Assembly (NCBI RefSeq): GCF_000447795.1
Contig: NZ_AUNI01000020.1
Span: 62,001-126,000, forward strand
Reading direction: 5' to 3'
DNA length: 64,000 nt
Source: Bacteriovorax sp. Seq25_V
GTDB lineage: Bacteria > Bdellovibrionota > Bacteriovoracia > Bacteriovoracales > Bacteriovoracaceae
The first letter of the stretch is position 1. Every line of letters begins with the position of its first letter. A model generated the notes under the pieces. That model was not told where the DNA came from and made no database searches. It was given only the letters and a program-made list of their open reading frames with translations. The position numbers and the translations under genes are program-made. Of the stretch, positions 1 through 64,000 are shown one piece after another.

Positions 1-279
1 AAATTCTTCACCTGTTGTTGGGTGAGAAAATTCGAGGTATCTCATAGCATCTTTACAGTATTCGTAAGACTCATCAATATCATCCCACTGATTAAAGATT
101 CTATTTGCTGCGAATTCTTCTTTTGTCATCTTGAAGTCGCCTTCGCCGATAAGATTAAAGAATGTTGCATCTCCTTCATCATATGCTCTTACGTCGCTTA
201 AAGTGTAACCATCAAGTTGAGTTTCACAAACTCCTGCGAATGTTAACGTCGATATTAAAAGTGCGATTGCTAATTTCAT
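1..279 (-). CDS. Secreted protein of unknown function (3' end outside window)
   Basis: Reading the minus strand from ATG at 279 gives an open frame of 93 codons that runs off the window edge. It begins MKLAIALLISTLTFAGVCET, a typical signal peptide with cleavage expected near residue 16-18. The visible mature part is acidic, with two Cys (near residues 18 and 77). A strong ribosome-binding site (a run of six G) lies six bases upstream of the ATG. I do not recognise the family. It lies downstream of the ABC exporter on the same strand, separated by 82 bases. Confidence 0.75.
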   Translation of the reverse strand, partial: MKLAIALLISTLTFAGVCETQLDGYTLSDVRAYDEGDATFFNLIGEGDFKMTKEEFAANRIFNQWDDIDESYEYCKDAMRYLEFSHPTTGEEF

Positions 280-361
280 ATGTTCCCCCCTAAATTTTAT
301 TTTCCAAGTAAATATAATTGAGGGGAGAGAATGTAAAATAGATTGTAAATATTATATTTAT

Positions 362-2134
362 CTAATTATTAGATAGGTTCCCGGTTTGAACATTCCAAAG
401 GGCATAGTACATCTTTTTATTTTCAAGGAGTTCTTCGTGTGTTCCTTGCTCGATCACAACGCCTCTCTCTAATACGTAGATAATATCAGCATGCTTAATC
501 GTTGAAAGACGGTGAGCAACCATCACAGTCGTTCTCTCTTTTGTGATATTTTCAAGAGAGCGCTGAATGGCCGCTTCGGTTTCATTATCAACGGCACTTG
601 TCGCTTCATCAAAGATGAAAAGATGCGGGTTCTTTACGAGGGCACGGGCAATTGAGATACGCTGGCGCTGTCCTCCAGAAAGTTTCTGGCCACGCTCTCC
701 AACGATAGTTTCAAAACCTTCAGGAAGATTCTTAATAAAGTCATAGGCCTCGGCCATCTTGGCAGCATTAATAAGATCTTCTTCTGAACGATCAAAACTT
801 CCGTAGAGAATATTGTCGCGAACCGTTCCATGGAATAAGTAGGTATCTTGAGAAACAAATCCGATAAGCGATCGAAGGTTATCTTGTTTCAGGTCGCGGA
901 TATCTTTACCATCAACTGTGATCTTTCCCGTCGTCACATCATAGAAGCGAAGAAGTAGTTTCAGGATCGTACTCTTTCCTGAGCCCGTCGTTCCAACTAG
1001 TGCGACAGTTTTTCCATTTGGAATCTTGATATTGATATTCTCAAGAACTTTCGCTCCTGTATCATAGCTAAATCCAACATCTTGAAATTCGAGATCACCC
1101 TTGAAGTCATCATGTGAGATTGTATCTTTTCCGTCGTTAATTCTCACTACAGTTGAAAGTAGTTCAAGTACACGAGATGTTGAGGCCATCGCTCTTTGGT
1201 AGAGGTCAAATGTTTCTCCAAGGCGAGTAAGTGGCCAAAGTAGACGTTGCACAAGAAAGATGAGAACTGAGTAGGCACCAACTTCGATCTTTCCTTCAAA
1301 TACATAAATTCCACCGAGAACGAGCGCAAAGAGAAAACCACAGAGAACGACCATTCTAATAAGTGGAGAGAATGAAGAGGAGAGTACAATGGCCCTCTTA
1401 TTTGAATTTGAGTAGCTTAAACTTTGCTTATCAATTCTATTTCTCTCAAAGACCTGCGCAACATAACTTTTAATGGTCATCATCCCAGAGAGGTTATTCA
1501 CTAGCATTGAGGCCAGTAGTCCCGCTTCTTCGCGAACTCCCATATACTTTGGAGCAATCTTTCTTTGAAAGTAGAAAGATCCCCACAGGATAAATGGGAC
1601 TGGCAAGAACGATAGGGAAGCGATCGTTGGTGAGATGAAGAAGAAAATAGTTCCAATCGAAATAACTGTTGTGAGAACTTGTAAAATTTCATTGGCCCCA
1701 ACATCGAGAAATCTTTCAAGTTGATTGATGTCGTCATTTAAAACGGTTGTAAGATTTCCCGTGTTTTGATTTTCAAAGAATGAGATATGAAGCTTTTGTA
1801 AATGTTCATAAGTCTCCATTCTAAGTGAGTGCTGAACTTCTTGAGCAATATGTCTCCAGCGTACTTTTAAAAGGAACTCAAAGAATGACTCTAATGCCCA
1901 GATGAGGAACGTTAAAAAGCCAAGGACATACATTTGATGGAGATGGTTTTTTACTCCTAATTCTGCAACAAATGAACTCTCTTTTTTGACGACAGTATCG
2001 ACAGCAAGTCCGATTAGAATTGGTGGGGCAATATCAAAAATTTTATTAAGAACCGAATAGATTGAGGCCTCGATGACCTTCGCTCTCTTCGTTTTAAAGT
2101 GTACCCATAGGGATGATAGTGGTGAATTTTCCAT
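362..2134 (-). CDS. ABC exporter, fused permease-ATPase half-transporter
   Basis: This is a 590-residue type-I ABC exporter half-molecule that should work as a homodimer or heterodimer in the inner membrane and pump a lipophilic or peptide substrate outward. The N-terminal ~330 residues carry about six membrane helices. The ATPase domain has the Walker A motif GTTGSGKST (about 380), the signature LSGGQRQR, the Walker B motif FIFDEATSA and the switch His in MVAHRLST. Length and order match MsbA/MdlB/LmrA-type proteins; the substrate cannot be told. It is the last gene of the uracil-salvage/URC operon, 36 bases after the uridine kinase gene, so it may be co-transcribed. A role in moving a product of that pathway is only inference. 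Confidence 0.9.
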   Translation of the reverse strand: MENSPLSSLWVHFKTKRAKVIEASIYSVLNKIFDIAPPILIGLAVDTVVKKESSFVAELGVKNHLHQMYVLGFLTFLIWALESFFEFLLKVRWRHIAQEVQHSLRMETYEHLQKLHISFFENQNTGNLTTVLNDDINQLERFLDVGANEILQVLTTVISIGTIFFFISPTIASLSFLPVPFILWGSFYFQRKIAPKYMGVREEAGLLASMLVNNLSGMMTIKSYVAQVFERNRIDKQSLSYSNSNKRAIVLSSSFSPLIRMVVLCGFLFALVLGGIYVFEGKIEVGAYSVLIFLVQRLLWPLTRLGETFDLYQRAMASTSRVLELLSTVVRINDGKDTISHDDFKGDLEFQDVGFSYDTGAKVLENINIKIPNGKTVALVGTTGSGKSTILKLLLRFYDVTTGKITVDGKDIRDLKQDNLRSLIGFVSQDTYLFHGTVRDNILYGSFDRSEEDLINAAKMAEAYDFIKNLPEGFETIVGERGQKLSGGQRQRISIARALVKNPHLFIFDEATSAVDNETEAAIQRSLENITKERTTVMVAHRLSTIKHADIIYVLERGVVIEQGTHEELLENKKMYYALWNVQTGNLSNN

Positions 2135-2170
2135 AATAACTCCAGTTAGAGGTTATTATGGACTAGTGAA

Positions 2171-2782
2171 CTAGATTAGAGAATTTATTTTTTTTGCCCA
2201 AAGCTCCACTTTCTCATCGAAGTTTGTGACGTTAACGATATCATCGGCCACGACCTTTGAAGGCTCAACAAATTCATCGTGCATTGGCTTAACTTGATTT
2301 TCAAATTGCGCCTTAACTCCTTCTGGAGTACGACCACGTTCCTTAACATCACGGTTAAGACGTCTTTCAAATCTTAGACCCTCCTCGCAATCAATAAAAA
2401 TCTTGTAGTCGAGACATTTCACAACTTCAGGTTGAGAGAAAATGAGGATTCCATCGACGAAGATGATTTTCTTTGGAGTAAGAGTAATTGTTTCGGCCTG
2501 ACGCTTATGAGTCGCGAAATCATAAATTGGAACTTCGATTGTTCTTCCTTCTTTTAGCGTGCGTAGGTGAGTTGCCATTAGAGAGAATTCAAGTGAAGCA
2601 GGGTGATCAAAGTTAACTGATCCCCCGTCATGGTCAAATTTATTTGATTGGTCAATATAGTATGAATCTTGGCCAAGTACTTCTGAATTTTCAATACCGA
2701 GGCGATCACGTAAACGTCGAGCAAATGTTGTCTTACCTGAACCACTTCCGCCTGCAATACCAATAATCTGTACTTGACTCAT
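2171..2782 (-). CDS. udk: Uridine kinase
   Basis: A 203-residue P-loop kinase of the uridine/cytidine kinase family, which phosphorylates uridine and cytidine to UMP and CMP. The P-loop GGSGSGKT is at residues 11-18. It is followed by the GQDSYY segment and by an Arg-rich lid region (residues 140-155, ERRLNRDVKERGR). Length is normal for Udk (about 205-215). It follows the uracil phosphoribosyltransferase gene with only six bases between, so the two salvage enzymes should be translated from one mRNA. Within the URC operon it would return uridine, or intermediates that lost phosphate, to the nucleotide level. Phosphoribulokinase-like paralogs are an alternative but the length and lid favour Udk. 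Confidence 0.87.
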   Translation of the reverse strand: MSQVQIIGIAGGSGSGKTTFARRLRDRLGIENSEVLGQDSYYIDQSNKFDHDGGSVNFDHPASLEFSLMATHLRTLKEGRTIEVPIYDFATHKRQAETITLTPKKIIFVDGILIFSQPEVVKCLDYKIFIDCEEGLRFERRLNRDVKERGRTPEGVKAQFENQVKPMHDEFVEPSKVVADDIVNVTNFDEKVELWAKKINSLI

Positions 2783-2788
2783 AAATTC

Positions 2789-3418
2789 CTACTTTGTTGT
2801 GTTATATAGTCTGTCACCAGCGTCGCCCATACCTGGAACAAGGTAACCCTTATCATTAAGGCCTTCTTCTTTGCTTAGAGCGTAAATTTCTACTTCAGGA
2901 TGGAAGTAATGTAATCGTTCTAGGCCTTGTGGGCTAACTAAAACTGATAGAAGTGTAATTTTTCCAACGTTATATTGTTTAAGGCGATCGATCGCTGCAA
3001 TCATTGTATCCCCAGTGGCAAGCATGGGATCTAAAAGAAGTACATCACGACCCTTGGCATTTGGTGGCAGTTTGAAATAGTACTCAACAGTGTTGTTAAT
3101 AAACTTATCGCGGTAAATTCCAATATGACCAGCACTTGCGTATGGAAGAGTTTCAAGAACACCATCAAGCATCCCATTTCCAGCTCTCATGATCGAGACA
3201 ACCATCGGGTAGGCCTTTGGTCTGATTCCCTTCGTCTTTGCCACTGGTGTTTCAATATCAAAAGTTTCTGTTTCAATATTTCTCGTCGCTTCAAAAGCTA
3301 GGAATTTTCCAATCTCATTCATTAGGCCTCTAAAGCCAATTGAGTTTGTATCTTTCTCACGCATCTTCGTGAGCTTATGTTGTAATATCGGGTGACTGAT
3401 TAAGTTAAATTTTGACAT
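2789..3418 (-). CDS. upp: Uracil phosphoribosyltransferase (Urc6 role)
   Basis: A 209-residue uracil phosphoribosyltransferase that makes UMP from uracil and PRPP. The PRPP-binding signature LDPMLATGDT is at residues 129-138, and the conserved C-terminal uracil-binding segment GDAGDRLYNT is near the end. Length is the family norm (208-209). It sits 18 bases after the DUF1688 gene and six before udk. In the URC pathway first defined in Lachancea kluyveri, URC6 is a uracil phosphoribosyltransferase that acts with Urc1 and Urc4. The neighbours here make a catabolic role likely, in addition to or in place of plain salvage. Confidence 0.92.
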   Translation of the reverse strand: MSKFNLISHPILQHKLTKMREKDTNSIGFRGLMNEIGKFLAFEATRNIETETFDIETPVAKTKGIRPKAYPMVVSIMRAGNGMLDGVLETLPYASAGHIGIYRDKFINNTVEYYFKLPPNAKGRDVLLLDPMLATGDTMIAAIDRLKQYNVGKITLLSVLVSPQGLERLHYFHPEVEIYALSKEEGLNDKGYLVPGMGDAGDRLYNTTK

Positions 3419-3436
3419 ATCTATAATCTCCTAAAA

Positions 3437-4636
3437 TTAAAATACAGTTCCATCACTATCTAGTTTTAGTGGAGGAGAACTATCCTCTCTCTTTTCCTTC
3501 GCAGCAATTCTACCGGCCCACCAAGTTCCACCTTCAAGAACCTTCGCGAGAGGAAATTCTTCAGGAGAGTAGTCCAGACGATCTCTTACGATCTCTGCAA
3601 TTTTATCAAGGAAAACAACTGTAAGAGCACGCCACTCAATAATGATCTCACTATCTGGCTTATGAGCTACTTCATACATCGCTGGATCTTTTAGTGAAAT
3701 AAGTCCACGATCAATTAGGAGACCTCCATTTCTATATTCAGCAAGTCCTGTCATCTCACTAACGTCAGTTACTTTTACGCCAGCATCAACAATCGGCTCA
3801 ATCAGGGAATAAGTAAGCCACTGAGAAAGTTTGTGAAACGGCACAAGAGATTCAAAAGAATTTCTCTCTCCAAGCCCTGGATGTGACCAAACGTCTCCAA
3901 GATTTGTTCCATCCATTTCAATTCTTGATGGCCAAATATCTCCGAAGTGTTCAAGCACAGCTTTTAAAAGATCTTGTGCTTTGAATGCCTTTCCATGTTT
4001 TTCAATGAGATGATCAACGATATTTCCAGGACGTCCATCTTTAAAGATATCAGCTTTTTTAGAAATTGTTTCCCCAAGGGCTTTCAAAAGACTCGCACGT
4101 CCTTCTATTCCCACCAGTGGATTTGATCCACTTACTTGGAAATGCTTTTCAATATCTGAACCCGAAATTGTGGTAAGTTTTGATGCTTCTGCCTTTAGTG
4201 TTCCATCAGTTGAAAAAGCACCGGCCATGAACATATGAAAACTTGCAACTCCAAGTCCTTCAGAGCGATTAAAGTCCGTTCCATTTTCATCATACTTCCA
4301 AGTCGGACCTGCTCCCGCATCAAGAAGAACAGAAGTAATAGCAAGATCAAGTTTCGTTCTCGCCATTTCTAAAGGATCAACTTTTCCAAGCTTTGCCTCA
4401 AGATCTGTCACTCTATTAATTCCACCAACTCTAAAGTGTCCCCAACGTGAGTGAAATGGAATTTTTAGATCTGGATAATTCTTTTTAATTACTTCAAGTA
4501 CAAAGTTTCCAATCTCTTCAAGCTTTTCCTCATGAAGATTGAAATTTGTTTTTCCATCTTTCGTAAGGTCATAGATCATCATTGTTTTTTCTCTGATGGC
4601 CTTTGTACTTCTAATATAGTCAATATTTGTCGACAT
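3437..4636 (-). CDS. DUF1688 protein, Urc4-like uracil catabolism protein
   Basis: A 399-residue DUF1688 protein, the family that contains yeast Urc4, required to break down uracil by the URC route; its precise chemistry is not settled as far as I know. Recognisable family features are the start (DYIRSTKAIREK), the segment HSRWGHFRVGG near residue 65, the WKYDENG segment near 113 and the C-terminal ALTVVFLDKIA. There is no signal peptide, so it is cytoplasmic. It follows the urc1-like gene with one base between the stop and the next start, so translation is probably coupled. Family assignment is firm; function rests on family and context. Confidence 0.88.
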   Translation of the reverse strand: MSTNIDYIRSTKAIREKTMMIYDLTKDGKTNFNLHEEKLEEIGNFVLEVIKKNYPDLKIPFHSRWGHFRVGGINRVTDLEAKLGKVDPLEMARTKLDLAITSVLLDAGAGPTWKYDENGTDFNRSEGLGVASFHMFMAGAFSTDGTLKAEASKLTTISGSDIEKHFQVSGSNPLVGIEGRASLLKALGETISKKADIFKDGRPGNIVDHLIEKHGKAFKAQDLLKAVLEHFGDIWPSRIEMDGTNLGDVWSHPGLGERNSFESLVPFHKLSQWLTYSLIEPIVDAGVKVTDVSEMTGLAEYRNGGLLIDRGLISLKDPAMYEVAHKPDSEIIIEWRALTVVFLDKIAEIVRDRLDYSPEEFPLAKVLEGGTWWAGRIAAKEKREDSSPPLKLDSDGTVF

Positions 4637-4637
4637 C

Positions 4638-5912
4638 TTATTCCTCTAATTTTCGACCTTGTACATTTACAAGCTCTTCTTTTGTTTTAACTTCACCAGC
4701 TGTAAAGTAACCAGCGGCCTTCTTCGCTTCCATTTCAACTTGCGCATCAGCTGGAATTAGCTCATCAGGAATTGAAATTCTGTGAGTAACTTCGATTCCA
4801 CTTCCAACGATAGCGTTGTACTTCATATTAGACATTGAATGAAGTTCATGAATTCTCTTAATTCCAAAGTAGTGTAGTACGTCTGGCATTAACTCTTGAA
4901 AACGAGCGTCTTCAACACCTGCCACACACTCAGTTCTCTTAAAGTAAGTGGCGGCCGAATCTCCACCTTCTTGTCTCTTTCTTGCGTTATAAACTAAGAA
5001 TTTAGTCACCTCACCAAGCGCGCGTCCTTCTTTTCTAAAATAAACAACGATACCAACTCCACCTTCTTGAGCAGTCTTTGCTGCGTGCTCAATTCCGTAA
5101 GTCAGGTATGGGCGACAAGTACAAATATCAGAACCAAAAACGTCTGAACCATTACACTCGTCGTGAACACGACATGAAAGATTTATATCTGGATTTGAAA
5201 GATCTTTTGGATTTCCAAAAACATATGCTGTTGTTGAACCAATAGGAGGTAAAAGAACTTTTAAGTCTGGACGAGTCACAAGCTCTGGGAACATTCCTCC
5301 AGTTTCTTTAAATAGAATTTTTCTTAGTTCACCTTCTTCAATCCCAAGCCTCTTCGCGATCCCTGGAAGATACCAAACTGGCTCAAGAGCAATTTTTGTT
5401 ACAGCGATATCACCATTTGCCTTGATGATTTTACCATCTGGCTTTAGGCGACCTTTTTCAATCGCATCGTAAATCTCTGGGATTTGTAAGTGCGCCTGAG
5501 TAACAGCGATTGTAGGATTGATGTTATAACCCTTATCAAGTTCCTCTTTGAAAACTTTTTGTACGTGTCCACCCCATGGATCAATCGAAACTAGTTTGTC
5601 TGGATCAAACCATGACTCAAATGGACCAATATCAGTTGTGGCCTGAGTATTGTGTAAATCAGGTCTGTGTTCTTTTGGATAATTTCCTTGAGCAATTGAT
5701 AGGGCACGGTAAACAGTATATGAACCACTATGTGTTCCTATCGCATTTCTATTTTCAAGCTCAGTAATAGTTCCAATTACTGGCCCTCTCGCTTTCGGAT
5801 CTTTTGCACCCCAATGAATTGGAAGTGACTCTTTAAATACTTGGTTTAAGTGTGAAGTAAGCACAACATGGTTGGCCCTTTCAAATTTCATTTCTTTTGT
5901 ATTCATATTCAA
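4638..5912 (-). CDS. GTP cyclohydrolase II-like protein, Urc1 type
   Basis: A 424-residue protein whose C-terminal half (about 235-400) is a GTP cyclohydrolase II (RibA) fold preceded by a ~230-residue extension. Ordinary RibA has about 200 residues, so this is the long Urc1 form. The RibA zinc site is kept: Cys253, Cys264 and Cys266, within HDECNGSD and ICTCRPYL. The loop EGGVGIVVYFRKEGRALG replaces the RibA GRGIGL segment. Urc1 is needed for uracil catabolism in Lachancea kluyveri and is thought to act on a uracil-nucleotide-derived compound instead of GTP. Adjacent DUF1688 and uracil phosphoribosyltransferase genes support Urc1 over a riboflavin enzyme. Start MNMNTKEMKF lies six bases after the dehydrogenase stop. 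Confidence 0.87.
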   Translation of the reverse strand: MNMNTKEMKFERANHVVLTSHLNQVFKESLPIHWGAKDPKARGPVIGTITELENRNAIGTHSGSYTVYRALSIAQGNYPKEHRPDLHNTQATTDIGPFESWFDPDKLVSIDPWGGHVQKVFKEELDKGYNINPTIAVTQAHLQIPEIYDAIEKGRLKPDGKIIKANGDIAVTKIALEPVWYLPGIAKRLGIEEGELRKILFKETGGMFPELVTRPDLKVLLPPIGSTTAYVFGNPKDLSNPDINLSCRVHDECNGSDVFGSDICTCRPYLTYGIEHAAKTAQEGGVGIVVYFRKEGRALGEVTKFLVYNARKRQEGGDSAATYFKRTECVAGVEDARFQELMPDVLHYFGIKRIHELHSMSNMKYNAIVGSGIEVTHRISIPDELIPADAQVEMEAKKAAGYFTAGEVKTKEELVNVQGRKLEE

Positions 5913-5918
5913 CCTCGA

Positions 5919-7400
5919 TTAACTCATCCAGTTGTGGTCGTTTTGCATTGTCCACTTAGTTGTTACTTTTTTAATATCACTCCAGAAGTTCAGAGAGTTC
6001 GCACCAGTGATATCCCCAAACCCAAACTTAGATTCGTTAATTCCACCAAAGCTAAACGGCTCACGAGGCACTGGAACACCAATATTAATCCCTACCATTC
6101 CGGCCTTCGCCTTTGTTGCCACAAGCTCTGCCATCGCTCCATTATTTGTAAATACAGAACAAGCATTTCCATACTCATTCGCATTTTCAACTTCCATTGC
6201 TTCTGAAATATTTTTTACTCTTACGATACTTAGAACTGGCCCAAAAAGTTCCATCTTCGATGCTTTTGAATTTGGATTAACGTTATCGAGAATCGTAGCA
6301 CCTAACCAGTAACCACCCTCATAGTTCTTATCTGTTGCTTTTTGCCCACGACCATCAAGTAGAAGAGTTGCTCCTTCTTTTACGGCCTCATCAATCGCAG
6401 CATTTAAAAAGTCGTATTGTTCTTTCGTAATAAGAGCACCCATCTTGTCTCCACAAGTTGTTTCAAGCGCTCTTTGCTTAATTGCTTCGATTTGCTTTGA
6501 CGTATCACCAACAGCAAGAAGAACCGAAGCCGCCATACATCTTTGCCCCGCACATCCAGTGAATGAATCAGCAATACCAACTCCGGCCATTTCTGGAGTA
6601 GCATCAGGAAGAAGAACAATGTGGTTCTTTGCTCCACCAAGACATAGTGCACGCTTTCCGTGGTTACTTGCTCTTTGATAAACAAGCTTTGCAATTTTTG
6701 ACGAACCAACAAACCCAACGGCCTTCACGTGCTTATGGTCAATAATACCATTAACAACATCGGCACCGCCATTAAGTACAGTTAGTACACCATCAGGAAG
6801 CCCCGCTTCTTTAAGACTATTAGCAATTAGAGTTGAAGTCAGAGGAGTTTTCTCACTCGGCTTCCACACGTAACTATTTCCAAGAACGATCGCGATTGGA
6901 ATTGTCCACATTGGAACCATCGCTGGAAAATTAAATGGAGTAATTGAAGCGACAACCCCAAGGGCCTCACGACGATACTCGCAGTAAACCCCACGAGAAA
7001 CTTCCATCTTTCCACCTTGGTCAAGGTTTTGAACAGAAATGGCGAATTCTAAAACCTCAATACCTTTTAGAACTCCCGCCTTTGCTTCACCAAGTGTCTT
7101 TCCACTCTCAAGCGAAACCATATTTGAAATCTTATCAATATCTCTCATCAGGATTTGTCTAAAGTTAAACATCACCTGAGTTCTTTCTTTTAGTGGTGTA
7201 TGTGACCACTTCTTGAAAGCTTCATGCGCAAGTTCAATCGCAGCATTGATTTCGGCTTCTGTTGCGCTATTGATTTCACCCACAACTTTTCCATTATAAG
7301 GTGAGTAAACATCAATTTTTTGTCCGCTCCCAGTTTTCCAATTTCCGCCAATCATGTTTTGGCAGTGGATGGTTTCCTTTGGGAATTCAATATTATTCAT
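5919..7400 (-). CDS. mmsA: CoA-acylating (methyl)malonate-semialdehyde dehydrogenase
   Basis: A 493-residue aldehyde dehydrogenase of the MmsA/IolA type, which oxidises malonate or methylmalonate semialdehyde with NAD and CoA to acetyl- or propionyl-CoA plus CO2. The nucleophile is Cys288 in GCAGQRCMA. ITPFNFPAMVPMW near 153-165 and PREPFSFGG near 450 are typical of this subfamily rather than of general aldehyde dehydrogenases. It is the first gene of the URC operon. As the URC route yields 3-hydroxypropionate through a malonate-semialdehyde-level C3 fragment in yeast, this enzyme could convert that fragment to acetyl-CoA; that link is inferred. A consensus-like promoter lies just upstream (7437-7464). 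Confidence 0.88.
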   Translation of the reverse strand: MNNIEFPKETIHCQNMIGGNWKTGSGQKIDVYSPYNGKVVGEINSATEAEINAAIELAHEAFKKWSHTPLKERTQVMFNFRQILMRDIDKISNMVSLESGKTLGEAKAGVLKGIEVLEFAISVQNLDQGGKMEVSRGVYCEYRREALGVVASITPFNFPAMVPMWTIPIAIVLGNSYVWKPSEKTPLTSTLIANSLKEAGLPDGVLTVLNGGADVVNGIIDHKHVKAVGFVGSSKIAKLVYQRASNHGKRALCLGGAKNHIVLLPDATPEMAGVGIADSFTGCAGQRCMAASVLLAVGDTSKQIEAIKQRALETTCGDKMGALITKEQYDFLNAAIDEAVKEGATLLLDGRGQKATDKNYEGGYWLGATILDNVNPNSKASKMELFGPVLSIVRVKNISEAMEVENANEYGNACSVFTNNGAMAELVATKAKAGMVGINIGVPVPREPFSFGGINESKFGFGDITGANSLNFWSDIKKVTTKWTMQNDHNWMS

Positions 7401-7436
7401 AAGTTCTCCGTAACTAGTTGATCAAAATAAACAGAA

Positions 7437-7464
7437 ATTATATGAATATTCTTCTCGAAAGCAA
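7437..7464 (-). promoter_or_regulatory. Sigma-70-like promoter of the mmsA-urc operon
   Basis: On the minus strand TTGCTT (7464-7459) is followed after 16 bases by a perfect TATAAT (7442-7437). The start codon of the dehydrogenase is at 7400, giving a leader of about 30 bases with a GGAG ribosome site. Seen by eye only. Confidence 0.55.
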
Positions 7465-7477
7465 AATACGCATAGCG

Positions 7478-7638
7478 TACAAAGTGCCCCCTTTGAATGG
7501 TGTTGGTATTTTTGCTCGGCCTTTGGTGACAATTATCGAGGTGGTTTCATTGTTGACAGTCACAACTGGGGTCGCTGATGACGCGATGTGTGTTAGCTTT
7601 TGATCATTTTCAACACCACTGGAAGGGGGCAGTTTTTA
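7478..7638. repeat. Inverted-repeat element, possible MITE or structured regulatory element
   Basis: Arms at 7478-7505 and 7611-7638 are inverted copies: the inner 22 bases (7484-7505 and 7611-7632) pair except for one end pair and a 2x2 internal loop, with one G-T wobble, and the match continues loosely to a TA at each outer end. The arms contain TGCCCCCTT, very GC-rich for this genome, and enclose about 105 bases with no convincing gene. The element lies between two divergent promoters. The shape fits a MITE-like insertion with TA ends or a large cruciform/RNA structure. Confidence 0.6.
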
Positions 7639-7647
7639 CAGAGTGGA

Positions 7648-7676
7648 TTTACAGATGAACACTGCCTCGATATAAA
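7648..7676 (+). promoter_or_regulatory. Sigma-70-like promoter for the small secreted protein genes
   Basis: TTTACA (7648-7653), 17 bases, then TATAAA (7671-7676), 20 bases before the ATG at 7697. It overlaps no part of the opposite promoter, and the inverted-repeat element lies between them. Confidence 0.5.
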
Positions 7677-7696
7677 GCGCAAAAACGAGGTTAAAA

Positions 7697-8041
7697 ATGA
7701 AGAAAATTATAAGCTTAGGGCTTGTTTTGGTTGGATTAAATGCTGCTGGGCAAGATTTGAGAAGTATCTGTGAAAATGCTTACTACGCAACAGGTTACAC
7801 GAAGCTTCATTCATACAAAGTAACGATTGATTGGGCGAGAATTTCTGATCATGCATTAGTGAAACTTGAGAATATTGTCTATGGCGATATGTTTAAGGTC
7901 TTAAAAGAAACTGATTATGCACGTAAGACTGTTTATGAATTAAAGGAAGCGGGGAGTTTCTCTCATGAGCAGTATGTGAAAGCACTTGAAGATTTATCAA
8001 TTTTATCTGGTAAGAATATTAACTGTCTTTACGATTTATAA
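7697..8041 (+). CDS. Small secreted protein, family unknown
   Basis: A 114-residue protein beginning MKKIISLGLVLVGLNAAGQD, a signal peptide with cleavage expected near Ala17-Gly18. Only two Cys remain in the mature part (near positions 25 and 110), perhaps one disulfide. An AGGTT ribosome site precedes the ATG. Its TAA stop ends 12 bases before the preferred start of the next gene, so the two are likely one transcript. I do not recognise the fold; the predicted mature chain looks mostly helical and may act in the periplasm or outside the cell. Confidence 0.75.
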   Translation: MKKIISLGLVLVGLNAAGQDLRSICENAYYATGYTKLHSYKVTIDWARISDHALVKLENIVYGDMFKVLKETDYARKTVYELKEAGSFSHEQYVKALEDLSILSGKNINCLYDL

Positions 8042-8052
8042 TGGAGAAAAGA

Positions 8053-8472
8053 ATGAAAAAAATGATTTTATTAGCAATGATGGCACTATCTTTTACGACT
8101 TTTGCAGGAACTGTAAATCCAGGTCTTGTTAAAATTTGTTACAAGCAAGCAGCTGAAGCTTGTTATGGTTTAGTAGGTGACCAACTTGCAGATTGTATGA
8201 ATGAAGAAGTTAATACTTGTATCGACAACTATTCATCACCATTTGCAGTAGACTTCTTTGTTCACCCAAAAGTGTGTGCAATGCAAGCAAAAGCTGAGTG
8301 TAAAGGTTACCAAGGTGAAGAGTATAAGCAATGTGTAGATGGAATCATTGCTCTTTGTGAAATGGATTATTCATCAGTAAATAAGTCAGTACCACAATGT
8401 GTTGAGCAGTGTGGAATGATTGGAAGCGAAGAAATGAGAAAACTTTGTTTCCAAACTTGTGAAGTTCTTTAA
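8053..8472 (+). CDS. Cys-rich secreted protein with tandem four-Cys repeats
   Basis: A 139-residue exported protein. I chose ATG 8053 over 8041 because GGAG lies six bases before it and it begins directly with the signal peptide MKKMILLAMMALSFTTFAG. The mature chain has two repeats with identical Cys spacing (C-x7-C-x10-C-x7-C), each ending in a DYSS/NYSS turn: the first starts at VKICYKQ and the second at PKVCAMQ. A shorter, degenerate third Cys block forms the C-terminus. Such spacing suggests disulfide-linked helical hairpins. The family is not one I recognise. It follows another small secreted protein and ends in a strong terminator. Confidence 0.8.
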   Translation: MKKMILLAMMALSFTTFAGTVNPGLVKICYKQAAEACYGLVGDQLADCMNEEVNTCIDNYSSPFAVDFFVHPKVCAMQAKAECKGYQGEEYKQCVDGIIALCEMDYSSVNKSVPQCVEQCGMIGSEEMRKLCFQTCEVL

Positions 8473-8481
8473 CTAATTTTG

Positions 8482-8509
8482 TCGCCCAGGCCCCTGGGCG
8501 ATGATTTTT
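8482..8509 (+). terminator. Rho-independent terminator after the Cys-repeat gene
   Basis: A nine-base-pair perfect GC-rich stem, TCGCCCAGG (8482-8490) with CCTGGGCGA (8493-8501), followed by TGATTTTT. It separates the small secreted protein pair from the efflux operon. Confidence 0.85.
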
Positions 8510-8602
8510 CCTGTCAAAATTTTGTCAATTCTCTTTTAAAAATTGCTGTTCTATCTTTATTACACGTAGAATATTAAAAAATTAATATAATTCGGGGTAG
8601 TA

Positions 8603-9802
8603 ATGTTTAAAGTGATTCTTTGTTCTCTAGTGACAGCAGGAGTTTATGCAGCAACACTTGAAAGAGGACTTGAGCTTCTTGAAAAGAACGAGAAAATTAA
8701 AAGTGCGGTGATTGATTTTGATCGTGCTGAAAATAATGTCGATTTTTTAAAGGGTAATGTCTATCCAGATGTCAGTCTCAATGGAAATTATTCAAAGCTA
8801 GGTCCTGGAACAGGTATTGAAGAGAAAGACACAACTCTTTTATCTGTTAATTTGACTCAGCCTTTATTTAGGGGACTTCGCGAGTTTAAAACAATTGAGG
8901 CCTCGAAGCTTTATTCCAAATCAAAGCTATATATTAAAGATTCAATAACAAGGGAACTGAAGAGTTTATTTGTGAGTGAGTACTTCTCGCTACTGTCTCT
9001 ATATAAAGAGCGTGATCTTACTCAGCGTCTACTTGATCTTTCAAATAAGAGAGTTAACGAGATTAACGATCGAGTGAGAATTGGTAAATCTAAACGTGCT
9101 GATCTTTATACTGCAAAATCGCAGGCCTTTAGTGCTGAGAGTTTACTTCAAGAATTAAATAGTAAAATTGAAAAAGCAAAAATAAGTATCTCTCTTCTTG
9201 TGAATAAGCAGATGGAGATGACTAATATGATACCTCCAAAAGAAATTAGCGATCTATATGTTCATAAAAACTATGATGGGTATCCAACGTTAAAAACTTA
9301 TGAGGCCCTCAAAGAGGCGGCGAAGCTTGGTCTTAAGATTTCAAAAGGCGCGCATCTACCAACAGTTGACCTTAAAGCAAATTACTATGCCTCTAAATCT
9401 AATCTGCCATCGCAAAGAGATTGGGATGCAAGCGTGGTTGTAACGCTTCCGCTTTATGAAGGTGGAAAGACAAGTGCTGATGTTACAGATAAGGCGCTTG
9501 CGATTAATCAAGCAGAGTATGACCTTATGTCTGCTAAAAAATCAGTTGTGCAGATGATCGATACGATTCTTACAGAGTATCAAACAGGGCAAAGGAGAAT
9601 TGCTCTTCTTTTTAAATCAAAGAATGCGGCGAAGACAAGTTATGAAGAGTTACTTCGTGAATATAATTTAGGCCTGATTACAAACCTTGATGTGATTCAA
9701 AGTTTAAATCAGTACATTGATGCTGAGAAGAATTATTATAAAACACTTTATACGGTACAGGCTTCAGCTTATCGTTACAAAATTTTAACGGAGAATATCT
9801 AG
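8603..9802 (+). CDS. TolC-family outer-membrane efflux protein
   Basis: A 399-residue outer-membrane factor that should form a trimeric barrel and periplasmic tunnel. A short signal peptide (MFKVILCSLVTAGVYAAT) is followed by two repeats of long helices and beta segments typical of OEP proteins; LTQPLFRGLREF near residue 85 and VVTLPLYEGGKTSADV near 285 are the two strand regions. It is a little shorter than E. coli TolC. The stop codon overlaps the GTG start of the RND pump gene by one base, so the two are coupled. No periplasmic adaptor gene is present in the operon. Confidence 0.88.
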   Translation: MFKVILCSLVTAGVYAATLERGLELLEKNEKIKSAVIDFDRAENNVDFLKGNVYPDVSLNGNYSKLGPGTGIEEKDTTLLSVNLTQPLFRGLREFKTIEASKLYSKSKLYIKDSITRELKSLFVSEYFSLLSLYKERDLTQRLLDLSNKRVNEINDRVRIGKSKRADLYTAKSQAFSAESLLQELNSKIEKAKISISLLVNKQMEMTNMIPPKEISDLYVHKNYDGYPTLKTYEALKEAAKLGLKISKGAHLPTVDLKANYYASKSNLPSQRDWDASVVVTLPLYEGGKTSADVTDKALAINQAEYDLMSAKKSVVQMIDTILTEYQTGQRRIALLFKSKNAAKTSYEELLREYNLGLITNLDVIQSLNQYIDAEKNYYKTLYTVQASAYRYKILTENI

Positions 9803-12800
9803 TGAAGTTAACAGAAATATCAATTAAGAAGCCAGTATTTGCATGGATGATCATGGCATCATTCATTGTTTTTGGTCTCCTTTCCTTCAAAGATCTTGGA
9901 GTTTCTGAAAAGCCTGATGTCGACTTTCCCGTTGTAAATATTTCTGTGGGCTGGCCCGGTGCGGCACCTGAAGTTATCGAGCTTGATGTTATCGATCAAT
10001 TAGAAAGTTCTCTACTTTCTGTTGAAGGTATTAAGTCGATGAACTCACAAGCTCGTCGAGGACGTGCTGACGTTACAGTAGAATTTGATATTGATAAAGA
10101 TATTGATATTGCAGTTCAAGAAGTACAGTCTGTTTTATCCGCGGCTCAACGTCGTCTCCCTGATGATATTGATCCTCCTGTTGTTAGAAAATCAAATCCT
10201 GAAGATCGTCCAATTCTTTGGCTAAGTATTACTTCGAATAAAATGAGTAAAGTTGAGCTGATGACTTTTGTCCGTGATCAGATTAAGGATCGTTTTCAAA
10301 CGGTTGATGGAGTTTCTGAAGTTATTCTTGGTGGTTATGTTGATCCAAGTCTACGCGTTTGGGTTAATGACGAAAAGCTTGCGAAGTTTGATCTTTCTGT
10401 ACTTGATGTGGTTGGGGCGATTGGACGCGAGCATGCCGAGTATCCCGCAGGAATTTTTGAAAATCCGAAAGAAGAGTATAATGTTCGTGTTCTTGGGGAA
10501 TCTGATAATATCGAAGACTTTGAAAATGTTACAATCAATCAGCGTGGTGGAGCCCCGATTTATACTCCGCTATCTTTGAAAGATATTGCAAAAGTTGAAG
10601 ATGGTCTTGATGATGTTCGAAGAATATCTCGAGTTAATGGGGCTTCTTCTATTGGTTTAGGTTTTAGAAAGAAGCGTGGATCAAATGCGGTTGATGTTGC
10701 GAAGGGTGTTAAAGAGAAAATGGCCCAGGTTGCACCAACTCTTCCAGATGGAGCAGAGATTGGAATTAACTATGATGGGACAGTCTTTATCGAAGACTCG
10801 ATAGAAGAACTCAAATTCACGCTTATTCTTTCTGGAGTTTTAACGGCCGCTGTTGTTTGGGTTTTCCTCGGATCTTTTGGGGCCGCATTTAATATCATGC
10901 TTTCAATTCCAACTGCGATTATCGCGACATTTATGGGGCTAAAGTTTTTTGGCTTTACGCTAAATACTTTTACGATGCTTGGTTTAACCCTCGCGGTAGG
11001 TCTAGTTGTTGATGATAATATTATGATTCTTGAAAATATTTCAAGAAAGTACAAGGGCGGACTTTCAAAAATTAAGGCCTCGTTGATGGGGACCAAGGAA
11101 GTTTCATTTGCCGCTCTTGCGGCATCGACGGCAATTATCGCAATCTTTATGCCGCTTGGATTTATGAAAGGAATTACGGGGAAGTACTTCTTTGAATTTG
11201 CCATTACAATTTGCGTGGCCATTGGATTCTCATTTATTGATGCCGTTACTTTAACTCCAATGAGAACTTCATTTATGCTTGGTGAAGATAAGGAAGAAGG
11301 GAAGAGGTGGATTGATCGAGTGATGAACTGGATGGAAGATCTTTATCACCGTTCTCTTGTTTTTTGCTTGAAATTTAAGTGGGCCGTATTAGGAGTTTCA
11401 TTTTTAATTTTCTCTTCGACATACTTTATTTTTAATTCTTTAAAACGTGAGTTCGTTCCTCCTCAAGATCAGTCACGCCTTATTATCTTTATGAAAACAA
11501 AGGCCGGCTCTTCTCTTGAATATACTCAAGAGAAAGTTAGAGAAATAGAAAATCTTCTGATGAAACAAGAAGAACTCAAACGCTACTTTGTGGCCATTGG
11601 TGGCTTTACTGGCACTGAATCTAATACAGCATTTGGATATATTACTTTAAAACCAGTTGGTGAGCGTCCAGTGAATGCCAAGCTTGGAAAAAAACTGACG
11701 CAACAGGAATTTGCTGATTACTTAAAAGGTGAGATGAGAGCGAATGTTAAAGGAATTATGGCCTTTATTCGTGACCCATCTCTTGGTGGTTTTGGTGGGG
11801 GGAGTGATTACCCAATCGAATTCAGTTTAACTGGTCCTGATTTTGGTGTGCTACAAGAGCTTTCAGAAAATATGAAAACGAAACTTGAAGAATCTAAACT
11901 TATGGTCGAGGCAGACTCGAACTTTAAAGGTTTGATACCTGAAGTTCATATTCTTCCAGATAGGAAGAAGGCCCTTGAGCGTGGTGTGGCCATTGATCAG
12001 ATTGGTAAGACTATTCAATCGATGGTTTCTGGTGTTGTTGCTGGAAAATTTTCAAAAGGTGGAAGACGTTACGATATTAAAGTAAAAGTAACTGATGGTG
12101 ACCTGAAGGAAATTTCTGATATTACAAAGATCAAAGTTAGAAATAATAGAGGACAGCTGATTCCTTTATCTGAAGTAACAAAAATTGAAGAGGTGAAAGG
12201 ACTTCTTTCTGTAACGCGAGAAGATCGCGCACGTGCCGTTCGTCTGACTGCGAACCTTGCCCCTGGTGTGGCGCAAAGTGATGCTCTTGAGTATATTGAA
12301 ACTAAGCTTGCTAGTGAATTACCGCCGGATTATAGCTTAATCATCAGTGGTTCTTCTAAAACTTATAATGAGTCATTTGAGAGTTTAGTTTTTGTAATCG
12401 TTTTAGGTTTAATGATTGCTTATATGATTCTAGCATCTCAGTTTAATAGTTTTGTTTCGCCGTTAACAATTCTTGCGGCCCTACCATTTAGTTTTACGGG
12501 AGCGTTTATAGCACTCAAGCTTGGGGGACAGACACTAAATATGTATTCGATGATTGGACTTATTCTTCTTATGGGTATTGTAAAAAAGAACTCAATTATC
12601 TTAGTAGATTTTACAAACCAGCTTCGTGCTGAGGGATTAGGTGTTAATGAGGCACTTTTAAAGGCCTGTCCAATTAGGCTTCGTCCGATTTTCATGACTT
12701 CGGTTTCAACAATTGCGGGAACAATGCCTGCAGCTCTTGCTTTAGGGCCAGGGGCCGAGACAAGAATTCCAATGGCCCTTGCGGTTATTGGGGGACTCTT

Positions 12801-12888
12801 ATTCTCGACAGTTCTAACTTTAATTATTGTGCCATGTATTTATAGTATAATGCCAGGACATGTGAATGAAGAGAGATCATTGATTTAA
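9802..12888 (+). CDS. RND-family efflux pump, inner-membrane permease
   Basis: A 1,028-residue HAE1-type RND transporter (AcrB/MexB relatives), which exports drugs, detergents or lipids using the proton gradient. N-terminal helix, large periplasmic loops (about 30-335 and 545-865) and 12 membrane helices are in the normal order. The proton-relay pair is Asp404-Asp405 in GLVVDDNIMILEN, and the relay Lys of helix 10 is in MGIVKKNSIIL. The GTG start overlaps the TolC-like stop by one base; GGAG lies eight bases upstream. Unlike most such pumps it has no membrane-fusion protein gene beside it. Substrate unknown. Confidence 0.93.
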   Translation: MKLTEISIKKPVFAWMIMASFIVFGLLSFKDLGVSEKPDVDFPVVNISVGWPGAAPEVIELDVIDQLESSLLSVEGIKSMNSQARRGRADVTVEFDIDKDIDIAVQEVQSVLSAAQRRLPDDIDPPVVRKSNPEDRPILWLSITSNKMSKVELMTFVRDQIKDRFQTVDGVSEVILGGYVDPSLRVWVNDEKLAKFDLSVLDVVGAIGREHAEYPAGIFENPKEEYNVRVLGESDNIEDFENVTINQRGGAPIYTPLSLKDIAKVEDGLDDVRRISRVNGASSIGLGFRKKRGSNAVDVAKGVKEKMAQVAPTLPDGAEIGINYDGTVFIEDSIEELKFTLILSGVLTAAVVWVFLGSFGAAFNIMLSIPTAIIATFMGLKFFGFTLNTFTMLGLTLAVGLVVDDNIMILENISRKYKGGLSKIKASLMGTKEVSFAALAASTAIIAIFMPLGFMKGITGKYFFEFAITICVAIGFSFIDAVTLTPMRTSFMLGEDKEEGKRWIDRVMNWMEDLYHRSLVFCLKFKWAVLGVSFLIFSSTYFIFNSLKREFVPPQDQSRLIIFMKTKAGSSLEYTQEKVREIENLLMKQEELKRYFVAIGGFTGTESNTAFGYITLKPVGERPVNAKLGKKLTQQEFADYLKGEMRANVKGIMAFIRDPSLGGFGGGSDYPIEFSLTGPDFGVLQELSENMKTKLEESKLMVEADSNFKGLIPEVHILPDRKKALERGVAIDQIGKTIQSMVSGVVAGKFSKGGRRYDIKVKVTDGDLKEISDITKIKVRNNRGQLIPLSEVTKIEEVKGLLSVTREDRARAVRLTANLAPGVAQSDALEYIETKLASELPPDYSLIISGSSKTYNESFESLVFVIVLGLMIAYMILASQFNSFVSPLTILAALPFSFTGAFIALKLGGQTLNMYSMIGLILLMGIVKKNSIILVDFTNQLRAEGLGVNEALLKACPIRLRPIFMTSVSTIAGTMPAALALGPGAETRIPMALAVIGGLLFSTVLTLIIVPCIYSIMPGHVNEERSLI

Positions 12889-12917
12889 TTTAGAGGAAAT
12901 ATTACCAAGGAGGGGAA

Positions 12918-13280
12918 ATGAAATTAGATTTTGGATTATTATTTTTACGAGTTTCAAGTGGACTACTAATGCTCCCGCATGGTTGGTCAAAACTTTCTGG
13001 ATTTACGGCAAAGATGAATACCTTCCCTGATCCTCTTGGAATTAGTTCTCAAGCGTCTCTTACTGGAGCAGTATTTGCAGAGTTTTTCTGTGCAATACTT
13101 CTTGTTCTTGGAATTAAGACAAAGTGGGTAACAATCCCTCTTATCTTTACAATGTTAGTGGCCGCTTTCGTGGTACATGCTTCTGATCCATGGAATAAAA
13201 AAGAATTTCCACTTCTTTATGCAGTAATTTTTGCGACACTAACGATGACTGGTGGCGGAAAATTCTCAATTAAAGAGTAA
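12918..13280 (+). CDS. DoxX-family membrane protein
   Basis: A 120-residue protein with four predicted membrane helices, of the DoxX family: LLFLRVSSGLLMLPHGWSKL at the N-terminus, GAVFAEFFCAILLVLG in the middle, and a C-terminal helix ending in GGGKFSIKE. DoxX-like proteins are quinone- or thiol-redox-linked membrane proteins of diverse role. A strong AAGGAGGGG ribosome site precedes the start. It lies 30 bases after the RND gene, so it is probably the third gene of that operon. It ends five bases before the stop of the opposite-strand HATPase gene. Confidence 0.82.
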   Translation: MKLDFGLLFLRVSSGLLMLPHGWSKLSGFTAKMNTFPDPLGISSQASLTGAVFAEFFCAILLVLGIKTKWVTIPLIFTMLVAAFVVHASDPWNKKEFPLLYAVIFATLTMTGGGKFSIKE

Positions 13281-13284
13281 TTTT

Positions 13285-13989
13285 TTAGAAGCGGTGAAAC
13301 TTAAGTTTTACCGCTGTTCCTCTCTTATGCTCGGCACTTTCTTTGGTCCACGAGTTTACGATAAGACTTCCATTCAATTTTCTCATGAGGCTTGAGACAA
13401 TTGGAAAACTCATACCACTTCCTATTTGTCCGTCAGTATCGGCCGTGTAGATGCGATCAGTGAGTGAGTTGATTCGGTAGAGTTGATCTGCATCCATCCC
13501 AATTCCATAGTCTCTGATTTCGATGATGTTGTAATCGGCCGTTTGTGAGAGGCGAATATGGATAGTTGAGCCGTGTGGGCTAAACTTTATCGCGTTAGAT
13601 ATTAGGTTATCAAAAATAAACTCTTCAAAAATAATCCCATCCCCATAATTAATGGCGGCTGTTGTTTGATTTTCAAAGTCTATTTTTTGTTCTTTTTTGT
13701 CAGCATGTCTTTTTAGTTTATCAATAGAGGCCTTGAGGGGAGTGGATACTTCGATCTTTCTCCACTTATTGCCTTGGTAGAAGTTTAGAAGAATAAGTTG
13801 ATTGATTTTTTTTAATGATTTGGTAACCGTATCAACCTTTGACTCAAGGTTCATCAGTCGCTTCTTTGTGTCTTCGTTTGTTTCACTTGCGATGATAGTG
13901 TCAAAATCGCGATGGGCCTCAAGTAGTGTTTGATGAAGATTTTCATTAAGATTTTTGAGGTCTAATTCATTTTCAAATACTCTACTCAT
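13285..13989 (-). CDS. Small HATPase (histidine-kinase-like) protein without clear H-box
   Basis: A 234-residue protein with a C-terminal histidine-kinase ATPase domain: N-box NLISNAIKFS, G1 RDYGIGM and G2 GQIGSGMSFP. The N-terminal ~115 residues are helical (LDLKNLNENLHQTLLEAHRD) and could form a dimerising four-helix bundle, but I see no standard H-E-x-R-T-P box. It may be an atypical kinase, a phosphotransferase or a histidine-kinase decoy. I chose ATG 13989, with AAAGG seven bases before it and ten bases after the fpg stop, over an upstream start at 14043 that would overlap fpg by 44 bases. Probably co-transcribed with fpg, an odd pairing. Confidence 0.75.
   Translation of the reverse strand: MSRVFENELDLKNLNENLHQTLLEAHRDFDTIIASETNEDTKKRLMNLESKVDTVTKSLKKINQLILLNFYQGNKWRKIEVSTPLKASIDKLKRHADKKEQKIDFENQTTAAINYGDGIIFEEFIFDNLISNAIKFSPHGSTIHIRLSQTADYNIIEIRDYGIGMDADQLYRINSLTDRIYTADTDGQIGSGMSFPIVSSLMRKLNGSLIVNSWTKESAEHKRGTAVKLKFHRF
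13290..13315. repeat. 26-base near-perfect palindrome at the convergent gene ends
   Basis: AGCGGTGAAACTT (13290-13302) is followed directly by its inverted copy AAGTTTTACCGCT (13303-13315), with one G-T pair. It lies in the last codons of the HATPase gene and just after the DoxX stop. It may act as a transcription end for the plus strand, though no T-run follows it. Confidence 0.45.
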
Positions 13990-13999
13990 TTTGATACCT

Positions 14000-14815
14000 T
14001 TATTTTTGACACTTCGGACAGTAGTAAGTTCCTCGTGTTGCAAGTGTGATCTTTTTTACATCTGTCATTTTACACATTCCACATTGCTTTTGGTAGAAAA
14101 CAACGAGATTTTTTACACCTTCTCCCTTGTCTCCATAAGCGTCCTGATAGCCCCCCGAAAATGTTGTCCCTCCAGTGGTGATGGAGTCATCAAGCACTAG
14201 GTGAGTGGCATCAACGATGCGTTCAAGGTCTTTGGTGGAGAGTGTTTTCATCTTTCGCGTGGGCCTAATTCCTGCACGTGCGCAGATTTCTGAGGCCATA
14301 TAATTTCCAATGCCACTGAAATAATTTTGCTCGAGCATAAAGGGCTTTATGACTTTTTCTGGTCGAAGTTTTTTAAGAGTGAGGAGGTAGTCAAGATTAA
14401 AGGCCTCGGTCGAGACATCGGGACCTAAGCGCGTCAACCACTGGGCCTCGCCTTCTTCAGTGAGAAAGTACATCACACCAAAACGGCGTGGATCAACATA
14501 ACCCAAGTAAAGTGGTCCCTTTGAATTCTTTCCAATGAAAGTAACGTGGGTGTGCTTGACGTCAATTGGAGTAGTACTAATACGCCATGAACCCGACATG
14601 CCAAGTCCTGAGATGATGCGACGATTATCATCAAGGAAGAAGCGCAAAACTTTTCCATATCTCTCGACTTTAAGTATTTTAAATTTTTCTATTTCAAATT
14701 CTGGGTCTTTAACGATGGACTTGCTGACTTTTGAAAATATCACTTCCTCGACATCCATCGGGATGACTTTGGAGAGTTGGGACTTGATGGTTTCGACTTC
14801 TGGAAGCTCTGGAAT
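14000..14815 (-). CDS. mutM: Formamidopyrimidine-DNA glycosylase, apparent AUU start
   Basis: A 271-residue Fpg/MutM base-excision repair enzyme that removes 8-oxoguanine and nicks the DNA. The family's catalytic N-terminus (Pro2-Glu3, in PELPEVET) is fully present but is preceded by ATT at 14815-14813, not ATG. An in-frame TAA lies two codons upstream, so no other upstream start is possible; AAGGGG lies six bases before the ATT. The first ATG (14758) would remove the active site. The segment YVDPRRFG, the helix-two-turn-helix YFSGIGNYMASEIC and the C-terminal zinc finger (C-x2-C-x16-C-x2-C, ending YYCPKCQK) are intact. Full length with AUU matches the family (about 270). Confidence 0.88.
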   Translation of the reverse strand: MPELPEVETIKSQLSKVIPMDVEEVIFSKVSKSIVKDPEFEIEKFKILKVERYGKVLRFFLDDNRRIISGLGMSGSWRISTTPIDVKHTHVTFIGKNSKGPLYLGYVDPRRFGVMYFLTEEGEAQWLTRLGPDVSTEAFNLDYLLTLKKLRPEKVIKPFMLEQNYFSGIGNYMASEICARAGIRPTRKMKTLSTKDLERIVDATHLVLDDSITTGGTTFSGGYQDAYGDKGEGVKNLVVFYQKQCGMCKMTDVKKITLATRGTYYCPKCQK

Positions 14816-14852
14816 AGCTTACCCCTTGATTAATTTAGTGTTTAGACGATTT

Positions 14853-14881
14853 ATCTTAGCTTGAAATATTTTATTTCTCAA
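14853..14881 (-). promoter_or_regulatory. Sigma-70-like promoter of fpg
   Basis: Minus-strand TTGAGA (14881-14876), 17 bases, TAAGAT (14858-14853). Transcription would begin near 14846, giving a leader of about 30 bases that contains the AAGGGG ribosome site and the ATT codon. This agrees with initiation at 14815. Confidence 0.4.
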
Positions 14882-15322
14882 ATCGTTTTTAATGAAAGGA
14901 TTACAACAGAACTAAGAGAACAGAACAAAAAAATGAGAAGCAAAGTATTGGCACCCGCCGTATCAGCAACAGAGTTTTTTATAAATGATTTTTAATTGTT
15001 ATGTGTTTATATTCCCTCAGCTTTAATGAGTATTTTGTTGAGATTTGAAATGAATCAGAGGGTGTTAAAAAATAAGACTCTATGAAAGTGTAATTCTTTC
15101 TTAAAACAGATTGTCCTAAGATATTGAATAAATTTAGATAAATAATTAATTTTTTCAAAAATTTTTCCGATAATTACATTGAAATGTAAAATGGCACTTT
15201 TAGCATCGAGTCGGGCATTTTACCTTACAAGGTAAAGTGGTATTTTCGAAAACCACCAACAACAAATTTCTTGTTCCTACTCATAAAGTTTGCACTAACA
15301 AAAAGCCTTGTGTACATAATTT

Positions 15323-15339
15323 CAGTACCTTAGGTACTG
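15323..15339. repeat. 17-base perfect inverted repeat upstream of the surface lipoprotein gene
   Basis: CAGTACCT T AGGTACTG, eight-base arms around one base, about 100 bases before the start codon. It fits a dimeric repressor or activator site as well as a small RNA hairpin; no T-run follows. Confidence 0.45.
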
Positions 15340-15436
15340 TGTTGCAATAATTCTTAGATACTTTAAAGTTTTATCTTACAGTAGATATATAGCCGATAAG
15401 TAATAGTCTAACTTTTGATTTTATTAAGAGGTTTTT

Positions 15437-18400
15437 TTGTTGAACTTGTTAAAGATTTTAAAATTGTCGTTACTACTAGCTTTTTTAATTGGATGTACTC
15501 CGTCTGCAGGTGTAAATAAAGTTTCAAGGGGAGATAGCGGGACGACTTTGACTCCAGATGGCTTAAGAGATCCAAAACTTCCGGATACACCTCTTCCTGA
15601 AGATAAAAATAAGCCTCCAAAAATTGATCAGATTGCAGACGCATTCGTTTATCTTGGAGATAGTTTTACAGCAGATGCAAATGATGGTGGAGATGATAAG
15701 GACATTGATAATGATGTCTTAGTTTACTCTTGTTTTGTCGATCAGAATATCGATGGTAATGTTTCAAAACCAGCTAAGAAATGTCGTGAAGAGGGAATTT
15801 CTTTTAATGCCCAAAATGGTGTTCTTTCATGGGTACCAAATACGAAAGGTACTTTTGAGATAGAAATTATCGCATCAGATAAAGAGCTTCAAGATGGAGA
15901 AATTTTTGTTTTGTCTGTAATTGAAAGAGATTCTCCTCCGCCAGCTATTAATAATCCTCCAAATTTAGAACCTGTGCCTACGCAATTAGTTTATATTGGG
16001 GACACTTTAAAAATTGATATTGATAATGTTGGAACAGGGGACGTCGATATCGATGGAGATCGTTTATGGTTCGGTTGTCTCTATGATGAAGAAGTAGATG
16101 GATATGTAGAAGTACATAAGAATACAAAGAGATGGTGTAAAGACATTGAAGGTGTTAGCGTAGATACAGCAACTGGTTTAATACGTTGGTCACCAGTAGC
16201 TGGTCAAGAAGGTGAGTTTGAATTTGTTGCTTACGTAACTGATGGTCTCGATCGTCAAAGTGATCAGAAATTTGATAAGGAAATATTTAAAATAAGAGTG
16301 CTACCAAAGATATCTAACAAGTCACCGAAATTGGATTCTATTACAAATAAAATTATTAAAGTTGGTGAAGTTTTAAACTTAGATTTTAATGATGGTGGTA
16401 ACGATACTGATATTGATGGAGATCCTCTTTATTATAGTTGTGTTTATGATAAGACAGTTGATGGTATCGTAAAAGATAGTGGCGCAGGGGTGAAGTGGTG
16501 TGGAGCACTAGGCGGTCCTTTAAATACATCAACAGGTCAGATGACTTGGATGCCTACTGAAGAACAGGTAGGGACTTATGAATTTATGGCTCGTGCATCC
16601 GATTGGAGACAGGGGAAGACTGATTATCTAATTGATCGAAAAATCTTTAAAGTAACAATTGTTAGTGAAAACATCAATAACCCTCCTGTAGTTGACCCGA
16701 TATCAGATCAGACTTTAAAAGTTGGTCAGACTTATGAATTCAAAATTACAGATGGTGGAGATTATAAAGACGTAGATGGAGATGATCTTTGGACAGGCTG
16801 TTTCTTTGATCAAGAAGTTGATGGAAGTGTGGTGATTCATGATGCTCAGACTAGAAAATGGTGTAATGAGTTAGGAGTTAAAACAGATAGTTTACGTCCA
16901 GGTGTATTTATTTGGGAAGTTAAGGAAGAGCATATAGGTAAGTTTGAATTTGTTTTTCATGTAACGGATGGACCAACAAGAAAAACGAAACAAAAGAATA
17001 CACAAGAGTACGTAGTATTTACTGTTGAAAAAGGATCAGTAAATAATCCCCCGAAAATAGATCCAGTTGAAAATAGAACGATAAAAGAAGGAGAAACATT
17101 ATCTCTTGATTTTAACGACGGTGGAGATGATAAAGATAGTGATGGTACGGGACTAGTATATACTTGTAAAGTAAACGGATCTAGCTGTCCTAATTTTTCA
17201 ACTTCAAGAGGGATGTTGAGTTTTGTGCCATCTCAAGTTGGAATTTATAACTTTGTTATATCAGCAAGTGATACCGTATTAACTGATTCAGTTTCATTTA
17301 TTCTTACTGTTCAGGACAAAGACGGAGGAGATCCTCCTGTTGCAGATGATTTTAGGTTAGATCCAATTTTAGACAAGTATACTGTTGTGAAAGGTCGAAA
17401 TCATACAGTTGTAGTTCAAGTTGGTGGTTCATATAAGTATGAAGGACAATGGTTAAATTATTCTTGTACGTATGACCGTGTTGTTGATGGAAGTGTTTCA
17501 AGTGGTCAGAATTGTCAATTATTACCAACAGGTCTTCTGATGCTTTCTAGTCTTCTAACGGATTATGGTGCCTATGAGATTAAAGTAACTGCATCAGTTA
17601 ATGGTAAATCAGCTTCGAAAGTATTTGTGATTAATTCTGTTCGAGAAGAAGAGGCCGCTCTAATTTTTAAATGGAAGTCAAATTCGCAAGTAGGTTTTGC
17701 AACGAGATTTTTTATAGGTAATGATAGTGATGCCAGAAAAATGAACTTCTTTGTAGATTGGGGCGATGGAACAATTACTCAAAACTCTAATTTACATACA
17801 TATTCGGAAACTAATAAAGAATATACAGTTAAAGTATGGGGAACTTTGACAAGTATGAATTTTTGTACAGATAGAACAGGGATGAGAACGAATGAACCAC
17901 CTCCACACTATGTGACAAAGATTTTGCAAATTGGAGATTTAGATTACTCAAAAATACCTGGGTTTATAAATTGCCCTAATCTCTACTCAGTTAACTTGTC
18001 TAAGGCAAACACTCTGAATGTAACAAACATGGACAATGCATTTGGACAATGGGGTAGTGATTCTTCACGAATAATTAATGAACAAGAACTCATCGGACTT
18101 GAAAATATAGATACTTCTAAAGTTACTTCAATGGCAGGGATGTTCAATAATGGAAATTTGCTGATGACGACTCTCGATTTAAATCACTTTAACACAAGTC
18201 GAGTAATTAACATGGCGGGTATGTTTAGGGAGTTGAGCTTCTACGTTTATCCAGCTGGACCAAATCCGAATCAGCAATGGTGTCTCAATGGATTAAATTC
18301 CATTATGTGTGAAGGGAAAGGTGTTCAAGAAATCAAGTTTGATCGTTGGAATACTTCTAATGTGAAGAATATGACAGGTATGTTTTATGGTGCACGAATG

Positions 18401-19645
18401 ATAAAAGGATTAGATATTTCTCATTTTAATACAGATAAATTGCAAAATTTGGATCCGATTGTTGAAGAGTTTGGTAAGAAACATGGTCAGACTTTTACAA
18501 TTGATCCGAATAAATGTGGATCTAATTCACCTAATCATCCTGTTTCAGGTGTTAGAGATATGTTTAGGCAAATGTCTTCTCTTGAGCAGTTAAATGTTAA
18601 AAATCTTAATACCTCAAACCTTTACTGTCTCGATGGTACATTTGCAGAACTTCCAAAGTTAAAAGAATTGGACTTAAGTCATTTGCAGACCCAAGAGATT
18701 AGAAGTATGAGTAATACTTTCTATATGACGCCATTATCACCAAAAGGGTTGGATAATTGGCAAACACCTAAGTTACAAGTTCTAAATGGGACATTTATGG
18801 GACGTGGAGAACAGTCCTTTAGGTTTCCAAGTTGGGATACATCAAAAGTTGAAAGTATTATTAATCTATTCTCTACTTCAAAATCTATTCATATCGATAT
18901 GTCTTCATTTGATTCTAGTAGTTTAGTAAGTATTAAAGGTCTATGTAATGGTTGTTGGTATTTAAAGAATTTTAAATTCTCTCTAACGGACTCAAGTCAA
19001 TTGCTTGAAGTTGCGGGATTATTTAATGATGCCTATCGTTTACAAGAAGTTGATCTATCAAGTTTTAATATAAATTTTAAAGAGAAAAAAGAGCAATGCG
19101 AGAAAGTCTCTCGCGCATCTGAGTATGAGAGATGGTGTGAGATATTTTCAAAAAAAGATGCTTATCAAGCAAATGATCCTAATACCAAATACACAGACGA
19201 GTACCTGAGAATTTGGTGGTATGAGTTAACTATATATGGAAAACTTGGAGATTATGGAAGCAATTTAGGAAAAAACTATTCACTTCAAAAAGTTCGTCTT
19301 CCATCCGGATACAATTTTGATTGGACTCGTCAGTGGTATGATAATACGAACGAATTAATGAAAGAAAGGTTTAGAGCTACTTATGTTGGGCTTTCTATTT
19401 TAAGAATTCCATTCATACTTGAAATTGATACAGCTGGTAATATGCATCTTGCTTGTCCTGGTGAGGAATTTTTACAAGTAAACAATGAGATTGGTCGCTA
19501 TGTAGGACAAGATTGTCTAACGCTAGATGATTGGAAAGATCATGTGAAAATCTATGCAAATTTTGAGAATGAAAATAAAAGGCAAGAAATGGCCGGATAT
19601 TTAGCTGGGAAAGTTCTTCGATTTGATGATTATGATTCTGAATAG
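15437..19645 (+). CDS. Giant surface lipoprotein: Ig-like repeats plus BspA/DUF285 repeats
   Basis: A 1,402-residue lipoprotein beginning at TTG (15437, or 15440), with AAGAGG upstream. The lipobox is LIGC near residue 20. Six copies of a ~100-residue Ig/cadherin-like module follow (about residues 55-735), each opening with NNPP-like and carrying GGDDKD-xDGD-xLxYSC and WC-LG-TG-xW-P motifs; Asp-rich turns suggest calcium binding. Then comes a PKD-like segment (FVDWGDGTIT, about 775) and a BspA-type DUF285 leucine-rich region (about 850-1220) with repeated (F/W)NTS-V-NM--MF. Such proteins are surface adhesins. A predator could use it to bind prey; that is inference. It stands alone. Confidence 0.85.
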   Translation: MLNLLKILKLSLLLAFLIGCTPSAGVNKVSRGDSGTTLTPDGLRDPKLPDTPLPEDKNKPPKIDQIADAFVYLGDSFTADANDGGDDKDIDNDVLVYSCFVDQNIDGNVSKPAKKCREEGISFNAQNGVLSWVPNTKGTFEIEIIASDKELQDGEIFVLSVIERDSPPPAINNPPNLEPVPTQLVYIGDTLKIDIDNVGTGDVDIDGDRLWFGCLYDEEVDGYVEVHKNTKRWCKDIEGVSVDTATGLIRWSPVAGQEGEFEFVAYVTDGLDRQSDQKFDKEIFKIRVLPKISNKSPKLDSITNKIIKVGEVLNLDFNDGGNDTDIDGDPLYYSCVYDKTVDGIVKDSGAGVKWCGALGGPLNTSTGQMTWMPTEEQVGTYEFMARASDWRQGKTDYLIDRKIFKVTIVSENINNPPVVDPISDQTLKVGQTYEFKITDGGDYKDVDGDDLWTGCFFDQEVDGSVVIHDAQTRKWCNELGVKTDSLRPGVFIWEVKEEHIGKFEFVFHVTDGPTRKTKQKNTQEYVVFTVEKGSVNNPPKIDPVENRTIKEGETLSLDFNDGGDDKDSDGTGLVYTCKVNGSSCPNFSTSRGMLSFVPSQVGIYNFVISASDTVLTDSVSFILTVQDKDGGDPPVADDFRLDPILDKYTVVKGRNHTVVVQVGGSYKYEGQWLNYSCTYDRVVDGSVSSGQNCQLLPTGLLMLSSLLTDYGAYEIKVTASVNGKSASKVFVINSVREEEAALIFKWKSNSQVGFATRFFIGNDSDARKMNFFVDWGDGTITQNSNLHTYSETNKEYTVKVWGTLTSMNFCTDRTGMRTNEPPPHYVTKILQIGDLDYSKIPGFINCPNLYSVNLSKANTLNVTNMDNAFGQWGSDSSRIINEQELIGLENIDTSKVTSMAGMFNNGNLLMTTLDLNHFNTSRVINMAGMFRELSFYVYPAGPNPNQQWCLNGLNSIMCEGKGVQEIKFDRWNTSNVKNMTGMFYGARMIKGLDISHFNTDKLQNLDPIVEEFGKKHGQTFTIDPNKCGSNSPNHPVSGVRDMFRQMSSLEQLNVKNLNTSNLYCLDGTFAELPKLKELDLSHLQTQEIRSMSNTFYMTPLSPKGLDNWQTPKLQVLNGTFMGRGEQSFRFPSWDTSKVESIINLFSTSKSIHIDMSSFDSSSLVSIKGLCNGCWYLKNFKFSLTDSSQLLEVAGLFNDAYRLQEVDLSSFNINFKEKKEQCEKVSRASEYERWCEIFSKKDAYQANDPNTKYTDEYLRIWWYELTIYGKLGDYGSNLGKNYSLQKVRLPSGYNFDWTRQWYDNTNELMKERFRATYVGLSILRIPFILEIDTAGNMHLACPGEEFLQVNNEIGRYVGQDCLTLDDWKDHVKIYANFENENKRQEMAGYLAGKVLRFDDYDSE
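15606..17640 (+). repeat. Six tandem Ig/cadherin-like modules inside the lipoprotein
   Basis: Modules start near 15606, 15950, 16315, 16675, 17040 and 17345 and encode the recurring pattern N(N/K)(P/S)P, then VG/LG, then DGG-D-DxDGD and YSC. The fifth lacks the usual WC insert and the sixth is diverged. They are similar at the protein level, less so in DNA, so the duplication is not recent. Confidence 0.7.
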
Positions 19646-19692
19646 AGTGACTCCGCTCTTGCAGACGCCTTCGAGAAAATGTTAGGAGAATA

Positions 19693-19717
19693 GAAATAGA
19701 GACTAATTCTCTATTTC
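19693..19717. terminator. Hairpin after the lipoprotein gene
   Basis: A perfect ten-base stem GAAATAGAGA/TCTCTATTTC with a five-base loop, 47 bases after the lipoprotein stop. The following T-run is poor on both strands, so a terminator role is likely but not certain. It overlaps the end of a doubtful minus-strand frame. Confidence 0.5.
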
Positions 19718-19855
19718 ATTCCAATTGTAGTTACTAACAACTCCAAGAAAATCGTCTTTTCGACGGGCCATGTATTCAACTGTAAAGCCATGTTGGGCTA
19801 ATGCTAAAATAGAAAGAATAGTTCTCCCTTTAAATAGATCATTTAATAAACTCAT
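19703..19855 (-). CDS. Doubtful small CDS or remnant, unknown
   Basis: A 50-residue frame starting MSLLNDLFKGRTILSILALA, with AAGGA seven bases before its ATG. The same frame is open upstream to a GTG at 20038 (111 residues), and the part between (HRQYACTNPSSNNSSLSYHP) also looks protein-like, while the first ~20 residues do not. It could therefore be the tail of a decayed longer gene. No family recognised and no neighbours on this strand nearby. Confidence 0.35.
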   Translation of the reverse strand: MSLLNDLFKGRTILSILALAQHGFTVEYMARRKDDFLGVVSNYNWNEIEN

Positions 19856-20163
19856 TTTTCCATCCTTTGTTACAAGATAATTTCTTTGAAATTTATCAGG
19901 ATGATAGGAGAGGGATGAATTGTTACTACTTGGATTAGTACAGGCATATTGCCTATGCTCACCATACTCACCTTTTTCATGAAATACCGTGAAATTGAAT
20001 GAAATATAGTGAAAATCAAAAAGTACGAAGAACTTCACTATTGCCGCTAACCGGTCGAATTTGATGAGGATTATTTAATGTTGCTCTTGATGTCGGGTAG
20101 TTCGAGCATTGACTATATGAGTAATAAAGTTTAAATTATAACTTCAACACCAAGGAGGTTCTC

Positions 20164-20217
20164 ATGAAAAATTCAAACATCATTTCAAAAAGAACATCTT
20201 TGGGTCTTCTAGAATAA
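20164..20217 (+). CDS. 17-residue mini-ORF with a strong ribosome site
   Basis: ATG at 20164 is preceded by AAGGAGG with a four- to five-base spacer, the best ribosome site in this area, yet the frame codes only MKNSNIISKRTSLGLLE before TAA. It may be a leader peptide, a small protein or the first codons of a truncated gene. No tandem regulatory codons or attenuator hairpin are evident, so I cannot assign a role. Confidence 0.35.
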   Translation: MKNSNIISKRTSLGLLE

Positions 20218-20281
20218 TATAGCTATCCATTTTTGTTCTTTATTTTAAGTTTAATTTTTAACTAATTTAAAGGGTATTACA

Positions 20282-21232
20282 ATGACATTACAGGAAAATG
20301 ATATGCAGCTATTTGCTAAGGCTGTTTTGGATACGTTTGATCTAAAAGAATTTAGCATTGATAGAGAAAAGGCTCTTATTGGTTTAAAAGATGACATTTC
20401 TTCCGAATTTGAAGATTTGAACTCTGAGGAAACTAAGAAGGCAAGAAACGATCACTTTAAAATTGAGGGAGCAAAGCCAGAAGACTATTTCGAAAAGGTA
20501 CTGCTCTTAGACTCAGGCAGGAAAGTTATTTATGGTATTCGTCATATGGGTGGAAATCCTGATTTGCCATTTGTTCAGCTTACTCCTAACTATCAAATAT
20601 ACTCTAAGGCAGAGGCCTTGGAAGTATATGAGAAAGTTCGACATGAGTTTGAGGTGTTTAAACCAAAGTTTCTAAGTTTTTGGTCTAGAGATCAAATCGA
20701 TGCAGATTTTTTTGGCTCTATTTATATGGTGTCGACATCAAAGAAAATGAAACTCTTGGATGAATGGTCACTAGAGAGTGATTTAACTTTTACTAAAATA
20801 ACTGATGATTCTTACTATGACTGGTATGAAAGCGGCTACAAAGAGTTCCACGAATCTTCTCCAGAGTTAAGTCAGAAGGTAACTGTAAATAGCGTTGATT
20901 CAATGAGAGATTCACTAGAGGAGGGATTACTTTTTTATGTTGAATTTCAAGGAGAGAGAATTGGTTTGATCGCCGGAGAGAGGAGTAAACTACTTGGGCA
21001 TGACGGAATTTATTTTCATGAAATATTTATTTCTAAAAAGTGGAAAGGTAAGGGACTTGCTAAGGCGATCCAGAGAAAATTTATAGTATCAAATACTGTT
21101 GAACATGAACTTGTCTGGGGAACAATCGACGCCCACAATTTGCCGTCATTTAAAACGGCGAAATCCAATGGGAGAAGACCTATGAGGTATGAGTGCTTTG
21201 TTGATTTACCTCTTGGAGACTCTAATGATTAG
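20282..21232 (+). CDS. GNAT-family acetyltransferase with N-terminal extension
   Basis: A 316-residue cytoplasmic protein whose last ~140 residues form a GNAT fold: the strand-helix motif IFISKKWKGKGLAKAIQRKF carries the acetyl-CoA pyrophosphate-binding R/K-x-x-G-K-G loop, followed by GTIDAHNLPSFKTAKSNGRR, the usual Asn-rich motif B region. The N-terminal ~150 residues are not a family I recognise; they might be a second degenerate GNAT lobe. Substrate unknown. AAGGG is upstream of the ATG. The next acetyltransferase gene overlaps its end by eight bases, so the two are coupled. Confidence 0.75.
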   Translation: MTLQENDMQLFAKAVLDTFDLKEFSIDREKALIGLKDDISSEFEDLNSEETKKARNDHFKIEGAKPEDYFEKVLLLDSGRKVIYGIRHMGGNPDLPFVQLTPNYQIYSKAEALEVYEKVRHEFEVFKPKFLSFWSRDQIDADFFGSIYMVSTSKKMKLLDEWSLESDLTFTKITDDSYYDWYESGYKEFHESSPELSQKVTVNSVDSMRDSLEEGLLFYVEFQGERIGLIAGERSKLLGHDGIYFHEIFISKKWKGKGLAKAIQRKFIVSNTVEHELVWGTIDAHNLPSFKTAKSNGRRPMRYECFVDLPLGDSND

Positions 21233-21680
21233 TAGAAAAGCTAAAGAAATTGAGTATCAGAGTATATTTCTTATGGGGCAAGATGTTTGGTCAGATAACA
21301 TGAGTGAGACAGAGTATTTAGAAACTTGCTTTAAGTCAGAGAAATATAAAAAAGGACAGTGGTGGATTTTAGAAGATAATGGCCACATTGTTAGCTCGTT
21401 AATTGTCTATAAATTCAAGGACCAATCTTTCGGGATTGGTTCTATTGCTACTTGTCCCTATGAAAGAAAAAAGGGATATGGATCAAAACTATTAACAGAC
21501 GTAATAGGAGTATATAAAATATCTGGGCATCCGATATTTTTATATTCAGATATTGATGCGCCATTTTATGAAAGATTTGGTTTTATGACTTTACCTGAAA
21601 AATATCAAAAGTATAGAAAGTCGGTATGTATGTGCTTTGGGGAATACGATGATTCATTTGAACCGCCTGCGTATTTTTAG
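21225..21680 (+). CDS. GNAT-family acetyltransferase
   Basis: A 151-residue single-domain GNAT protein: IGSIATCPYERKKGYGSKLL is the acetyl-CoA-binding motif (R-K-x-G-Y-G-S), and the C-terminus has DIDAPFYERFGF, the motif-B Tyr region. I chose ATG 21225 (TTGGAG seven bases before it), which overlaps the preceding gene by eight bases. An in-frame start at 21189 lacks a ribosome site. Acts in the cytoplasm on an unknown amine substrate; pairing with the preceding acetyltransferase suggests related substrates. Confidence 0.8.
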   Translation: MISRKAKEIEYQSIFLMGQDVWSDNMSETEYLETCFKSEKYKKGQWWILEDNGHIVSSLIVYKFKDQSFGIGSIATCPYERKKGYGSKLLTDVIGVYKISGHPIFLYSDIDAPFYERFGFMTLPEKYQKYRKSVCMCFGEYDDSFEPPAYF

Positions 21681-21815
21681 TGAAGAAATTCAATGTAACT
21701 CGAAAGTAAAAGTACAAATTCAATTTCTAAGAACCACTGGTCCATTGTCAATACTTACTTATGAACCTATACTTTTAATAAAATAAAAAAACTTTAAGAC
21801 CACGAGATAAAATTT

Positions 21816-22919
21816 ATGATTTCTCTATATCAAATTAAGAAGTTCACATTAATAGGATTACTAATTATAGGCAATAATACGATGGCAAATATTGATGATA
21901 AAGTTAGAGATGTAGTTAAGAAATATAATATCCCATCATTATCTGTCATGGTTCTGTCACAAGAAAAAATTCTAGTTCAGTCGAGCTTTGGTGTTAGAAA
22001 AAGTGGCGAAGATGATAAAATCAAAGAGACTGATTCATTTCACCTTGGTTCGTGTGGTAAAGCATTTACTGCGACTTTGATTTTGAAGCTACAGGATGAA
22101 GGAAAGCTTAGTGTTGAGGATTCAATTACAAAATATTTAAAGACTCTTGATGCAAAAAAATTCGCTGATATAAAAATCAAACACCTCTTATCACATACTG
22201 GTGGCATAAAGGCCAATGTCGAGGGCGGGCCTTGGGGGAGTATGTTTTCATTTGATATCACTCCATCTCAAGGAAGAGACATTGCAATTAATTTCCTAAA
22301 TACAGCTAAGCGAACAGCTAAAGCGGGCTCTGAATTTATCTACAGTAATATTGGATACATGCTTCTTGGGCAAATTATTGAAAAAGTTGAATCTAGGCCA
22401 TTTGAAGAAGTTCTAACGACAAAACTGTTTAAACCTTTTGAAATGAACTCTTGTTCATATGGTCCAGCTGGTAGAAATGATAATTCATCACAGCCTTGGG
22501 CACATCAGTTCGTTGATGGAAAATATATTCCACAAGACCCAAAGTTAATAGGCTCAGATAATCCACCAGCATTAAGCCCTGCGGGAGGAATAAGCTGTGG
22601 TCAGGGTGATTGGGCCAAGTTTATTTGGTTTGTTATGAATGTTGGAAAAAATAGTAAATATCTAAGCCCTGAGGGAAGAGCGTTTATAAGCAAAGTAAAT
22701 CTTGATGATTACACTTTTGGTGCATGGGGAAAGGTTAGTCGAGATTGGTCTGGAATATTACTAATTCATGCAGGATCAAATACACTTAATTACTCATATG
22801 CGATTGTAGGTCTCGATAAGAAATTTGCCTTTTTGATAAATACAAACTCGCCATCACAAGAAGCGGTTCTTGAAATGGTTCCTTTCCTAAAAGAGTATTA
22901 CATAAACTCCTTGCAATAA
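21816..22919 (+). CDS. Secreted serine beta-lactamase-fold hydrolase (class C/esterase type)
   Basis: A 367-residue exported protein with an N-terminal signal segment (TLIGLLIIGNNTMA). The beta-lactamase/transpeptidase active-site triad is complete: Ser79-x-x-Lys82 (SCGK), Tyr176-Ser-Asn178 (YSN) and HAG near residue 317 in place of KTG. Proteins with HxG are mostly esterases, D-aminopeptidases or peptidases rather than true beta-lactamases, so resistance should not be assumed. It stands alone between two intergenic stretches. Confidence 0.85.
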   Translation: MISLYQIKKFTLIGLLIIGNNTMANIDDKVRDVVKKYNIPSLSVMVLSQEKILVQSSFGVRKSGEDDKIKETDSFHLGSCGKAFTATLILKLQDEGKLSVEDSITKYLKTLDAKKFADIKIKHLLSHTGGIKANVEGGPWGSMFSFDITPSQGRDIAINFLNTAKRTAKAGSEFIYSNIGYMLLGQIIEKVESRPFEEVLTTKLFKPFEMNSCSYGPAGRNDNSSQPWAHQFVDGKYIPQDPKLIGSDNPPALSPAGGISCGQGDWAKFIWFVMNVGKNSKYLSPEGRAFISKVNLDDYTFGAWGKVSRDWSGILLIHAGSNTLNYSYAIVGLDKKFAFLINTNSPSQEAVLEMVPFLKEYYINSLQ

Positions 22920-22961
22920 GTATTGAATTGCTTCTTTTAAGATATGAATACAGTTTACTTA

Positions 22962-22975
22962 GTCACACGTGTGAC
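22962..22975. promoter_or_regulatory. 14-base perfect palindrome, candidate operator
   Basis: GTCACACGTGTGAC, perfectly symmetric, lies 42 bases after the hydrolase stop and 180 bases before the beta-barrel gene. With no loop and no T-run it is more like a dimeric regulator site than a terminator. No second copy was noticed in the window. Confidence 0.4.
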
Positions 22976-23157
22976 GAAATAAAATTAACATGGCTTTTCT
23001 CAGTCTTTATAGAGCTAAGTATCTAATAGCATTAATCTTTGAATCAAAAAAATAAGGTATAATACTGGATTTCTTTTGTCAGGCAAAACGTACTTAGTGA
23101 AATATTTTTTTTTGTCGTGTAAAATTATCTGACTAAATATCTTAAGAGGATTTTTTG

Positions 23158-24237
23158 ATGAAATTAATGAAGTATCTTATTTTACCACTATTAGTAACAC
23201 CTACCCATGCAAGTTTAACAAGTGCATCAATGTTTAAAGAAATGATTTCTACCAATCCTGGAGTTATTTCTGGAAGAACATCACGTGCATTATCATTTCT
23301 TGCAAAGAAGGATGATATTAAAATTACTCAAAAAGACCTTTCTGCAGGAGCTGCCGGAGCGGGGTCGAGCTATGAGGCCACTGTTGAAATTACTAACTTT
23401 AGCGGTTTCTACGGAGGTGCTGGAGGTGGACCAACTCTTGAGATATTTGGTGAGACAGGATCGGGTGGTCGTACAAATGATATAAAAGCACCCAATAACA
23501 CAGCTATCGCTCAAAAAAACAAGTCGGAGTCTTCATTAACTCTTATCAATGTAGGACTAGGAATCTGGAAAGGTTTTGGTGTTAGTGTTGTGAAGGCAAC
23601 TGCTGAAGATAAAAATAGTTATGAGTTAGATGTTGCTGGTTCCAAACAAGCTTTCAATATTAAACAAGAAAATGAACTAACAGCTTTAACTGCTGGTTTT
23701 GCCTTTAACCTCGGTCTTGATTTCGGTCTTTTTTATACTAAGAGTTCACTGAAGACCAAAGGTGGTGCCGAAACAGCTGAAGGGGGAGGAACTACTCCTT
23801 CGGATGATAGAATTGGTGGTGGTGTTGGTTTTTCGACGAAGCTTCTTAGGGCAGAAGTTGGTTACATAAAATATATGAAAGCAATGCAGAGAGAGACAGG
23901 AAAGGTAACTCCTTCGATGGTAGAAGGTACGGTTGAAACAATTTTTGGAAAACTAAAGTTAGGTTATACTGGCCGTTATATTCAAAATGGTTTTTTCATG
24001 CACAGAGGGATTTTATATAACCTACTGGCGTTTCAAGGTAACTCGGAAGCTCGTTTAGAAAATACATTTAACTTCGCTTACGGTAATGACACAAAAGGAC
24101 ATTCTTTTAGCGGTTCTTTTTCTATCGGTACTGTTAAGTCTAAGCAGACGAATGGGTATATTTCTAGTGACGAGAACAAATATGACACAGAAACAAAAAC
24201 CCAATCAATGAGTTTAAGTTACGCGTATATTTTCTAA
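23158..24237 (+). CDS. Outer-membrane beta-barrel protein, family unknown
   Basis: A 359-residue protein with signal peptide (MKLMKYLILPLLVTPTHA). The mature part alternates Gly/aromatic-rich strands (INVGLGIWKGFGVSVV, LNLGLDFGLFYT-like) and ends in aromatic-x-aromatic with a terminal Phe (SLSYAYIF), the signal used by the BAM complex. Gly-rich loops near 95-110 and 200-212. I chose ATG 23158 with AAGAGGA seven bases upstream; TTG 23155 is possible. No named family recognised; pore, adhesin or enzyme are open. A strong terminator follows. Confidence 0.75.
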   Translation: MKLMKYLILPLLVTPTHASLTSASMFKEMISTNPGVISGRTSRALSFLAKKDDIKITQKDLSAGAAGAGSSYEATVEITNFSGFYGGAGGGPTLEIFGETGSGGRTNDIKAPNNTAIAQKNKSESSLTLINVGLGIWKGFGVSVVKATAEDKNSYELDVAGSKQAFNIKQENELTALTAGFAFNLGLDFGLFYTKSSLKTKGGAETAEGGGTTPSDDRIGGGVGFSTKLLRAEVGYIKYMKAMQRETGKVTPSMVEGTVETIFGKLKLGYTGRYIQNGFFMHRGILYNLLAFQGNSEARLENTFNFAYGNDTKGHSFSGSFSIGTVKSKQTNGYISSDENKYDTETKTQSMSLSYAYIF

Positions 24238-24272
24238 ATTATTTTTTAAATCAGAAGCAATTTTCTATTTCT

Positions 24273-24297
24273 AGGCCACGTCTGTGGCCTTTTTATT
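24273..24297 (+). terminator. Rho-independent terminator after the beta-barrel gene
   Basis: Stem AGGCCAC/GTGGCCT with a four-base loop (24273-24290), followed by TTTTTATTTG. It separates the plus-strand gene from the convergent kinase gene. Confidence 0.88.
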
Positions 24298-24312
24298 TGT
24301 CTATATTACAAA

Positions 24313-26514
24313 CTAAATTGATGGAGAACTCAATTGTCTCTTGATTGCAGCAATGAGGTTCTCTTTATTAAGTGGCTTGGTGATAAAATCATTGGCACCG
24401 GCCTTGAGCCCGCGCTCATTCTCTTCTGGTAGTGCATGGGCACTCATAATGATAATGGGCGTTTTGTCTTCGCTATCTCTTAAAATTTTAACGGCACTTA
24501 ATCCATCAAGTTCCGGCATTTGAATATCTGTTAGTATCAGATCATATTGGGTTTCTTTATATCTCTCTAAAAGTTCTACTCCATTGGTGACATAATCAAC
24601 TTCAAAATCTTGACCATTGAGATAGACTTTTAGAAGAAATTTTGCATCCTCATCATCCTCTGCTGCAAGTATACGTTTTCCGCGAAGTGTTGATTCAGTT
24701 TCTTTTAATATTTCTTTCTCGACAACGGTAGGGACATTTTCGCTACTTACTTTTGCATCAGTAAATGGTATTTCGAGTGTAAAAGATGTTCCTCTTCCTT
24801 TTGTCGAATTAACACTAATTGTTCCCCCCATCATTTCAATAATATTGTTAACGATAGAAAGTCCAAGTCCTACGCCACCTTGATTGCGTCTAAAGGTTTC
24901 ATCTTCTTGGCTAAAGGGACTAAAAATATTCGCAAGATACTTTTCATCAATACCAACGCCACTGTCTGAAACACTAAAAGTTACGAGATATTCACCATTA
25001 TCAGCTTTAACATTTTTACATGTTAATCTGATAAACCCTTCTTCCGTAAACTTATATGCATTATTTAGTAAATTAATTAAGACCTGACGTAGCCTTACTG
25101 GATCTCCATGTAGATTGATGTCATCCGCCTCGACAATACATTCAAATTGAACATTTGTGTCTGAGAACTTGGTCATAATGATATTATTAACATCATGAAT
25201 TAGCTCGTGAAGCTTAAAATCATCATTTCTAAGCTTAATCTTACTTACTTCGTGACTTGATACATGGAGAATATCTTCGAGAATTTTTAAAAGATGATGA
25301 CCACTTTTTTCCATCCTCTCAATGTAGTCGAGGCGGGTGTTCTCATCAGGCTCATTCTTTATGAGATTTGAATATCCCAGAATGGCATTCATCGGAGTGC
25401 GAATTTCATGACTCATATTCGCTAAAAAGATCATCTTGGAATGTGTTGCCACATTTGCTTCTCTAAGGGCATTTTGTAGCTCGGATCTCGTCTTAAGTAA
25501 TTCCCTGTTTTGTTTTTCTTTTTGTGTGAGAAAGAAATAAAGGATTAATGTAAAAAGAAAGAGCGCCGTCGGAAATAAGTACTGTGGAATATCCATATAG
25601 TTAGAAAGAAACTTATCTGTAGCAAATACTTCTAGTCTCCATTTCTGGCCGTAAATATCGATTTCTCTTATTTCACTCAGAATTGCAGATGGCGGTTCTA
25701 TCTTCTTGGAAATGACTTCATTTGTTGCGAGATCGGTAATAAGAATTTCAAGATCATTTTTTCTAATATCTTCAGTAATTGGACCTAAGAAATTTTCGAG
25801 ATAAATAACTGAGGCAAGATATCCTTTTAGTTTCGCGCGACGGGCTTCAATATCTTGAGGGATAAAGTTCCCTTCATATACAGGAAGAGTTATCGCGAAA
25901 CCTGGTGCAGAGTTCTGATTTGTATTTGAATGCACAACTCTAAACGTATTAGATGCCATCGGCCTTCCAGTATCTCTAGACTTATACTTTGACTGCATAC
26001 GCTCTGGCGACCACGCAAGATCAAGACCTATTGAAAGACTGTGACCTCTTGTTGTAATTCCATAGAGGACTGGGAAATGTTCCTCGCGATCTTTTGCTGT
26101 GATTAGTTTTCCATCACCGTCTGGTTCAACGATCTTGAAATTTGTTACACCTTTCTTTCTTGCTTTCACCTCGAATTCTATTCTATCTTTTTCAAATACA
26201 CGAGGCTGCCATTCAATCATCAAGATAGCATCTTTTCTCGTGCTCAAGTTTTTAGTAAACTGATTAAATTCATATGCATTTAGGTCAGGAAATGTATTAA
26301 GAAGATTAGAAAGAGAGTATAGTACTTCCGTTGACACACTTAAGTCGGAATTTATCTTGGAATACGACTGCTCGAGTTGTTTTCTAATTCCTGAGCTTGC
26401 GTTTAATCTCTGCTTCTCGTATGTTAATTTAAAGAACCACCCAGAAAGTGTAAGTCCAACTATAAGGAATAGATATTTGATGAAAACATTTTTTTTCTGT
26501 GCTCTTTCTTCCAT
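24313..26514 (-). CDS. Hybrid sensor histidine kinase: CHASE-HisKA-HATPase-REC
   Basis: A 733-residue inner-membrane sensor. Membrane helix 1 (about 11-28) and helix 2 (312-329) flank a periplasmic CHASE domain (WQPRV near 102, then the YGITTRGHSLSIG segment). The kinase core has the phospho-acceptor His369 in MSHEIRTPMN, then N-box NLLNNAYKF, DSGVGI and GGVGLGLSIV. A C-terminal receiver domain (about 606-730) has the acidic pair EDD, the acceptor Asp in ILTDIQMP and the Lys in ITKPL. It therefore probably hands phosphate to an unlinked Hpt protein or regulates through its own receiver. No response regulator gene is beside it; signal unknown. Confidence 0.93.
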   Translation of the reverse strand: MEERAQKKNVFIKYLFLIVGLTLSGWFFKLTYEKQRLNASSGIRKQLEQSYSKINSDLSVSTEVLYSLSNLLNTFPDLNAYEFNQFTKNLSTRKDAILMIEWQPRVFEKDRIEFEVKARKKGVTNFKIVEPDGDGKLITAKDREEHFPVLYGITTRGHSLSIGLDLAWSPERMQSKYKSRDTGRPMASNTFRVVHSNTNQNSAPGFAITLPVYEGNFIPQDIEARRAKLKGYLASVIYLENFLGPITEDIRKNDLEILITDLATNEVISKKIEPPSAILSEIREIDIYGQKWRLEVFATDKFLSNYMDIPQYLFPTALFLFTLILYFFLTQKEKQNRELLKTRSELQNALREANVATHSKMIFLANMSHEIRTPMNAILGYSNLIKNEPDENTRLDYIERMEKSGHHLLKILEDILHVSSHEVSKIKLRNDDFKLHELIHDVNNIIMTKFSDTNVQFECIVEADDINLHGDPVRLRQVLINLLNNAYKFTEEGFIRLTCKNVKADNGEYLVTFSVSDSGVGIDEKYLANIFSPFSQEDETFRRNQGGVGLGLSIVNNIIEMMGGTISVNSTKGRGTSFTLEIPFTDAKVSSENVPTVVEKEILKETESTLRGKRILAAEDDEDAKFLLKVYLNGQDFEVDYVTNGVELLERYKETQYDLILTDIQMPELDGLSAVKILRDSEDKTPIIIMSAHALPEENERGLKAGANDFITKPLNKENLIAAIKRQLSSPSI

Positions 26515-26877
26515 TGTGGCGACTCTTATTTGCTAAATGACGTATAAGTAATTATACATTCATGAAAGAGTCGATTTCAACCTTTGAGTTAATTAATCTT
26601 TATTGATAAGCCATTTATGAAGGTAAACCTCTATTATTATTAAAAGTGGTCATGCCATTCTTTTAGGCTAGATAGTTTTATAAAATTCTGATGTTCGTCT
26701 ATATCGGATAAATTCTGGCTATTTACTCGAATTTCTGTTTTCAAGCATAGGGGCCGTTTAATAAAAGGCTACATTTAGGTCGTGACTATTACGGTCACGC
26801 AAGAGAATTGGCATTGAACAAATGATTGATAGGTCTTTAGAAATGCATTTATTTCAAAATTATTCTATAATTTTCAG
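26515..26877. other. 363-base gene-free interval
   Basis: No convincing gene on either strand. It contains an eight-base inverted repeat CGACTCTT/AAGAGTCG (26520-26527 and 26566-26573) at the start of the kinase gene, which could be a regulator site, and a hairpin CGTGAC/GTCACG (26781-26799) about 80 bases before the acetyltransferase gene. Confidence 0.5.
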
Positions 26878-27438
26878 ATGACACTACAATTAGAAACTAA
26901 AAGAATGATTCTTACACTTCCATCTGTTGGGAGTGAAGATCAGATTGTTGAGTTTTATAAAGAGAACGAAAATTTCCTTGCTCCTTGGGACCCAAAGAAG
27001 CCAGATGGTTTTTATACTCAAGAGTTTTGGAGAGAAAAAAACCTTCAAGCAATTAGGGAATTTGAAAATCAAAAATCTCTACGCCTTAATATATTTCTTA
27101 AAAGCTCAAATGAATTAATTGGCATGGCCAACTTTACAGGTTTTGAAAGAGGGCCTTTTCAATGTTGTCGTCTTGGATACAAGTTGGGACAGAAATTTGA
27201 AGGGCAGGGTTTGATGACAGAAGCATTAGAAGAATCGATTCGTTATATATTTGATGAATTAAACTTTCATCGAATAGAAGCGAACTATATTCCAAGTAAT
27301 GAGCGTAGTGGAAATGTTTTGAAACGCCTTGGCTTTACTGAACATGGAGTTGCTGAAAATTACCTTTTGATCGCCGGGAAATGGCAGGATCACGTACTTA
27401 CAAGTAAAACCAATGCAAGCTGGAAAGACCTAAACTAA
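26878..27438 (+). CDS. RimJ/RimL-like GNAT N-acetyltransferase
   Basis: A 186-residue acetyltransferase of the RimJ/RimL/SpeG-like branch, opening with LQLETKRMILTLPS as this branch does. The acetyl-CoA site is LGQKFEGQGLMTEAL (Q-x-x-G-x-G/M), followed by the diagnostic HRIEANYIPSNERSGNVLKR and LGF. These enzymes acetylate protein N-termini, amino acids or antibiotics. No clear ribosome site precedes the ATG. Its stop overlaps the convergent solute-binding gene by four bases. Substrate unknown. Confidence 0.83.
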   Translation: MTLQLETKRMILTLPSVGSEDQIVEFYKENENFLAPWDPKKPDGFYTQEFWREKNLQAIREFENQKSLRLNIFLKSSNELIGMANFTGFERGPFQCCRLGYKLGQKFEGQGLMTEALEESIRYIFDELNFHRIEANYIPSNERSGNVLKRLGFTEHGVAENYLLIAGKWQDHVLTSKTNASWKDLN

Positions 27439-28172
27439 AGACCATACTTATTCGCGATTTTTATATACTCCTTTGAGTTAATAACTTTTTTAAGTGCCTT
27501 TTGCCACATTTCTATTTCACTATCTGGAATATCTTTGGTCGCTACAATATACAGAGGAGCTTCTGTAACTTTAACAGGGGTTTCTTTAAGGACATCCAAT
27601 GGTTGATTCAATTCTTTCATCCAATGAATATAGCCTAGTGCTGTTTCACTGATGGCAAGGTCACAACGGCCTATTATCGTTTTAAGGTAAATACTTTTAG
27701 CTCTTGTGCTCGTATCTAGATTCTTAAAACCAAGCTCGTTTAGTTTGTTAAAGATTAGGCCGCCACTTCTACTGCAGATTGAATTTACTTTCTTTGCATC
27801 AGCGATCGATTGAATTACTAGTGAGCTATTTTTTCTTTTGTAAAAATGTATGGACTGAGAACCAAAAGGGCCGATCCACTTATATCGTTTTTCTCTTTCT
27901 TTAGTTTTGATAAATGAGAATAGCATTGTACGCTTAGATGTTTCTAAAGTTTGAGTCGCGCGCATACTAGGATAAATCTTTATATCCTCTTTAATGCCAA
28001 GTTCTTTTATTATTAGTTGTACAAGTTCAGTTGAATAACCTGTGATGACATTGTTTTCAGTATAATTATAGGGAGGCCATTCTTCAGTGATCAGAGAAAT
28101 AGGTTCCATTGCCACGCTAGGTAGTGGACTACTAACTAATAGTGTAAGAGCAAGTAACAAAGCTATTCTCAT
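27435..28172 (-). CDS. Family-3 periplasmic solute-binding protein, orphan
   Basis: A 245-residue exported protein with a signal peptide (MRIALLLALTLLVSSPLPSVA). The mature part has the SBP_bac_3 pattern: EEWPPYNYTENNVITGYSTE at the start, an IYPSMRATQTL segment, and LKTIIGRCDLAISE in the second lobe. It lacks nearby ABC permease or ATPase genes, so it may act as a scavenging or sensing protein. I prefer ATG 28172 to a GTG at 28187; neither has a clear ribosome site. Paralogous genes lie at 51135 and 58765. Confidence 0.82.
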   Translation of the reverse strand: MRIALLLALTLLVSSPLPSVAMEPISLITEEWPPYNYTENNVITGYSTELVQLIIKELGIKEDIKIYPSMRATQTLETSKRTMLFSFIKTKEREKRYKWIGPFGSQSIHFYKRKNSSLVIQSIADAKKVNSICSRSGGLIFNKLNELGFKNLDTSTRAKSIYLKTIIGRCDLAISETALGYIHWMKELNQPLDVLKETPVKVTEAPLYIVATKDIPDSEIEMWQKALKKVINSKEYIKIANKYGL

Positions 28173-28252
28173 GGCAGTATCATACACTAAATAAATAATA
28201 TTGAAAGCGTGTTTTTTGAATTTGTGCGGTGGATTGAGGGTCTTATGATTAT

Positions 28253-29953
28253 TTAAAGAAGAAATCGAAGATTAATTACTGTAGTCAAAGAAGATTTCTT
28301 ATATTTCTTAGTTTCGAAAAGTAATTGCTTATTCTTAGTCAATTTCCAATTCAAGTAAGATTTCAAGATCGTCATGTGCTCATCTTTAAATTGACGGTAT
28401 TCATAGTTAAGTCCATATTTCAAATTACTTCCAAGATAACCAAAAAGATTTGTTTCGACTGATAAGTAAGGATTCCAAAAGTTTTCCATTTCTTGATTTC
28501 CAATATTAACGAAGTAATTAAAATATGTAAGGAATTCATAAGTGTGTCCTATTCCAAAATATGTGAGATTGTTTAAGTTTTGTTCATTACTCATTCTTTG
28601 GAGGCTAGAACTAAATTGCCAAGAAGTGTCTTTAAAGAAGCGATGATAAGGTTGAAAAAGTGTTAGGGTAATGAGATTGAGTTCATCTAGTCTTAATTTC
28701 TTATTATAGCTAAATTGAGTTTCAAGTACTTTTAGTTGTGTTTCACTGAGTGACCTATTTTGAAATGAAAACCTATCTATTAGGACAGGACGAATTTTAA
28801 GTAAGCCTGTATAATCTGAATTGTATCTAGCTCCTAGAGATACTAGAAAAGTATTATCTCTTTCTCTTGGGGAAGATATTTGATCGTGGATTTCAGTTGT
28901 CTTAATATGAATAATTCTCATATTGTCTTTATAGGAATTGTCATAAATTCCTTCTCGTTTAAATTTATATTGTGCATAGTAAAAATAAGCTGTTCCTATG
29001 CTGGGATCTGTGTCGATTGAAATTTTTTTCGATCCATTAATAATCATTTCTAGTTCATTTTTTTTTGTGCTGCTTAGTTGATCGATGTAGAATTTTGCGA
29101 TTGTAGAATAAGGGAGAATTTTCTTCGAATTTGCTTTCCCATTACTGTATTTATTGAAAACACTGCTCGGAAGAGTGTATAGATAGTTCTCTGTTGCATT
29201 GGATTCTAGAATAGTACTTAGTAGAGCATCAATCCGATAAGCACAATTTTGATTTAGAAAATAATAGTCAAATTGCGCCTTATCAAGTTCATAGAGATGG
29301 TATTTAAATAGTAATAGCTGTTTACTTGTTAAAGATAACTCCGTCGAGAAAAGATAGCGTTGTTCTTTATTAGAATATTCATGAAACTTCTTAAAGATAG
29401 GTTCAACGATGTAATAACCAGGATAACCTCCAGTTAACCCTCTGGCGGAATACATGAGAAAGCCATCACTCTTGTTCGTTAATGCGGAAAAATGTATTGC
29501 CTTATCTGTTAGCTGAATTTCTGAGTTTTGATGTATTGAGAGCATGATATGGCCAAAAGCTGATGATGGAGCATTAAAGTACTCTGAGGTTAAAAGAATA
29601 CTTAGGTGCTCTCCGGGAATATTTTCTAGAAAACTTTGTAGTCCCACACATTTTTTTAAATCATAAACAGGTGTTGATTTAATATTTTCCTTTAGTGTGA
29701 GATAACGCGCAGGAAAGGCACATGCAAGCGCTCTTGAGTTCTGGTCTTGTTTGTTTATTGCTTCTTGAAAGGAAAAAAATTCCTTGCTCATGTCCTTGCT
29801 GAAAGTAAAGAATTCTTGATTCTTGATTTGTGATATATCGTTATCGTTAGTGTAGTAAAGCTTTTTGAACGATGAAGGAATAGAGTTCGCATGTATTTTA
29901 AGCGACACAATTAGAAGCAGAGAACATATTATAGATTTTAAAGCGGATTTCAT
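28253..29953 (-). CDS. DUF4105 (Lnb-like) periplasmic protein with C-terminal barrel-like region
   Basis: A 566-residue protein with signal peptide (SIICSLLLIVSLKIHANS). Residues about 110-260 match DUF4105: the segment SSAFGHIMLSI provides the conserved His and LNQNCAYRIDALLS the conserved Asn-Cys, which together resemble a Cys-His papain-like site. The final ~200 residues alternate hydrophobic strands and end in NLRFLL, possibly a small outer-membrane barrel, as many DUF4105 proteins in Gram-negatives have. Enzymatic function is not established. Divergent from the PEGA lipoprotein gene with a 42-base gap. Confidence 0.75.
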   Translation of the reverse strand: MKSALKSIICSLLLIVSLKIHANSIPSSFKKLYYTNDNDISQIKNQEFFTFSKDMSKEFFSFQEAINKQDQNSRALACAFPARYLTLKENIKSTPVYDLKKCVGLQSFLENIPGEHLSILLTSEYFNAPSSAFGHIMLSIHQNSEIQLTDKAIHFSALTNKSDGFLMYSARGLTGGYPGYYIVEPIFKKFHEYSNKEQRYLFSTELSLTSKQLLLFKYHLYELDKAQFDYYFLNQNCAYRIDALLSTILESNATENYLYTLPSSVFNKYSNGKANSKKILPYSTIAKFYIDQLSSTKKNELEMIINGSKKISIDTDPSIGTAYFYYAQYKFKREGIYDNSYKDNMRIIHIKTTEIHDQISSPRERDNTFLVSLGARYNSDYTGLLKIRPVLIDRFSFQNRSLSETQLKVLETQFSYNKKLRLDELNLITLTLFQPYHRFFKDTSWQFSSSLQRMSNEQNLNNLTYFGIGHTYEFLTYFNYFVNIGNQEMENFWNPYLSVETNLFGYLGSNLKYGLNYEYRQFKDEHMTILKSYLNWKLTKNKQLLFETKKYKKSSLTTVINLRFLL

Positions 29954-29995
29954 ATACCTTGATTGTATAATAATTTTAACAATTAAGGAGAGAGA

Positions 29996-30364
29996 ATGTT
30001 AAAAAAAATTAGTGCCGCAGTAATTGCTTTAGTTATCTTTACCGGTTGTGCTGGAGTAATTAAGGGAACAAGTCAGACCGTTACTTTTACATCTGAACCA
30101 TCTGGTGCGGAAGTTATTATTGATGGTACTTCACGCGGTATGACACCTTTAACAGTAAAACTTAAAAAAAATATGTATGACACGATTATTATAAAGAAAG
30201 ATGGTTATAATTCAGTAACAAAGCCTCTTGAAAAAGTTTACGATGCGACAGCGCTACTTAATATCTTTTGGGATTTAAGTACAACAGATTTAATTACTGG
30301 TGCCGCTTATGAGTATGAGCCAAACTCTTACCATGTGAGACTAGAGAAAGAATCAAATAAGTGA
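29996..30364 (+). CDS. PEGA-domain lipoprotein
   Basis: A 122-residue lipoprotein: lipobox FTGC near residue 18, then GVIKGTSQTV and a PEGA domain (FTSEPSGAEVIIDGTSRGMTP) of about 60 residues with a DGYNSVTKPL strand. PEGA domains are small beta-sandwiches found in surface or periplasmic proteins. The region LLNIFWDLSTTDLITGAAYEY near 85-105 is typical of the YceK-like/PEGA lipoproteins. GGAGAGAG provides the ribosome site. A hairpin terminator follows. Confidence 0.83.
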   Translation: MLKKISAAVIALVIFTGCAGVIKGTSQTVTFTSEPSGAEVIIDGTSRGMTPLTVKLKKNMYDTIIIKKDGYNSVTKPLEKVYDATALLNIFWDLSTTDLITGAAYEYEPNSYHVRLEKESNK

Positions 30365-30382
30365 ATGTTTAGCTTTGATATG

Positions 30383-30406
30383 ATGAGAGCTGATACGAGC
30401 TCTCAT
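30383..30406 (+). terminator. Hairpin after the PEGA lipoprotein gene
   Basis: Perfect nine-base stem ATGAGAGCT/AGCTCTCAT around GATACG, 19 bases after the stop, followed by TTATCAGTCTTTGTTC. The U-run is imperfect but the stem is strong. Confidence 0.6.
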
Positions 30407-30424
30407 TTATCAGTCTTTGTTCTA

Positions 30425-30595
30425 ATGTTTTATTTCGAAATCGCAGCAGAGTATCTTGTTGGAAATGGCAGACACCTCATTTCTCTCAAAGAACTTTCTC
30501 GTTCATATATGTCCGAGTCCGAAGTTGAATCGTGTCTAGAAAGCTCTCATAATGCACCTGAGCTTATTAATTGTATAAAAAAAAATAATCAGTGA
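30425..30595 (+). CDS. Doubtful 56-residue CDS, unknown
   Basis: A short frame beginning MFYFEIAAEYLVGNG and ending in an acidic/Cys-containing helix-like segment (SESEVESCLESSHNAPELIN). No good ribosome site. The frame is open back to an ATG at 30365 that abuts the lipoprotein stop, but that part is crossed by the terminator hairpin. Its own stop lies in another perfect hairpin (GTGAGGAT/ATCCTCAC, 30592-30612). Real status uncertain. Confidence 0.3.
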   Translation: MFYFEIAAEYLVGNGRHLISLKELSRSYMSESEVESCLESSHNAPELINCIKKNNQ

Positions 30596-30714
30596 GGATT
30601 TCTTATCCTCACGAGATTACTTCGTAAGAATGGCAATGAATTGTCAGACTTTATTAATTGCTGATATTTCGATCATTCTATAGACTTTAAAACAATAACT
30701 GAGGACATAAAGAA

Positions 30715-32079
30715 ATGATATCAAAGGAAAAAGTTCTTGCTTATATTTTTAGGGAAGTAAATGGACTTCTTGAGGTTCTTGTTTTTGACCATCCAGGGGT
30801 TTCGGAAGTAAATCCTCAAGTGCCTTCTGGAACAATTGATGAGAACGAAAAGCCCTCTTTCGCAGTGTTAAGGGAAATAGAGGAAGAGTCAGGCCTCGTT
30901 TTCGAAGCAATGGATATTCACTTAGGTGTTTTTGAACATGATGCTTCTTATAAGGGTGAAACTCATCAAAGACATGTATTCTCACTTGTGACAAATGGAC
31001 TACCTGATTCATGGACTCATCAAGTTAAGTCTTTGGACGAAGATAATGGTGAAATATTTAACTACTACTGGTTGCCGCTTGAAGTCGCAAAGGCCTCTCT
31101 CGTTGCGGAACAAGGAAAGTATCTACCTGCAGCTAATGGTCACATAATCAATTCTAGTGATATTTTTACAGAACTTTATAATGAAGAATTAAAAATAGCA
31201 GGCACAAATGCGAACTTATCTAAATATTTTGGATTAAAACGTGTTGCCGCACATTACTTTAAAATACCATCTGGATATCGAACTTCAGAGCCTCATGCTG
31301 AAAGTATGGAAGAGGAATTTGTTTTTGTGATCTCTGGACAAATTGATCTTTGGCTGAATGGAAAAATTAAAACAATGAAAAAAGGTGATTGCATCGGATT
31401 TCCCTCGGGGACAGGTGTTGGTCATTGTTTTATTAATAACTATGAAATTCCTTGTGAGCTCTTTGTTTCTGGAGAGAGAACTAAAAGTGAAAATCAGTAT
31501 CACTTTCACCTCGACCCAAGCTTGAAAGATGTTTGTGGAGTGAAATGGTGGGATGATATGCCAAAGCAGGTGCTTGGAACTCATCTTGGATTACCAGGGA
31601 CTGTTAAATCTGATGAATATGATGATTCAATTACCACTCTAAATGGATATGCTAATTTGACAGATGAAAGTTACTCATATCCTGGAGATAGTGAGACATT
31701 TGGCAATGGTGTATGTTTAAGTCGTCCCTTTGGTTTGAAGAATATCGCCATTTGGCTTGAGAGAGTACCTGTGGGGAAAAGAACCTCATGGCCACATGCT
31801 CACTCAGTAGAAGAAGAATTTGTTTTTGTCCTTGAGGGGGAACCAACGGTTTTATTAGATAGTAATGAGTTTTCTGCAAAACCTTTTGATGGGATTGATT
31901 TTAAGGCCGGGTCCGGTATTGCTCACACTTTGATTAATAAAACTTCTGACTTTATCTTTTATCTCTGTGTCGGTGAGTGTGATCCTGTAGGAGATAAAAT
32001 ATACTATCCCCAGCACGCAGCAAGAAATAAAGAGATGAAGGACAAGGGGCTGCTTTGGGAGGAGAAGTGGCATGATTGA
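30715..32079 (+). CDS. Nudix hydrolase fused to two cupin domains
   Basis: A 454-residue cytoplasmic protein with three domains. Residues 1-150 are a Nudix hydrolase with a complete Nudix box at 39-61 (G-x5-E-x7-REIEEESGL), so it should cleave a nucleoside-diphosphate-linked compound with Mg2+. Residues about 175-250 and 340-425 are two similar cupins, each with PHAESMEEEFVFV or PHAHSVEEEFVFV, a G-D/DG turn and a C-terminal G-GxxH, enough to bind a metal. The two cupins look like an internal duplication. No neighbour suggests a substrate. This domain order is not one I know. Confidence 0.82.
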   Translation: MISKEKVLAYIFREVNGLLEVLVFDHPGVSEVNPQVPSGTIDENEKPSFAVLREIEEESGLVFEAMDIHLGVFEHDASYKGETHQRHVFSLVTNGLPDSWTHQVKSLDEDNGEIFNYYWLPLEVAKASLVAEQGKYLPAANGHIINSSDIFTELYNEELKIAGTNANLSKYFGLKRVAAHYFKIPSGYRTSEPHAESMEEEFVFVISGQIDLWLNGKIKTMKKGDCIGFPSGTGVGHCFINNYEIPCELFVSGERTKSENQYHFHLDPSLKDVCGVKWWDDMPKQVLGTHLGLPGTVKSDEYDDSITTLNGYANLTDESYSYPGDSETFGNGVCLSRPFGLKNIAIWLERVPVGKRTSWPHAHSVEEEFVFVLEGEPTVLLDSNEFSAKPFDGIDFKAGSGIAHTLINKTSDFIFYLCVGECDPVGDKIYYPQHAARNKEMKDKGLLWEEKWHD

Positions 32080-32319
32080 AACGCCAAAAGTTGGTTGCGA
32101 TCTAGTTCTCTAAAATATATAGAAACATCGAGTTCAATTAATTATCATCGAGAAATTTGTCCCTTCTACTATTTGCCATATTTTTGGAAAACATAAGCGA
32201 GTTTATACGCGCGGGCTGTCAATTATTTGGTCATACGACTAGATAAACCTACAAAAATACATCGTTTTTCTTATCATTTTAGCCATTTCTTTGGCATGGG
32301 CATTGCTTTAGATTTAAGT

Positions 32320-32862
32320 ATGAAAATTCTAAAACTACTATTAATTTTTACCCTAATGTTTTCTTCTATTGCTGAGGAATTCAAATTTAAGCAACCAACT
32401 CTTCAAGAATATATGACTGTCAAATCATATGAAGATGAGATTATTACTATTGGTGGTATTGATATTCGCCGAGGTGATCTCTTGGAAAGTAGTCGAGTTA
32501 ATCATGAAATTATCAATTGTGATGGGCCAAAGAAGACATCTCTTTTTGATGAACCAGCCTTTCAAACTTCACTCAATATTGCACTTGTAGCGACTGTTTT
32601 ACATACAACCCTTCAGGCACCTGAAGATAAAAAGAAGCATGCTCTTGTGGGGGCCGTGATTGGGCTTGGTGCTACAAAGTTGTGTGAGAAAATCTACAAC
32701 GGAGATGACAATAGGCTTATTTGTGCGTTGACTGGAGCTGGAGCCGCCTTACTTGCAGGGCTTGGAAAAGAAGTATATGATTCTGGCGGTCGCGGAAATG
32801 TTGATGCTATGGATGCTGTCTACACATTTGTTCCTGGGGCACTTATTAGTTTTAAATTTTAG
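32320..32862 (+). CDS. YfiM/DUF2279-like exported protein
   Basis: A 180-residue protein with signal peptide (MKILKLLLIFTLMFSSIAEE). The C-terminal half has DKKKHALVGAVIGLGATKL, then AGLGKEVYDSGGRGNVDAMDA, matching the conserved His and K-E-x-x-D / D-x-x-D pattern of YfiM-like lipoproteins, but it has no lipobox. I start it at ATG 32320, where the signal peptide begins; the frame is open 93 bases upstream without protein-like sequence. The next small secreted protein follows after nine bases. Function of this family is not known. Confidence 0.68.
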   Translation: MKILKLLLIFTLMFSSIAEEFKFKQPTLQEYMTVKSYEDEIITIGGIDIRRGDLLESSRVNHEIINCDGPKKTSLFDEPAFQTSLNIALVATVLHTTLQAPEDKKKHALVGAVIGLGATKLCEKIYNGDDNRLICALTGAGAALLAGLGKEVYDSGGRGNVDAMDAVYTFVPGALISFKF

Positions 32863-32871
32863 GAGTTAGAC

Positions 32872-33153
32872 ATGATTCAAAAAATCAGTGCAATGACATT
32901 TTTTTTAATAATTGGATTTCAATCTTTTGCTCAAGATATTTGTAAGCAAACAAAAATAGAAGATCAGAACGTAATCGTCTGCTTTTCAGAGACTAAGGTT
33001 TGTAAGTATTTTAATTATCATGATATGGCACCAACTCTAACATACGACTGCTGGAGTAATAAGGATGACGATCGCAATTCCGCAAAGAGATCGGGATGCT
33101 CTAATGGTGATGAAAATTGGCCAGAATGTGCAGATGGATACATTTTAGAATAA
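32872..33153 (+). CDS. Small Cys-rich secreted protein
   Basis: A 93-residue protein with signal peptide (MIQKISAMTFFLIIGFQSFA) and seven Cys in the mature ~72 residues. A good AGGAG site precedes the ATG, nine bases after the previous gene, so the two are co-transcribed. The mature part is rich in Asp/Asn (NKDDDRNS) and ends in ECADGYILE. I recognise no family; a disulfide-stabilised periplasmic or extracellular role is likely. Confidence 0.7.
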   Translation: MIQKISAMTFFLIIGFQSFAQDICKQTKIEDQNVIVCFSETKVCKYFNYHDMAPTLTYDCWSNKDDDRNSAKRSGCSNGDENWPECADGYILE

Positions 33154-33329
33154 ATACCTTACTTTCAGATAGCTTTAATTCTTGTGCTTATTTATTGGCA
33201 CAAGAAATGCCATTTTTTCCTTAGAATAGTAGTGTTATCTACCTGATTTTCCATCGGCAATATCATTCTTTTTACTACTTGAGTTCTATTTCGTTTACAA
33301 TAATTGGTACTTATAAATATGGAGTTTTA

Positions 33330-35402
33330 ATGAAGTACCTTCTTGTATTGTTAATCGCTATATCAGCAAAAGCACTTGTAAAGCCTGATGTTGTTATTAC
33401 GGCAATTTATTGTGAAACCTTTGGTTATGCACCCGTGATGGGATATGAAAGAGGAAATAATACGCCCCCAGGTTTAACTAATCTTTATAAGTCTCATGTT
33501 AATTTGTTCCGCGCCAATGGCATCAAACTTTCACAGATTCTAACTGATGTACAAATCTATGCTAGAACGGCCGGCGGGGGTAATGGTACAAAAGGGACAG
33601 ACCAAAAGTGTTCAAAAGTAAGCTCTGATAAAACTATTTTGGAAAATTATAATTTACTGAAAAGAGCTTATTGTGAAAATTTGAAAGTTGATCGGGATGA
33701 TAGTGATCCAAATTTTATACATCGCTTATGGAAGCTATACTCTGGACAAGCAACTATCGAAGAATTTAAAAATGAATTCAATGGCCTCGCTTCTAGCTCA
33801 GGTCAAAATGAGAAGAAGTGCTCTGGATACTCTGATGTTACAGTTTCACAATCTGTAAAAGAAGATAAGACTGATTTGAATAATTTTGAATTTCTTTCAC
33901 TTGAAGAAGTTTATAGTCCGAATAATATCTATCTTCCAAACTATAAGGGAAAACCGTACTGTGAACAACAGGGGCAGGCCCAATTTGAGAGATTTGAGTT
34001 GTTCGCAAATTTTAATGAAACATTTTATAAGAAACTTGTAGGGTGTACTGACAAGGCCCTTCAAGGAAATGATAAGAATTGTTTTGAAGTTGAGCTACGA
34101 GTTAAATCAATGAAAAGGGAGTGCCTGAAAAATAAAGGTGATCAAACTGAGTGTCTTTCAAATGCTGATTTGTGGGGTAACCTCGAACTTGATAAGAATA
34201 ACTGTGGAAGAAAAATTGATTGGGCCGGTATTCATCATTCACGTAACCTAACAAATCCAAGTCTGAAAATTCTTTGCAGTCTTGACTCTTATACTCCTTC
34301 AGTGTTGGCCGATGATGGGTTGATTAGTATTGGAAGTAGGGAAGAGCCTTATGCTAAACAGATGGTAAGCTACAATCAATGTATCAATCAGGCCTGTTAT
34401 GATACTCAACGTGAATTTTTTCCTAAGAAAATTTCTCTAGAACAAAAAATTAATAAAGAGTGCAAAGAGACTTATCCCTATGAAAGAGAGTGTACATCTA
34501 ATCCAATCGCTCTACATGGTAACCCTCCCACTTACATGTGTGACGGGCAAAAAGATTACAACATCCAGTGTGTATATACTTTCCCAATTGCGATGGAAAA
34601 TGGAAAGGCCCCAGATTTTTTAAAGGAACGAATCAGTAAAGAAGCCGATTGGGCTAAAAAATTCCATGGGCGCTATATTAATAATCAAACATTTGCTCAA
34701 GTTGGTCCTAATGGAGAAAACTTAAATACAACTGCATGGTATGTTTTCAGTCTTGATTCACAAGCAAAGTATGTTAGGGGTGGTTATCGTGTTTACGTTA
34801 ACTGTGATAGTAATAAATTTGTTCCTGAAGTAGATGGTGAAGGAAATCCAGTTTTTAAAGATAAGTCGAAGGGACAAATATCTTGGATAGATTCGTCAAA
34901 GCAGACCACGATGAAAACTACCTTGAGAAATAATCAGGGCAAAAAGATTGCTGGTAGTGAAAGTGGTGGTAAAGACTCTGATCATTTATCTCCAGGGACT
35001 GAGTCATTTTCGAAGTCAGCTTCTTCATCTGGCTCTGGACTAAAAAGTGTTGTTCAAGGAGCTAAGATGTTAAGAGAAATTTCTGGAGGTTCAAATACAC
35101 TTTGTAGTTCTGCAGTTGCATCACAAATAGCAGGTGACTTGAGAAATGAAATATCTAATCTAACTTCAGATTTAAGAAAGCAGGCCATTGAGGCAAATTG
35201 TTGGGAAAATAAAAAGATAAGTATGAATAGTCCCGATTGTGATCATTTTAAGGCAAAAGATATCGTTTTAAATCTTTCAAAACGTAGACAAGAAATTTAT
35301 AAGGAGTACCAGGATAAATATCGTGCGCAAGCTTCAGATAATAAGGCATGCTCAGGAGAGTATGAAAACTTTGAAGATGCTGTTAATAATTCTGAAGTCT
35401 AA
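33330..35402 (+). CDS. Large Cys-rich secreted protein, family unknown
   Basis: A 690-residue exported protein. I chose ATG 33330, with GGAG five bases before it and directly starting the signal peptide MKYLLVLLIAISAKALVKPD. The mature chain has roughly 25 Cys spread over its first two thirds, suggesting many disulfides, with local motifs such as GNDKNCFEVELR and NQCINQACYD. The region about 530-590 is Ser/Gly/Lys-rich (linker), and the last ~80 residues are helical and charged. No known domain recognised. It may be a secreted or outer-surface factor. Confidence 0.72.
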   Translation: MKYLLVLLIAISAKALVKPDVVITAIYCETFGYAPVMGYERGNNTPPGLTNLYKSHVNLFRANGIKLSQILTDVQIYARTAGGGNGTKGTDQKCSKVSSDKTILENYNLLKRAYCENLKVDRDDSDPNFIHRLWKLYSGQATIEEFKNEFNGLASSSGQNEKKCSGYSDVTVSQSVKEDKTDLNNFEFLSLEEVYSPNNIYLPNYKGKPYCEQQGQAQFERFELFANFNETFYKKLVGCTDKALQGNDKNCFEVELRVKSMKRECLKNKGDQTECLSNADLWGNLELDKNNCGRKIDWAGIHHSRNLTNPSLKILCSLDSYTPSVLADDGLISIGSREEPYAKQMVSYNQCINQACYDTQREFFPKKISLEQKINKECKETYPYERECTSNPIALHGNPPTYMCDGQKDYNIQCVYTFPIAMENGKAPDFLKERISKEADWAKKFHGRYINNQTFAQVGPNGENLNTTAWYVFSLDSQAKYVRGGYRVYVNCDSNKFVPEVDGEGNPVFKDKSKGQISWIDSSKQTTMKTTLRNNQGKKIAGSESGGKDSDHLSPGTESFSKSASSSGSGLKSVVQGAKMLREISGGSNTLCSSAVASQIAGDLRNEISNLTSDLRKQAIEANCWENKKISMNSPDCDHFKAKDIVLNLSKRRQEIYKEYQDKYRAQASDNKACSGEYENFEDAVNNSEV

Positions 35403-35674
35403 GAAGTTGAACTATTCTTTCCTCTTTTCCTAGCCGAAAGAATATCGACTATCCATTGCTGTATTTTTGGAGACAATTGAGGAGCTTCCTCCTCTTTGTT
35501 TCAATTATATCGTCACTCATTTCGATAACGCCCATCAGACCTGTCCTATCTTTCACGCTGGAGAAATAATTCCTATGTTGACGAAAAGTGCTAGTTATTG
35601 TCAACAGATGTCCTGGTCAGGGCTAAATGAATTATGGATATTAAGCGTACAAACAACTGTACACGGAGAGAGAA

Positions 35675-36097
35675 ATGAAAAAATTACTAGCAGCGATTTC
35701 ACTAATTATCGGCCTTAATTCCAACGCTGTTCTTTTGAGCTGTTCATCGGAACCACACACTAATGGAGAGGATTCACATATTGGATTAGATGGTGAGTTT
35801 GAATTGGATTGTATACAATTAAGTAAGAGACACGATAATGTGGTAATCAGTGCCAATGTCATTACAAAAGGAATTGGATGGAGGCAAAACTTTTTAAAAG
35901 GTGTTCTAATTTCTTGCCCGCTTAGAAAAAATATACGAGATGGTGAAAAATTCTATGGAGGGCATGTTCAAGCCGATCCTTTTATTGGTGGCTCCGCTGG
36001 TGTATTTCTAGGAAAGGGAGCATGTTTTATGGGTGGAATCGAGTTCGCTTTTGGAGCTTCTATTGCAGGGGCAAGCATTGAGTTTACTGTTTACTAA
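35675..36097 (+). CDS. Small secreted protein, family unknown
   Basis: A 140-residue exported protein: signal peptide MKKLLAAISLIIGLNSNAVL with GGAGAG before the start. The mature chain has four Cys and ends in a Gly/Ala-rich hydrophobic stretch (GGSAGVFLGKGACFMGGIEF and SIAGASIEFTVY), reminiscent of proteins with a beta-sandwich such as DUF992-like secreted proteins, though I am not sure of that. Alone on the plus strand; a hairpin at 36136-36157 follows. Confidence 0.7.
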   Translation: MKKLLAAISLIIGLNSNAVLLSCSSEPHTNGEDSHIGLDGEFELDCIQLSKRHDNVVISANVITKGIGWRQNFLKGVLISCPLRKNIRDGEKFYGGHVQADPFIGGSAGVFLGKGACFMGGIEFAFGASIAGASIEFTVY

Positions 36098-36135
36098 AAA
36101 TATAAATATTCACAGTGTATCAAGCAAGAGGTTGA

Positions 36136-36157
36136 GCGATTAAAGTGTTTTAATCGC
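36136..36157. terminator. Hairpin between convergent genes
   Basis: Perfect nine-base stem GCGATTAAA/TTTAATCGC with a GTGT loop, between the small secreted protein and the convergent PCuAC gene. No clear T-run on either side. Confidence 0.45.
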
Positions 36158-36232
36158 ATACTCTATGCCTTAAATTCTTGAAGAGGCCACTCTATAGTAA
36201 TTGTTACGAAACCGAGCAAAATAGTACTTCGT

Positions 36233-36688
36233 CTAGTGATGATGTCCATGACCTGAATTGTCTGAACTCATCTGAGACTTTGCCTTAACATCTACAGTTA
36301 CTTCCTTATTATCATCAAATAGAAGTTTTAAGTTCACTACTTGATCTTCTTTAAGTGGGGATTTAAGACCGAAAACCATGACATGATAACCACCAGACTT
36401 GAGTTCAACAGAGCTATCTTTTTTGATTTCAATTTGATCAACTTTTCTCATCTTCATCATGCCATTACTCATTTCCATTGAATGTAGTTCAAATGTTTTC
36501 GCAAATTCACCAGTCGCACCAAGAAGTTTAATATCTTTTTTTGAGTGATTCATAATATTCATCGAAATTGATGTCATAGTTGAACCCGGAGGAAGAATTT
36601 TAATCGTTGGGTTTACGACGTGAATTTCATCCATTGCAAGAGATGTTAAAGATACAAGTACTAGTGTAATAATTTTTATTAATTTCAT
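36233..36688 (-). CDS. Periplasmic copper chaperone PCu(A)C
   Basis: A 151-residue exported copper chaperone that hands Cu(I) to the CuA or CuB centre of cytochrome c oxidase. The metal motif H(M)-x10-M-x21-H-x-M is visible: His69 and Met71, Met80, His102 and Met104. The C-terminus is His-rich (GHGHHH), probably an extra copper-holding tail. The ATG overlaps the stop of the Sco gene by four bases, so the two are translated together, as in many proteobacterial copper-delivery operons. Confidence 0.9.
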   Translation of the reverse strand: MKLIKIITLVLVSLTSLAMDEIHVVNPTIKILPPGSTMTSISMNIMNHSKKDIKLLGATGEFAKTFELHSMEMSNGMMKMRKVDQIEIKKDSSVELKSGGYHVMVFGLKSPLKEDQVVNLKLLFDDNKEVTVDVKAKSQMSSDNSGHGHHH

Positions 36689-37278
36689 TTCTTTGCTCCA
36701 TAAGCATTAAGTATTGTTTTAAGTTTATCAAGAACAACCACTTTGGGTTGGCCATGTTGAATTGATGGAAGTATTTCGCCTTTTGGAGAAATAATAATCA
36801 TATCAGTTGTATGATCAATCGTGTAAGCCATCGAGGACTCAATTGGCATTTTATAGACTGAGATACCAAATTTATACGTGAAATTTTGAAGGTCTTGTAA
36901 TGGAATCATTACTGGGGTGATTTTCTTATCAAAGTAATGGGCATAGGTTGTCATGTCTTCGAGACTATCTCGTTCTGGATCAACTCCAATAAAAAGAAAA
37001 GTAATTCGATCTTTCTCTTCTTGAGTGAGTTCTTTGAAAACTCTCGACATGAGACTAAGTGTTGTTGGGCAGGCTTCGGGACAAGTCAGAAAGCCAAAAT
37101 ATAAAATGACAAGTTGTTCTTTTTTCCTAAGTTCATCGAGCGTAATCTGACCTGTCGGTGTTGTAAGTGAGTAGCTGTTTGGATTAAAGTCGCGGCCAGG
37201 TTCGAGCTTTAAAATTGAAAAGCTAATTCCACCGATGAGGGTCATTGCGAAGAGTAGATATTTCAGATTTCCTAACAT
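36685..37278 (-). CDS. SCO1/SenC-family copper-delivery protein
   Basis: A 197-residue membrane-anchored thioredoxin-fold protein: N-terminal helix (about 5-22), then the copper/redox motif C66-x3-C70-P in FLTCPEACP, and the conserved His near 155 in YTIDHTTD. It delivers copper to, or reduces, the CuA site of cytochrome oxidase. The TPTG/LDEL region is as expected in the family. It overlaps the PCuAC gene by four bases. Confidence 0.92.
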   Translation of the reverse strand: MLGNLKYLLFAMTLIGGISFSILKLEPGRDFNPNSYSLTTPTGQITLDELRKKEQLVILYFGFLTCPEACPTTLSLMSRVFKELTQEEKDRITFLFIGVDPERDSLEDMTTYAHYFDKKITPVMIPLQDLQNFTYKFGISVYKMPIESSMAYTIDHTTDMIIISPKGEILPSIQHGQPKVVVLDKLKTILNAYGAKK

Positions 37279-37317
37279 TTTTTCATCTTACCTTTTTGTT
37301 GTGGCTATGGGGATGCA

Positions 37318-37932
37318 TCAAATTGTTGCATATAAAAATATATCGGGGTGGTGAATGTCCACAAGAATGGTATCCATTCCCGCAAGCTTTGCTCCTGTCA
37401 GGCCAATATCGCCATCATCAAGGAAGAGACACTTATTCATTTGAACTCCTAGGCTCTTGCATGCAAGCTCATAAGGTTCAGTACTATCTTTACCTTTTTC
37501 AGTGTCATCAGAGCATACTACAGCTTGGAAAAAATGATCTATCCCTAATTTGGGAAGGAGCATGTCAACAACTTGATGACTACCTCCAGTAATCGCTGCC
37601 ATAGGAGTTTTTCCATAGTAATTCTTCAAAATACTAACTACAGGATCAATGAGTTTTACATTTGGAAGATTTTGAAGGTAACGGTTTCTTTTTTCTGTCG
37701 CTAATTTATTTGGATCGAGCTGTACTTTGAATGTTTCGTTAACGATTCTAACAATTCTTGTGCTCGCCATCCCAGTAGTCTTTTTTAGAAAATCAAAGTC
37801 CACTGTCACACCATAATCTCTAAAAGTGTCGACCCATGCTTGATCGTGTATTTCTACGGAGTCGACAACTGTTCCGTCGAGATCAAAGAGGAGTGCATCA
37901 TATGAATTGAGGTCAAAATTAAGAAGTTTCAT
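37318..37932 (-). CDS. HAD-superfamily phosphatase (phosphoglucomutase-like)
   Basis: A 204-residue HAD hydrolase with motif I FDLDGTVVDS near residues 16-25, motif II in AAITGGSHQVVD, the conserved Lys in DTEKGKDSTEPY and motif IV LFLDDGDIGL. This is the beta-phosphoglucomutase/phosphatase branch (GmhB-, YvdM- or YqaB-like), which acts on phosphosugars such as fructose-1-phosphate. It lies 39 bases upstream of the Sco gene on the same strand, so co-transcription is possible but the functional link to copper is doubtful. Confidence 0.85.
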   Translation of the reverse strand: MKLLNFDLNSYDALLFDLDGTVVDSVEIHDQAWVDTFRDYGVTVDFDFLKKTTGMASTRIVRIVNETFKVQLDPNKLATEKRNRYLQNLPNVKLIDPVVSILKNYYGKTPMAAITGGSHQVVDMLLPKLGIDHFFQAVVCSDDTEKGKDSTEPYELACKSLGVQMNKCLFLDDGDIGLTGAKLAGMDTILVDIHHPDIFLYATI

Positions 37933-38116
37933 TCTTTTAATTTATAGAATCTTTCTCGTAAGGGCAACTTTACGAGTCACTTTGAGCCAAATATTATCAC
38001 TCCGATCTTGCTTCTTAGAGCTTTGCAATTTTCACTGAGACAGTTAAATCTAAAGAGCGTTTTCTTTGTCTCTTAAGTGCAATGACATTAGAATAGCTGT
38101 TATAAGTAGGGACAGG

Positions 38117-38410
38117 CTATTTGCAGCGAGTCTTTCTAATGGCTTCTAAAATTTCTGGATAAGAATTGTAAACATCAGAATTTATCGAGAGATATTTTTT
38201 CACGCCTTCAATTCTCTCACACAAAATATGGGCATCTTTGAGAATTTTAATATGGTGAGAGAATGTTGCCTTTTGAACACAGTACTCGAAAGAGCCACAA
38301 GTCATCTCTTGATTTTCAGCATTTAGAAGCTGTTTAATTACACTTAGCCTAATGGGATCACCCAAGGCCTTCATGATTTGATCTAATGGAATTTTATCAA
38401 TTTTTTTCAT
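38117..38410 (-). CDS. ArsR-family repressor, likely regulator of the divergent MFS-OYE operon
   Basis: A 97-residue winged-helix regulator of the ArsR/SmtB type: LGDPIRLSVIKQLLN in the first helices, recognition helix KATFSHHIKILKDAHIL, and a beta wing ERIEGVKKYL. It has four Cys (38, 44, 64, 96) that could sense electrophiles, oxidants or thiophilic metals. I take ATG 38410, as the frame starts there right after a perfect palindrome (38411-38430); no ribosome site is seen in that gap. A second operator copy lies in the divergent promoter, indicating auto-repression and control of the MFS gene. Confidence 0.85.
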   Translation of the reverse strand: MKKIDKIPLDQIMKALGDPIRLSVIKQLLNAENQEMTCGSFEYCVQKATFSHHIKILKDAHILCERIEGVKKYLSINSDVYNSYPEILEAIRKTRCK

Positions 38411-38430
38411 TGTTAGATATATATCTAACA
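38411..38430. promoter_or_regulatory. Operator 1: perfect 20-base palindrome at the ArsR gene start
   Basis: TGTTAGATATATATCTAACA abuts the ArsR ATG. It is the strongest symmetric site in the intergenic region and has a related copy at 38463-38482; both share TGTTAGA/TCTAACA-like arms. Confidence 0.75.
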
Positions 38431-38436
38431 AAGTTC

Positions 38437-38465
38437 TTGCATTAAAGCAAATACAGGCTTATTGT
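38437..38465 (+). promoter_or_regulatory. Promoter of the MFS-OYE operon
   Basis: TTGCAT (38437-38442), 17 bases, TATTGT (38460-38465). The -10 element overlaps operator 2, so repressor binding would block it. Transcription would start near 38472, about 22 bases before the AUU codon at 38494. Confidence 0.45.
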
Positions 38466-38482
38466 TAGACATCTATCGAACA
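38463..38482. promoter_or_regulatory. Operator 2: imperfect palindrome in the MFS promoter
   Basis: TGTTAGACATCTATCGAACA matches operator 1 in one arm and is degenerate in the other. It covers the region from the -10 element to the expected start of the MFS transcript. Centre-to-centre distance to operator 1 is 52 bases, about five helical turns. Confidence 0.6.
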
Positions 38483-38493
38483 AAGAGGTTCAT

Positions 38494-39708
38494 ATTAATC
38501 AGCAATTTTTATCGAAAAAAACAATTTTCCTCCTTGCCCTAACTGTAGGTGCTCTGGCCGCTAATCTTTATTATGCTCAGCCAATTATTGCACTAATTGC
38601 AGATTCTGTAGGCTTTTCTGTTTCGGCATCAGGTTTAATTGTGACACTAATTCAAGCGGGCTACGGAGTAGGGGTTCTCTTACTTGTTCCTCTTGGAGAT
38701 ATTATGGAAGTGAAGAAACTTGTTCTTTCGATGATTGTAGTCACAATCTTTGGAGTTATAGGTCTTGCCTTTGCTGGTGATATCTATTCATATTTACTGG
38801 CCGCTCTCGTCACTGGACTAGGAGCGTCTGCTGCACAGGTTGTTGTTCCATATACATCACACTTAGTTGAGCCGCAAAGAAGGGGACAAGTTGTTGGAAC
38901 ACTGATGAGTGGGCTAATGATTGGAATTATGCTTTCTCGACCTCTTTCAAGTTATCTTACTGACCTCTTCTCGTGGCATACGATCTTTATTGTTTCAGCA
39001 GTGATTATGGTTCTTGTAATGATCGCACTTGCGACCGTAATGCCTAAGAAATATCCAGATAAGAAAGATCTAAAATATCGTAACCTTTTGACGTCTATGT
39101 ATCACATTTATAAGACAGAAAAAATTCTTAGACGCCGCTCAATCTATCAGGCGTCGATGTTCTCTGCATTTTGTATTTTTTGGACGGCCAGTCCGCTCTA
39201 CTTGATGGGCAGTGATATGGGATTTACTCAAACTGAAATTGCAATCTTTGCACTCGCAGGTGTTGCAGGCGCAATCGTTGCACCACTTTCAGGGAAAGTT
39301 GCGGATAGGGGTCATATTAGTATGGGAACGGTCGTGGCGATGTCGAGTGCAAGCTTAGCTTTTTTACTCGGGCACTTACACTTTGCTGATCGCAATATTG
39401 TATTTGGACTACTTGTTTTCTGTGCCATCTTGCTTGACGCTGGAGTTACTGCAAATCTCGTTCTAGGTCAAAGAGTTATATTCTCTCTACCTGCTGAAAT
39501 TAGAAGTCGAGTGAATGGGCTACATGTTGCAACTATTTTTATCGGAGGGGCGATTGGTTCAGCTCTTGGCGCATGGTCTTTTGTTAAAGGTGGTTGGCCA
39601 CTAACTAGTATGGTGGGCTTCTCTCTGCCTGTTATAGGGCTTTTATACTTTTTAACTGAATCAAAAATATTAAAAGAAGAAATTAAGCATAAACTTGCAC
39701 ATAATTAA
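38494..39708 (+). CDS. MFS drug/metabolite exporter, apparent AUU start
   Basis: A 404-residue major-facilitator exporter with 12 helices. Helix 1 (IFLLALTVGALAANLYYAQP) is typical of the family but is encoded upstream of the first canonical start, GTG 38641, which would cut off 49 residues. In that upstream frame there is no ATG, GTG or TTG back to the TAA at 38443; the only good start is ATT 38494, with AAAGAGG five bases before it. The LLVPLGDIMEV segment is the loop 2-3 region. It is followed after ten bases by an Old Yellow Enzyme gene and is under an ArsR-type regulator; it should export a toxic compound that the enzyme modifies. Confidence 0.82.
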   Translation: MNQQFLSKKTIFLLALTVGALAANLYYAQPIIALIADSVGFSVSASGLIVTLIQAGYGVGVLLLVPLGDIMEVKKLVLSMIVVTIFGVIGLAFAGDIYSYLLAALVTGLGASAAQVVVPYTSHLVEPQRRGQVVGTLMSGLMIGIMLSRPLSSYLTDLFSWHTIFIVSAVIMVLVMIALATVMPKKYPDKKDLKYRNLLTSMYHIYKTEKILRRRSIYQASMFSAFCIFWTASPLYLMGSDMGFTQTEIAIFALAGVAGAIVAPLSGKVADRGHISMGTVVAMSSASLAFLLGHLHFADRNIVFGLLVFCAILLDAGVTANLVLGQRVIFSLPAEIRSRVNGLHVATIFIGGAIGSALGAWSFVKGGWPLTSMVGFSLPVIGLLYFLTESKILKEEIKHKLAHN

Positions 39709-39718
39709 TGGAGGAAAT

Positions 39719-40768
39719 ATGAGTCAACTTTTTACAAAACTAAAACTAGGTGATCTCGAATTAAAAAACAGAATTATCATGGCGCCACTAACTCGTGCTC
39801 GTGCTGGAGTTGAAAGAACTCCAAATGATTTAATGGCAAAGTACTACGCTCAGCGTGCTGATGCAGGATTGATTTTAACAGAAGCAACTTCAATTGTACC
39901 AATGGGCGTAGGTTATGCAGATACTCCCGGAATTTGGAATGAACAACAAGTAGACGGATGGAAGAAAGTTACAAAAGCTGTGCATGATAAAGGTGGAAAA
40001 ATCTTTATGCAGCTATGGCACGTAGGAAGGATTTCACACTCTAGTTTTCTTGGAGGAGAGCTTCCTGTTGCACCTTCTGCAATCAAGCCCTCTGGTCATG
40101 TTTCTCTCATTAGACCAATTACAGAATATGAGACGCCACGCGCTTTAGAGACAGAGGAAATTAAAGAAATAGTAAAGGCCTATGAAGTGGCCGCAAATAA
40201 TGCAAAAGATGCAGGTTTTGATGGTGTGGAAATACACGCGGCTAACGGATATCTTCTTGATCAATTCCTGCAAGATTCAACGAATAAACGAGAAGATGAA
40301 TATGGTGGAAGTTTAGAAAATAGAGCAAGACTTCTTCTTGAAGCAACTGATGCCGCTATTTCGGTATGGGGCGCGGATAGAGTTGGGGTTCACCTTGCTC
40401 CTCGTTGCGATAGTCATGATATGGGAGATTCAAACCCTCTTGAAACTTTTGGATACGTTGTAAAAGAACTTGATAAACGTAATATCGCTTTTATTTTTAC
40501 ACGTGAACATCAAGCAGAGGATAGTATCTCTCCTAAGCTTCGAGAACTTTTTAAAGGTGTCTTTATTGCTAATGAGAAGTTTACTAAGGAGTCTGCTGAG
40601 CAGGCCATTGAATCAGGTCTTGCAGACGCTGTTTCATTTGGAGTTCCTTTTATCTGCAATCCTGACCTGGTTAAGAGGTTTGAGACTGGAGCTAAGTTAA
40701 ATGAGCCAGTTTATGATACTTTCTACGCTAAAGGTGAGCTTGGATATACTGATTATCCCGAGCTTTAG
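39719..40768 (+). CDS. Old Yellow Enzyme-family alkene reductase (NemA-like)
   Basis: A 349-residue FMN-dependent NAD(P)H:flavin oxidoreductase that reduces electron-poor alkenes, nitro compounds or nitrate esters. Conserved elements: KNRIIMAPLTRARA at the N-terminus, MQLWHVGRISH, the His-Asn pair in HAANGYLLDQFLQDSTN and GGSLENRARL. Start ATG 39719 has GGAGG five bases before it; an in-frame start at 39695 lies inside the MFS gene. It is the second gene of the ArsR-controlled operon, so its likely job is detoxifying reactive electrophiles, as NemA does under NemR in E. coli. Confidence 0.92.
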   Translation: MSQLFTKLKLGDLELKNRIIMAPLTRARAGVERTPNDLMAKYYAQRADAGLILTEATSIVPMGVGYADTPGIWNEQQVDGWKKVTKAVHDKGGKIFMQLWHVGRISHSSFLGGELPVAPSAIKPSGHVSLIRPITEYETPRALETEEIKEIVKAYEVAANNAKDAGFDGVEIHAANGYLLDQFLQDSTNKREDEYGGSLENRARLLLEATDAAISVWGADRVGVHLAPRCDSHDMGDSNPLETFGYVVKELDKRNIAFIFTREHQAEDSISPKLRELFKGVFIANEKFTKESAEQAIESGLADAVSFGVPFICNPDLVKRFETGAKLNEPVYDTFYAKGELGYTDYPEL

Positions 40769-40842
40769 TCTGTAGATATTACAATTTACTAGAGGGATTA
40801 CGATCATATGCTATAACTCCTTAAACTTTATTTGGGGGACAT

Positions 40843-41241
40843 ATGAAACTAATTCCTTTAGTGTTTGCACTAATTTCATTCAATTCATTTGCAGATTCAT
40901 TTGATTTCAAATGTACGGCATCTGATCTCGTCTATGTTAATACATTTTCGATGCAAGGTTCACTTGATACTGAAGATGGAACAATTACATATGATGTTCA
41001 AACTAAGCGAGCAGGTCAAAACGGAGCTTTTACATCTCTTGAGAATGTAACTCGTGATGCAAAATTTCAAATGCTAAGAGATACAGTTACAGATGATTTT
41101 ATGGCCTACCGTGCTCTATCTGTTGATCAGAGTGATGATCATGTTTATGTAAACCTTCTTTTAAATTACAAAGGAAAGTTAGCTTCTAAAATTAGAGATG
41201 CAAAAGGTGTTGAATACCGTGCAGACTGCGAAGCACTTTAA
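40843..41241 (+). CDS. Small secreted protein, family unknown
   Basis: A 132-residue exported protein with signal peptide MKLIPLVFALISFNSFADSF. A strong GGGGGA ribosome site precedes the start. The mature part has two Cys (near 25 and 129), likely bridging the ends, and beta-rich sequence. It stands alone and ends in a strong terminator. I recognise no family. Confidence 0.75.
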   Translation: MKLIPLVFALISFNSFADSFDFKCTASDLVYVNTFSMQGSLDTEDGTITYDVQTKRAGQNGAFTSLENVTRDAKFQMLRDTVTDDFMAYRALSVDQSDDHVYVNLLLNYKGKLASKIRDAKGVEYRADCEAL

Positions 41242-41258
41242 GATTTTAATGTTTAGTG

Positions 41259-41285
41259 ATGGGCCTATAGGGGCCCATTTTTTTT
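41259..41285 (+). terminator. Rho-independent terminator
   Basis: Stem ATGGGCC/GGCCCAT (41259-41278, six-base loop) followed by an eight-base T-run. It ends the small secreted protein gene. The last T bases overlap the stop end of the convergent gene at 41284. Confidence 0.9.
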
Positions 41286-41589
41286 AGAAATTTATTTTCC
41301 TCGTGAGTAACTGATAGTACATCACCCAATCGCCAATTAGACTATACACTGGGTAAGTGAATGTCGCTGGTCGATTCTTTTCAAAGAAAAAATGTCCAAC
41401 CCATGCAAAACCATATCCTGCTATTGGAAGAGAGAATAAAGCTTTATATGTTTGTGTTGAGATAGCAAAAACTAATATTACGAGAACAACCGTAGAGCCT
41501 ACAAAGTGTAGTACTCTACATATTTTATTCTCATGTTGAGAGAGATAGAAAGGATAGAATTCTTTGAAGTTCTTATATTGTTTTTCCAT
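41284..41589 (-). CDS. Mpo1-like/DUF962 membrane protein
   Basis: A 101-residue protein with two to three membrane helices of the DUF962 (Mpo1-like) family: EFYPFYLSQHENKICRVLHF at the N-terminus, then YGFAWVGHFFFEKNRPATF and PVYSLIGDWVM. The conserved His residues (near 19, 28, 66) are those proposed to bind iron in yeast Mpo1, a dioxygenase of fatty-acid alpha-oxidation. In bacteria the role is untested. Only two bases separate it from the OsmC-YcaO gene on the same strand, which must be translationally linked. Confidence 0.88.
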   Translation of the reverse strand: MEKQYKNFKEFYPFYLSQHENKICRVLHFVGSTVVLVILVFAISTQTYKALFSLPIAGYGFAWVGHFFFEKNRPATFTYPVYSLIGDWVMYYQLLTRKINF

Positions 41590-41591
41590 GC

Positions 41592-43778
41592 TTACATTTT
41601 AACATAGTTTCTTCTCGCGACTTGCAGCTTTTTGTAGCTATCAATGAGCATTTGATGCTTTTCAAGACCTTCTAGCTTCATATTTGTTTCTGTAAGTCCA
41701 AAGAATTTAATCTCACCACTAACTGACTTTGTTGTATTACTTATTACTTCAGCTCCAAACATACGAGTTAAATTTGGAAGATAGTCAGATAGTTCAAGCT
41801 CATCATTGATTTCTATATCAAGGATAATATTAAGAACTTGATAGAACCTTTTTCTTGTCGCTGTAAAGTCGTTGAATGCCATTAATGACTCAGCATACTC
41901 CTTGGCCTCTAAGTGGTTTTCAAGGGCAAGATGAATCAGGCATTTTAGTTCTCCGATAGTTAATTGACCCCAAGGAGAGTTCTCATCAAAGCTAATACCA
42001 ATCAGTTCAGAAATTGGCATATTATCATCAAGTTCACTCTCATCAAGATTAGAAAGAAGTTTTTTTAGCTGTCTTCTTTCAAGCCGATGGATATTAAGAA
42101 TATCTTCACGATAAGTAAGGGCCTGATTATTATTATCCCAAATGAGGTCTTCGCTAAGGTAGATTTCTGAATATTCAGGCACAAGAATACGACAAGCCTT
42201 GCAGCCAAGCTCTTCATAGTCTGCGATGTATACTTCTTTACCTAACTCTTCAAGAATTCCCATGAGGTAATTAAACTCTTGTTCAGTATTTCCAGAGAAA
42301 TCCCAATCTGAAAATTCATAATCAGCTGTTTCGCTAAAAAATTTCCAAGAGACCACTCCTGTTGAATCGATAAAGTGATCAATAATATTATTATGCTCTC
42401 TAACCGCAAATTCATTGAATGTTGGAGGCATAATATCGTTTAATCCCTCAAAGCTTCGGCCTTGTAAAAGCTCTGTCAGGCTTCGCTCGAGCGCCACTTC
42501 AAACTTTGGGTGTGCACCAAAAGAAGCAAATACACCACCGTTACGTGGGTTCATTAAAGTTACACACATCACAGGAAATCGTCCTCCAAGGGAAGCGTCT
42601 TTTACGAGCACTGGGTAGCCTTGTTCTTCTAATTTTTCGATTCCTTCAAGTATTGTTGGGTATCTTTGAAGTACACTCTTTGGTACATCTGGAAGAGTAA
42701 TTTCATCCATGATGATTTCGTTCTTTACTGCTCTTTCAAAAATTTCTGAGAGACACTGTACACGTGCCTCATAGATTGTATTTCCCGCACTCATTCCATT
42801 ACTCACATAGAGGTTTCCAATTAGGTTAACAGGGATATAAACTTTTTCCTTATCTGACCAACGAGTATATGGAAGAGCACATATTCCGCGCTCTTTATTT
42901 CCTGAGTTTGTATCGACAAGATTTGAAGCAGCAAGCTCTCCGTCATTGCCATAAGCATTTAATAAAGTTTCATCCATTAATCCTTCTGGAATTGAATCAT
43001 CAGCTGGAATTTTAAACCACTTCTCGTCTTGGTAGTGAACGAAGTCACCGTTAGCGATTTCTTCTCCTAGGTAGTAGTCATTGTAGAAATAGTTATTACT
43101 AATTCTTTCAAGATACTCACCAAGCGCAGATGCCAGGGCCGCATCTTTCGTTGCACCCTTTCCATTTGTGTAGCACATAGGAGAGTCAGCATCACGAATA
43201 TGAACAGACCAAACGTGAGGAACAGGATTTCTCCACGAGGCTACTTCGATTTTTATTCCAAGTCCCGAAATAAGAGATGTCATCTTTTGGATTGTTTCTT
43301 CTAATGAGCAATCCTTTCCAAGAATCATTGTTCTTGCATCTGGATTAGTTCCCGGGTCATACATTAGACCTGCGTCAGTACCAAGGACATCTTTTGGATT
43401 GATTTTAAATTCTGGAGAATTTTGAATTACTTTCTTAACCGTACAGCGATCCATGGCGCGAAGAATTCCTTCACGATCTTTTTCTGAGATACTTGCAGGT
43501 AATTCAATTTGTATATCAAAAATTTGATTGTAGCGATTTTCTGGATCGATAATATTGTTTTGGCTCACACGAATATCTTCTGTCGGAATATCACGCGAGA
43601 CACAGTAAACTTTAACAAAGTAAGCCGCACATAGAGCAGAAGAGGCGAGGAAGTAGTCAAATGGACTTGGCGCCGTCCCATCGCCTTTGTATCGGATAGG
43701 TTGATCGGTTGTTATTTTGAAGTCGTCGAAACTAGCTTCAAGCCTGAGATTATCGAGGAATTTTACATTTACTTGCAT
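41592..43778 (-). CDS. OsmC-YcaO fusion protein
   Basis: A 728-residue cytoplasmic protein. Residues 1-140 form an OsmC domain with its two peroxidase-like Cys (SSALCAAYF and MDRCTVKK). Residues about 165-600 form a YcaO ATP-dependent domain (MILGKDCSLEETI, GKGATKDAALASALGEYLER and a C-terminal PEYSEIYLSED segment). The rest resembles the C-terminal region of E. coli YcaO. YcaO proteins activate amide bonds; E. coli YcaO is tied to RimO methylthiolation of ribosomal protein S12. No RimO or peptide-modification gene is near. OsmC-YcaO fusions exist in other marine proteobacteria. Confidence 0.9.
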   Translation of the reverse strand: MQVNVKFLDNLRLEASFDDFKITTDQPIRYKGDGTAPSPFDYFLASSALCAAYFVKVYCVSRDIPTEDIRVSQNNIIDPENRYNQIFDIQIELPASISEKDREGILRAMDRCTVKKVIQNSPEFKINPKDVLGTDAGLMYDPGTNPDARTMILGKDCSLEETIQKMTSLISGLGIKIEVASWRNPVPHVWSVHIRDADSPMCYTNGKGATKDAALASALGEYLERISNNYFYNDYYLGEEIANGDFVHYQDEKWFKIPADDSIPEGLMDETLLNAYGNDGELAASNLVDTNSGNKERGICALPYTRWSDKEKVYIPVNLIGNLYVSNGMSAGNTIYEARVQCLSEIFERAVKNEIIMDEITLPDVPKSVLQRYPTILEGIEKLEEQGYPVLVKDASLGGRFPVMCVTLMNPRNGGVFASFGAHPKFEVALERSLTELLQGRSFEGLNDIMPPTFNEFAVREHNNIIDHFIDSTGVVSWKFFSETADYEFSDWDFSGNTEQEFNYLMGILEELGKEVYIADYEELGCKACRILVPEYSEIYLSEDLIWDNNNQALTYREDILNIHRLERRQLKKLLSNLDESELDDNMPISELIGISFDENSPWGQLTIGELKCLIHLALENHLEAKEYAESLMAFNDFTATRKRFYQVLNIILDIEINDELELSDYLPNLTRMFGAEVISNTTKSVSGEIKFFGLTETNMKLEGLEKHQMLIDSYKKLQVARRNYVKM

Positions 43779-43878
43779 GGCAGTTATTTATCATAAAGCA
43801 CATGGTTTTAATAACTTAACTTCTCGTAATATAAAATTTATAATAATGTAGATATTATTTATTAAATAAGGAGTTTTC

Positions 43879-44334
43879 ATGAAGAAATTAATCATGTTGC
43901 TGGCACTGCTGCCATTTCTTACTTTTGGATATAGTGACCCAGATGCAAAGACATTAATGGAAGAATATCAAAGATTTCGTACACTTGTATCAACAATGAA
44001 GCCAGATCACCTCGTTGGCGGTTGGTATAAGGCTAAAGAATATGATGGGATGACACTAATGTGGAATCTTGGTGATGAGATTACTGATCGCGAGGTTATC
44101 AGATTTTTTAGAAAGAAATATGATGGATCGATTTTTGCTGTTACCTATCACAGATCAGATTATATCGTTGATGGTCGTATCGTTCTAAGACGTTTTGTGG
44201 GACCTGAGCCAACGGGTTGGGTAAATCATACAATTGATTACGAAACAGGTGAAGAGCTTGGGTCTCAAGGTTGGTGGCCGACGCTTGATAAGAGTGATGA
44301 AGCATTCCTAAATGAATGGAAGATCTTTCACTAA
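43879..44334 (+). CDS. Small secreted protein, family unknown
   Basis: A 151-residue exported protein with signal peptide MKKLIMLLALLPFLTFGYSD. AAGGAG precedes the start. The mature part is rich in Trp and Tyr (GGWYKAKEYDGM, GWVNHTIDYE, QGWWPTL), has no Cys, and looks beta-rich. Its last 27 bases overlap the end of the convergent ChrA gene. I do not recognise the family. Confidence 0.75.
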   Translation: MKKLIMLLALLPFLTFGYSDPDAKTLMEEYQRFRTLVSTMKPDHLVGGWYKAKEYDGMTLMWNLGDEITDREVIRFFRKKYDGSIFAVTYHRSDYIVDGRIVLRRFVGPEPTGWVNHTIDYETGEELGSQGWWPTLDKSDEAFLNEWKIFH

Positions 44335-45396
44335 GAAATTTATTACTCCTAAGGTAAGCCCAAACAGAACAAGCTTGAACGAGCTTATCTTAGGAAACTT
44401 GTAGTTAATCCCTGCACATACTACTAATGTTATTATACCCACACTATTATTTAATGATACCTTCGCAAGTGGATAGAGGGCAAAGAGCATTAAACCTATA
44501 ACCCCTGCATTAACAGAGTCTAAGATGAGTGATAGATTTTTTGACTCTCGCATCCTTGGTATGAGTGGATTTAAGATAAGAACAAAAATGAATGAAGGCA
44601 GAAAAATTCCAATCGTCGAAACGAGCGCTCCTTGAAAACCACCTAACAAAAAACCAATGAAAGTCGCAGTAGATAGCACAGGGCCAGGAGTAAATTGCCC
44701 AATGGCGATGGCATCTGCGATTTGTAGATTAGTGAGCCAAGCTCGTTTTACCACTAATTCATCTTGAAGATAAGCTATTAAGACATATCCACTTCCAAAA
44801 AGAATTGAACCAATTTTGGTAAAGATCCAAAAGATAGCAGATATGGAAACACTTTTCTGTGTGAAATTATTCTTGAGCTTGAAATAGGCAAATGCCACAG
44901 CTGTTGAGATTAAGAGTGCAATGATTTCACCAGTTCCGATTAAGGATAAGGTAATCACAACTAAGGCAATGAGGATATATTCGTTACTCTTAATCGCCTT
45001 TGGCCAAAGCTTTGTGACCGCTTGAAATATAAGAATTAAAACTACTGGCTTCACTCCTACAAGGTAATGTTCAAAGTTAGGTATTGTACTGGCAAGCGTG
45101 TAAAAGTAGGCAAGAACTCCGGTAAGTAGACAGGCCGGTATAATAAATGTGAGACCTGCTGTAAGTAGTCCGAGCTTTTGTCCCCTTTGATGCCCGCAAT
45201 GTAAGACCATCTCTGTTGAATTTGGACCCGGTATAAGTGCAGTTGCGGCCATGAGATCCAAAAAATGTTCTTCAGTCATCCATTTCCTATCCACAACTAC
45301 TTCTCGATGAATCATTGCTATATGTGCTGCTGGACCGCCAAAAGCGATAAAACCAAGTTTTAAAAAGAGTTTTCCTATTTCGAATAGTGTCTTCAT
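44308..45396 (-). CDS. chrA: Chromate transporter-family permease
   Basis: A 362-residue two-lobe CHR permease: FIAFGGPAAHIAM near residue 16 is the diagnostic motif, with ALIPGPNSTEM at the first lobe; the second lobe repeats FGSGYVLIAYL and AIGQFTPGPVLSTATFIG. Chromate export is typical but not proven for all members; several act on other anions. Length is near the family average for double-domain ChrA (about 390). Its start overlaps the YhhN gene stop by four bases, so these two are coupled. Confidence 0.88.
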   Translation of the reverse strand: MKTLFEIGKLFLKLGFIAFGGPAAHIAMIHREVVVDRKWMTEEHFLDLMAATALIPGPNSTEMVLHCGHQRGQKLGLLTAGLTFIIPACLLTGVLAYFYTLASTIPNFEHYLVGVKPVVLILIFQAVTKLWPKAIKSNEYILIALVVITLSLIGTGEIIALLISTAVAFAYFKLKNNFTQKSVSISAIFWIFTKIGSILFGSGYVLIAYLQDELVVKRAWLTNLQIADAIAIGQFTPGPVLSTATFIGFLLGGFQGALVSTIGIFLPSFIFVLILNPLIPRMRESKNLSLILDSVNAGVIGLMLFALYPLAKVSLNNSVGIITLVVCAGINYKFPKISSFKLVLFGLTLGVINFLVKDLPFI

Positions 45397-46025
45397 TGAA
45401 TGATCCTTGCAGATAGTGCAATCATCAGTTGAGCACTAAAATAAGTCGTCATAATCAGAAATATAAATATCTTCTTAGTTGTCTTAAATTTATCAATTGC
45501 GAGAATAGAATCAGAGGTCATGAATAGGAATGATCCCACCAAAGCATAGACTGCTTCCATTGAATGTAGGGCTAAAAACTGTTGCCACGCCGCGAAGGTC
45601 ATCGTGAGGATTGCTAAGACGTAAATAGCGACAGGCAGTTTCATTTCTTTTAAACTGTTAAATAAGTAACTATAAAGTCCAAGTGCTATTGGAACAAGAA
45701 TGGCCAGTGGCCAGAATTTGATCTCAGTTATATTTCGTGTGAAGGCGAAGATATAAATAATATGAGCAAGAAGAAAGCTTACTAGACCAGGAATAAACTT
45801 CTGCTCTTTGAGCATTAAGAAAATATCTCCAAGTAACGAAAATATTAGTCCTAGGATAATAATATTACGATAATCTGTCTCACTACCATTTTTAATACAA
45901 AGTATAATAATTAGAGTGGTGGTTAGTGGCTTGAAAAGATAGATAAATTTGAAGTCTCTTCTATACTCAAAGTAAATATGAAGAGACATCGATATTAGAA
46001 TGGAGAAGATAAAAAATGTAACCAT
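45393..46025 (-). CDS. YhhN-family membrane protein, lysoplasmalogenase-like
   Basis: A 210-residue membrane protein with about seven helices. Family motifs: YLFKPLTTTL, SLLGDIFLML, GLVSFLLAHIIYIF, SDSILAIDKF and TTYFSAQLMIA. The eukaryotic relative TMEM86B hydrolyses the vinyl-ether bond of lysoplasmalogen, and YhhN proteins in bacteria have the same fold and acidic site residues. It overlaps ChrA by four bases. Confidence 0.88.
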   Translation of the reverse strand: MVTFFIFSILISMSLHIYFEYRRDFKFIYLFKPLTTTLIIILCIKNGSETDYRNIIILGLIFSLLGDIFLMLKEQKFIPGLVSFLLAHIIYIFAFTRNITEIKFWPLAILVPIALGLYSYLFNSLKEMKLPVAIYVLAILTMTFAAWQQFLALHSMEAVYALVGSFLFMTSDSILAIDKFKTTKKIFIFLIMTTYFSAQLMIALSARIIQ

Positions 46026-46050
46026 ACTTTATCTTCTCATTATGTTGTTA

Positions 46051-46353
46051 CTATTTACAAGCTGCTTTAGTTCTCTGATAAGCCTCTTGTGCTTCATCGA
46101 CTTGATCCTGTGTCGCTAACCCATAGTCAAATTCGCTTTTTACAATTTTTAAAAGGTCTGCTTTAAGACCAATCTTTGTCTGACAAAGTGACTTCACACC
46201 CATTTTTTCATTAAGATTACACTCAATACTTTTCGCTACGTCAGCTTGACTTGCCATACCGTATTCAAATTTTATTAGAGTTGTATCAACTGCCTCACAA
46301 GCAATTGAATTAATAGATAGTACTAACATTGCGAATGTCATTAATTTTTTCAT
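46051..46353 (-). CDS. Small secreted protein with internal duplication
   Basis: A 100-residue exported protein with signal peptide MKKLMTFAMLVLSINSIACE. Two related ~25-residue helices, FEYGMASQADVAKS and FDYGLATQDQVDEA, suggest an internal repeat; YG(M/L)A(S/T)Q is the core. Four mature Cys may form disulfides. Same strand as YhhN but 25 bases upstream of it, so possibly the first gene of that operon. Family unknown. Confidence 0.75.
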   Translation of the reverse strand: MKKLMTFAMLVLSINSIACEAVDTTLIKFEYGMASQADVAKSIECNLNEKMGVKSLCQTKIGLKADLLKIVKSEFDYGLATQDQVDEAQEAYQRTKAACK

Positions 46354-46462
46354 TAATAAAGTCCTTTGTATGCGTGTCTTTCATCTGTAAGATATTTCTA
46401 GCGTACATACCAGTGTCAATGTAAAATATTCACAAGTTTTCATCATTAATAAGGAAGTTGAG

Positions 46463-46825
46463 ATGACCATATTTAAATTCTTTGTCACGATTACCGCAAT
46501 TTTACATATTCTTTTTTTTAAGCTTGAAAGTATCGACTTTATGAAAGACCACGTTTTAAAAAGATTTGCTCTAACAAAGGAACAAGGGCAGGTCATTAAA
46601 ATTTGGGCCTTAAATCAAGGATTCTACAATCTCTTCCTGGCCCTTGGACTTTTCTATTCTCTTTATCTTGGCAATGGAATGGGGATATTTTTAGCGCGTT
46701 ATATTCTATTTGTAATTTTAGGTGCAGCCTTTGTTCTCTTTGCTTCTGCTCCTAAGAAATATATTCCTGCACTCATACAGGGGTTACCGGCACTAGCGGG
46801 TATTATAGCAAGTTTTTTTGGATAA
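46463..46825 (+). CDS. DUF1304 membrane protein
   Basis: A 120-residue four-helix membrane protein of DUF1304: ILHILFFKLESIDFM at the start, WALNQGFYNLFLALGLF in helix 2 and LFASAPKKYIPALIQGLPAL near the end. Function not established in the family. GGAAG precedes the ATG. Confidence 0.87.
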   Translation: MTIFKFFVTITAILHILFFKLESIDFMKDHVLKRFALTKEQGQVIKIWALNQGFYNLFLALGLFYSLYLGNGMGIFLARYILFVILGAAFVLFASAPKKYIPALIQGLPALAGIIASFFG

Positions 46826-46879
46826 GAACCTGTTTAAAATCATAGAGATTTTTTTCAGATAGCATAGGATAATCTATGT

Positions 46880-47440
46880 ATGAGAATGTTTCAAATTGCA
46901 CTAATTCTAGTATTACAATTATCAATCAGCGCCAAAGGTGTTTGGGTTTTTCTCGATCTTGGAAACACTATTATCGATACTCGAACGGCCGGTGAATTTA
47001 AGTATTTTCCAAAGGCCCATGAATTTTTAAGAGCTCTACATAATTCTGGTCTATCAGTTGCTGCTATATCAAATATTCCAGAAAGCTTTGGTGCATCACA
47101 TGAGGAAAAGCTTGAAACCCTCAAGGATTATATCAAGGAAAACTGGCAAGATGAGAGCTTTGCTTGGGATGAACTCGATGCTATTTTCTTGCCGCTTAGC
47201 AACGCAGAATTAAAACCGAATGAAACTCTCTATCTACGTGCTCTTCGTAATGCTGAAGAATGTCCTGCAATTTATATCTCAGAGAACTTAAAAGAGGTTC
47301 AAAAGGCACAAGAGTTAGGTATGGCAGCTTATCTCTTTGATTACAAGGGAACACAAGCTTATCCTGAAGTCTCTCACCTCGAAGAGTTTATTATTCAAAA
47401 CTACCATCGCGATTATTCAAAAGACTGCATAATTAAATAA
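46880..47440 (+). CDS. Exported HAD-like protein
   Basis: A 186-residue protein with a signal-peptide-like N-terminus (IALILVLQLSISAKG) directly followed by HAD motif I, FLDLGNTIIDT, with nucleophile Asp26 but Gly at the usual second Asp position (DxD becomes D-L-G). SNIPE near 65 fits motif II, and a basic residue and C-terminal acidic motif are weak. A periplasmic phosphatase or a degenerate binding version is possible. The ribosome site is poor; cleavage after Ala18 is predicted by eye only. Confidence 0.68.
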   Translation: MRMFQIALILVLQLSISAKGVWVFLDLGNTIIDTRTAGEFKYFPKAHEFLRALHNSGLSVAAISNIPESFGASHEEKLETLKDYIKENWQDESFAWDELDAIFLPLSNAELKPNETLYLRALRNAEECPAIYISENLKEVQKAQELGMAAYLFDYKGTQAYPEVSHLEEFIIQNYHRDYSKDCIIK

Positions 47441-47505
47441 ATAAACTGATACAAATCAGCTTATTTGTGTTCTGTATTAGGTATAAATAACAAAAGAGGT
47501 TATTT

Positions 47506-49794
47506 ATGCTTTACTCATTTGAAACACTTCCCAAAGAATTGAAAGCAGTAGGTGGTAAGGCCTATATGTTGGCCATGATGTTACAAGATGGTTTACCTAT
47601 TCCTACTGGGTTTATTATTCACGAATCATTTACAGCTGAAGATGAAGAAAATCTTCGTAGTTTTTACTTATCTCGAAACTTCTCTCTTGCAGTTAGAAGT
47701 TCTGCTAGTGCAGAGGACTCTAAAGATCATAGTTTTGCTGGTCAAAATACAACATTCCTCTATGTGGAAAATTTAGAAGAACTTATTAGCGCAGTAAAAA
47801 AATGCTTTTCAAGTATAAATAATGAATCTTCTAAGTCATATCGACAAAATATTTCTACTGCTGTTGAGAGTAGAATGAATGTCGTTATTCAAGAAATGGT
47901 AGATCCGGCATATGCAGGTGTATTTTTTTCCAAGGACCCAACTGGGGCAACTTCAGATTGGCTACTTGAATATATTGATGGTGTTGGTGAGGATCTCGTA
48001 AGTGGAAAAAGAACACCTAAGAAAGTGTATCCAAACACAATCGTTGAAAATGAAGATTTATCTCAGGAGAATCTCAATGAATTAGTCTCACACTGTCATC
48101 GTATTGAAGGATTGTACGATGATAAGTTTGATATTGAATGGGCAATTTCTAAGACAGGTGAAGTTTATATTCTTCAATCTCGTCCTATTACAACACTCAA
48201 GGACCTTGATTCTAAAAAAATAGCAACTCAAGAACTTGAAAGATTAAAAAATGAATTCTCCGAAGATACTTATTGGGATGGGCAAACTTTCAGTGAACTA
48301 ACAGTTTGTCCGTCAACGTTCTCATTCTCACTTTGGGAGAAATCATTCGCTCCTGGAGGTGGCTTCGACCTCGCTTTAAAAGAGTTAGGTTATCTTGGAT
48401 TTGAGGACAACCAATCGAAGTCTTTATTGGATTCAATTTTTGGAAGAAGTTATATTAATCTCGAACGATTGGGACCTTTGTACTTTGGACCAATTCCATA
48501 CCGAATAAATCCAATACCGCGTGTACATCTAGAATTTAGATTATCTAAGTTAAATTTTGAGACGATTGTCAAAACGCCTAAAACTGTTTTTAAAATGCTT
48601 AGTGTTGCAATGTCTATTAATACTCATCGTAGACCATTCATCGAGAAGTCCCGTGAAAACTTAATTGCATTTTCAACAATTATGGAAAAGGGGAGCGGAC
48701 CAGAGTCATACGCGGACTTTGAGACGCACAAACTGATTGAGCGTTTACAGAAAGAGTCACATATATTCTCTACTAAAACTCTACTTTGGCCATATGTTCT
48801 GATCTCTTTAACAGAGACAACTCATCAGTCACTTTTTAGTTATCTAAAAGGAGTAACTGGCGAGAGCGAAGCTGAGCAAATAATCACACGTTGGATGGGA
48901 ACTGGACTTCAGACTGAGACCTACGATATGACAAGATACTTTAATAAGGCGTGTGCATATCCAGAAGTTAGACAACTTTTTATGCAAAAATACGGGCATC
49001 GTTGTCCGGGAGAGCTTGATTTAAATTCAAAGCGTTGGGAAGAGATGGGAGACGATGCTTTTTTTGAGTTAAGTCCTTCAGAGTACGAAGAATTAAAGTC
49101 TTCCCATTCGATTTGTGATATCGCTGCTGAAATTGAAGAGTTGAAAACGATCAAAAAAGCTTTAATTCTTGAAGAGTGGCTTCTTCTAAAAGACTTATTA
49201 GAACTTAGAGAAAAGTGGAAAATGGCCCTCCTTAAACAGTTTTCACATATTCGCTATATGCTTTTAGAATTATCTAAGCGTTTAGAAATTCCAAACGATC
49301 TTGTTTTCTATATTACTCTCGATGAAATTTCTGATTACGCGAAATCAATACTCTCTACTGCGCAAGAGAGAAAGCTCCGCTCTTTAGCTCTTTCTCGTTA
49401 TAATTTTTCAACTGTTACTTGTCTTAAAGAAATAAAAGATACTTTGGAAAACAATGTACCAGTAGAGAATTCGATGAAAGGAGAGGGGATTTCGACAGGA
49501 CTTGTGAAAGGTGAAGTTGTTATTATCAACAGCATGGCGGACGTTTCAAAAATCAAGTGGCCAAAAAATCCAATTATTGTCGCTAAAGCTACTGATCCTG
49601 GTTGGACACCTGTCTTTATCAGAGCAAAAGGGATTATAGTTGAAAGAGGTGGTGCTCTTTCTCATTGCGCTATTGTTGCGCGTGAGATGGGAATTCCTGC
49701 CGTTAGTGGAATTAAAAATTGTTATATTAATTTAAAAGAGGGACAAAATGTTTGGATCAATGGAAATGATGGAACTGTTACAGCAGTCCAATAA
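47506..49794 (+). CDS. PEP synthase-like phosphotransferase (ATP-grasp + mobile His domain)
   Basis: A 762-residue protein with an N-terminal PPDK/PEP-synthase ATP-grasp domain (about 1-230: VGGKAYMLAMMLQDG, SLAVRSSASAEDS, FAGQNTTFLYV) and a C-terminal swivelling His domain with phospho-His 720 in GGALSHCAIVAREMGIPAV. It lacks the PEP/pyruvate TIM barrel, so like rifampin phosphotransferase it should move a phosphate from ATP through the His onto a small molecule held by the unfamiliar middle domain (about 250-660). AAAGAGG precedes the ATG. It overlaps the beta-propeller gene by 47 bases; a functional pair is likely. Confidence 0.83.
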   Translation: MLYSFETLPKELKAVGGKAYMLAMMLQDGLPIPTGFIIHESFTAEDEENLRSFYLSRNFSLAVRSSASAEDSKDHSFAGQNTTFLYVENLEELISAVKKCFSSINNESSKSYRQNISTAVESRMNVVIQEMVDPAYAGVFFSKDPTGATSDWLLEYIDGVGEDLVSGKRTPKKVYPNTIVENEDLSQENLNELVSHCHRIEGLYDDKFDIEWAISKTGEVYILQSRPITTLKDLDSKKIATQELERLKNEFSEDTYWDGQTFSELTVCPSTFSFSLWEKSFAPGGGFDLALKELGYLGFEDNQSKSLLDSIFGRSYINLERLGPLYFGPIPYRINPIPRVHLEFRLSKLNFETIVKTPKTVFKMLSVAMSINTHRRPFIEKSRENLIAFSTIMEKGSGPESYADFETHKLIERLQKESHIFSTKTLLWPYVLISLTETTHQSLFSYLKGVTGESEAEQIITRWMGTGLQTETYDMTRYFNKACAYPEVRQLFMQKYGHRCPGELDLNSKRWEEMGDDAFFELSPSEYEELKSSHSICDIAAEIEELKTIKKALILEEWLLLKDLLELREKWKMALLKQFSHIRYMLLELSKRLEIPNDLVFYITLDEISDYAKSILSTAQERKLRSLALSRYNFSTVTCLKEIKDTLENNVPVENSMKGEGISTGLVKGEVVIINSMADVSKIKWPKNPIIVAKATDPGWTPVFIRAKGIIVERGGALSHCAIVAREMGIPAVSGIKNCYINLKEGQNVWINGNDGTVTAVQ

Positions 49795-51157
49795 TGTAAT
49801 CGAGTATCACTATGGAATTGTCCCGACAGTTTTACTTCCTCTTGCATTTTTAAGCACAGGAATAAGTATCCTTGCTACTTATGTAGCCGGTTTCTTTGGA
49901 ATTAAACTTAAGGCAGAAGGTCCAAGGAAGTTACTGGAACTTCTTCTGCGTCCAAAGTTACTCATTAGTGCAATGTTCTTAAATGTATTAATTTATGCTG
50001 GATTCCATTTCTATGCTCATGTTAAGAATGGGCCAGTTCCACTTGTTGTACAGTCAACTCTTTCCAAGACCTTCGCAACACCATCATCAAAAGTTTCACT
50101 TAAAGATGGAATCAAGGTTATTGATATAAATGAACCTGTCTTTGCCAAAGGAACCATTGTTGAAGGAAAGCTTTATGTTGGAACAACTTCTGGTAATCTT
50201 CTAAAAATAGAGTTGAAACGTGGAAGTATTGAAAAACGATTTTATGTCGGTAAGTTCGTTTCCCCTACACCTGTCTTTTTTGATGGATACCTCTACTTTG
50301 GAGAAGGTCTTCATCAGTCACACCATATGGGTGTTTATAAATTTGATTTAAAAGAGTTCTCTGTTGCTACAAAGTTTGAGACACAAGGGCATACTGAAAT
50401 TTTTCCGGTGATTCATAATAATATTTTGTATCAAGCTGCTGGTGGAGATGGTCTTTATGCCATTGATATAGAAACAATGCAGAAGAAGTGGCACTTCTCT
50501 GGTGGTCATATGGATGGTTATGTCGGAATTTTAGAAAATGCGCTCTTTGTTGGAACAGGTGTGCCTGTTGAAGATAATGACAAGGTCCGTCCGATGGCCT
50601 ATCGTCTCCATAGTGAAACTGGAGAAATAGCTTGGCAAAGAGAATTACCGCTATCTACTTGGTATGGACCAGCAATCTCAAATGATCATATTTGTTTTCC
50701 TTTAGGTGAAATTCACGTTGAGTCTAAGCTTGGGGGAATTTCTTGTTTTTCTCCTTCCGGAGAACGTCAAAGTACAATTTTAATTGATGCACCTGTTTTA
50801 AGTAAACCTATCATCTTAGGAGATAATATAATCTTTAATGATTATCATGGTGGTCTCTACTCTTGGAAAGTTGATGGCTCAAGAGAGAATTGGAAAATTA
50901 AAGCTACTTCCAAAGCCCATGGCTATTCAAGCTCAGTTCTGATTGATAATAATATTTACTTTGTCGATGCAGATGGTACTTTGAAGATCGTTAATCCTAT
51001 TACTGGTGTTTTTTTAGAACGAGACCTTTCAAAAATACTTAAACCTGGCGAGAGGGTTTATGCTGACATTTTAAAGTATGATGAAAAGATTTATATTTTC
51101 GGAATGAAGGGAAGTATTCTGGAGCTGGACAAGTCTATGGGTAGTGTGAAGAATTAG
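49748..51157 (+). CDS. Membrane-anchored PQQ-like beta-propeller protein
   Basis: A 469-residue protein. Two or three N-terminal membrane helices (about 22-48 and 70-92) precede a seven- or eight-bladed PQQ-like propeller (about 120-465) of repeats such as GKLYVGTTSGNLLKI, NILYQAAGGDGLYAIDI and NIYFVDADGTLKIV. The PQQ-binding residues of dehydrogenases are not evident, so it is probably a scaffold or binding protein facing the periplasm. GAGGG lies six bases before ATG 49748, inside the phosphotransferase gene. Its end overlaps the convergent solute-binding gene by 23 bases. Confidence 0.82.
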   Translation: MFGSMEMMELLQQSNNVIEYHYGIVPTVLLPLAFLSTGISILATYVAGFFGIKLKAEGPRKLLELLLRPKLLISAMFLNVLIYAGFHFYAHVKNGPVPLVVQSTLSKTFATPSSKVSLKDGIKVIDINEPVFAKGTIVEGKLYVGTTSGNLLKIELKRGSIEKRFYVGKFVSPTPVFFDGYLYFGEGLHQSHHMGVYKFDLKEFSVATKFETQGHTEIFPVIHNNILYQAAGGDGLYAIDIETMQKKWHFSGGHMDGYVGILENALFVGTGVPVEDNDKVRPMAYRLHSETGEIAWQRELPLSTWYGPAISNDHICFPLGEIHVESKLGGISCFSPSGERQSTILIDAPVLSKPIILGDNIIFNDYHGGLYSWKVDGSRENWKIKATSKAHGYSSSVLIDNNIYFVDADGTLKIVNPITGVFLERDLSKILKPGERVYADILKYDEKIYIFGMKGSILELDKSMGSVKN

Positions 51158-51938
51158 TATCTAATATTGATGCACTTCGATGATGAAAGAGCTCAATAAG
51201 CTCTTTATTTTTAGAGTGCTCTTCAAAAATTTTATTAAGTTCACCATTGGCCTTAATTATCTTAAGGCCCTTATTAAATTTTTCAATAAACTTTAGCCCT
51301 TCAGGATTTTTCTTATCAACAACGAGACCAAGGGAAATATTCATGATTGGTTTTTTAATATAAGCAAATCGATCCTGTTCTTCCGGGAAATATTTTTTAA
51401 TAATCTCAAGGCCAACAGTTGGATTACATGGAAAATAGTTAATTCGTCCTGCTAATAGCTTTTTAAAATTCAATAAATCGGAGTTTGCAATATCGAGGTT
51501 GACTCCGGCCTCGCCTAAAACTTTTGAATGTAAGTAAGATCGAGTTCCTCCAAATGATGCCTTTACTTTTTTAAGGTCACTTAACTCATTCCACTCCAGC
51601 ACCTTGTCTCTATCCTTGATATAGAAAAGATTTTCGGGATTATTGATAAAAGGATCACTGTAGGCATAAAGCTTTGCCTTTTCTTCTGAATAGGCCCAAG
51701 CACTTGAGGCGATGTATTTTCTATTTGATAGAACAAGATTGAGCGTACGAGTCCAAGGGACAAAGTGAAATTCAACTTTCTCATTAACTTGGTTCATCAC
51801 ATGGGAGACAATATTATTCGCAATTCCATGATTTTTTAAATTTACTCCAGTATAGGGTTCCCAGTCTCCTGAGAGAATTATATAGGGTTGTTTTGAGAGT
51901 GCTGTGAACATAAATAGACTTATGATTAGTAACTTCAT
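51135..51938 (-). CDS. Family-3 periplasmic solute-binding protein, orphan
   Basis: A 267-residue exported SBP_bac_3 protein: short signal peptide (MKLLIISLFMFTALS), then IILSGDWEPYTGVNLKNHGI, HFVPWTRTLNLV and LSDLKKVKASFGGTRSYLHS. No ABC permease or ATPase genes nearby. Second of three such genes in the window. Convergent overlap of 23 bases with the propeller gene. Confidence 0.82.
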   Translation of the reverse strand: MKLLIISLFMFTALSKQPYIILSGDWEPYTGVNLKNHGIANNIVSHVMNQVNEKVEFHFVPWTRTLNLVLSNRKYIASSAWAYSEEKAKLYAYSDPFINNPENLFYIKDRDKVLEWNELSDLKKVKASFGGTRSYLHSKVLGEAGVNLDIANSDLLNFKKLLAGRINYFPCNPTVGLEIIKKYFPEEQDRFAYIKKPIMNISLGLVVDKKNPEGLKFIEKFNKGLKIIKANGELNKIFEEHSKNKELIELFHHRSASILDTNSSHYP

Positions 51939-52083
51939 TGATTGATTATGTCACAATTTATATCATTTAGTAGCCACCTAGGAATCAAGATTTCTTTACA
52001 CTGAATCAGCTTAAGTATCTAATTTTTCGAGCTGAATTTTCCAATGGATGGACGATTTATGGGCTTTATGTTCTAATTTTTCT

Positions 52084-52863
52084 ATGGAGTTAACAAAATA
52101 TAGCAATCACCGAAGTGCTGCTTACCTTAATTGGTTAAGAAAGCAAACTTGTGTCATCTCAGGACGCAAGGCTGAGTGCGCTCATCATATTCGTCTTGGA
52201 ACTAATGGCGGTGTCTCTTTAAAACCATCCGACTATTTTTGTATTCCACTTAGAAATGAATATCATACGACTGGATTATTTGCTCTTCATGTTATTGGAG
52301 AAGAGACATTTATTAAGCAATTCAAGCTTAATATTCACTCTCTCTTTGTAAAGTATCTTAAAGAATATATCACTCATAAGTATAAAATTCTAATTGATCT
52401 CAAAGACAAGTCAGATGAGCAAATGATTGCATACTTGATACAAATTCTTGAGGAAAAAGATCTCGCAGTTTCTCCAGTGGTTAAGAAGAAGGCATCGGCT
52501 AAGGCAAAGTCAGAGAAAGATTTGAAAATAAAGCTTAAAGGAAATGAGTTTTATGAAAAAGCTAAGATATTAAAAAGAGAAAAAGATAAGGAGTTACGTC
52601 AAAATATAAAGGCTACAACAAAAAGAGAGAAAGTAAGTACTAGTCTTGTTGGCAACGAATTCTACGAAAAGGCGAAAGAGCTTAAAAGAAGCAAGGATAA
52701 GGAACTTCGCGATAAGCTAAAAGAAAATGCGAAGAAAGAGAAGAGTTCAACTAAATTGAGCTTGAAGAATAATGAATTCTATCAAAAATCTAAAGAACTG
52801 AAGCGACAAAGAGATAAAGAATTAAGAGATAAAATTAAGCAGGCTAAAAAGGCGAGTAAGTAG
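52084..52863 (+). CDS. HNH/DUF968-like protein with three basic tandem repeats
   Basis: A 259-residue protein. Residues ~1-110 resemble the DUF968/HNH nuclease region: RSAAYLNWLRKQTCVISGRK, AECAHHIRLGTNGGVSLKPSDY, and HTTGLFALHVIGEETF, though the first zinc pair is C-x-x-S-G rather than C-x-x-C. A Lys-rich linker follows. Then three ~37-39 residue repeats, each beginning NEFY(E/Q)KxKxLKR and containing KDKELR, fill the C-terminus; high charge suggests DNA or RNA binding or a long helix. I chose ATG 52084 by homology start; an in-frame ATG at 52048 would add 12 residues. Confidence 0.72.
   Translation: MELTKYSNHRSAAYLNWLRKQTCVISGRKAECAHHIRLGTNGGVSLKPSDYFCIPLRNEYHTTGLFALHVIGEETFIKQFKLNIHSLFVKYLKEYITHKYKILIDLKDKSDEQMIAYLIQILEEKDLAVSPVVKKKASAKAKSEKDLKIKLKGNEFYEKAKILKREKDKELRQNIKATTKREKVSTSLVGNEFYEKAKELKRSKDKELRDKLKENAKKEKSSTKLSLKNNEFYQKSKELKRQRDKELRDKIKQAKKASK
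52540..52860 (+). repeat. Three tandem Lys/Arg-rich repeats
   Basis: Copies begin near 52540, 52651 and 52768 (spacing 111 and 117 bases) and encode NEFYxKxKxLKRxxDKELR. They end at the stop codon. The copies differ at many silent sites. Confidence 0.75.
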
Positions 52864-52864
52864 T

Positions 52865-53821
52865 TTAATTAAGAACTTTTGGTGAAATATCTTGCTCAAA
52901 GATCCATTCAACAACATCATTATAGTGTTCAATTGATTTTGCTTTTTTTACTTTCTTATAAACTTTGTGCTCATTTTCAAAGATATCTTTAAAGTACAAC
53001 CAGTGTCCACGCATCTTGGCAAGAAAGTCAGATTTCGCATTATCCTGTTCAAGGTAGCCAGTAGTAATAAGATTGTGCATTTCAATGAACTTGGCACTAT
53101 AGCTTTGTTCATTAAAAACCTCTCCCTTTATTTGTGCAAAAAGAGCAGGGTTAGAAAGACCTCCTCTGCCAATCATCCATTTCTTAATCATTGGGAGACG
53201 TTTTTTCAAACGCTCATAGTCTGCGACAGAATTAATATCACCGTTATAGCAAGGTATAGTTTCGAGCAGAGGTAGACAACTCTCAAAGGCATCCACATCT
53301 ACAGTACCAGTGTAAATTTGTTTTCCAAGTCGCGCGTGAATTGTAAAGTCATTGATTTCGAGTCTATTGATAATAGGTATGATTTCTTTAATCTCTGATA
53401 CGTCTTCACGGCCAAGTCTTATCTTAACCGTAAATTCAAGTGGGCACTTTTCTTTGATAGTCGTGAGAAGTCTTTCTACTCTCTCGGGATGAAGAAGTAA
53501 GCCTGAACCTTTTGTTCTATTGGCGACCATAGGATATGGGCATCCCATATTAAGATTTACTTTTTTTACTCCTAGATCTTTGTAGATTTTTGCAACATGA
53601 AGAAATTGATCAGCTTCTTTAGTTAAGACTTGTGCAGTTGTTGGCAAAAGGTTTTTTGACGCCTCTACGTCGTAGAGCTGCCTCATATTAAGTTCGCCTG
53701 ACTCCTTTGTGACAATATAGGGAGCAAGGGCACTATCAGCACCAGAAAAGGTCTGCTCTAGAGCATTGCGATAAATAAAGTTGGTCACTCCTCTAATGGG
53801 GGCCAGGACAAAATGATGCAT
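52865..53821 (-). CDS. tRNA-dihydrouridine synthase
   Basis: A 318-residue FMN-dependent Dus enzyme that reduces uridine in tRNA. Catalytic Cys94 in VNLNMGCPYP; the FMN-binding LAPIRGVTN at the N-terminus, FTVKIRLG, FTIHAR and the GDINSVADY and IGRGGLSNP segments are all present. It is of the DusB/DusC-like group; I cannot decide which position in tRNA it modifies. Convergent with the HNH-like gene, one base apart. Confidence 0.9.
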   Translation of the reverse strand: MHHFVLAPIRGVTNFIYRNALEQTFSGADSALAPYIVTKESGELNMRQLYDVEASKNLLPTTAQVLTKEADQFLHVAKIYKDLGVKKVNLNMGCPYPMVANRTKGSGLLLHPERVERLLTTIKEKCPLEFTVKIRLGREDVSEIKEIIPIINRLEINDFTIHARLGKQIYTGTVDVDAFESCLPLLETIPCYNGDINSVADYERLKKRLPMIKKWMIGRGGLSNPALFAQIKGEVFNEQSYSAKFIEMHNLITTGYLEQDNAKSDFLAKMRGHWLYFKDIFENEHKVYKKVKKAKSIEHYNDVVEWIFEQDISPKVLN

Positions 53822-53878
53822 ACATTGAATTACCCAAGTTTCCTTGCCTTAGTCAATTGGCCCACGTAAGATTTTTAC

Positions 53879-54694
53879 ATGGAATTACCAAATACTTTGA
53901 AGCTTTTTGTACCGACATTAAAGACGATCACCCGTAAGCCAAGGGGGCGTGAGGCTAAATCAAATACAATGAGCTTCACTCTTCCATCAATTGATAAAAA
54001 AACATTGAACCGTTACCTCTCAACTCTTGGGTTAAGACAGGATCTTGTCCCTCTTAGTTTTTTCTATCTCTTTGCGCAAAGGGCCCATATTGCCCAGATG
54101 ATTGCGCCTGACTTTCCATATCCACTATTGGGTATCGTTCATGTCTCAAATGAGATGGAATATCTCTCAGATGTTGATCTTGATAAAAGTATTGAAATTA
54201 TTTCGTCTCTTAATCAGGACGAGAATTTAATTATCTTTAATGTTGTTTTTAAGCAAAATGGTAAAGAGATCATTAAATGCGTTAGTCATTATTTGATTGC
54301 TAAGGCAAAAAATAAAAAGAAACAGAGTAACTCCACTTCTTTGGTTTTAGAAAAAGAGTTTGATTTTTTAAGTGAAATTGAAGTTTCTGGTGCCGATGGT
54401 AGAAACTACGCAATCGCTTCAGGTGACTTTAACTTCATCCATCTTCATCCGTTCCTCGCAAAGCTCTTCGGCTTTAGAACATCAATTATCCATGGTATGT
54501 TCATGGCCGCAAAGGTGAATGGAATCCTTGAAGAGAGTCTTGCTCGTCGCGTGAACTATTTTCAAATCAACTTTAAAAAACCAATATTTCTTCCTTCCAA
54601 AGTAACGCTAGAGAATAATAAAGATAGTTTTCGCGTAACTTCTAAATCGGGGGAGAGATTACACCTCCATGGAAGTTTCAGAGCTATCAGTTAA
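53879..54694 (+). CDS. MaoC-like hot-dog dehydratase
   Basis: A 271-residue double hot-dog protein of the MaoC/enoyl-CoA hydratase 2 group. The second half has the hydratase motif D-x-N-x-I-H in SGDFNFIHLHPFLAKLFGF followed by IHGMFMAAKVNG; the first half is a degenerate hot-dog lobe. It probably hydrates enoyl-CoA thioesters. No beta-oxidation neighbours; the divergent Dus gene lies 57 bases away. Ribosome site weak. Confidence 0.78.
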   Translation: MELPNTLKLFVPTLKTITRKPRGREAKSNTMSFTLPSIDKKTLNRYLSTLGLRQDLVPLSFFYLFAQRAHIAQMIAPDFPYPLLGIVHVSNEMEYLSDVDLDKSIEIISSLNQDENLIIFNVVFKQNGKEIIKCVSHYLIAKAKNKKKQSNSTSLVLEKEFDFLSEIEVSGADGRNYAIASGDFNFIHLHPFLAKLFGFRTSIIHGMFMAAKVNGILEESLARRVNYFQINFKKPIFLPSKVTLENNKDSFRVTSKSGERLHLHGSFRAIS

Positions 54695-54848
54695 TAAAAG
54701 TGGTGCCGTTTCGTTCTATAGTTTGGGCACTTTGATGTCACTTTCTAAAAGTTTCTTACAATCCTGATGAATACACTATTACTCCCTGCGGCGAGAATTG
54801 GCAGTCTCTATCTAGAGTTTTATACCTAAACTATTGGGAGGATTTTTT

Positions 54849-57800
54849 ATGAATAAACTAAGTTTCGTAACTCTATGCGCTCTTGTGCAAATGGCCCAGG
54901 CTTCAGGTCTGCCAACTGAAATTGATTATAAAACAGCTGGTGATAAATATAATATAGCAAAAACACAAAGTGATAGTGCTCGTTATAGTGCAAATCGTGC
55001 GGCACAACTAATAGAACAGGCACAAGAACTTATTGAGCAACATCTCCAATCTTTATCAGTTTTAAATTCACAGCTTAATAGTGGAAGAAGTGAGAAAATT
55101 GAACTTGAACTTTTAATTGAAACTCTTCGAAATGAAATAGCAAGACTTAATTCAGCAAACACTGACCTGAATAATCAAAAGTATACGCTTTCTAATAGAA
55201 TACAAAGTATTGAGTCTGATATCTCTCAAATTCGCCGTGAACTAGAAAGACCACTTCAAGAAAGATCTAATCTTCAAAATGATCTGGCCCAAATAAATAA
55301 TACTCATCGTGAGTTGATGAATGAAAGAGAAAGGCTTGCAAGCGCGCTAAATGATCTTACAAGACAAATTGACAGACTAGAGCGCCAAATTCAAGCCGAT
55401 AGAAACGAAGCCGAACAAGCACGTATTGAAATTCCTAATCTTAGGCAAGATATTAAAAATCACCAAGATAAAATTTCTCGCAATGAAACTGAGATATCAA
55501 GACTTCAACAAGAAAAACAACAACTACAATTTAAGCTTCAAAGTACTCAAAGGGAAGTTGATCGTGCTCAAAGTGATTTAAGACAGGCTCAAGCGAACTT
55601 AAAGACTGTGCAAGATAAGTTATCTCCACTAACGACAAAGCTTAGAAATTTAGAGTCTAAACAAGCAAATCTACAAAGTAGTATTAATTCTACAAAAAAT
55701 AAAATTGACTCAAAGAAATCAGAAATTTCTCGTCTACAAAGTCAAAAGCAGAGTCTCCCTAATGAAATAAGCTCGCTACGCCGTGAAATTCAAAGTTTGA
55801 ACTCTAAATTTTCTCAATCAAAGTCTGATCAGAATAGAGTCAAATCAGAGTTATCAAGAGTTGATTCTGAATACAATTCAGTACAAGCTGAAATTCAAAG
55901 ACTTCGCCAAGGGCCAGTTAATGATCAAACGAGGCAGAAACTTGTAGAGTTAAGAAATGAAATGAAGAGGCTTGTTGATAAGAAAGCTGTATTACAAAGA
56001 GAGATCACGAATTTTGATAATCAACAACGTCAGATTCAATCTTCAATTTCTTCTTCTGAAAGGCAAATCTCTTCAAAAGAAAATGAGTTGTCGAACCTTG
56101 AATCAAAAATTTCTCAAGCTCGTAATGAAATATCCCAACTACAAAATCAATTATCAAATGAAAGTAGCCAATTATCATCAGTTAGCCAGCAGGTTCAATC
56201 TGTAAGATCAGAGCTATCACAGTATGATTCTCAAATTCGTCCACTTGAAGCCGCTGTAGAAAGAGAGAGGCGCACTCTTTCAAATAAGGAGAGTGAGCTT
56301 TCAAGTGTTAACAAACAAGTCACACAAGTGCAGACTAATTTAAAACAAACGAGAGATGAGAATGATCAATTAACTTCTAAAATATCCAATAAGAAGCAGA
56401 AAATGTCTAATCTCCAAGACGTGATAGCAAGGGCGAAAAATGAGATTGCACAAAATCAACAGAAAATCTCAAGAAAAGAATCCGAAAGATCGAATGGCGA
56501 ACGTCGTTTACGTACACTTGATGTTGATCTCGACAGAGTCGTAAATAATAGAGTAAGCGTGGAGAGGAGATTAAGTGATGTTAATTCTACAATCAGTAGT
56601 CTCGAATACAGACTTGAAAACACAATAAAGGAAAAAAGTCGTTTTGCATCGGAATTAGATCGCGTACAAGATGAGCTTTCTCGTAATTTTGCAACTATTG
56701 ATGAAAATAATAATCGTGCGGAGTCTAGTCGCTATCGTGTTGTTGAACTCGAACGCTTAATACCGCAACTCGAAAATGAGATTTTGTCTACAGATAGAAA
56801 AGTTGTTGATCTAAGATCATCTCTTACTGGTCTTGAATTAGACTTTGACCAAAAAAATAAGATTGCAACTCAACTTGAAGCTGACACAAAAAGTCTAAAG
56901 TCAACTTATGACACGAAAAGATCACTGTACGCAAGATATGATAATGAGGCAAGAACAATTGGTTCTTCTCAGTCGCAAGCTTCTGCTGTAGCTGATTCAC
57001 AGGAACTAGCTGAAAGAGATACGCAAGAAGTAGCTTCGAAATATGGCCAGCTAATAGGTCTACAGCTTGGTACTTTAGATGGTTCATTACGTGGACTTGT
57101 AGAAGGAAAAGAGCTTGGAGAGAGAGAAGGTTATGATGCCGGTGTAAATTCTCCCGAAGATTTTGAACTAGGTCGTAAAGATGGTATCGCCCTTGGGAAA
57201 CAAAAGGCCTCAGATTTTGCTAAATCAATTTCTTATCCACAAGGTTTCGAGGATAAGCGTTCTGAAATCTTAGATGGGTCGTCTCTTGCTCAAAAAGAAA
57301 GCTTAGTTTCATTTATGCCGAAGTCCCTTGATAGAGAAATTGAAGATTTAAAGGCCCAGATTGCTAAATATGACGATAAGGTATTTGCTAAAGCAACACC
57401 AGAGTCTACATATGTTGATCTTGTTGATATCAAAGTAAATACAAAAGAAAGGGATTGTTCTAATGTTTATAAGAATGTCTCTGATCTTGTTCTAAGCTGT
57501 GAGCAGGCTTTTAAAACTTCATATGTAGAAACTTTTAAAGAGAATCACCGAGATACTTATTTCGCTAATTATACAACTAAATATACAGAGTACAGAACGG
57601 CATCATTCAATTCTAGTAAGGATTTGAAATATCCTGAATTTTATAAGCATGCATATGATGAAGCTTTTCTTCTCTCAAAGAACGAAGGAGCTAAAGTTGC
57701 ATTCCAAAATGGTTTTAAAGATGGTGAGCAAGCTGGTTATTCAGACTACTTACCAGTTGAGCAAAAAAGATTTTTTGAAATGGGGAATCGTGATGCTGAG

Positions 57801-58550
57801 TTATTTTTTGCGACTAACTCGCTTGTACGTCAAGATCACGAAACACCTGTTGCGATTATTGCAAGTACTGATAAGGGGCTACTACAAGGGACAAAGTTTG
57901 ATCTTGCAATGGCGCTTAAGAACTTTGGAGGGGCGTCGACATCTGATCGCGATGTTCAGATAGAAGTTTTATCGAGTACTGATAATATTACACTCGATGC
58001 ACAGAGACGTTTTGCGCCTGTGATAGCAAAACGATCAAAGTTAGATTTAAATGATGTTTTCAAAGGACAAGTTAACGAGAGCGCAATGCCGGGATCTGTA
58101 ATTTCAGTGAAGACTAAACTGACTTACCCTGGGGATACGTTAAATTCAAGTTACAGTGAAGTCGTAACTTTTTCTGATAAAGTAAAAGTTAATCCTGAGG
58201 TGAATAGTGATTTAAGTTTTGATTCAAAAGTTGAGTGGAGAAAATGGAAGCCATGGCCATTGAAATGGGTCTATCGTTCTCACGCTATTAAAGTAAAGCT
58301 AAAAGGGCTTCGTGATCATATTCCTGGTAACTATGATGTGAAGGCAGAAATTTTAACAGGTGAGAAGTATATCTCTATCACTTCCTCTAAGACACAAATT
58401 TCTGCTCCTGGCATGGCCCAAGAGTCTGAAGCTTCGGTGACTTACAAGTTTAAAAAAGAAGCAAAAGATCAAAAACTTTCTATTCGCTTAATAATTTCAT
58501 ATGAAGGTGAAGTTGTTGGGACGCATACTGCAAATATCAAAGTAGATTAA
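54849..58550 (+). CDS. Giant exported SMC-like coiled-coil protein with Gly-x3 tract
   Basis: A 1,233-residue protein starting at ATG 54849 with GGGAGGA upstream, and a signal peptide (SFVTLCALVQMAQASG). Residues about 30-705 are one long coiled coil rich in Ser, Gln, Asn, Arg and Glu; there is no ATPase head, so it is not a true SMC. About residues 733-765 have nine Gly spaced every four residues, plus another short run (FELGRKDGIALGKQ). A second Gly-spaced region is near 955-975 (NGFKDGEQAGYSDY). The last ~240 residues are Ig-like. Likely a periplasmic or surface filament or scaffold. No known family matches over the full length. Confidence 0.82.
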   Translation: MNKLSFVTLCALVQMAQASGLPTEIDYKTAGDKYNIAKTQSDSARYSANRAAQLIEQAQELIEQHLQSLSVLNSQLNSGRSEKIELELLIETLRNEIARLNSANTDLNNQKYTLSNRIQSIESDISQIRRELERPLQERSNLQNDLAQINNTHRELMNERERLASALNDLTRQIDRLERQIQADRNEAEQARIEIPNLRQDIKNHQDKISRNETEISRLQQEKQQLQFKLQSTQREVDRAQSDLRQAQANLKTVQDKLSPLTTKLRNLESKQANLQSSINSTKNKIDSKKSEISRLQSQKQSLPNEISSLRREIQSLNSKFSQSKSDQNRVKSELSRVDSEYNSVQAEIQRLRQGPVNDQTRQKLVELRNEMKRLVDKKAVLQREITNFDNQQRQIQSSISSSERQISSKENELSNLESKISQARNEISQLQNQLSNESSQLSSVSQQVQSVRSELSQYDSQIRPLEAAVERERRTLSNKESELSSVNKQVTQVQTNLKQTRDENDQLTSKISNKKQKMSNLQDVIARAKNEIAQNQQKISRKESERSNGERRLRTLDVDLDRVVNNRVSVERRLSDVNSTISSLEYRLENTIKEKSRFASELDRVQDELSRNFATIDENNNRAESSRYRVVELERLIPQLENEILSTDRKVVDLRSSLTGLELDFDQKNKIATQLEADTKSLKSTYDTKRSLYARYDNEARTIGSSQSQASAVADSQELAERDTQEVASKYGQLIGLQLGTLDGSLRGLVEGKELGEREGYDAGVNSPEDFELGRKDGIALGKQKASDFAKSISYPQGFEDKRSEILDGSSLAQKESLVSFMPKSLDREIEDLKAQIAKYDDKVFAKATPESTYVDLVDIKVNTKERDCSNVYKNVSDLVLSCEQAFKTSYVETFKENHRDTYFANYTTKYTEYRTASFNSSKDLKYPEFYKHAYDEAFLLSKNEGAKVAFQNGFKDGEQAGYSDYLPVEQKRFFEMGNRDAELFFATNSLVRQDHETPVAIIASTDKGLLQGTKFDLAMALKNFGGASTSDRDVQIEVLSSTDNITLDAQRRFAPVIAKRSKLDLNDVFKGQVNESAMPGSVISVKTKLTYPGDTLNSSYSEVVTFSDKVKVNPEVNSDLSFDSKVEWRKWKPWPLKWVYRSHAIKVKLKGLRDHIPGNYDVKAEILTGEKYISITSSKTQISAPGMAQESEASVTYKFKKEAKDQKLSIRLIISYEGEVVGTHTANIKVD
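57045..57143 (+). repeat. Strict Gly-x3 tract (nine glycines at four-residue spacing)
   Basis: The codons give G-x3-G repeated eight times without a break (GQLIGLQLGTLDGSLRGL then VEGKELGEREGYDAG). The DNA shows no exact repeat, so the pattern is kept by selection on the protein. It resembles the deca-GX3 motif of Yae1/Lto1 and glycine zippers. Confidence 0.85.
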
Positions 58551-58557
58551 ATGTAGT

Positions 58558-58586
58558 CTTCCAGTGCTCTTTTTGAGTACTGGAAG
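58558..58586 (+). terminator. Hairpin after the coiled-coil gene
   Basis: Stem CTTCCAGTGCTC (58558-58569) with GAGTACTGGAAG (58575-58586), one mismatch, loop TTTTT, ten bases after the stop. No T-run follows, so termination may need Rho. Confidence 0.5.
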
Positions 58587-58764
58587 TTAATAATCTGAAT
58601 TTCCTCATCTATAATTATTTAATGTTTTGTTTGTCTTTTTAATCTTGCTTTAAGTACCCGAAATTTTGACTGGTTAATTTTGGTTAATTGTTCGATCTTA
58701 AGAAAATTATTTTCTCATATATGCTAAACTGACGATAGTTGAGCATTAAAACGAGGAACGTAAT

Positions 58765-59460
58765 TTGAAAAATGCCATCCTTATATTTTTAATTTCGCTT
58801 TTTTCAAACACTTTATTCGCGAAGGAAATCATCATCGTAAATGATTATTTTCCTCCATATGTTGAGAATGAAGCTTCTACTCGTGGAAGTGTTGGGATTG
58901 ATATGGAAATGGCCATCAGGGTTTTAAAGAAAAATGGAATTGAATATAAAGTTCTCTATGTCCCATGGCAGCGTGCTCTGCGAATGCTTGAAGATGGTGA
59001 AGCAGATATGATAACAACAATTTCCCCAACAGAAGAGCGTTCAGAGTTTTTAAATTTCTCGTTGGCATATCGTAAAAAGGAGGAATTAAGTTTCTTTGTT
59101 TTGCGTGAGTCAAATATTGAACTTACTTCTTTATATGATCTTAGAAGATCGACTCTTGGTCTAAATCGTGGCTTTGTTTACCCAAAAGAAATTGTAGAGA
59201 ATCCGAATATTGAAAAAAAATATGTCTATGGTGTAGAAGAAGGCTTTCAAAACTTAAAAGATAAGCGGCTTCGCATCTATCTCGTCAATACAGTTGTGGG
59301 CGAGAAGATGATTGAGAAGTTAAAGCTTCAAAATGTTATCAAGAAATTAGATTTTAAAGTGAAGCTTGAGGGTGATGCTAGTCAAACGATGTTTGGATTT
59401 TCAAAGAAGTCCGAACATAAGGATTTAGTTGAGTTATTCAACGCAGAATTGGGACAATAA
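58765..59460 (+). CDS. Family-3 periplasmic solute-binding protein, orphan
   Basis: A 231-residue exported SBP_bac_3 protein starting at TTG 58765 (GAGGA eight bases before). Signal peptide AILIFLISLFSNTLFAKE. Motifs: VNDYFPPYVENE, GIDMEMAIRVLK, VPWQRALRMLEDGEADM and LRRSTLGLNRGF. Third such orphan in the window; it ends at a strong bidirectional terminator. Confidence 0.83.
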   Translation: MKNAILIFLISLFSNTLFAKEIIIVNDYFPPYVENEASTRGSVGIDMEMAIRVLKKNGIEYKVLYVPWQRALRMLEDGEADMITTISPTEERSEFLNFSLAYRKKEELSFFVLRESNIELTSLYDLRRSTLGLNRGFVYPKEIVENPNIEKKYVYGVEEGFQNLKDKRLRIYLVNTVVGEKMIEKLKLQNVIKKLDFKVKLEGDASQTMFGFSKKSEHKDLVELFNAELGQ

Positions 59461-59465
59461 AAAAT

Positions 59466-59497
59466 ACCAGGTGAACGCTTCACCTGGTCTATTTATT
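59466..59497. terminator. Bidirectional Rho-independent terminator
   Basis: Perfect ten-base stem ACCAGGTGAA/TTCACCTGGT with a three-base CGC loop (59466-59488). T-rich on the plus side (CTATTTATTTCTT) and on the minus side (ATTTTTATT). It ends both the solute-binding gene and the convergent hydrolase gene. Confidence 0.85.
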
Positions 59498-59499
59498 TC

Positions 59500-60483
59500 T
59501 TAAATAGCTTTTAAAAATACTTTCTTGAATCTTTCAAAATCTTCAATTTGTGGCATGTGCCCTAGGCCCTTAAGCTCTATATACTTACCATTCTTAAGAA
59601 GCTTTATAATTTTCTTCCCTAAGTTTTGGTATTGTCCAAGTTGATACTTTTCGCCCTTCTTCATAAAGCCACGGCCTGGTCCTGTTCTATCTCTTGTTCC
59701 CAAGATAAGTGTTACAGGGTTATTGATGATGCGAAAGTCATCAACCACAGGCTCTGAAAAAATCGGACCGTAAGTTAGAGCATTATTCCATGCTACAAGA
59801 TCCCAGTCACCACCATTTAGTTGACCAATACTTGTCTGGATAAGTTCTTCATATTTTGGTGACCATTTTCCGTCATAGTAATTTTTCTTCTGATATTCTC
59901 TGATCTTTTCTGGAGTCTTTGAAAGCTCACTCTTATAGAAGAAGTCTGTGTCTTTGAATTGCGTATAACGTAAGTAATCTTCAAGTCCAATAGGGTTGAT
60001 AAGGACTAAGTGCTTGACAGTTTTTGGATATATTTTAGTAAATCGAGTAGCTAGCATCCCGCCCATAGAGTGACCGACAAGTGTTATCTCTTTAATTCCT
60101 AAGTGATCGAGAAGTGTCTTCGTATTAAGGGCTAGATTGGCAAAACTGTACTGGTAATTTTTTGGCTTATCTGATTTCCCAAAACCAATTTGGTCTGGGA
60201 TAACGACATTATATCCTTTTTCAAGCATGAGCTGTGCCACGTCTTCCCAGTAATAGCCTGAGAAGTTTTTTCCATGGAGAAGTACCGCAGTCTTTGTTGC
60301 CCCTTCTTTTGTTAGGTACATGTATGCCATTTTAAGTTTTTGGTTCTGTGTACTTAATTCTATTTTTTCAACTTTGTGTGGGTATACAAAACTATCAAGG
60401 TTGGCATTGTAAGATAATTTATTGTTACTAGAACAAGAAACAAGAGAGAGTAAAACTCCCGTAAAAATTAAAATTGATTTCAT
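59500..60483 (-). CDS. Alpha/beta-hydrolase lipoprotein
   Basis: A 327-residue lipoprotein (lipobox LVSC, Cys17) with an alpha/beta-hydrolase fold: oxyanion strand LLHGKNFSGYYW, nucleophile Ser139 in VGHSMGGML, acid near GTRDRTGPG and the catalytic His in KGLGHMPQIEDF. It should be an outer-membrane or periplasmic esterase, lipase or peptidase. Substrate unknown. Alone on its strand; divergent from the helicase gene. Confidence 0.87.
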   Translation of the reverse strand: MKSILIFTGVLLSLVSCSSNNKLSYNANLDSFVYPHKVEKIELSTQNQKLKMAYMYLTKEGATKTAVLLHGKNFSGYYWEDVAQLMLEKGYNVVIPDQIGFGKSDKPKNYQYSFANLALNTKTLLDHLGIKEITLVGHSMGGMLATRFTKIYPKTVKHLVLINPIGLEDYLRYTQFKDTDFFYKSELSKTPEKIREYQKKNYYDGKWSPKYEELIQTSIGQLNGGDWDLVAWNNALTYGPIFSEPVVDDFRIINNPVTLILGTRDRTGPGRGFMKKGEKYQLGQYQNLGKKIIKLLKNGKYIELKGLGHMPQIEDFERFKKVFLKAI

Positions 60484-60586
60484 AATACCTCCGAAATATC
60501 ATTGTAATCATACTGTTCACTTTATAAAAGTAAAGATTGTGTCAAATCTTAGTGCCAATCATAATTGATTAGTGTAGTTAAATATT

Positions 60587-61744
60587 ATGAAAAAATTTGA
60601 AGATCTCAAGCTTACACAAGACTTATTGAAAGGCCTGGCGGACCATTCTTTTACAACTCCAACTGATATTCAATATCAAGCTATTCCTCATATAATCGAA
60701 AATCGTGATGTTCTTGGACTTGCTCGTACTGGAACAGGGAAGACTGTTGCGTTTATTTTGCCAATTGTTCAAAAAGTTAAAGTGGCAGGCGTTGCGCTTA
60801 TCATCACACCAACAAGAGAACTTGCAACACAGATTAAAAATTGTTTTGATCTCTTTGGTGGACCACTTGGTTTGAAGTCTGTTGATCTTATTGGTGGAGT
60901 AAGAAAGGAGATTCAAATTGAAAAACTTAAGGAGTCCCCATCTCTTATCGTTGCAACTCCTGGCAGGTTTATAGACCTTATTAATAATGAAGAAATTTCA
61001 ACTGGTGATATAACGACTTTCATCATTGACGAAGCTGATATGCTTTTGGATATGGGATTTTTAAATGATATTCACTTTATCATTAATAAGATTCCTGCTA
61101 AAAGACAAAATCTTCTATTCTCCGCCACGATGCCTGCGGCTATCGAATTACTTGCTAATGAAATTTTGAATAACCCTGTAAAAGTTGAGGTTACGCCTGA
61201 GTCTTCTGTTGTTGATTCGATTGAACAGCGAGTTTTCTTTGTTTCTGAGGAGAATAAAGAGTTTCTTCTTCTCTCTTTATTAGAGCAAGAGAAGCTTAAT
61301 AAAGTAATTATTTTTTGTAAGGCGAAGTATGGTGTCGCCAATGTGGTCGAGAGACTACGTTCATCTGGGGTTTCGGTTCAAGACCTCCATAGTAATAAAT
61401 CTCAAGTCGAGCGTGAAAGAGCACTTAAAGAATTTGATAATGAAGAGGTGAGGGTTTTGGTGGCAACTGATATCGCAGCCCGAGGTCTTGATATCTCAAA
61501 AGTTAGTCATGTTATTAATTTCAATTTGCCAGAAGATGCAGCCAATTATGTTCATCGCATAGGTCGAACGGCAAGAGCTGGTAAAGATGGTGATGCGATT
61601 TCTTTATGCTCGGAAAAAGACTTACCATTACTTAGAAATATTGAGGCCCTGATCAAAAAGAAGATTCCTGTTGAAAGAAATCATCCCTTCCATGCAGAGC
61701 TGGTTGTCCCTGCAAAGAAGAAAAGAAGTAGAAGACGTCGTTAG
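60587..61744 (+). CDS. DEAD-box RNA helicase
   Basis: A 385-residue ATP-dependent RNA helicase with all motifs: Q-motif near 23-29 (TTPTDIQYQ), motif I ARTGTGKT (46-53), Ia PTRELATQ, Ib TPGRFIDL, II DEAD in IIDEADMLLD, III SATMP, V ATDIAARGLDIS and VI HRIGRTARAG. A short basic tail (KKKRSRRRR) follows, as in RhlE-like helicases. It may act in ribosome assembly or mRNA decay. Its last four bases overlap the convergent DUF6172 gene. Confidence 0.95.
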   Translation: MKKFEDLKLTQDLLKGLADHSFTTPTDIQYQAIPHIIENRDVLGLARTGTGKTVAFILPIVQKVKVAGVALIITPTRELATQIKNCFDLFGGPLGLKSVDLIGGVRKEIQIEKLKESPSLIVATPGRFIDLINNEEISTGDITTFIIDEADMLLDMGFLNDIHFIINKIPAKRQNLLFSATMPAAIELLANEILNNPVKVEVTPESSVVDSIEQRVFFVSEENKEFLLLSLLEQEKLNKVIIFCKAKYGVANVVERLRSSGVSVQDLHSNKSQVERERALKEFDNEEVRVLVATDIAARGLDISKVSHVINFNLPEDAANYVHRIGRTARAGKDGDAISLCSEKDLPLLRNIEALIKKKIPVERNHPFHAELVVPAKKKRSRRRR

Positions 61745-62031
61745 CTGGACTTCTTTTGTTTATGACCTGGCTTGGCAAGAATCTCAAGATAGAATGATTC
61801 TTTCTTATCCTCGAGAAGTTTAGTGATTTCACCATTGATTTCTGTCGTGTCAATTGACTTTGCTACTTGAGCATTATCACCAATACGACAATCAAAGTCC
61901 CAAAAATCTACGCCTTCTGGAGTCGACTTTCGTCTTTCACGTCCCAAGTATTTTTTTACCTCATGTTTAATTGAGTCAACTTGTCTTTCAGGAGCTTTGT
62001 TATCTACTTTTATCTGGAATGTCTTTTTCAT
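61741..62031 (-). CDS. DUF6172-family protein
   Basis: A 96-residue cytoplasmic protein matching DUF6172 by its pattern: MKKTFQIKV, SIKHEVKKYLGRERRKSTPEGV, DFWDFDCRIG and FYLEILAKPGHKQKK. The RERRK and DFDC segments are the conserved core. The family is of unknown function and usually lone-standing. Overlaps the helicase gene end by four bases, convergent. Confidence 0.87.
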   Translation of the reverse strand: MKKTFQIKVDNKAPERQVDSIKHEVKKYLGRERRKSTPEGVDFWDFDCRIGDNAQVAKSIDTTEINGEITKLLEDKKESFYLEILAKPGHKQKKSS

Positions 62032-62156
62032 TTCTAGTCCTTATATATTATTTGTTCGAAGCTTTTACCCCTATTTTGAGGGGCAGGCTAGATTATTACC
62101 ACAAATCTCAAAAATAAGTTAAAATTAAATGAAATTAGTCTATGGAAGGAGAATTT

Positions 62157-62489
62157 ATGAAGTTATTACTTGCTACAATACTTTTATTACCGTCAATGAT
62201 TTTCGCGCAAACTCTGGATTGTTCATTAATTATTAATAACACTGTGGTTGAAAAGAATAAAGTTGAAATCACAAAGGGTGAGAAGACCGCTATTTTTAAC
62301 TATGAAGATCTTAAAGTAAGTTCGATTATGAGAACAGCTACAAAATTTGAAATTGAAGTGTTTAATCCATTTGAGCCTTCTCGTAGTTATGCTGTTGGAG
62401 AGTTAAAGGAAATAACTGACGACCTTTCACTTGTTTCATGGAAGCGTGAACAAATTTTGGAAGTAAACTGCACTCTTGTAGCTCAATAA
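62157..62489 (+). CDS. Small secreted protein, family unknown
   Basis: A 110-residue exported protein. I chose ATG 62157, with AAGGAG six bases before it; an upstream ATG at 62142 overlaps the ribosome site. Signal peptide MKLLLATILLLPSMIFAQT. The mature part has two Cys (C22 and near the C-terminus), probably one disulfide, and a beta-rich pattern. A hairpin follows. No family recognised. Confidence 0.75.
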   Translation: MKLLLATILLLPSMIFAQTLDCSLIINNTVVEKNKVEITKGEKTAIFNYEDLKVSSIMRTATKFEIEVFNPFEPSRSYAVGELKEITDDLSLVSWKREQILEVNCTLVAQ

Positions 62490-62497
62490 AATGATCG

Positions 62498-62528
62498 TGC
62501 CCGTAAAGCTTAAACTATTACGGGCACA
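62498..62528 (+). terminator. Hairpin after the small secreted protein gene
   Basis: Perfect ten-base stem GTGCCCGTAA/TTACGGGCAC with an eleven-base loop. No clear T-run afterwards, so it may be a Rho-assisted end or an mRNA stabiliser. Confidence 0.5.
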
Positions 62529-62613
62529 TAGCTAAGTGTTTAAATATTTAACACCCTCTATACTTTTTGCCTTTCTGGCCAAAAGAATACTTTGAAGTAG
62601 TAAAATTAGGACA

Positions 62614-63219
62614 ATGTTTAAGATCTTCATTCTTCTATTTTCAGTTCATTTCTTCGCGAGCGCTGAGTTTCATGATAGTGCACAAATCCCTGAAATTGCC
62701 CAAAGGGAATATATTTACACCGATTCTACTCGCCATCAGTATGTTCAAACTTATGGTGTATATACTTGCCTCGCAGTCGTATTTTATAGCGAAAGTACTC
62801 AAACTGGTGTGCTCGCCCATATTGATAGTGCGACTAAATTACCAGAGGCCGTATCAGAAATAGCTAAACTTTTTAAAGGTGATTCATACTCTGTACGTAT
62901 CTATGGAGGACAAGCCCCATATTATCTTGAATCAAGAGTTGTCGAAACATTGGAAAACTTTGGTATTGAAGTTTCAGATATCGTGAGAAACACTTCGAGA
63001 CAGGCCATTAATATTGTACTCGAACTTAAAACAGGTGAAGTTTTTGAATACGATGAAATGCATTCATCTACTAATTATAAAATAAGACAAGCAAAAGTCG
63101 ACCGACTTAAGTTTTCTAAACGACTTTATCGCCACCAGGATTCGTCGATCGGCGGCGATATCGTTATGATTGATAATTCTACTTCTGCGTTTGATCTCTC
63201 AGGATTTTTGCTCCCTTAG
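62614..63219 (+). CDS. Exported CheD/NTAN1-like putative deamidase
   Basis: A 201-residue protein with a signal peptide (MFKIFILLFSVHFFASAEF). The next ~130 residues follow the CheD-like deamidase fold: catalytic Cys52 in GVYTCLAVVFY and His69 in GVLAHIDS, spaced 17 residues as in Thermotoga CheD (Cys27/His44), then the Gly pair in VRIYGGQA, the LESRVVETLENFGIEV helix and a final strand KTGEVFEYDE. Known CheD acts in the cytoplasm on chemoreceptors and NTAN1 on N-terminal Asn; an exported member is unusual. Substrate unknown. It could deamidate a periplasmic, surface or prey protein. Confidence 0.72.
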   Translation: MFKIFILLFSVHFFASAEFHDSAQIPEIAQREYIYTDSTRHQYVQTYGVYTCLAVVFYSESTQTGVLAHIDSATKLPEAVSEIAKLFKGDSYSVRIYGGQAPYYLESRVVETLENFGIEVSDIVRNTSRQAINIVLELKTGEVFEYDEMHSSTNYKIRQAKVDRLKFSKRLYRHQDSSIGGDIVMIDNSTSAFDLSGFLLP

Positions 63220-63609
63220 TCCCATTAATAACTTGTGACGATACTCAAGGAGTTCCTTCTCATGTTTCAAGTGAGCATAGTAAATAATAATCGTAAGGGA
63301 GTAGAGGAGAATACTACCAATAATCAATACCATCGAATAAAGTAACAGAAAATAGTCAGGGCTACTGTTAATCTCGAGATAAGCCATACTTAATGCTATA
63401 GTGGCAAAGAACGAGAAGTAGATGTGAAAGTAATTTTTCTTCAGCGTTTTTAGTGCCCAAAACCATTGAAAATCATTTTCATAATCATCGACATCAATAT
63501 GCATCTTTCTATCATGTTCAATCTCATCGCATAGATGTTCATAGTACTGAATTTGATCTTCATCATTCATTAAGTTGGGGTTAAGAAGTAATTCTGTTTT
63601 TGTTATCAT
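63199..63609 (-). CDS. Small membrane protein, unknown
   Basis: A 136-residue protein with two predicted membrane helices (about 63-80 and 88-112), an acidic N-terminus (DEDQIQYYEHLCDEIEHDRK) and a charged C-terminus (HLKHEKELLEYRHKLLM). Overlaps the end of the CheD-like gene by 21 bases on the opposite strand. I recognise no family; a small signalling or scaffold protein is possible. Confidence 0.68.
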   Translation of the reverse strand: MITKTELLLNPNLMNDEDQIQYYEHLCDEIEHDRKMHIDVDDYENDFQWFWALKTLKKNYFHIYFSFFATIALSMAYLEINSSPDYFLLLYSMVLIIGSILLYSLTIIIYYAHLKHEKELLEYRHKLLMGLREQKS

Positions 63610-63745
63610 ACAAACCTCGATAACTCTATTTTAAGCTTGTTCGAGGTTTAGTGATTTTATAAGGTAAGTATGAAATCTTATTTATGCTTTGACCAAGGAA
63701 TGCTTAAAAATCCCTATACTTGAACACAGGTGCTAAATTATTTTG

Positions 63746-64000
63746 TCACTTCTTTACTGATTCACTGAAGCCAAGACGTCCAATAAAAGGAAGTTTCAGT
63801 GCTGGCCTCCAAAAATCGATACCGAAGTTTAGTCCCAGTAGGTTAATTTCGATACCTTCATTCTTAGCTGCAGTTGCGCCAAATAATCCAAAGAAAGAGA
63901 GTTGGTAACCTGTGTTACTTTGACTTTCTCCCCAGAACGTATTTGGACCGAGATAGTCTTTACCGATTGCATTGGCAGGAAGTTCTGTGTCGATCTCCTT
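63746..64000 (-). CDS. C-terminal part of a protein of unknown family (5' end outside window)
   Basis: The minus-strand frame from the window edge to TGA at 63748-63746 is open for 84 codons. It encodes GPNTFWGESQSNTGYQLS, then LFGATAAKNEGIEIN and DFWRPALKLPFIGRLGFSES before the stop. The Gly/aromatic pattern suggests a folded, perhaps membrane-associated or beta-rich C-terminal domain. A plus-strand frame in the same place is a shadow. Confidence 0.6.
   Translation of the reverse strand, partial: KEIDTELPANAIGKDYLGPNTFWGESQSNTGYQLSFFGLFGATAAKNEGIEINLLGLNFGIDFWRPALKLPFIGRLGFSESVKK

Follow-up and report, generated by a model that had tools for sequence, protein, structure and literature searches.

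Among the genes known to start at AUU is pcnB of E. coli. The repression of non-NTG starts by IF3 has been established for infC and for sigR of Streptomyces (PMC5472188). A second kind of described system is represented by the dusA-targeting islands, tyrosine-recombinase elements that target a housekeeping gene at its 5' end and replace this end with their own sequence (PMC4482086). The fpg (mutM) gene of Bacteriovorax sp. Seq25_V, which lies in the window analysed here (the whole stretch of 64,000 nucleotides), would by its start codon belong to the first kind, the IF3-discriminated non-NTG starts, and its surroundings in related genomes resemble the second.

At the start of fpg, the minus strand of the window reads ATC AAGGGG TAA GCT ATT CCA GAG CTT CCA GAA GTC GAA ACC (Table 1). 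A first-pass annotation had described ATT as the first codon, an intact PELPEVE stretch, a TAA two codons upstream and AAGGGG six bases before the start, all of which we confirmed on the sequence. Read from AUU, the protein begins with IPELPEVET, i.e. proline directly follows the start codon as in the N-terminal PELPE of Fpg/MutM proteins, and no stop interrupts the frame of 271 aa before position 14000. The product matches the Pfam domains Fapy_DNA_glyco (N-terminal domain, 2e-17) and H2TH (1e-15), with a C-terminal zinc finger just under the curated cut-off (E=7e-4). It is encoded by the single fpg of the genome (3.45 Mb, Bacteriovoracaceae) and over its full length is 67-74% identical to the fpg of the closest relatives. 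Within the frame, NTG first occurs as the ATG at 14758 (codon 20); a start at this ATG would remove PELPE and with it, as had already been pointed out, the catalytic proline. The chemistry of Fpg requires this proline at position 2, and since the TAA two codons upstream closes the frame, ATT is the one usable start. Between codons 2 and 19, the gene of this genome (G000) differs by 10 synonymous and 2 non-synonymous changes from that of the related genome G003, and by 5 synonymous and 2 non-synonymous changes from that of G015. The protein is kept while the bases differ, which indicates coding constraint on the stretch that precedes the first ATG. Rfam matched no RNA element at the fpg start, and a promoter scan at fpg stayed at chance level. 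A hairpin at the start, with AUU in its loop, was rejected as it is weak and no better than in shuffled sequences (z=0.81).

Table 1 Features of the fpg region in the window (positions of the window; strand as given).
Feature	Position	Strand	Basis or remark
fpg (mutM) CDS, 271 codons from AUU to stop	14000..14815	-	open frame; Pfam Fpg domains
fpg codons 2-7, counterpart of the attachment core	14796..14812	-	family consensus CCCGAACTACCCGAAGT; diverged here: CCAGAGCTTCCAGAAGT
AUU start codon	14813..14815	-	sole codon that makes the catalytic Pro the second residue; 16 family genomes have AUH here
In-frame TAA	14819..14821	-	direct sequence reading; rules out any start further upstream
Shine-Dalgarno site AAGGGG	14822..14827	-	direct reading; 6 nt gap to ATT
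Candidate inserted segment, from displaced to present fpg start	14816..20092	.	inferred; bounded by both sites
Predicted lipoprotein, 1402 aa, Ig-like domains and four DUF285 stretches	15437..19645	+	Pfam
Probable displaced former fpg start ATGCTCGAACTACCCGA	20093..20109	-	one mismatch to the family consensus

In the following, AUH denotes the start codons ATT, ATC and ATA. A search of 129 Bacteriovoracaceae genomes for ATH followed by PELPEV codons yielded 16 true fpg genes starting with ATT or ATC. No in-frame NTG lies between the last stop and ATH in 13 of the 16; in the other three an upstream start is possible, but the proline would then fall inside the chain. A parallel NTG search matched 88 genomes, some of them solely via displaced fpg fragments, and the AUH share of family fpg is roughly 16/100. 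Aligned across the relatives, the fpg start is not always ATG: G015, the closest relative by fpg, starts with ATC, and 14 others start with ATT or ATC. The ATT is thus neither a simple sequencing error nor a strain-specific change, the two trivial causes named in the first-pass annotation. In the family, AUH fpg genes have a stronger predicted Shine-Dalgarno (SD) pairing to the 16S tail (mean -6.8 kcal/mol) than those with AUG (-4.1; p=0.0003), values that assume the usual 16S tail and come from related, non-independent genomes; such compensation is expected if AUH starts are used. The proposal that fpg starts at AUU is supported by the TAA, by the constraint on codons 2-19 and by AUH in 16 family genomes, and on the strength of this comparison AUU is almost certainly the working start. 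In a maximum-likelihood tree of 63 Fpg proteins (all AUH loci and part of the NTG loci), which is a gene tree and may differ from the species tree, the AUH label changes 13 times, with at least 11 changes forced by well-supported branches.

As a control we chose glmS, whose catalytic Cys likewise fixes its start codon. It begins with ATG in 71/71 family starts found, against AUH in 16/100 fpg (p=2e-4). Reciprocal-best genes from 800 kb of this genome and 1.2 Mb of G015 were then inspected for starts other than NTG. Just fpg and infC lack an NTG start among 307 testable genes of this genome, and four do among 308 of G015, namely fpg, infC, an Mpo1-like gene (ATA) and an EamA-like gene (ATT). 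With 2/307 genes here and two further of 308 in G015, a lineage-wide relaxed initiation was ruled out as the main cause. AUH starts in other genes of the family exist but are rare. The likely AUH starts of the Mpo1-like and EamA-like genes lie at about 632621 and 633073 of G015:C1, and the Mpo1-like gene has ATG in this genome; in G003 (C3, near 525200) the start of an rlmN-like gene appears to be ATA. Read by hand, infC of this genome has an ATT start behind GGAGG, as E. coli infC does. The first-pass annotation had suggested that fpg may be kept at low or IF3-dependent expression. IF3 of this lineage turned out to be ordinary, and together with the AUU and strong SD of infC this makes an IF3-linked weak initiation of fpg plausible. 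From what is known of the behaviour of IF3, low and IF3-dependent expression of Fpg seems moderately probable.

In the family, the 5' end of fpg is also conspicuous for its neighbours. A tyrosine recombinase (Pfam Phage_integrase) adjoins fpg in 33/63 family loci, and a small helix-turn-helix protein precedes the recombinase in two inspected loci. The NTG search returned extra copies of the fpg start that match to about codon 7 and then diverge. At the fpg loci we counted 11 displaced starts (9 distinct), all of them upstream in gene orientation, and at the same loci none upstream in the opposite orientation and none downstream on either strand. In G135, G151 and G125 the displaced copy has ATG where the present gene has ATT, while in G134 and G048 both starts are NTG; in all of these, a comparison of displaced with present starts indicates that fpg takes its new 5' part from the element end. 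These findings are most simply read as an attachment site at the fpg 5' end, where an insertion moves the old ribosome-binding site (RBS) and start upstream and donates those of the element, as in the dusA islands (PMC4482086). The comparison makes it very probable that fpg is a recombination target in this family, a site where elements would replace RBS and start codon, which goes beyond what the first-pass annotation had proposed.

Integrases adjoin 8/16 AUH and 25/47 NTG loci, so AUH shows no enrichment beside them. For lack of this enrichment we dropped the elements as a general cause of AUH and restrict the claim to elements swapping fpg starts, without favouring AUH. Among the integrase-bearing loci, TAGGT lies within 14 bases of the start in 8/8 AUH and 1/25 NTG genes; this motif was chosen after inspection and the relatives are not independent, and TAGGT as the end of an AUH-type element is a lead only. 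Stacked displaced fpg starts, 1.3 to 14 kb apart and with varied cargo between them, were seen upstream of fpg at L275, L276, L277 and L278 and at G015:C1:665081-677704, which suggests that fpg is a hot spot of insertion in Bacteriovoracaceae. In G015, some 3.5 kb downstream of fpg, lies a second C-terminal fpg fragment (C1:659168-659296; 43 aa, 72% identical), left by an earlier duplication or replacement.

Displaced partial copies of the codon 2-7 stretch lie upstream of the fpg of relatives, and a probable counterpart is found in the window. In the 800 kb of this genome that were searched, the site at 20109 is the sole match when one mismatch is allowed, and it lies upstream of fpg in the orientation of fpg. 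In 2.4 Mb of G000, G003 and G015, the 17-mer NTG-CCCGAACTACCCGA has four matches with at most one mismatch, where 0.04 are expected; each of them, three in G015 and one in the window (20109), is upstream of fpg and oriented like it. G015 and this genome share a beta-lactamase-like gene but have different genes between it and fpg. The candidate segment has a single large gene, which is divergent from fpg and encodes the predicted 1402-aa lipoprotein (Pfam DUF285 8e-30, He_PIG 1e-20, Big_9 8e-7). No integrase was detected within 1.5 kb of fpg in this genome. With no integrase left beside fpg, it is the one remnant site that points to a hand-over of AUU by an inserted element in this genome, which we regard as somewhat likelier than not on this sequence evidence.

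The observation of an AUU start in fpg proved right and more general than claimed, as AUH fpg recurs across phyla. An ATH pattern scan of GTDB genomes gave at least 60 true AUH fpg genes among at least 120 matches listed, and at least 40 of these fpg genes have no in-frame NTG upstream. The lineages among the matches listed include Trueperaceae, Gammaproteobacteria, Caulobacterales, Acetobacteraceae, Planctomycetota and others, and the isolates Pacificimonas flava and Algimonas arctica are among them. In Trueperaceae, fpg starts with ATC in 32/36 and glmS with ATG in 22/22 cases. The bases just before the fpg ATC of Trueperaceae (L061, L063 and others) are conserved as TACGA(A/G)GGGA; this stretch may be where an overlapping gene ends. 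An even sample of Pseudomonadota gave 280 genomes with a match; among the about 150 of these that were listed, every fpg starts with NTG except that of the centre genome, and AUH fpg is thus concentrated in certain lineages. In several outside groups the fpg start is at most a few bases away from where its neighbour ends, e.g. a polA-like or grpE-like frame, neighbours that were named from their C-terminal ends. AUH fpg genes also occur in other phyla in operon settings without evidence of elements.

We propose that the initiator tRNA reads the AUU of fpg, helped by the good SD site, and that fMet would be removed since Pro follows, leaving the catalytic proline at the N-terminus. As IF3 would disfavour this AUU, the amount of Fpg should be low and sensitive to IF3. 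In the family, tyrosine-recombinase elements very probably use the first codons of fpg as their attachment site, so that each insertion would displace the old upstream region, RBS and start and give fpg those of the element end. The AUU would then have arrived with a mobile segment, and the old ATG would be the remnant at 20109. As a whole, i.e. AUU translation, an element-delivered start and IF3-sensitive low Fpg, we consider this explanation likely. Against it speak the missing integrase and the single, imperfect remnant in this genome, the divergence of the fpg core itself from the consensus, the lack of an AUH excess beside integrases, and the AUH fpg of other phyla without evidence of elements. 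The last two points favour a rival reading in which a gene needed only in small amounts lost its AUG by ordinary point mutation; AUU would then be a true start, and elements and IF3 would be irrelevant here. Such a mutation would also fit the position of AUH fpg directly after grpE- or polA-like neighbours in those phyla and the few other family genes with AUH starts. However, Belinky et al. counted one AUG-to-AUU switch among 61,358 ancestral AUG starts (PMC5622118), yet at least 11 changes are seen in family fpg; the displaced ATG copies show an exchange of starts by recombination in relatives, and one such copy lies upstream here. We therefore judge a point mutation unlikely, though still a serious competitor.

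Two other readings deny that AUU is a start. The sequence comes from one assembly, and an error could have turned a real G, and thus an ATG start, into ATT. This has a negligible probability, as 16 family genomes have AUH at this codon, among them the closest relative with ATC, glmS is never affected, and SD sites are stronger in AUH genes. That fpg has decayed, or yields a shortened protein from the ATG at codon 20, the sole canonical start in frame, is very improbable as well: such a protein would lose the catalytic proline with the rest of PELPE, constraint acts on codons 2-19, the SD site lies at the right distance from ATT, the remaining frame is intact, and relatives with an AUH start have retained the same N-terminus.

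With translation from AUU, fpg would be a further gene with recurrent non-NUG starts besides infC and pcnB, visible because the catalytic proline fixes the start. Gene finders that accept ATG, GTG and TTG only would trim about 19 residues including the active-site proline. Start codons may also change in jumps through recombination at the 5' end instead of base by base, and a link between IF3 and DNA repair becomes directly testable. More speculatively, and rather improbably, one group of fpg-docking elements with a stereotyped end (TTAGGT near AUU/AUC) might replace the host AUG, in which case a mobile element would determine the level of 8-oxoguanine repair in its host by way of an IF3-sensitive start codon. 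A limited literature search found no report of integrases at mutM, and as far as we searched both the recurrence of AUH in fpg and the exchange of starts by docking elements are apparently undescribed.

In comparison with the known systems, fpg has in common with infC and pcnB of E. coli an AUU behind a good SD site, a kind of start that IF3 disfavours. Unlike infC, fpg encodes a repair enzyme outside the IF3 loop, and its type of start varies from genome to genome. Like sigR of Streptomyces, which starts at GTC (PMC5472188), fpg is a stress-related gene with a non-NTG start that is missed by gene finders. However, the codon of sigR is not AUU and is conserved within Streptomyces, whereas that of fpg switches often, and the effect of IF3 was demonstrated for sigR while for fpg it is expected from the start codon. 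A recombinase at the junction, as in the dusA islands, is present at 33/63 family loci and was not found in this genome. The fpg elements resemble the dusA islands in the repeated cores of the same orientation, the outer of which is the displaced gene start; this likeness is one of docking pattern. They differ from the dusA islands in their target, fpg of Bacteriovoracaceae, and in the exchanged piece, which includes the RBS and the start codon, sometimes AUU or AUC.
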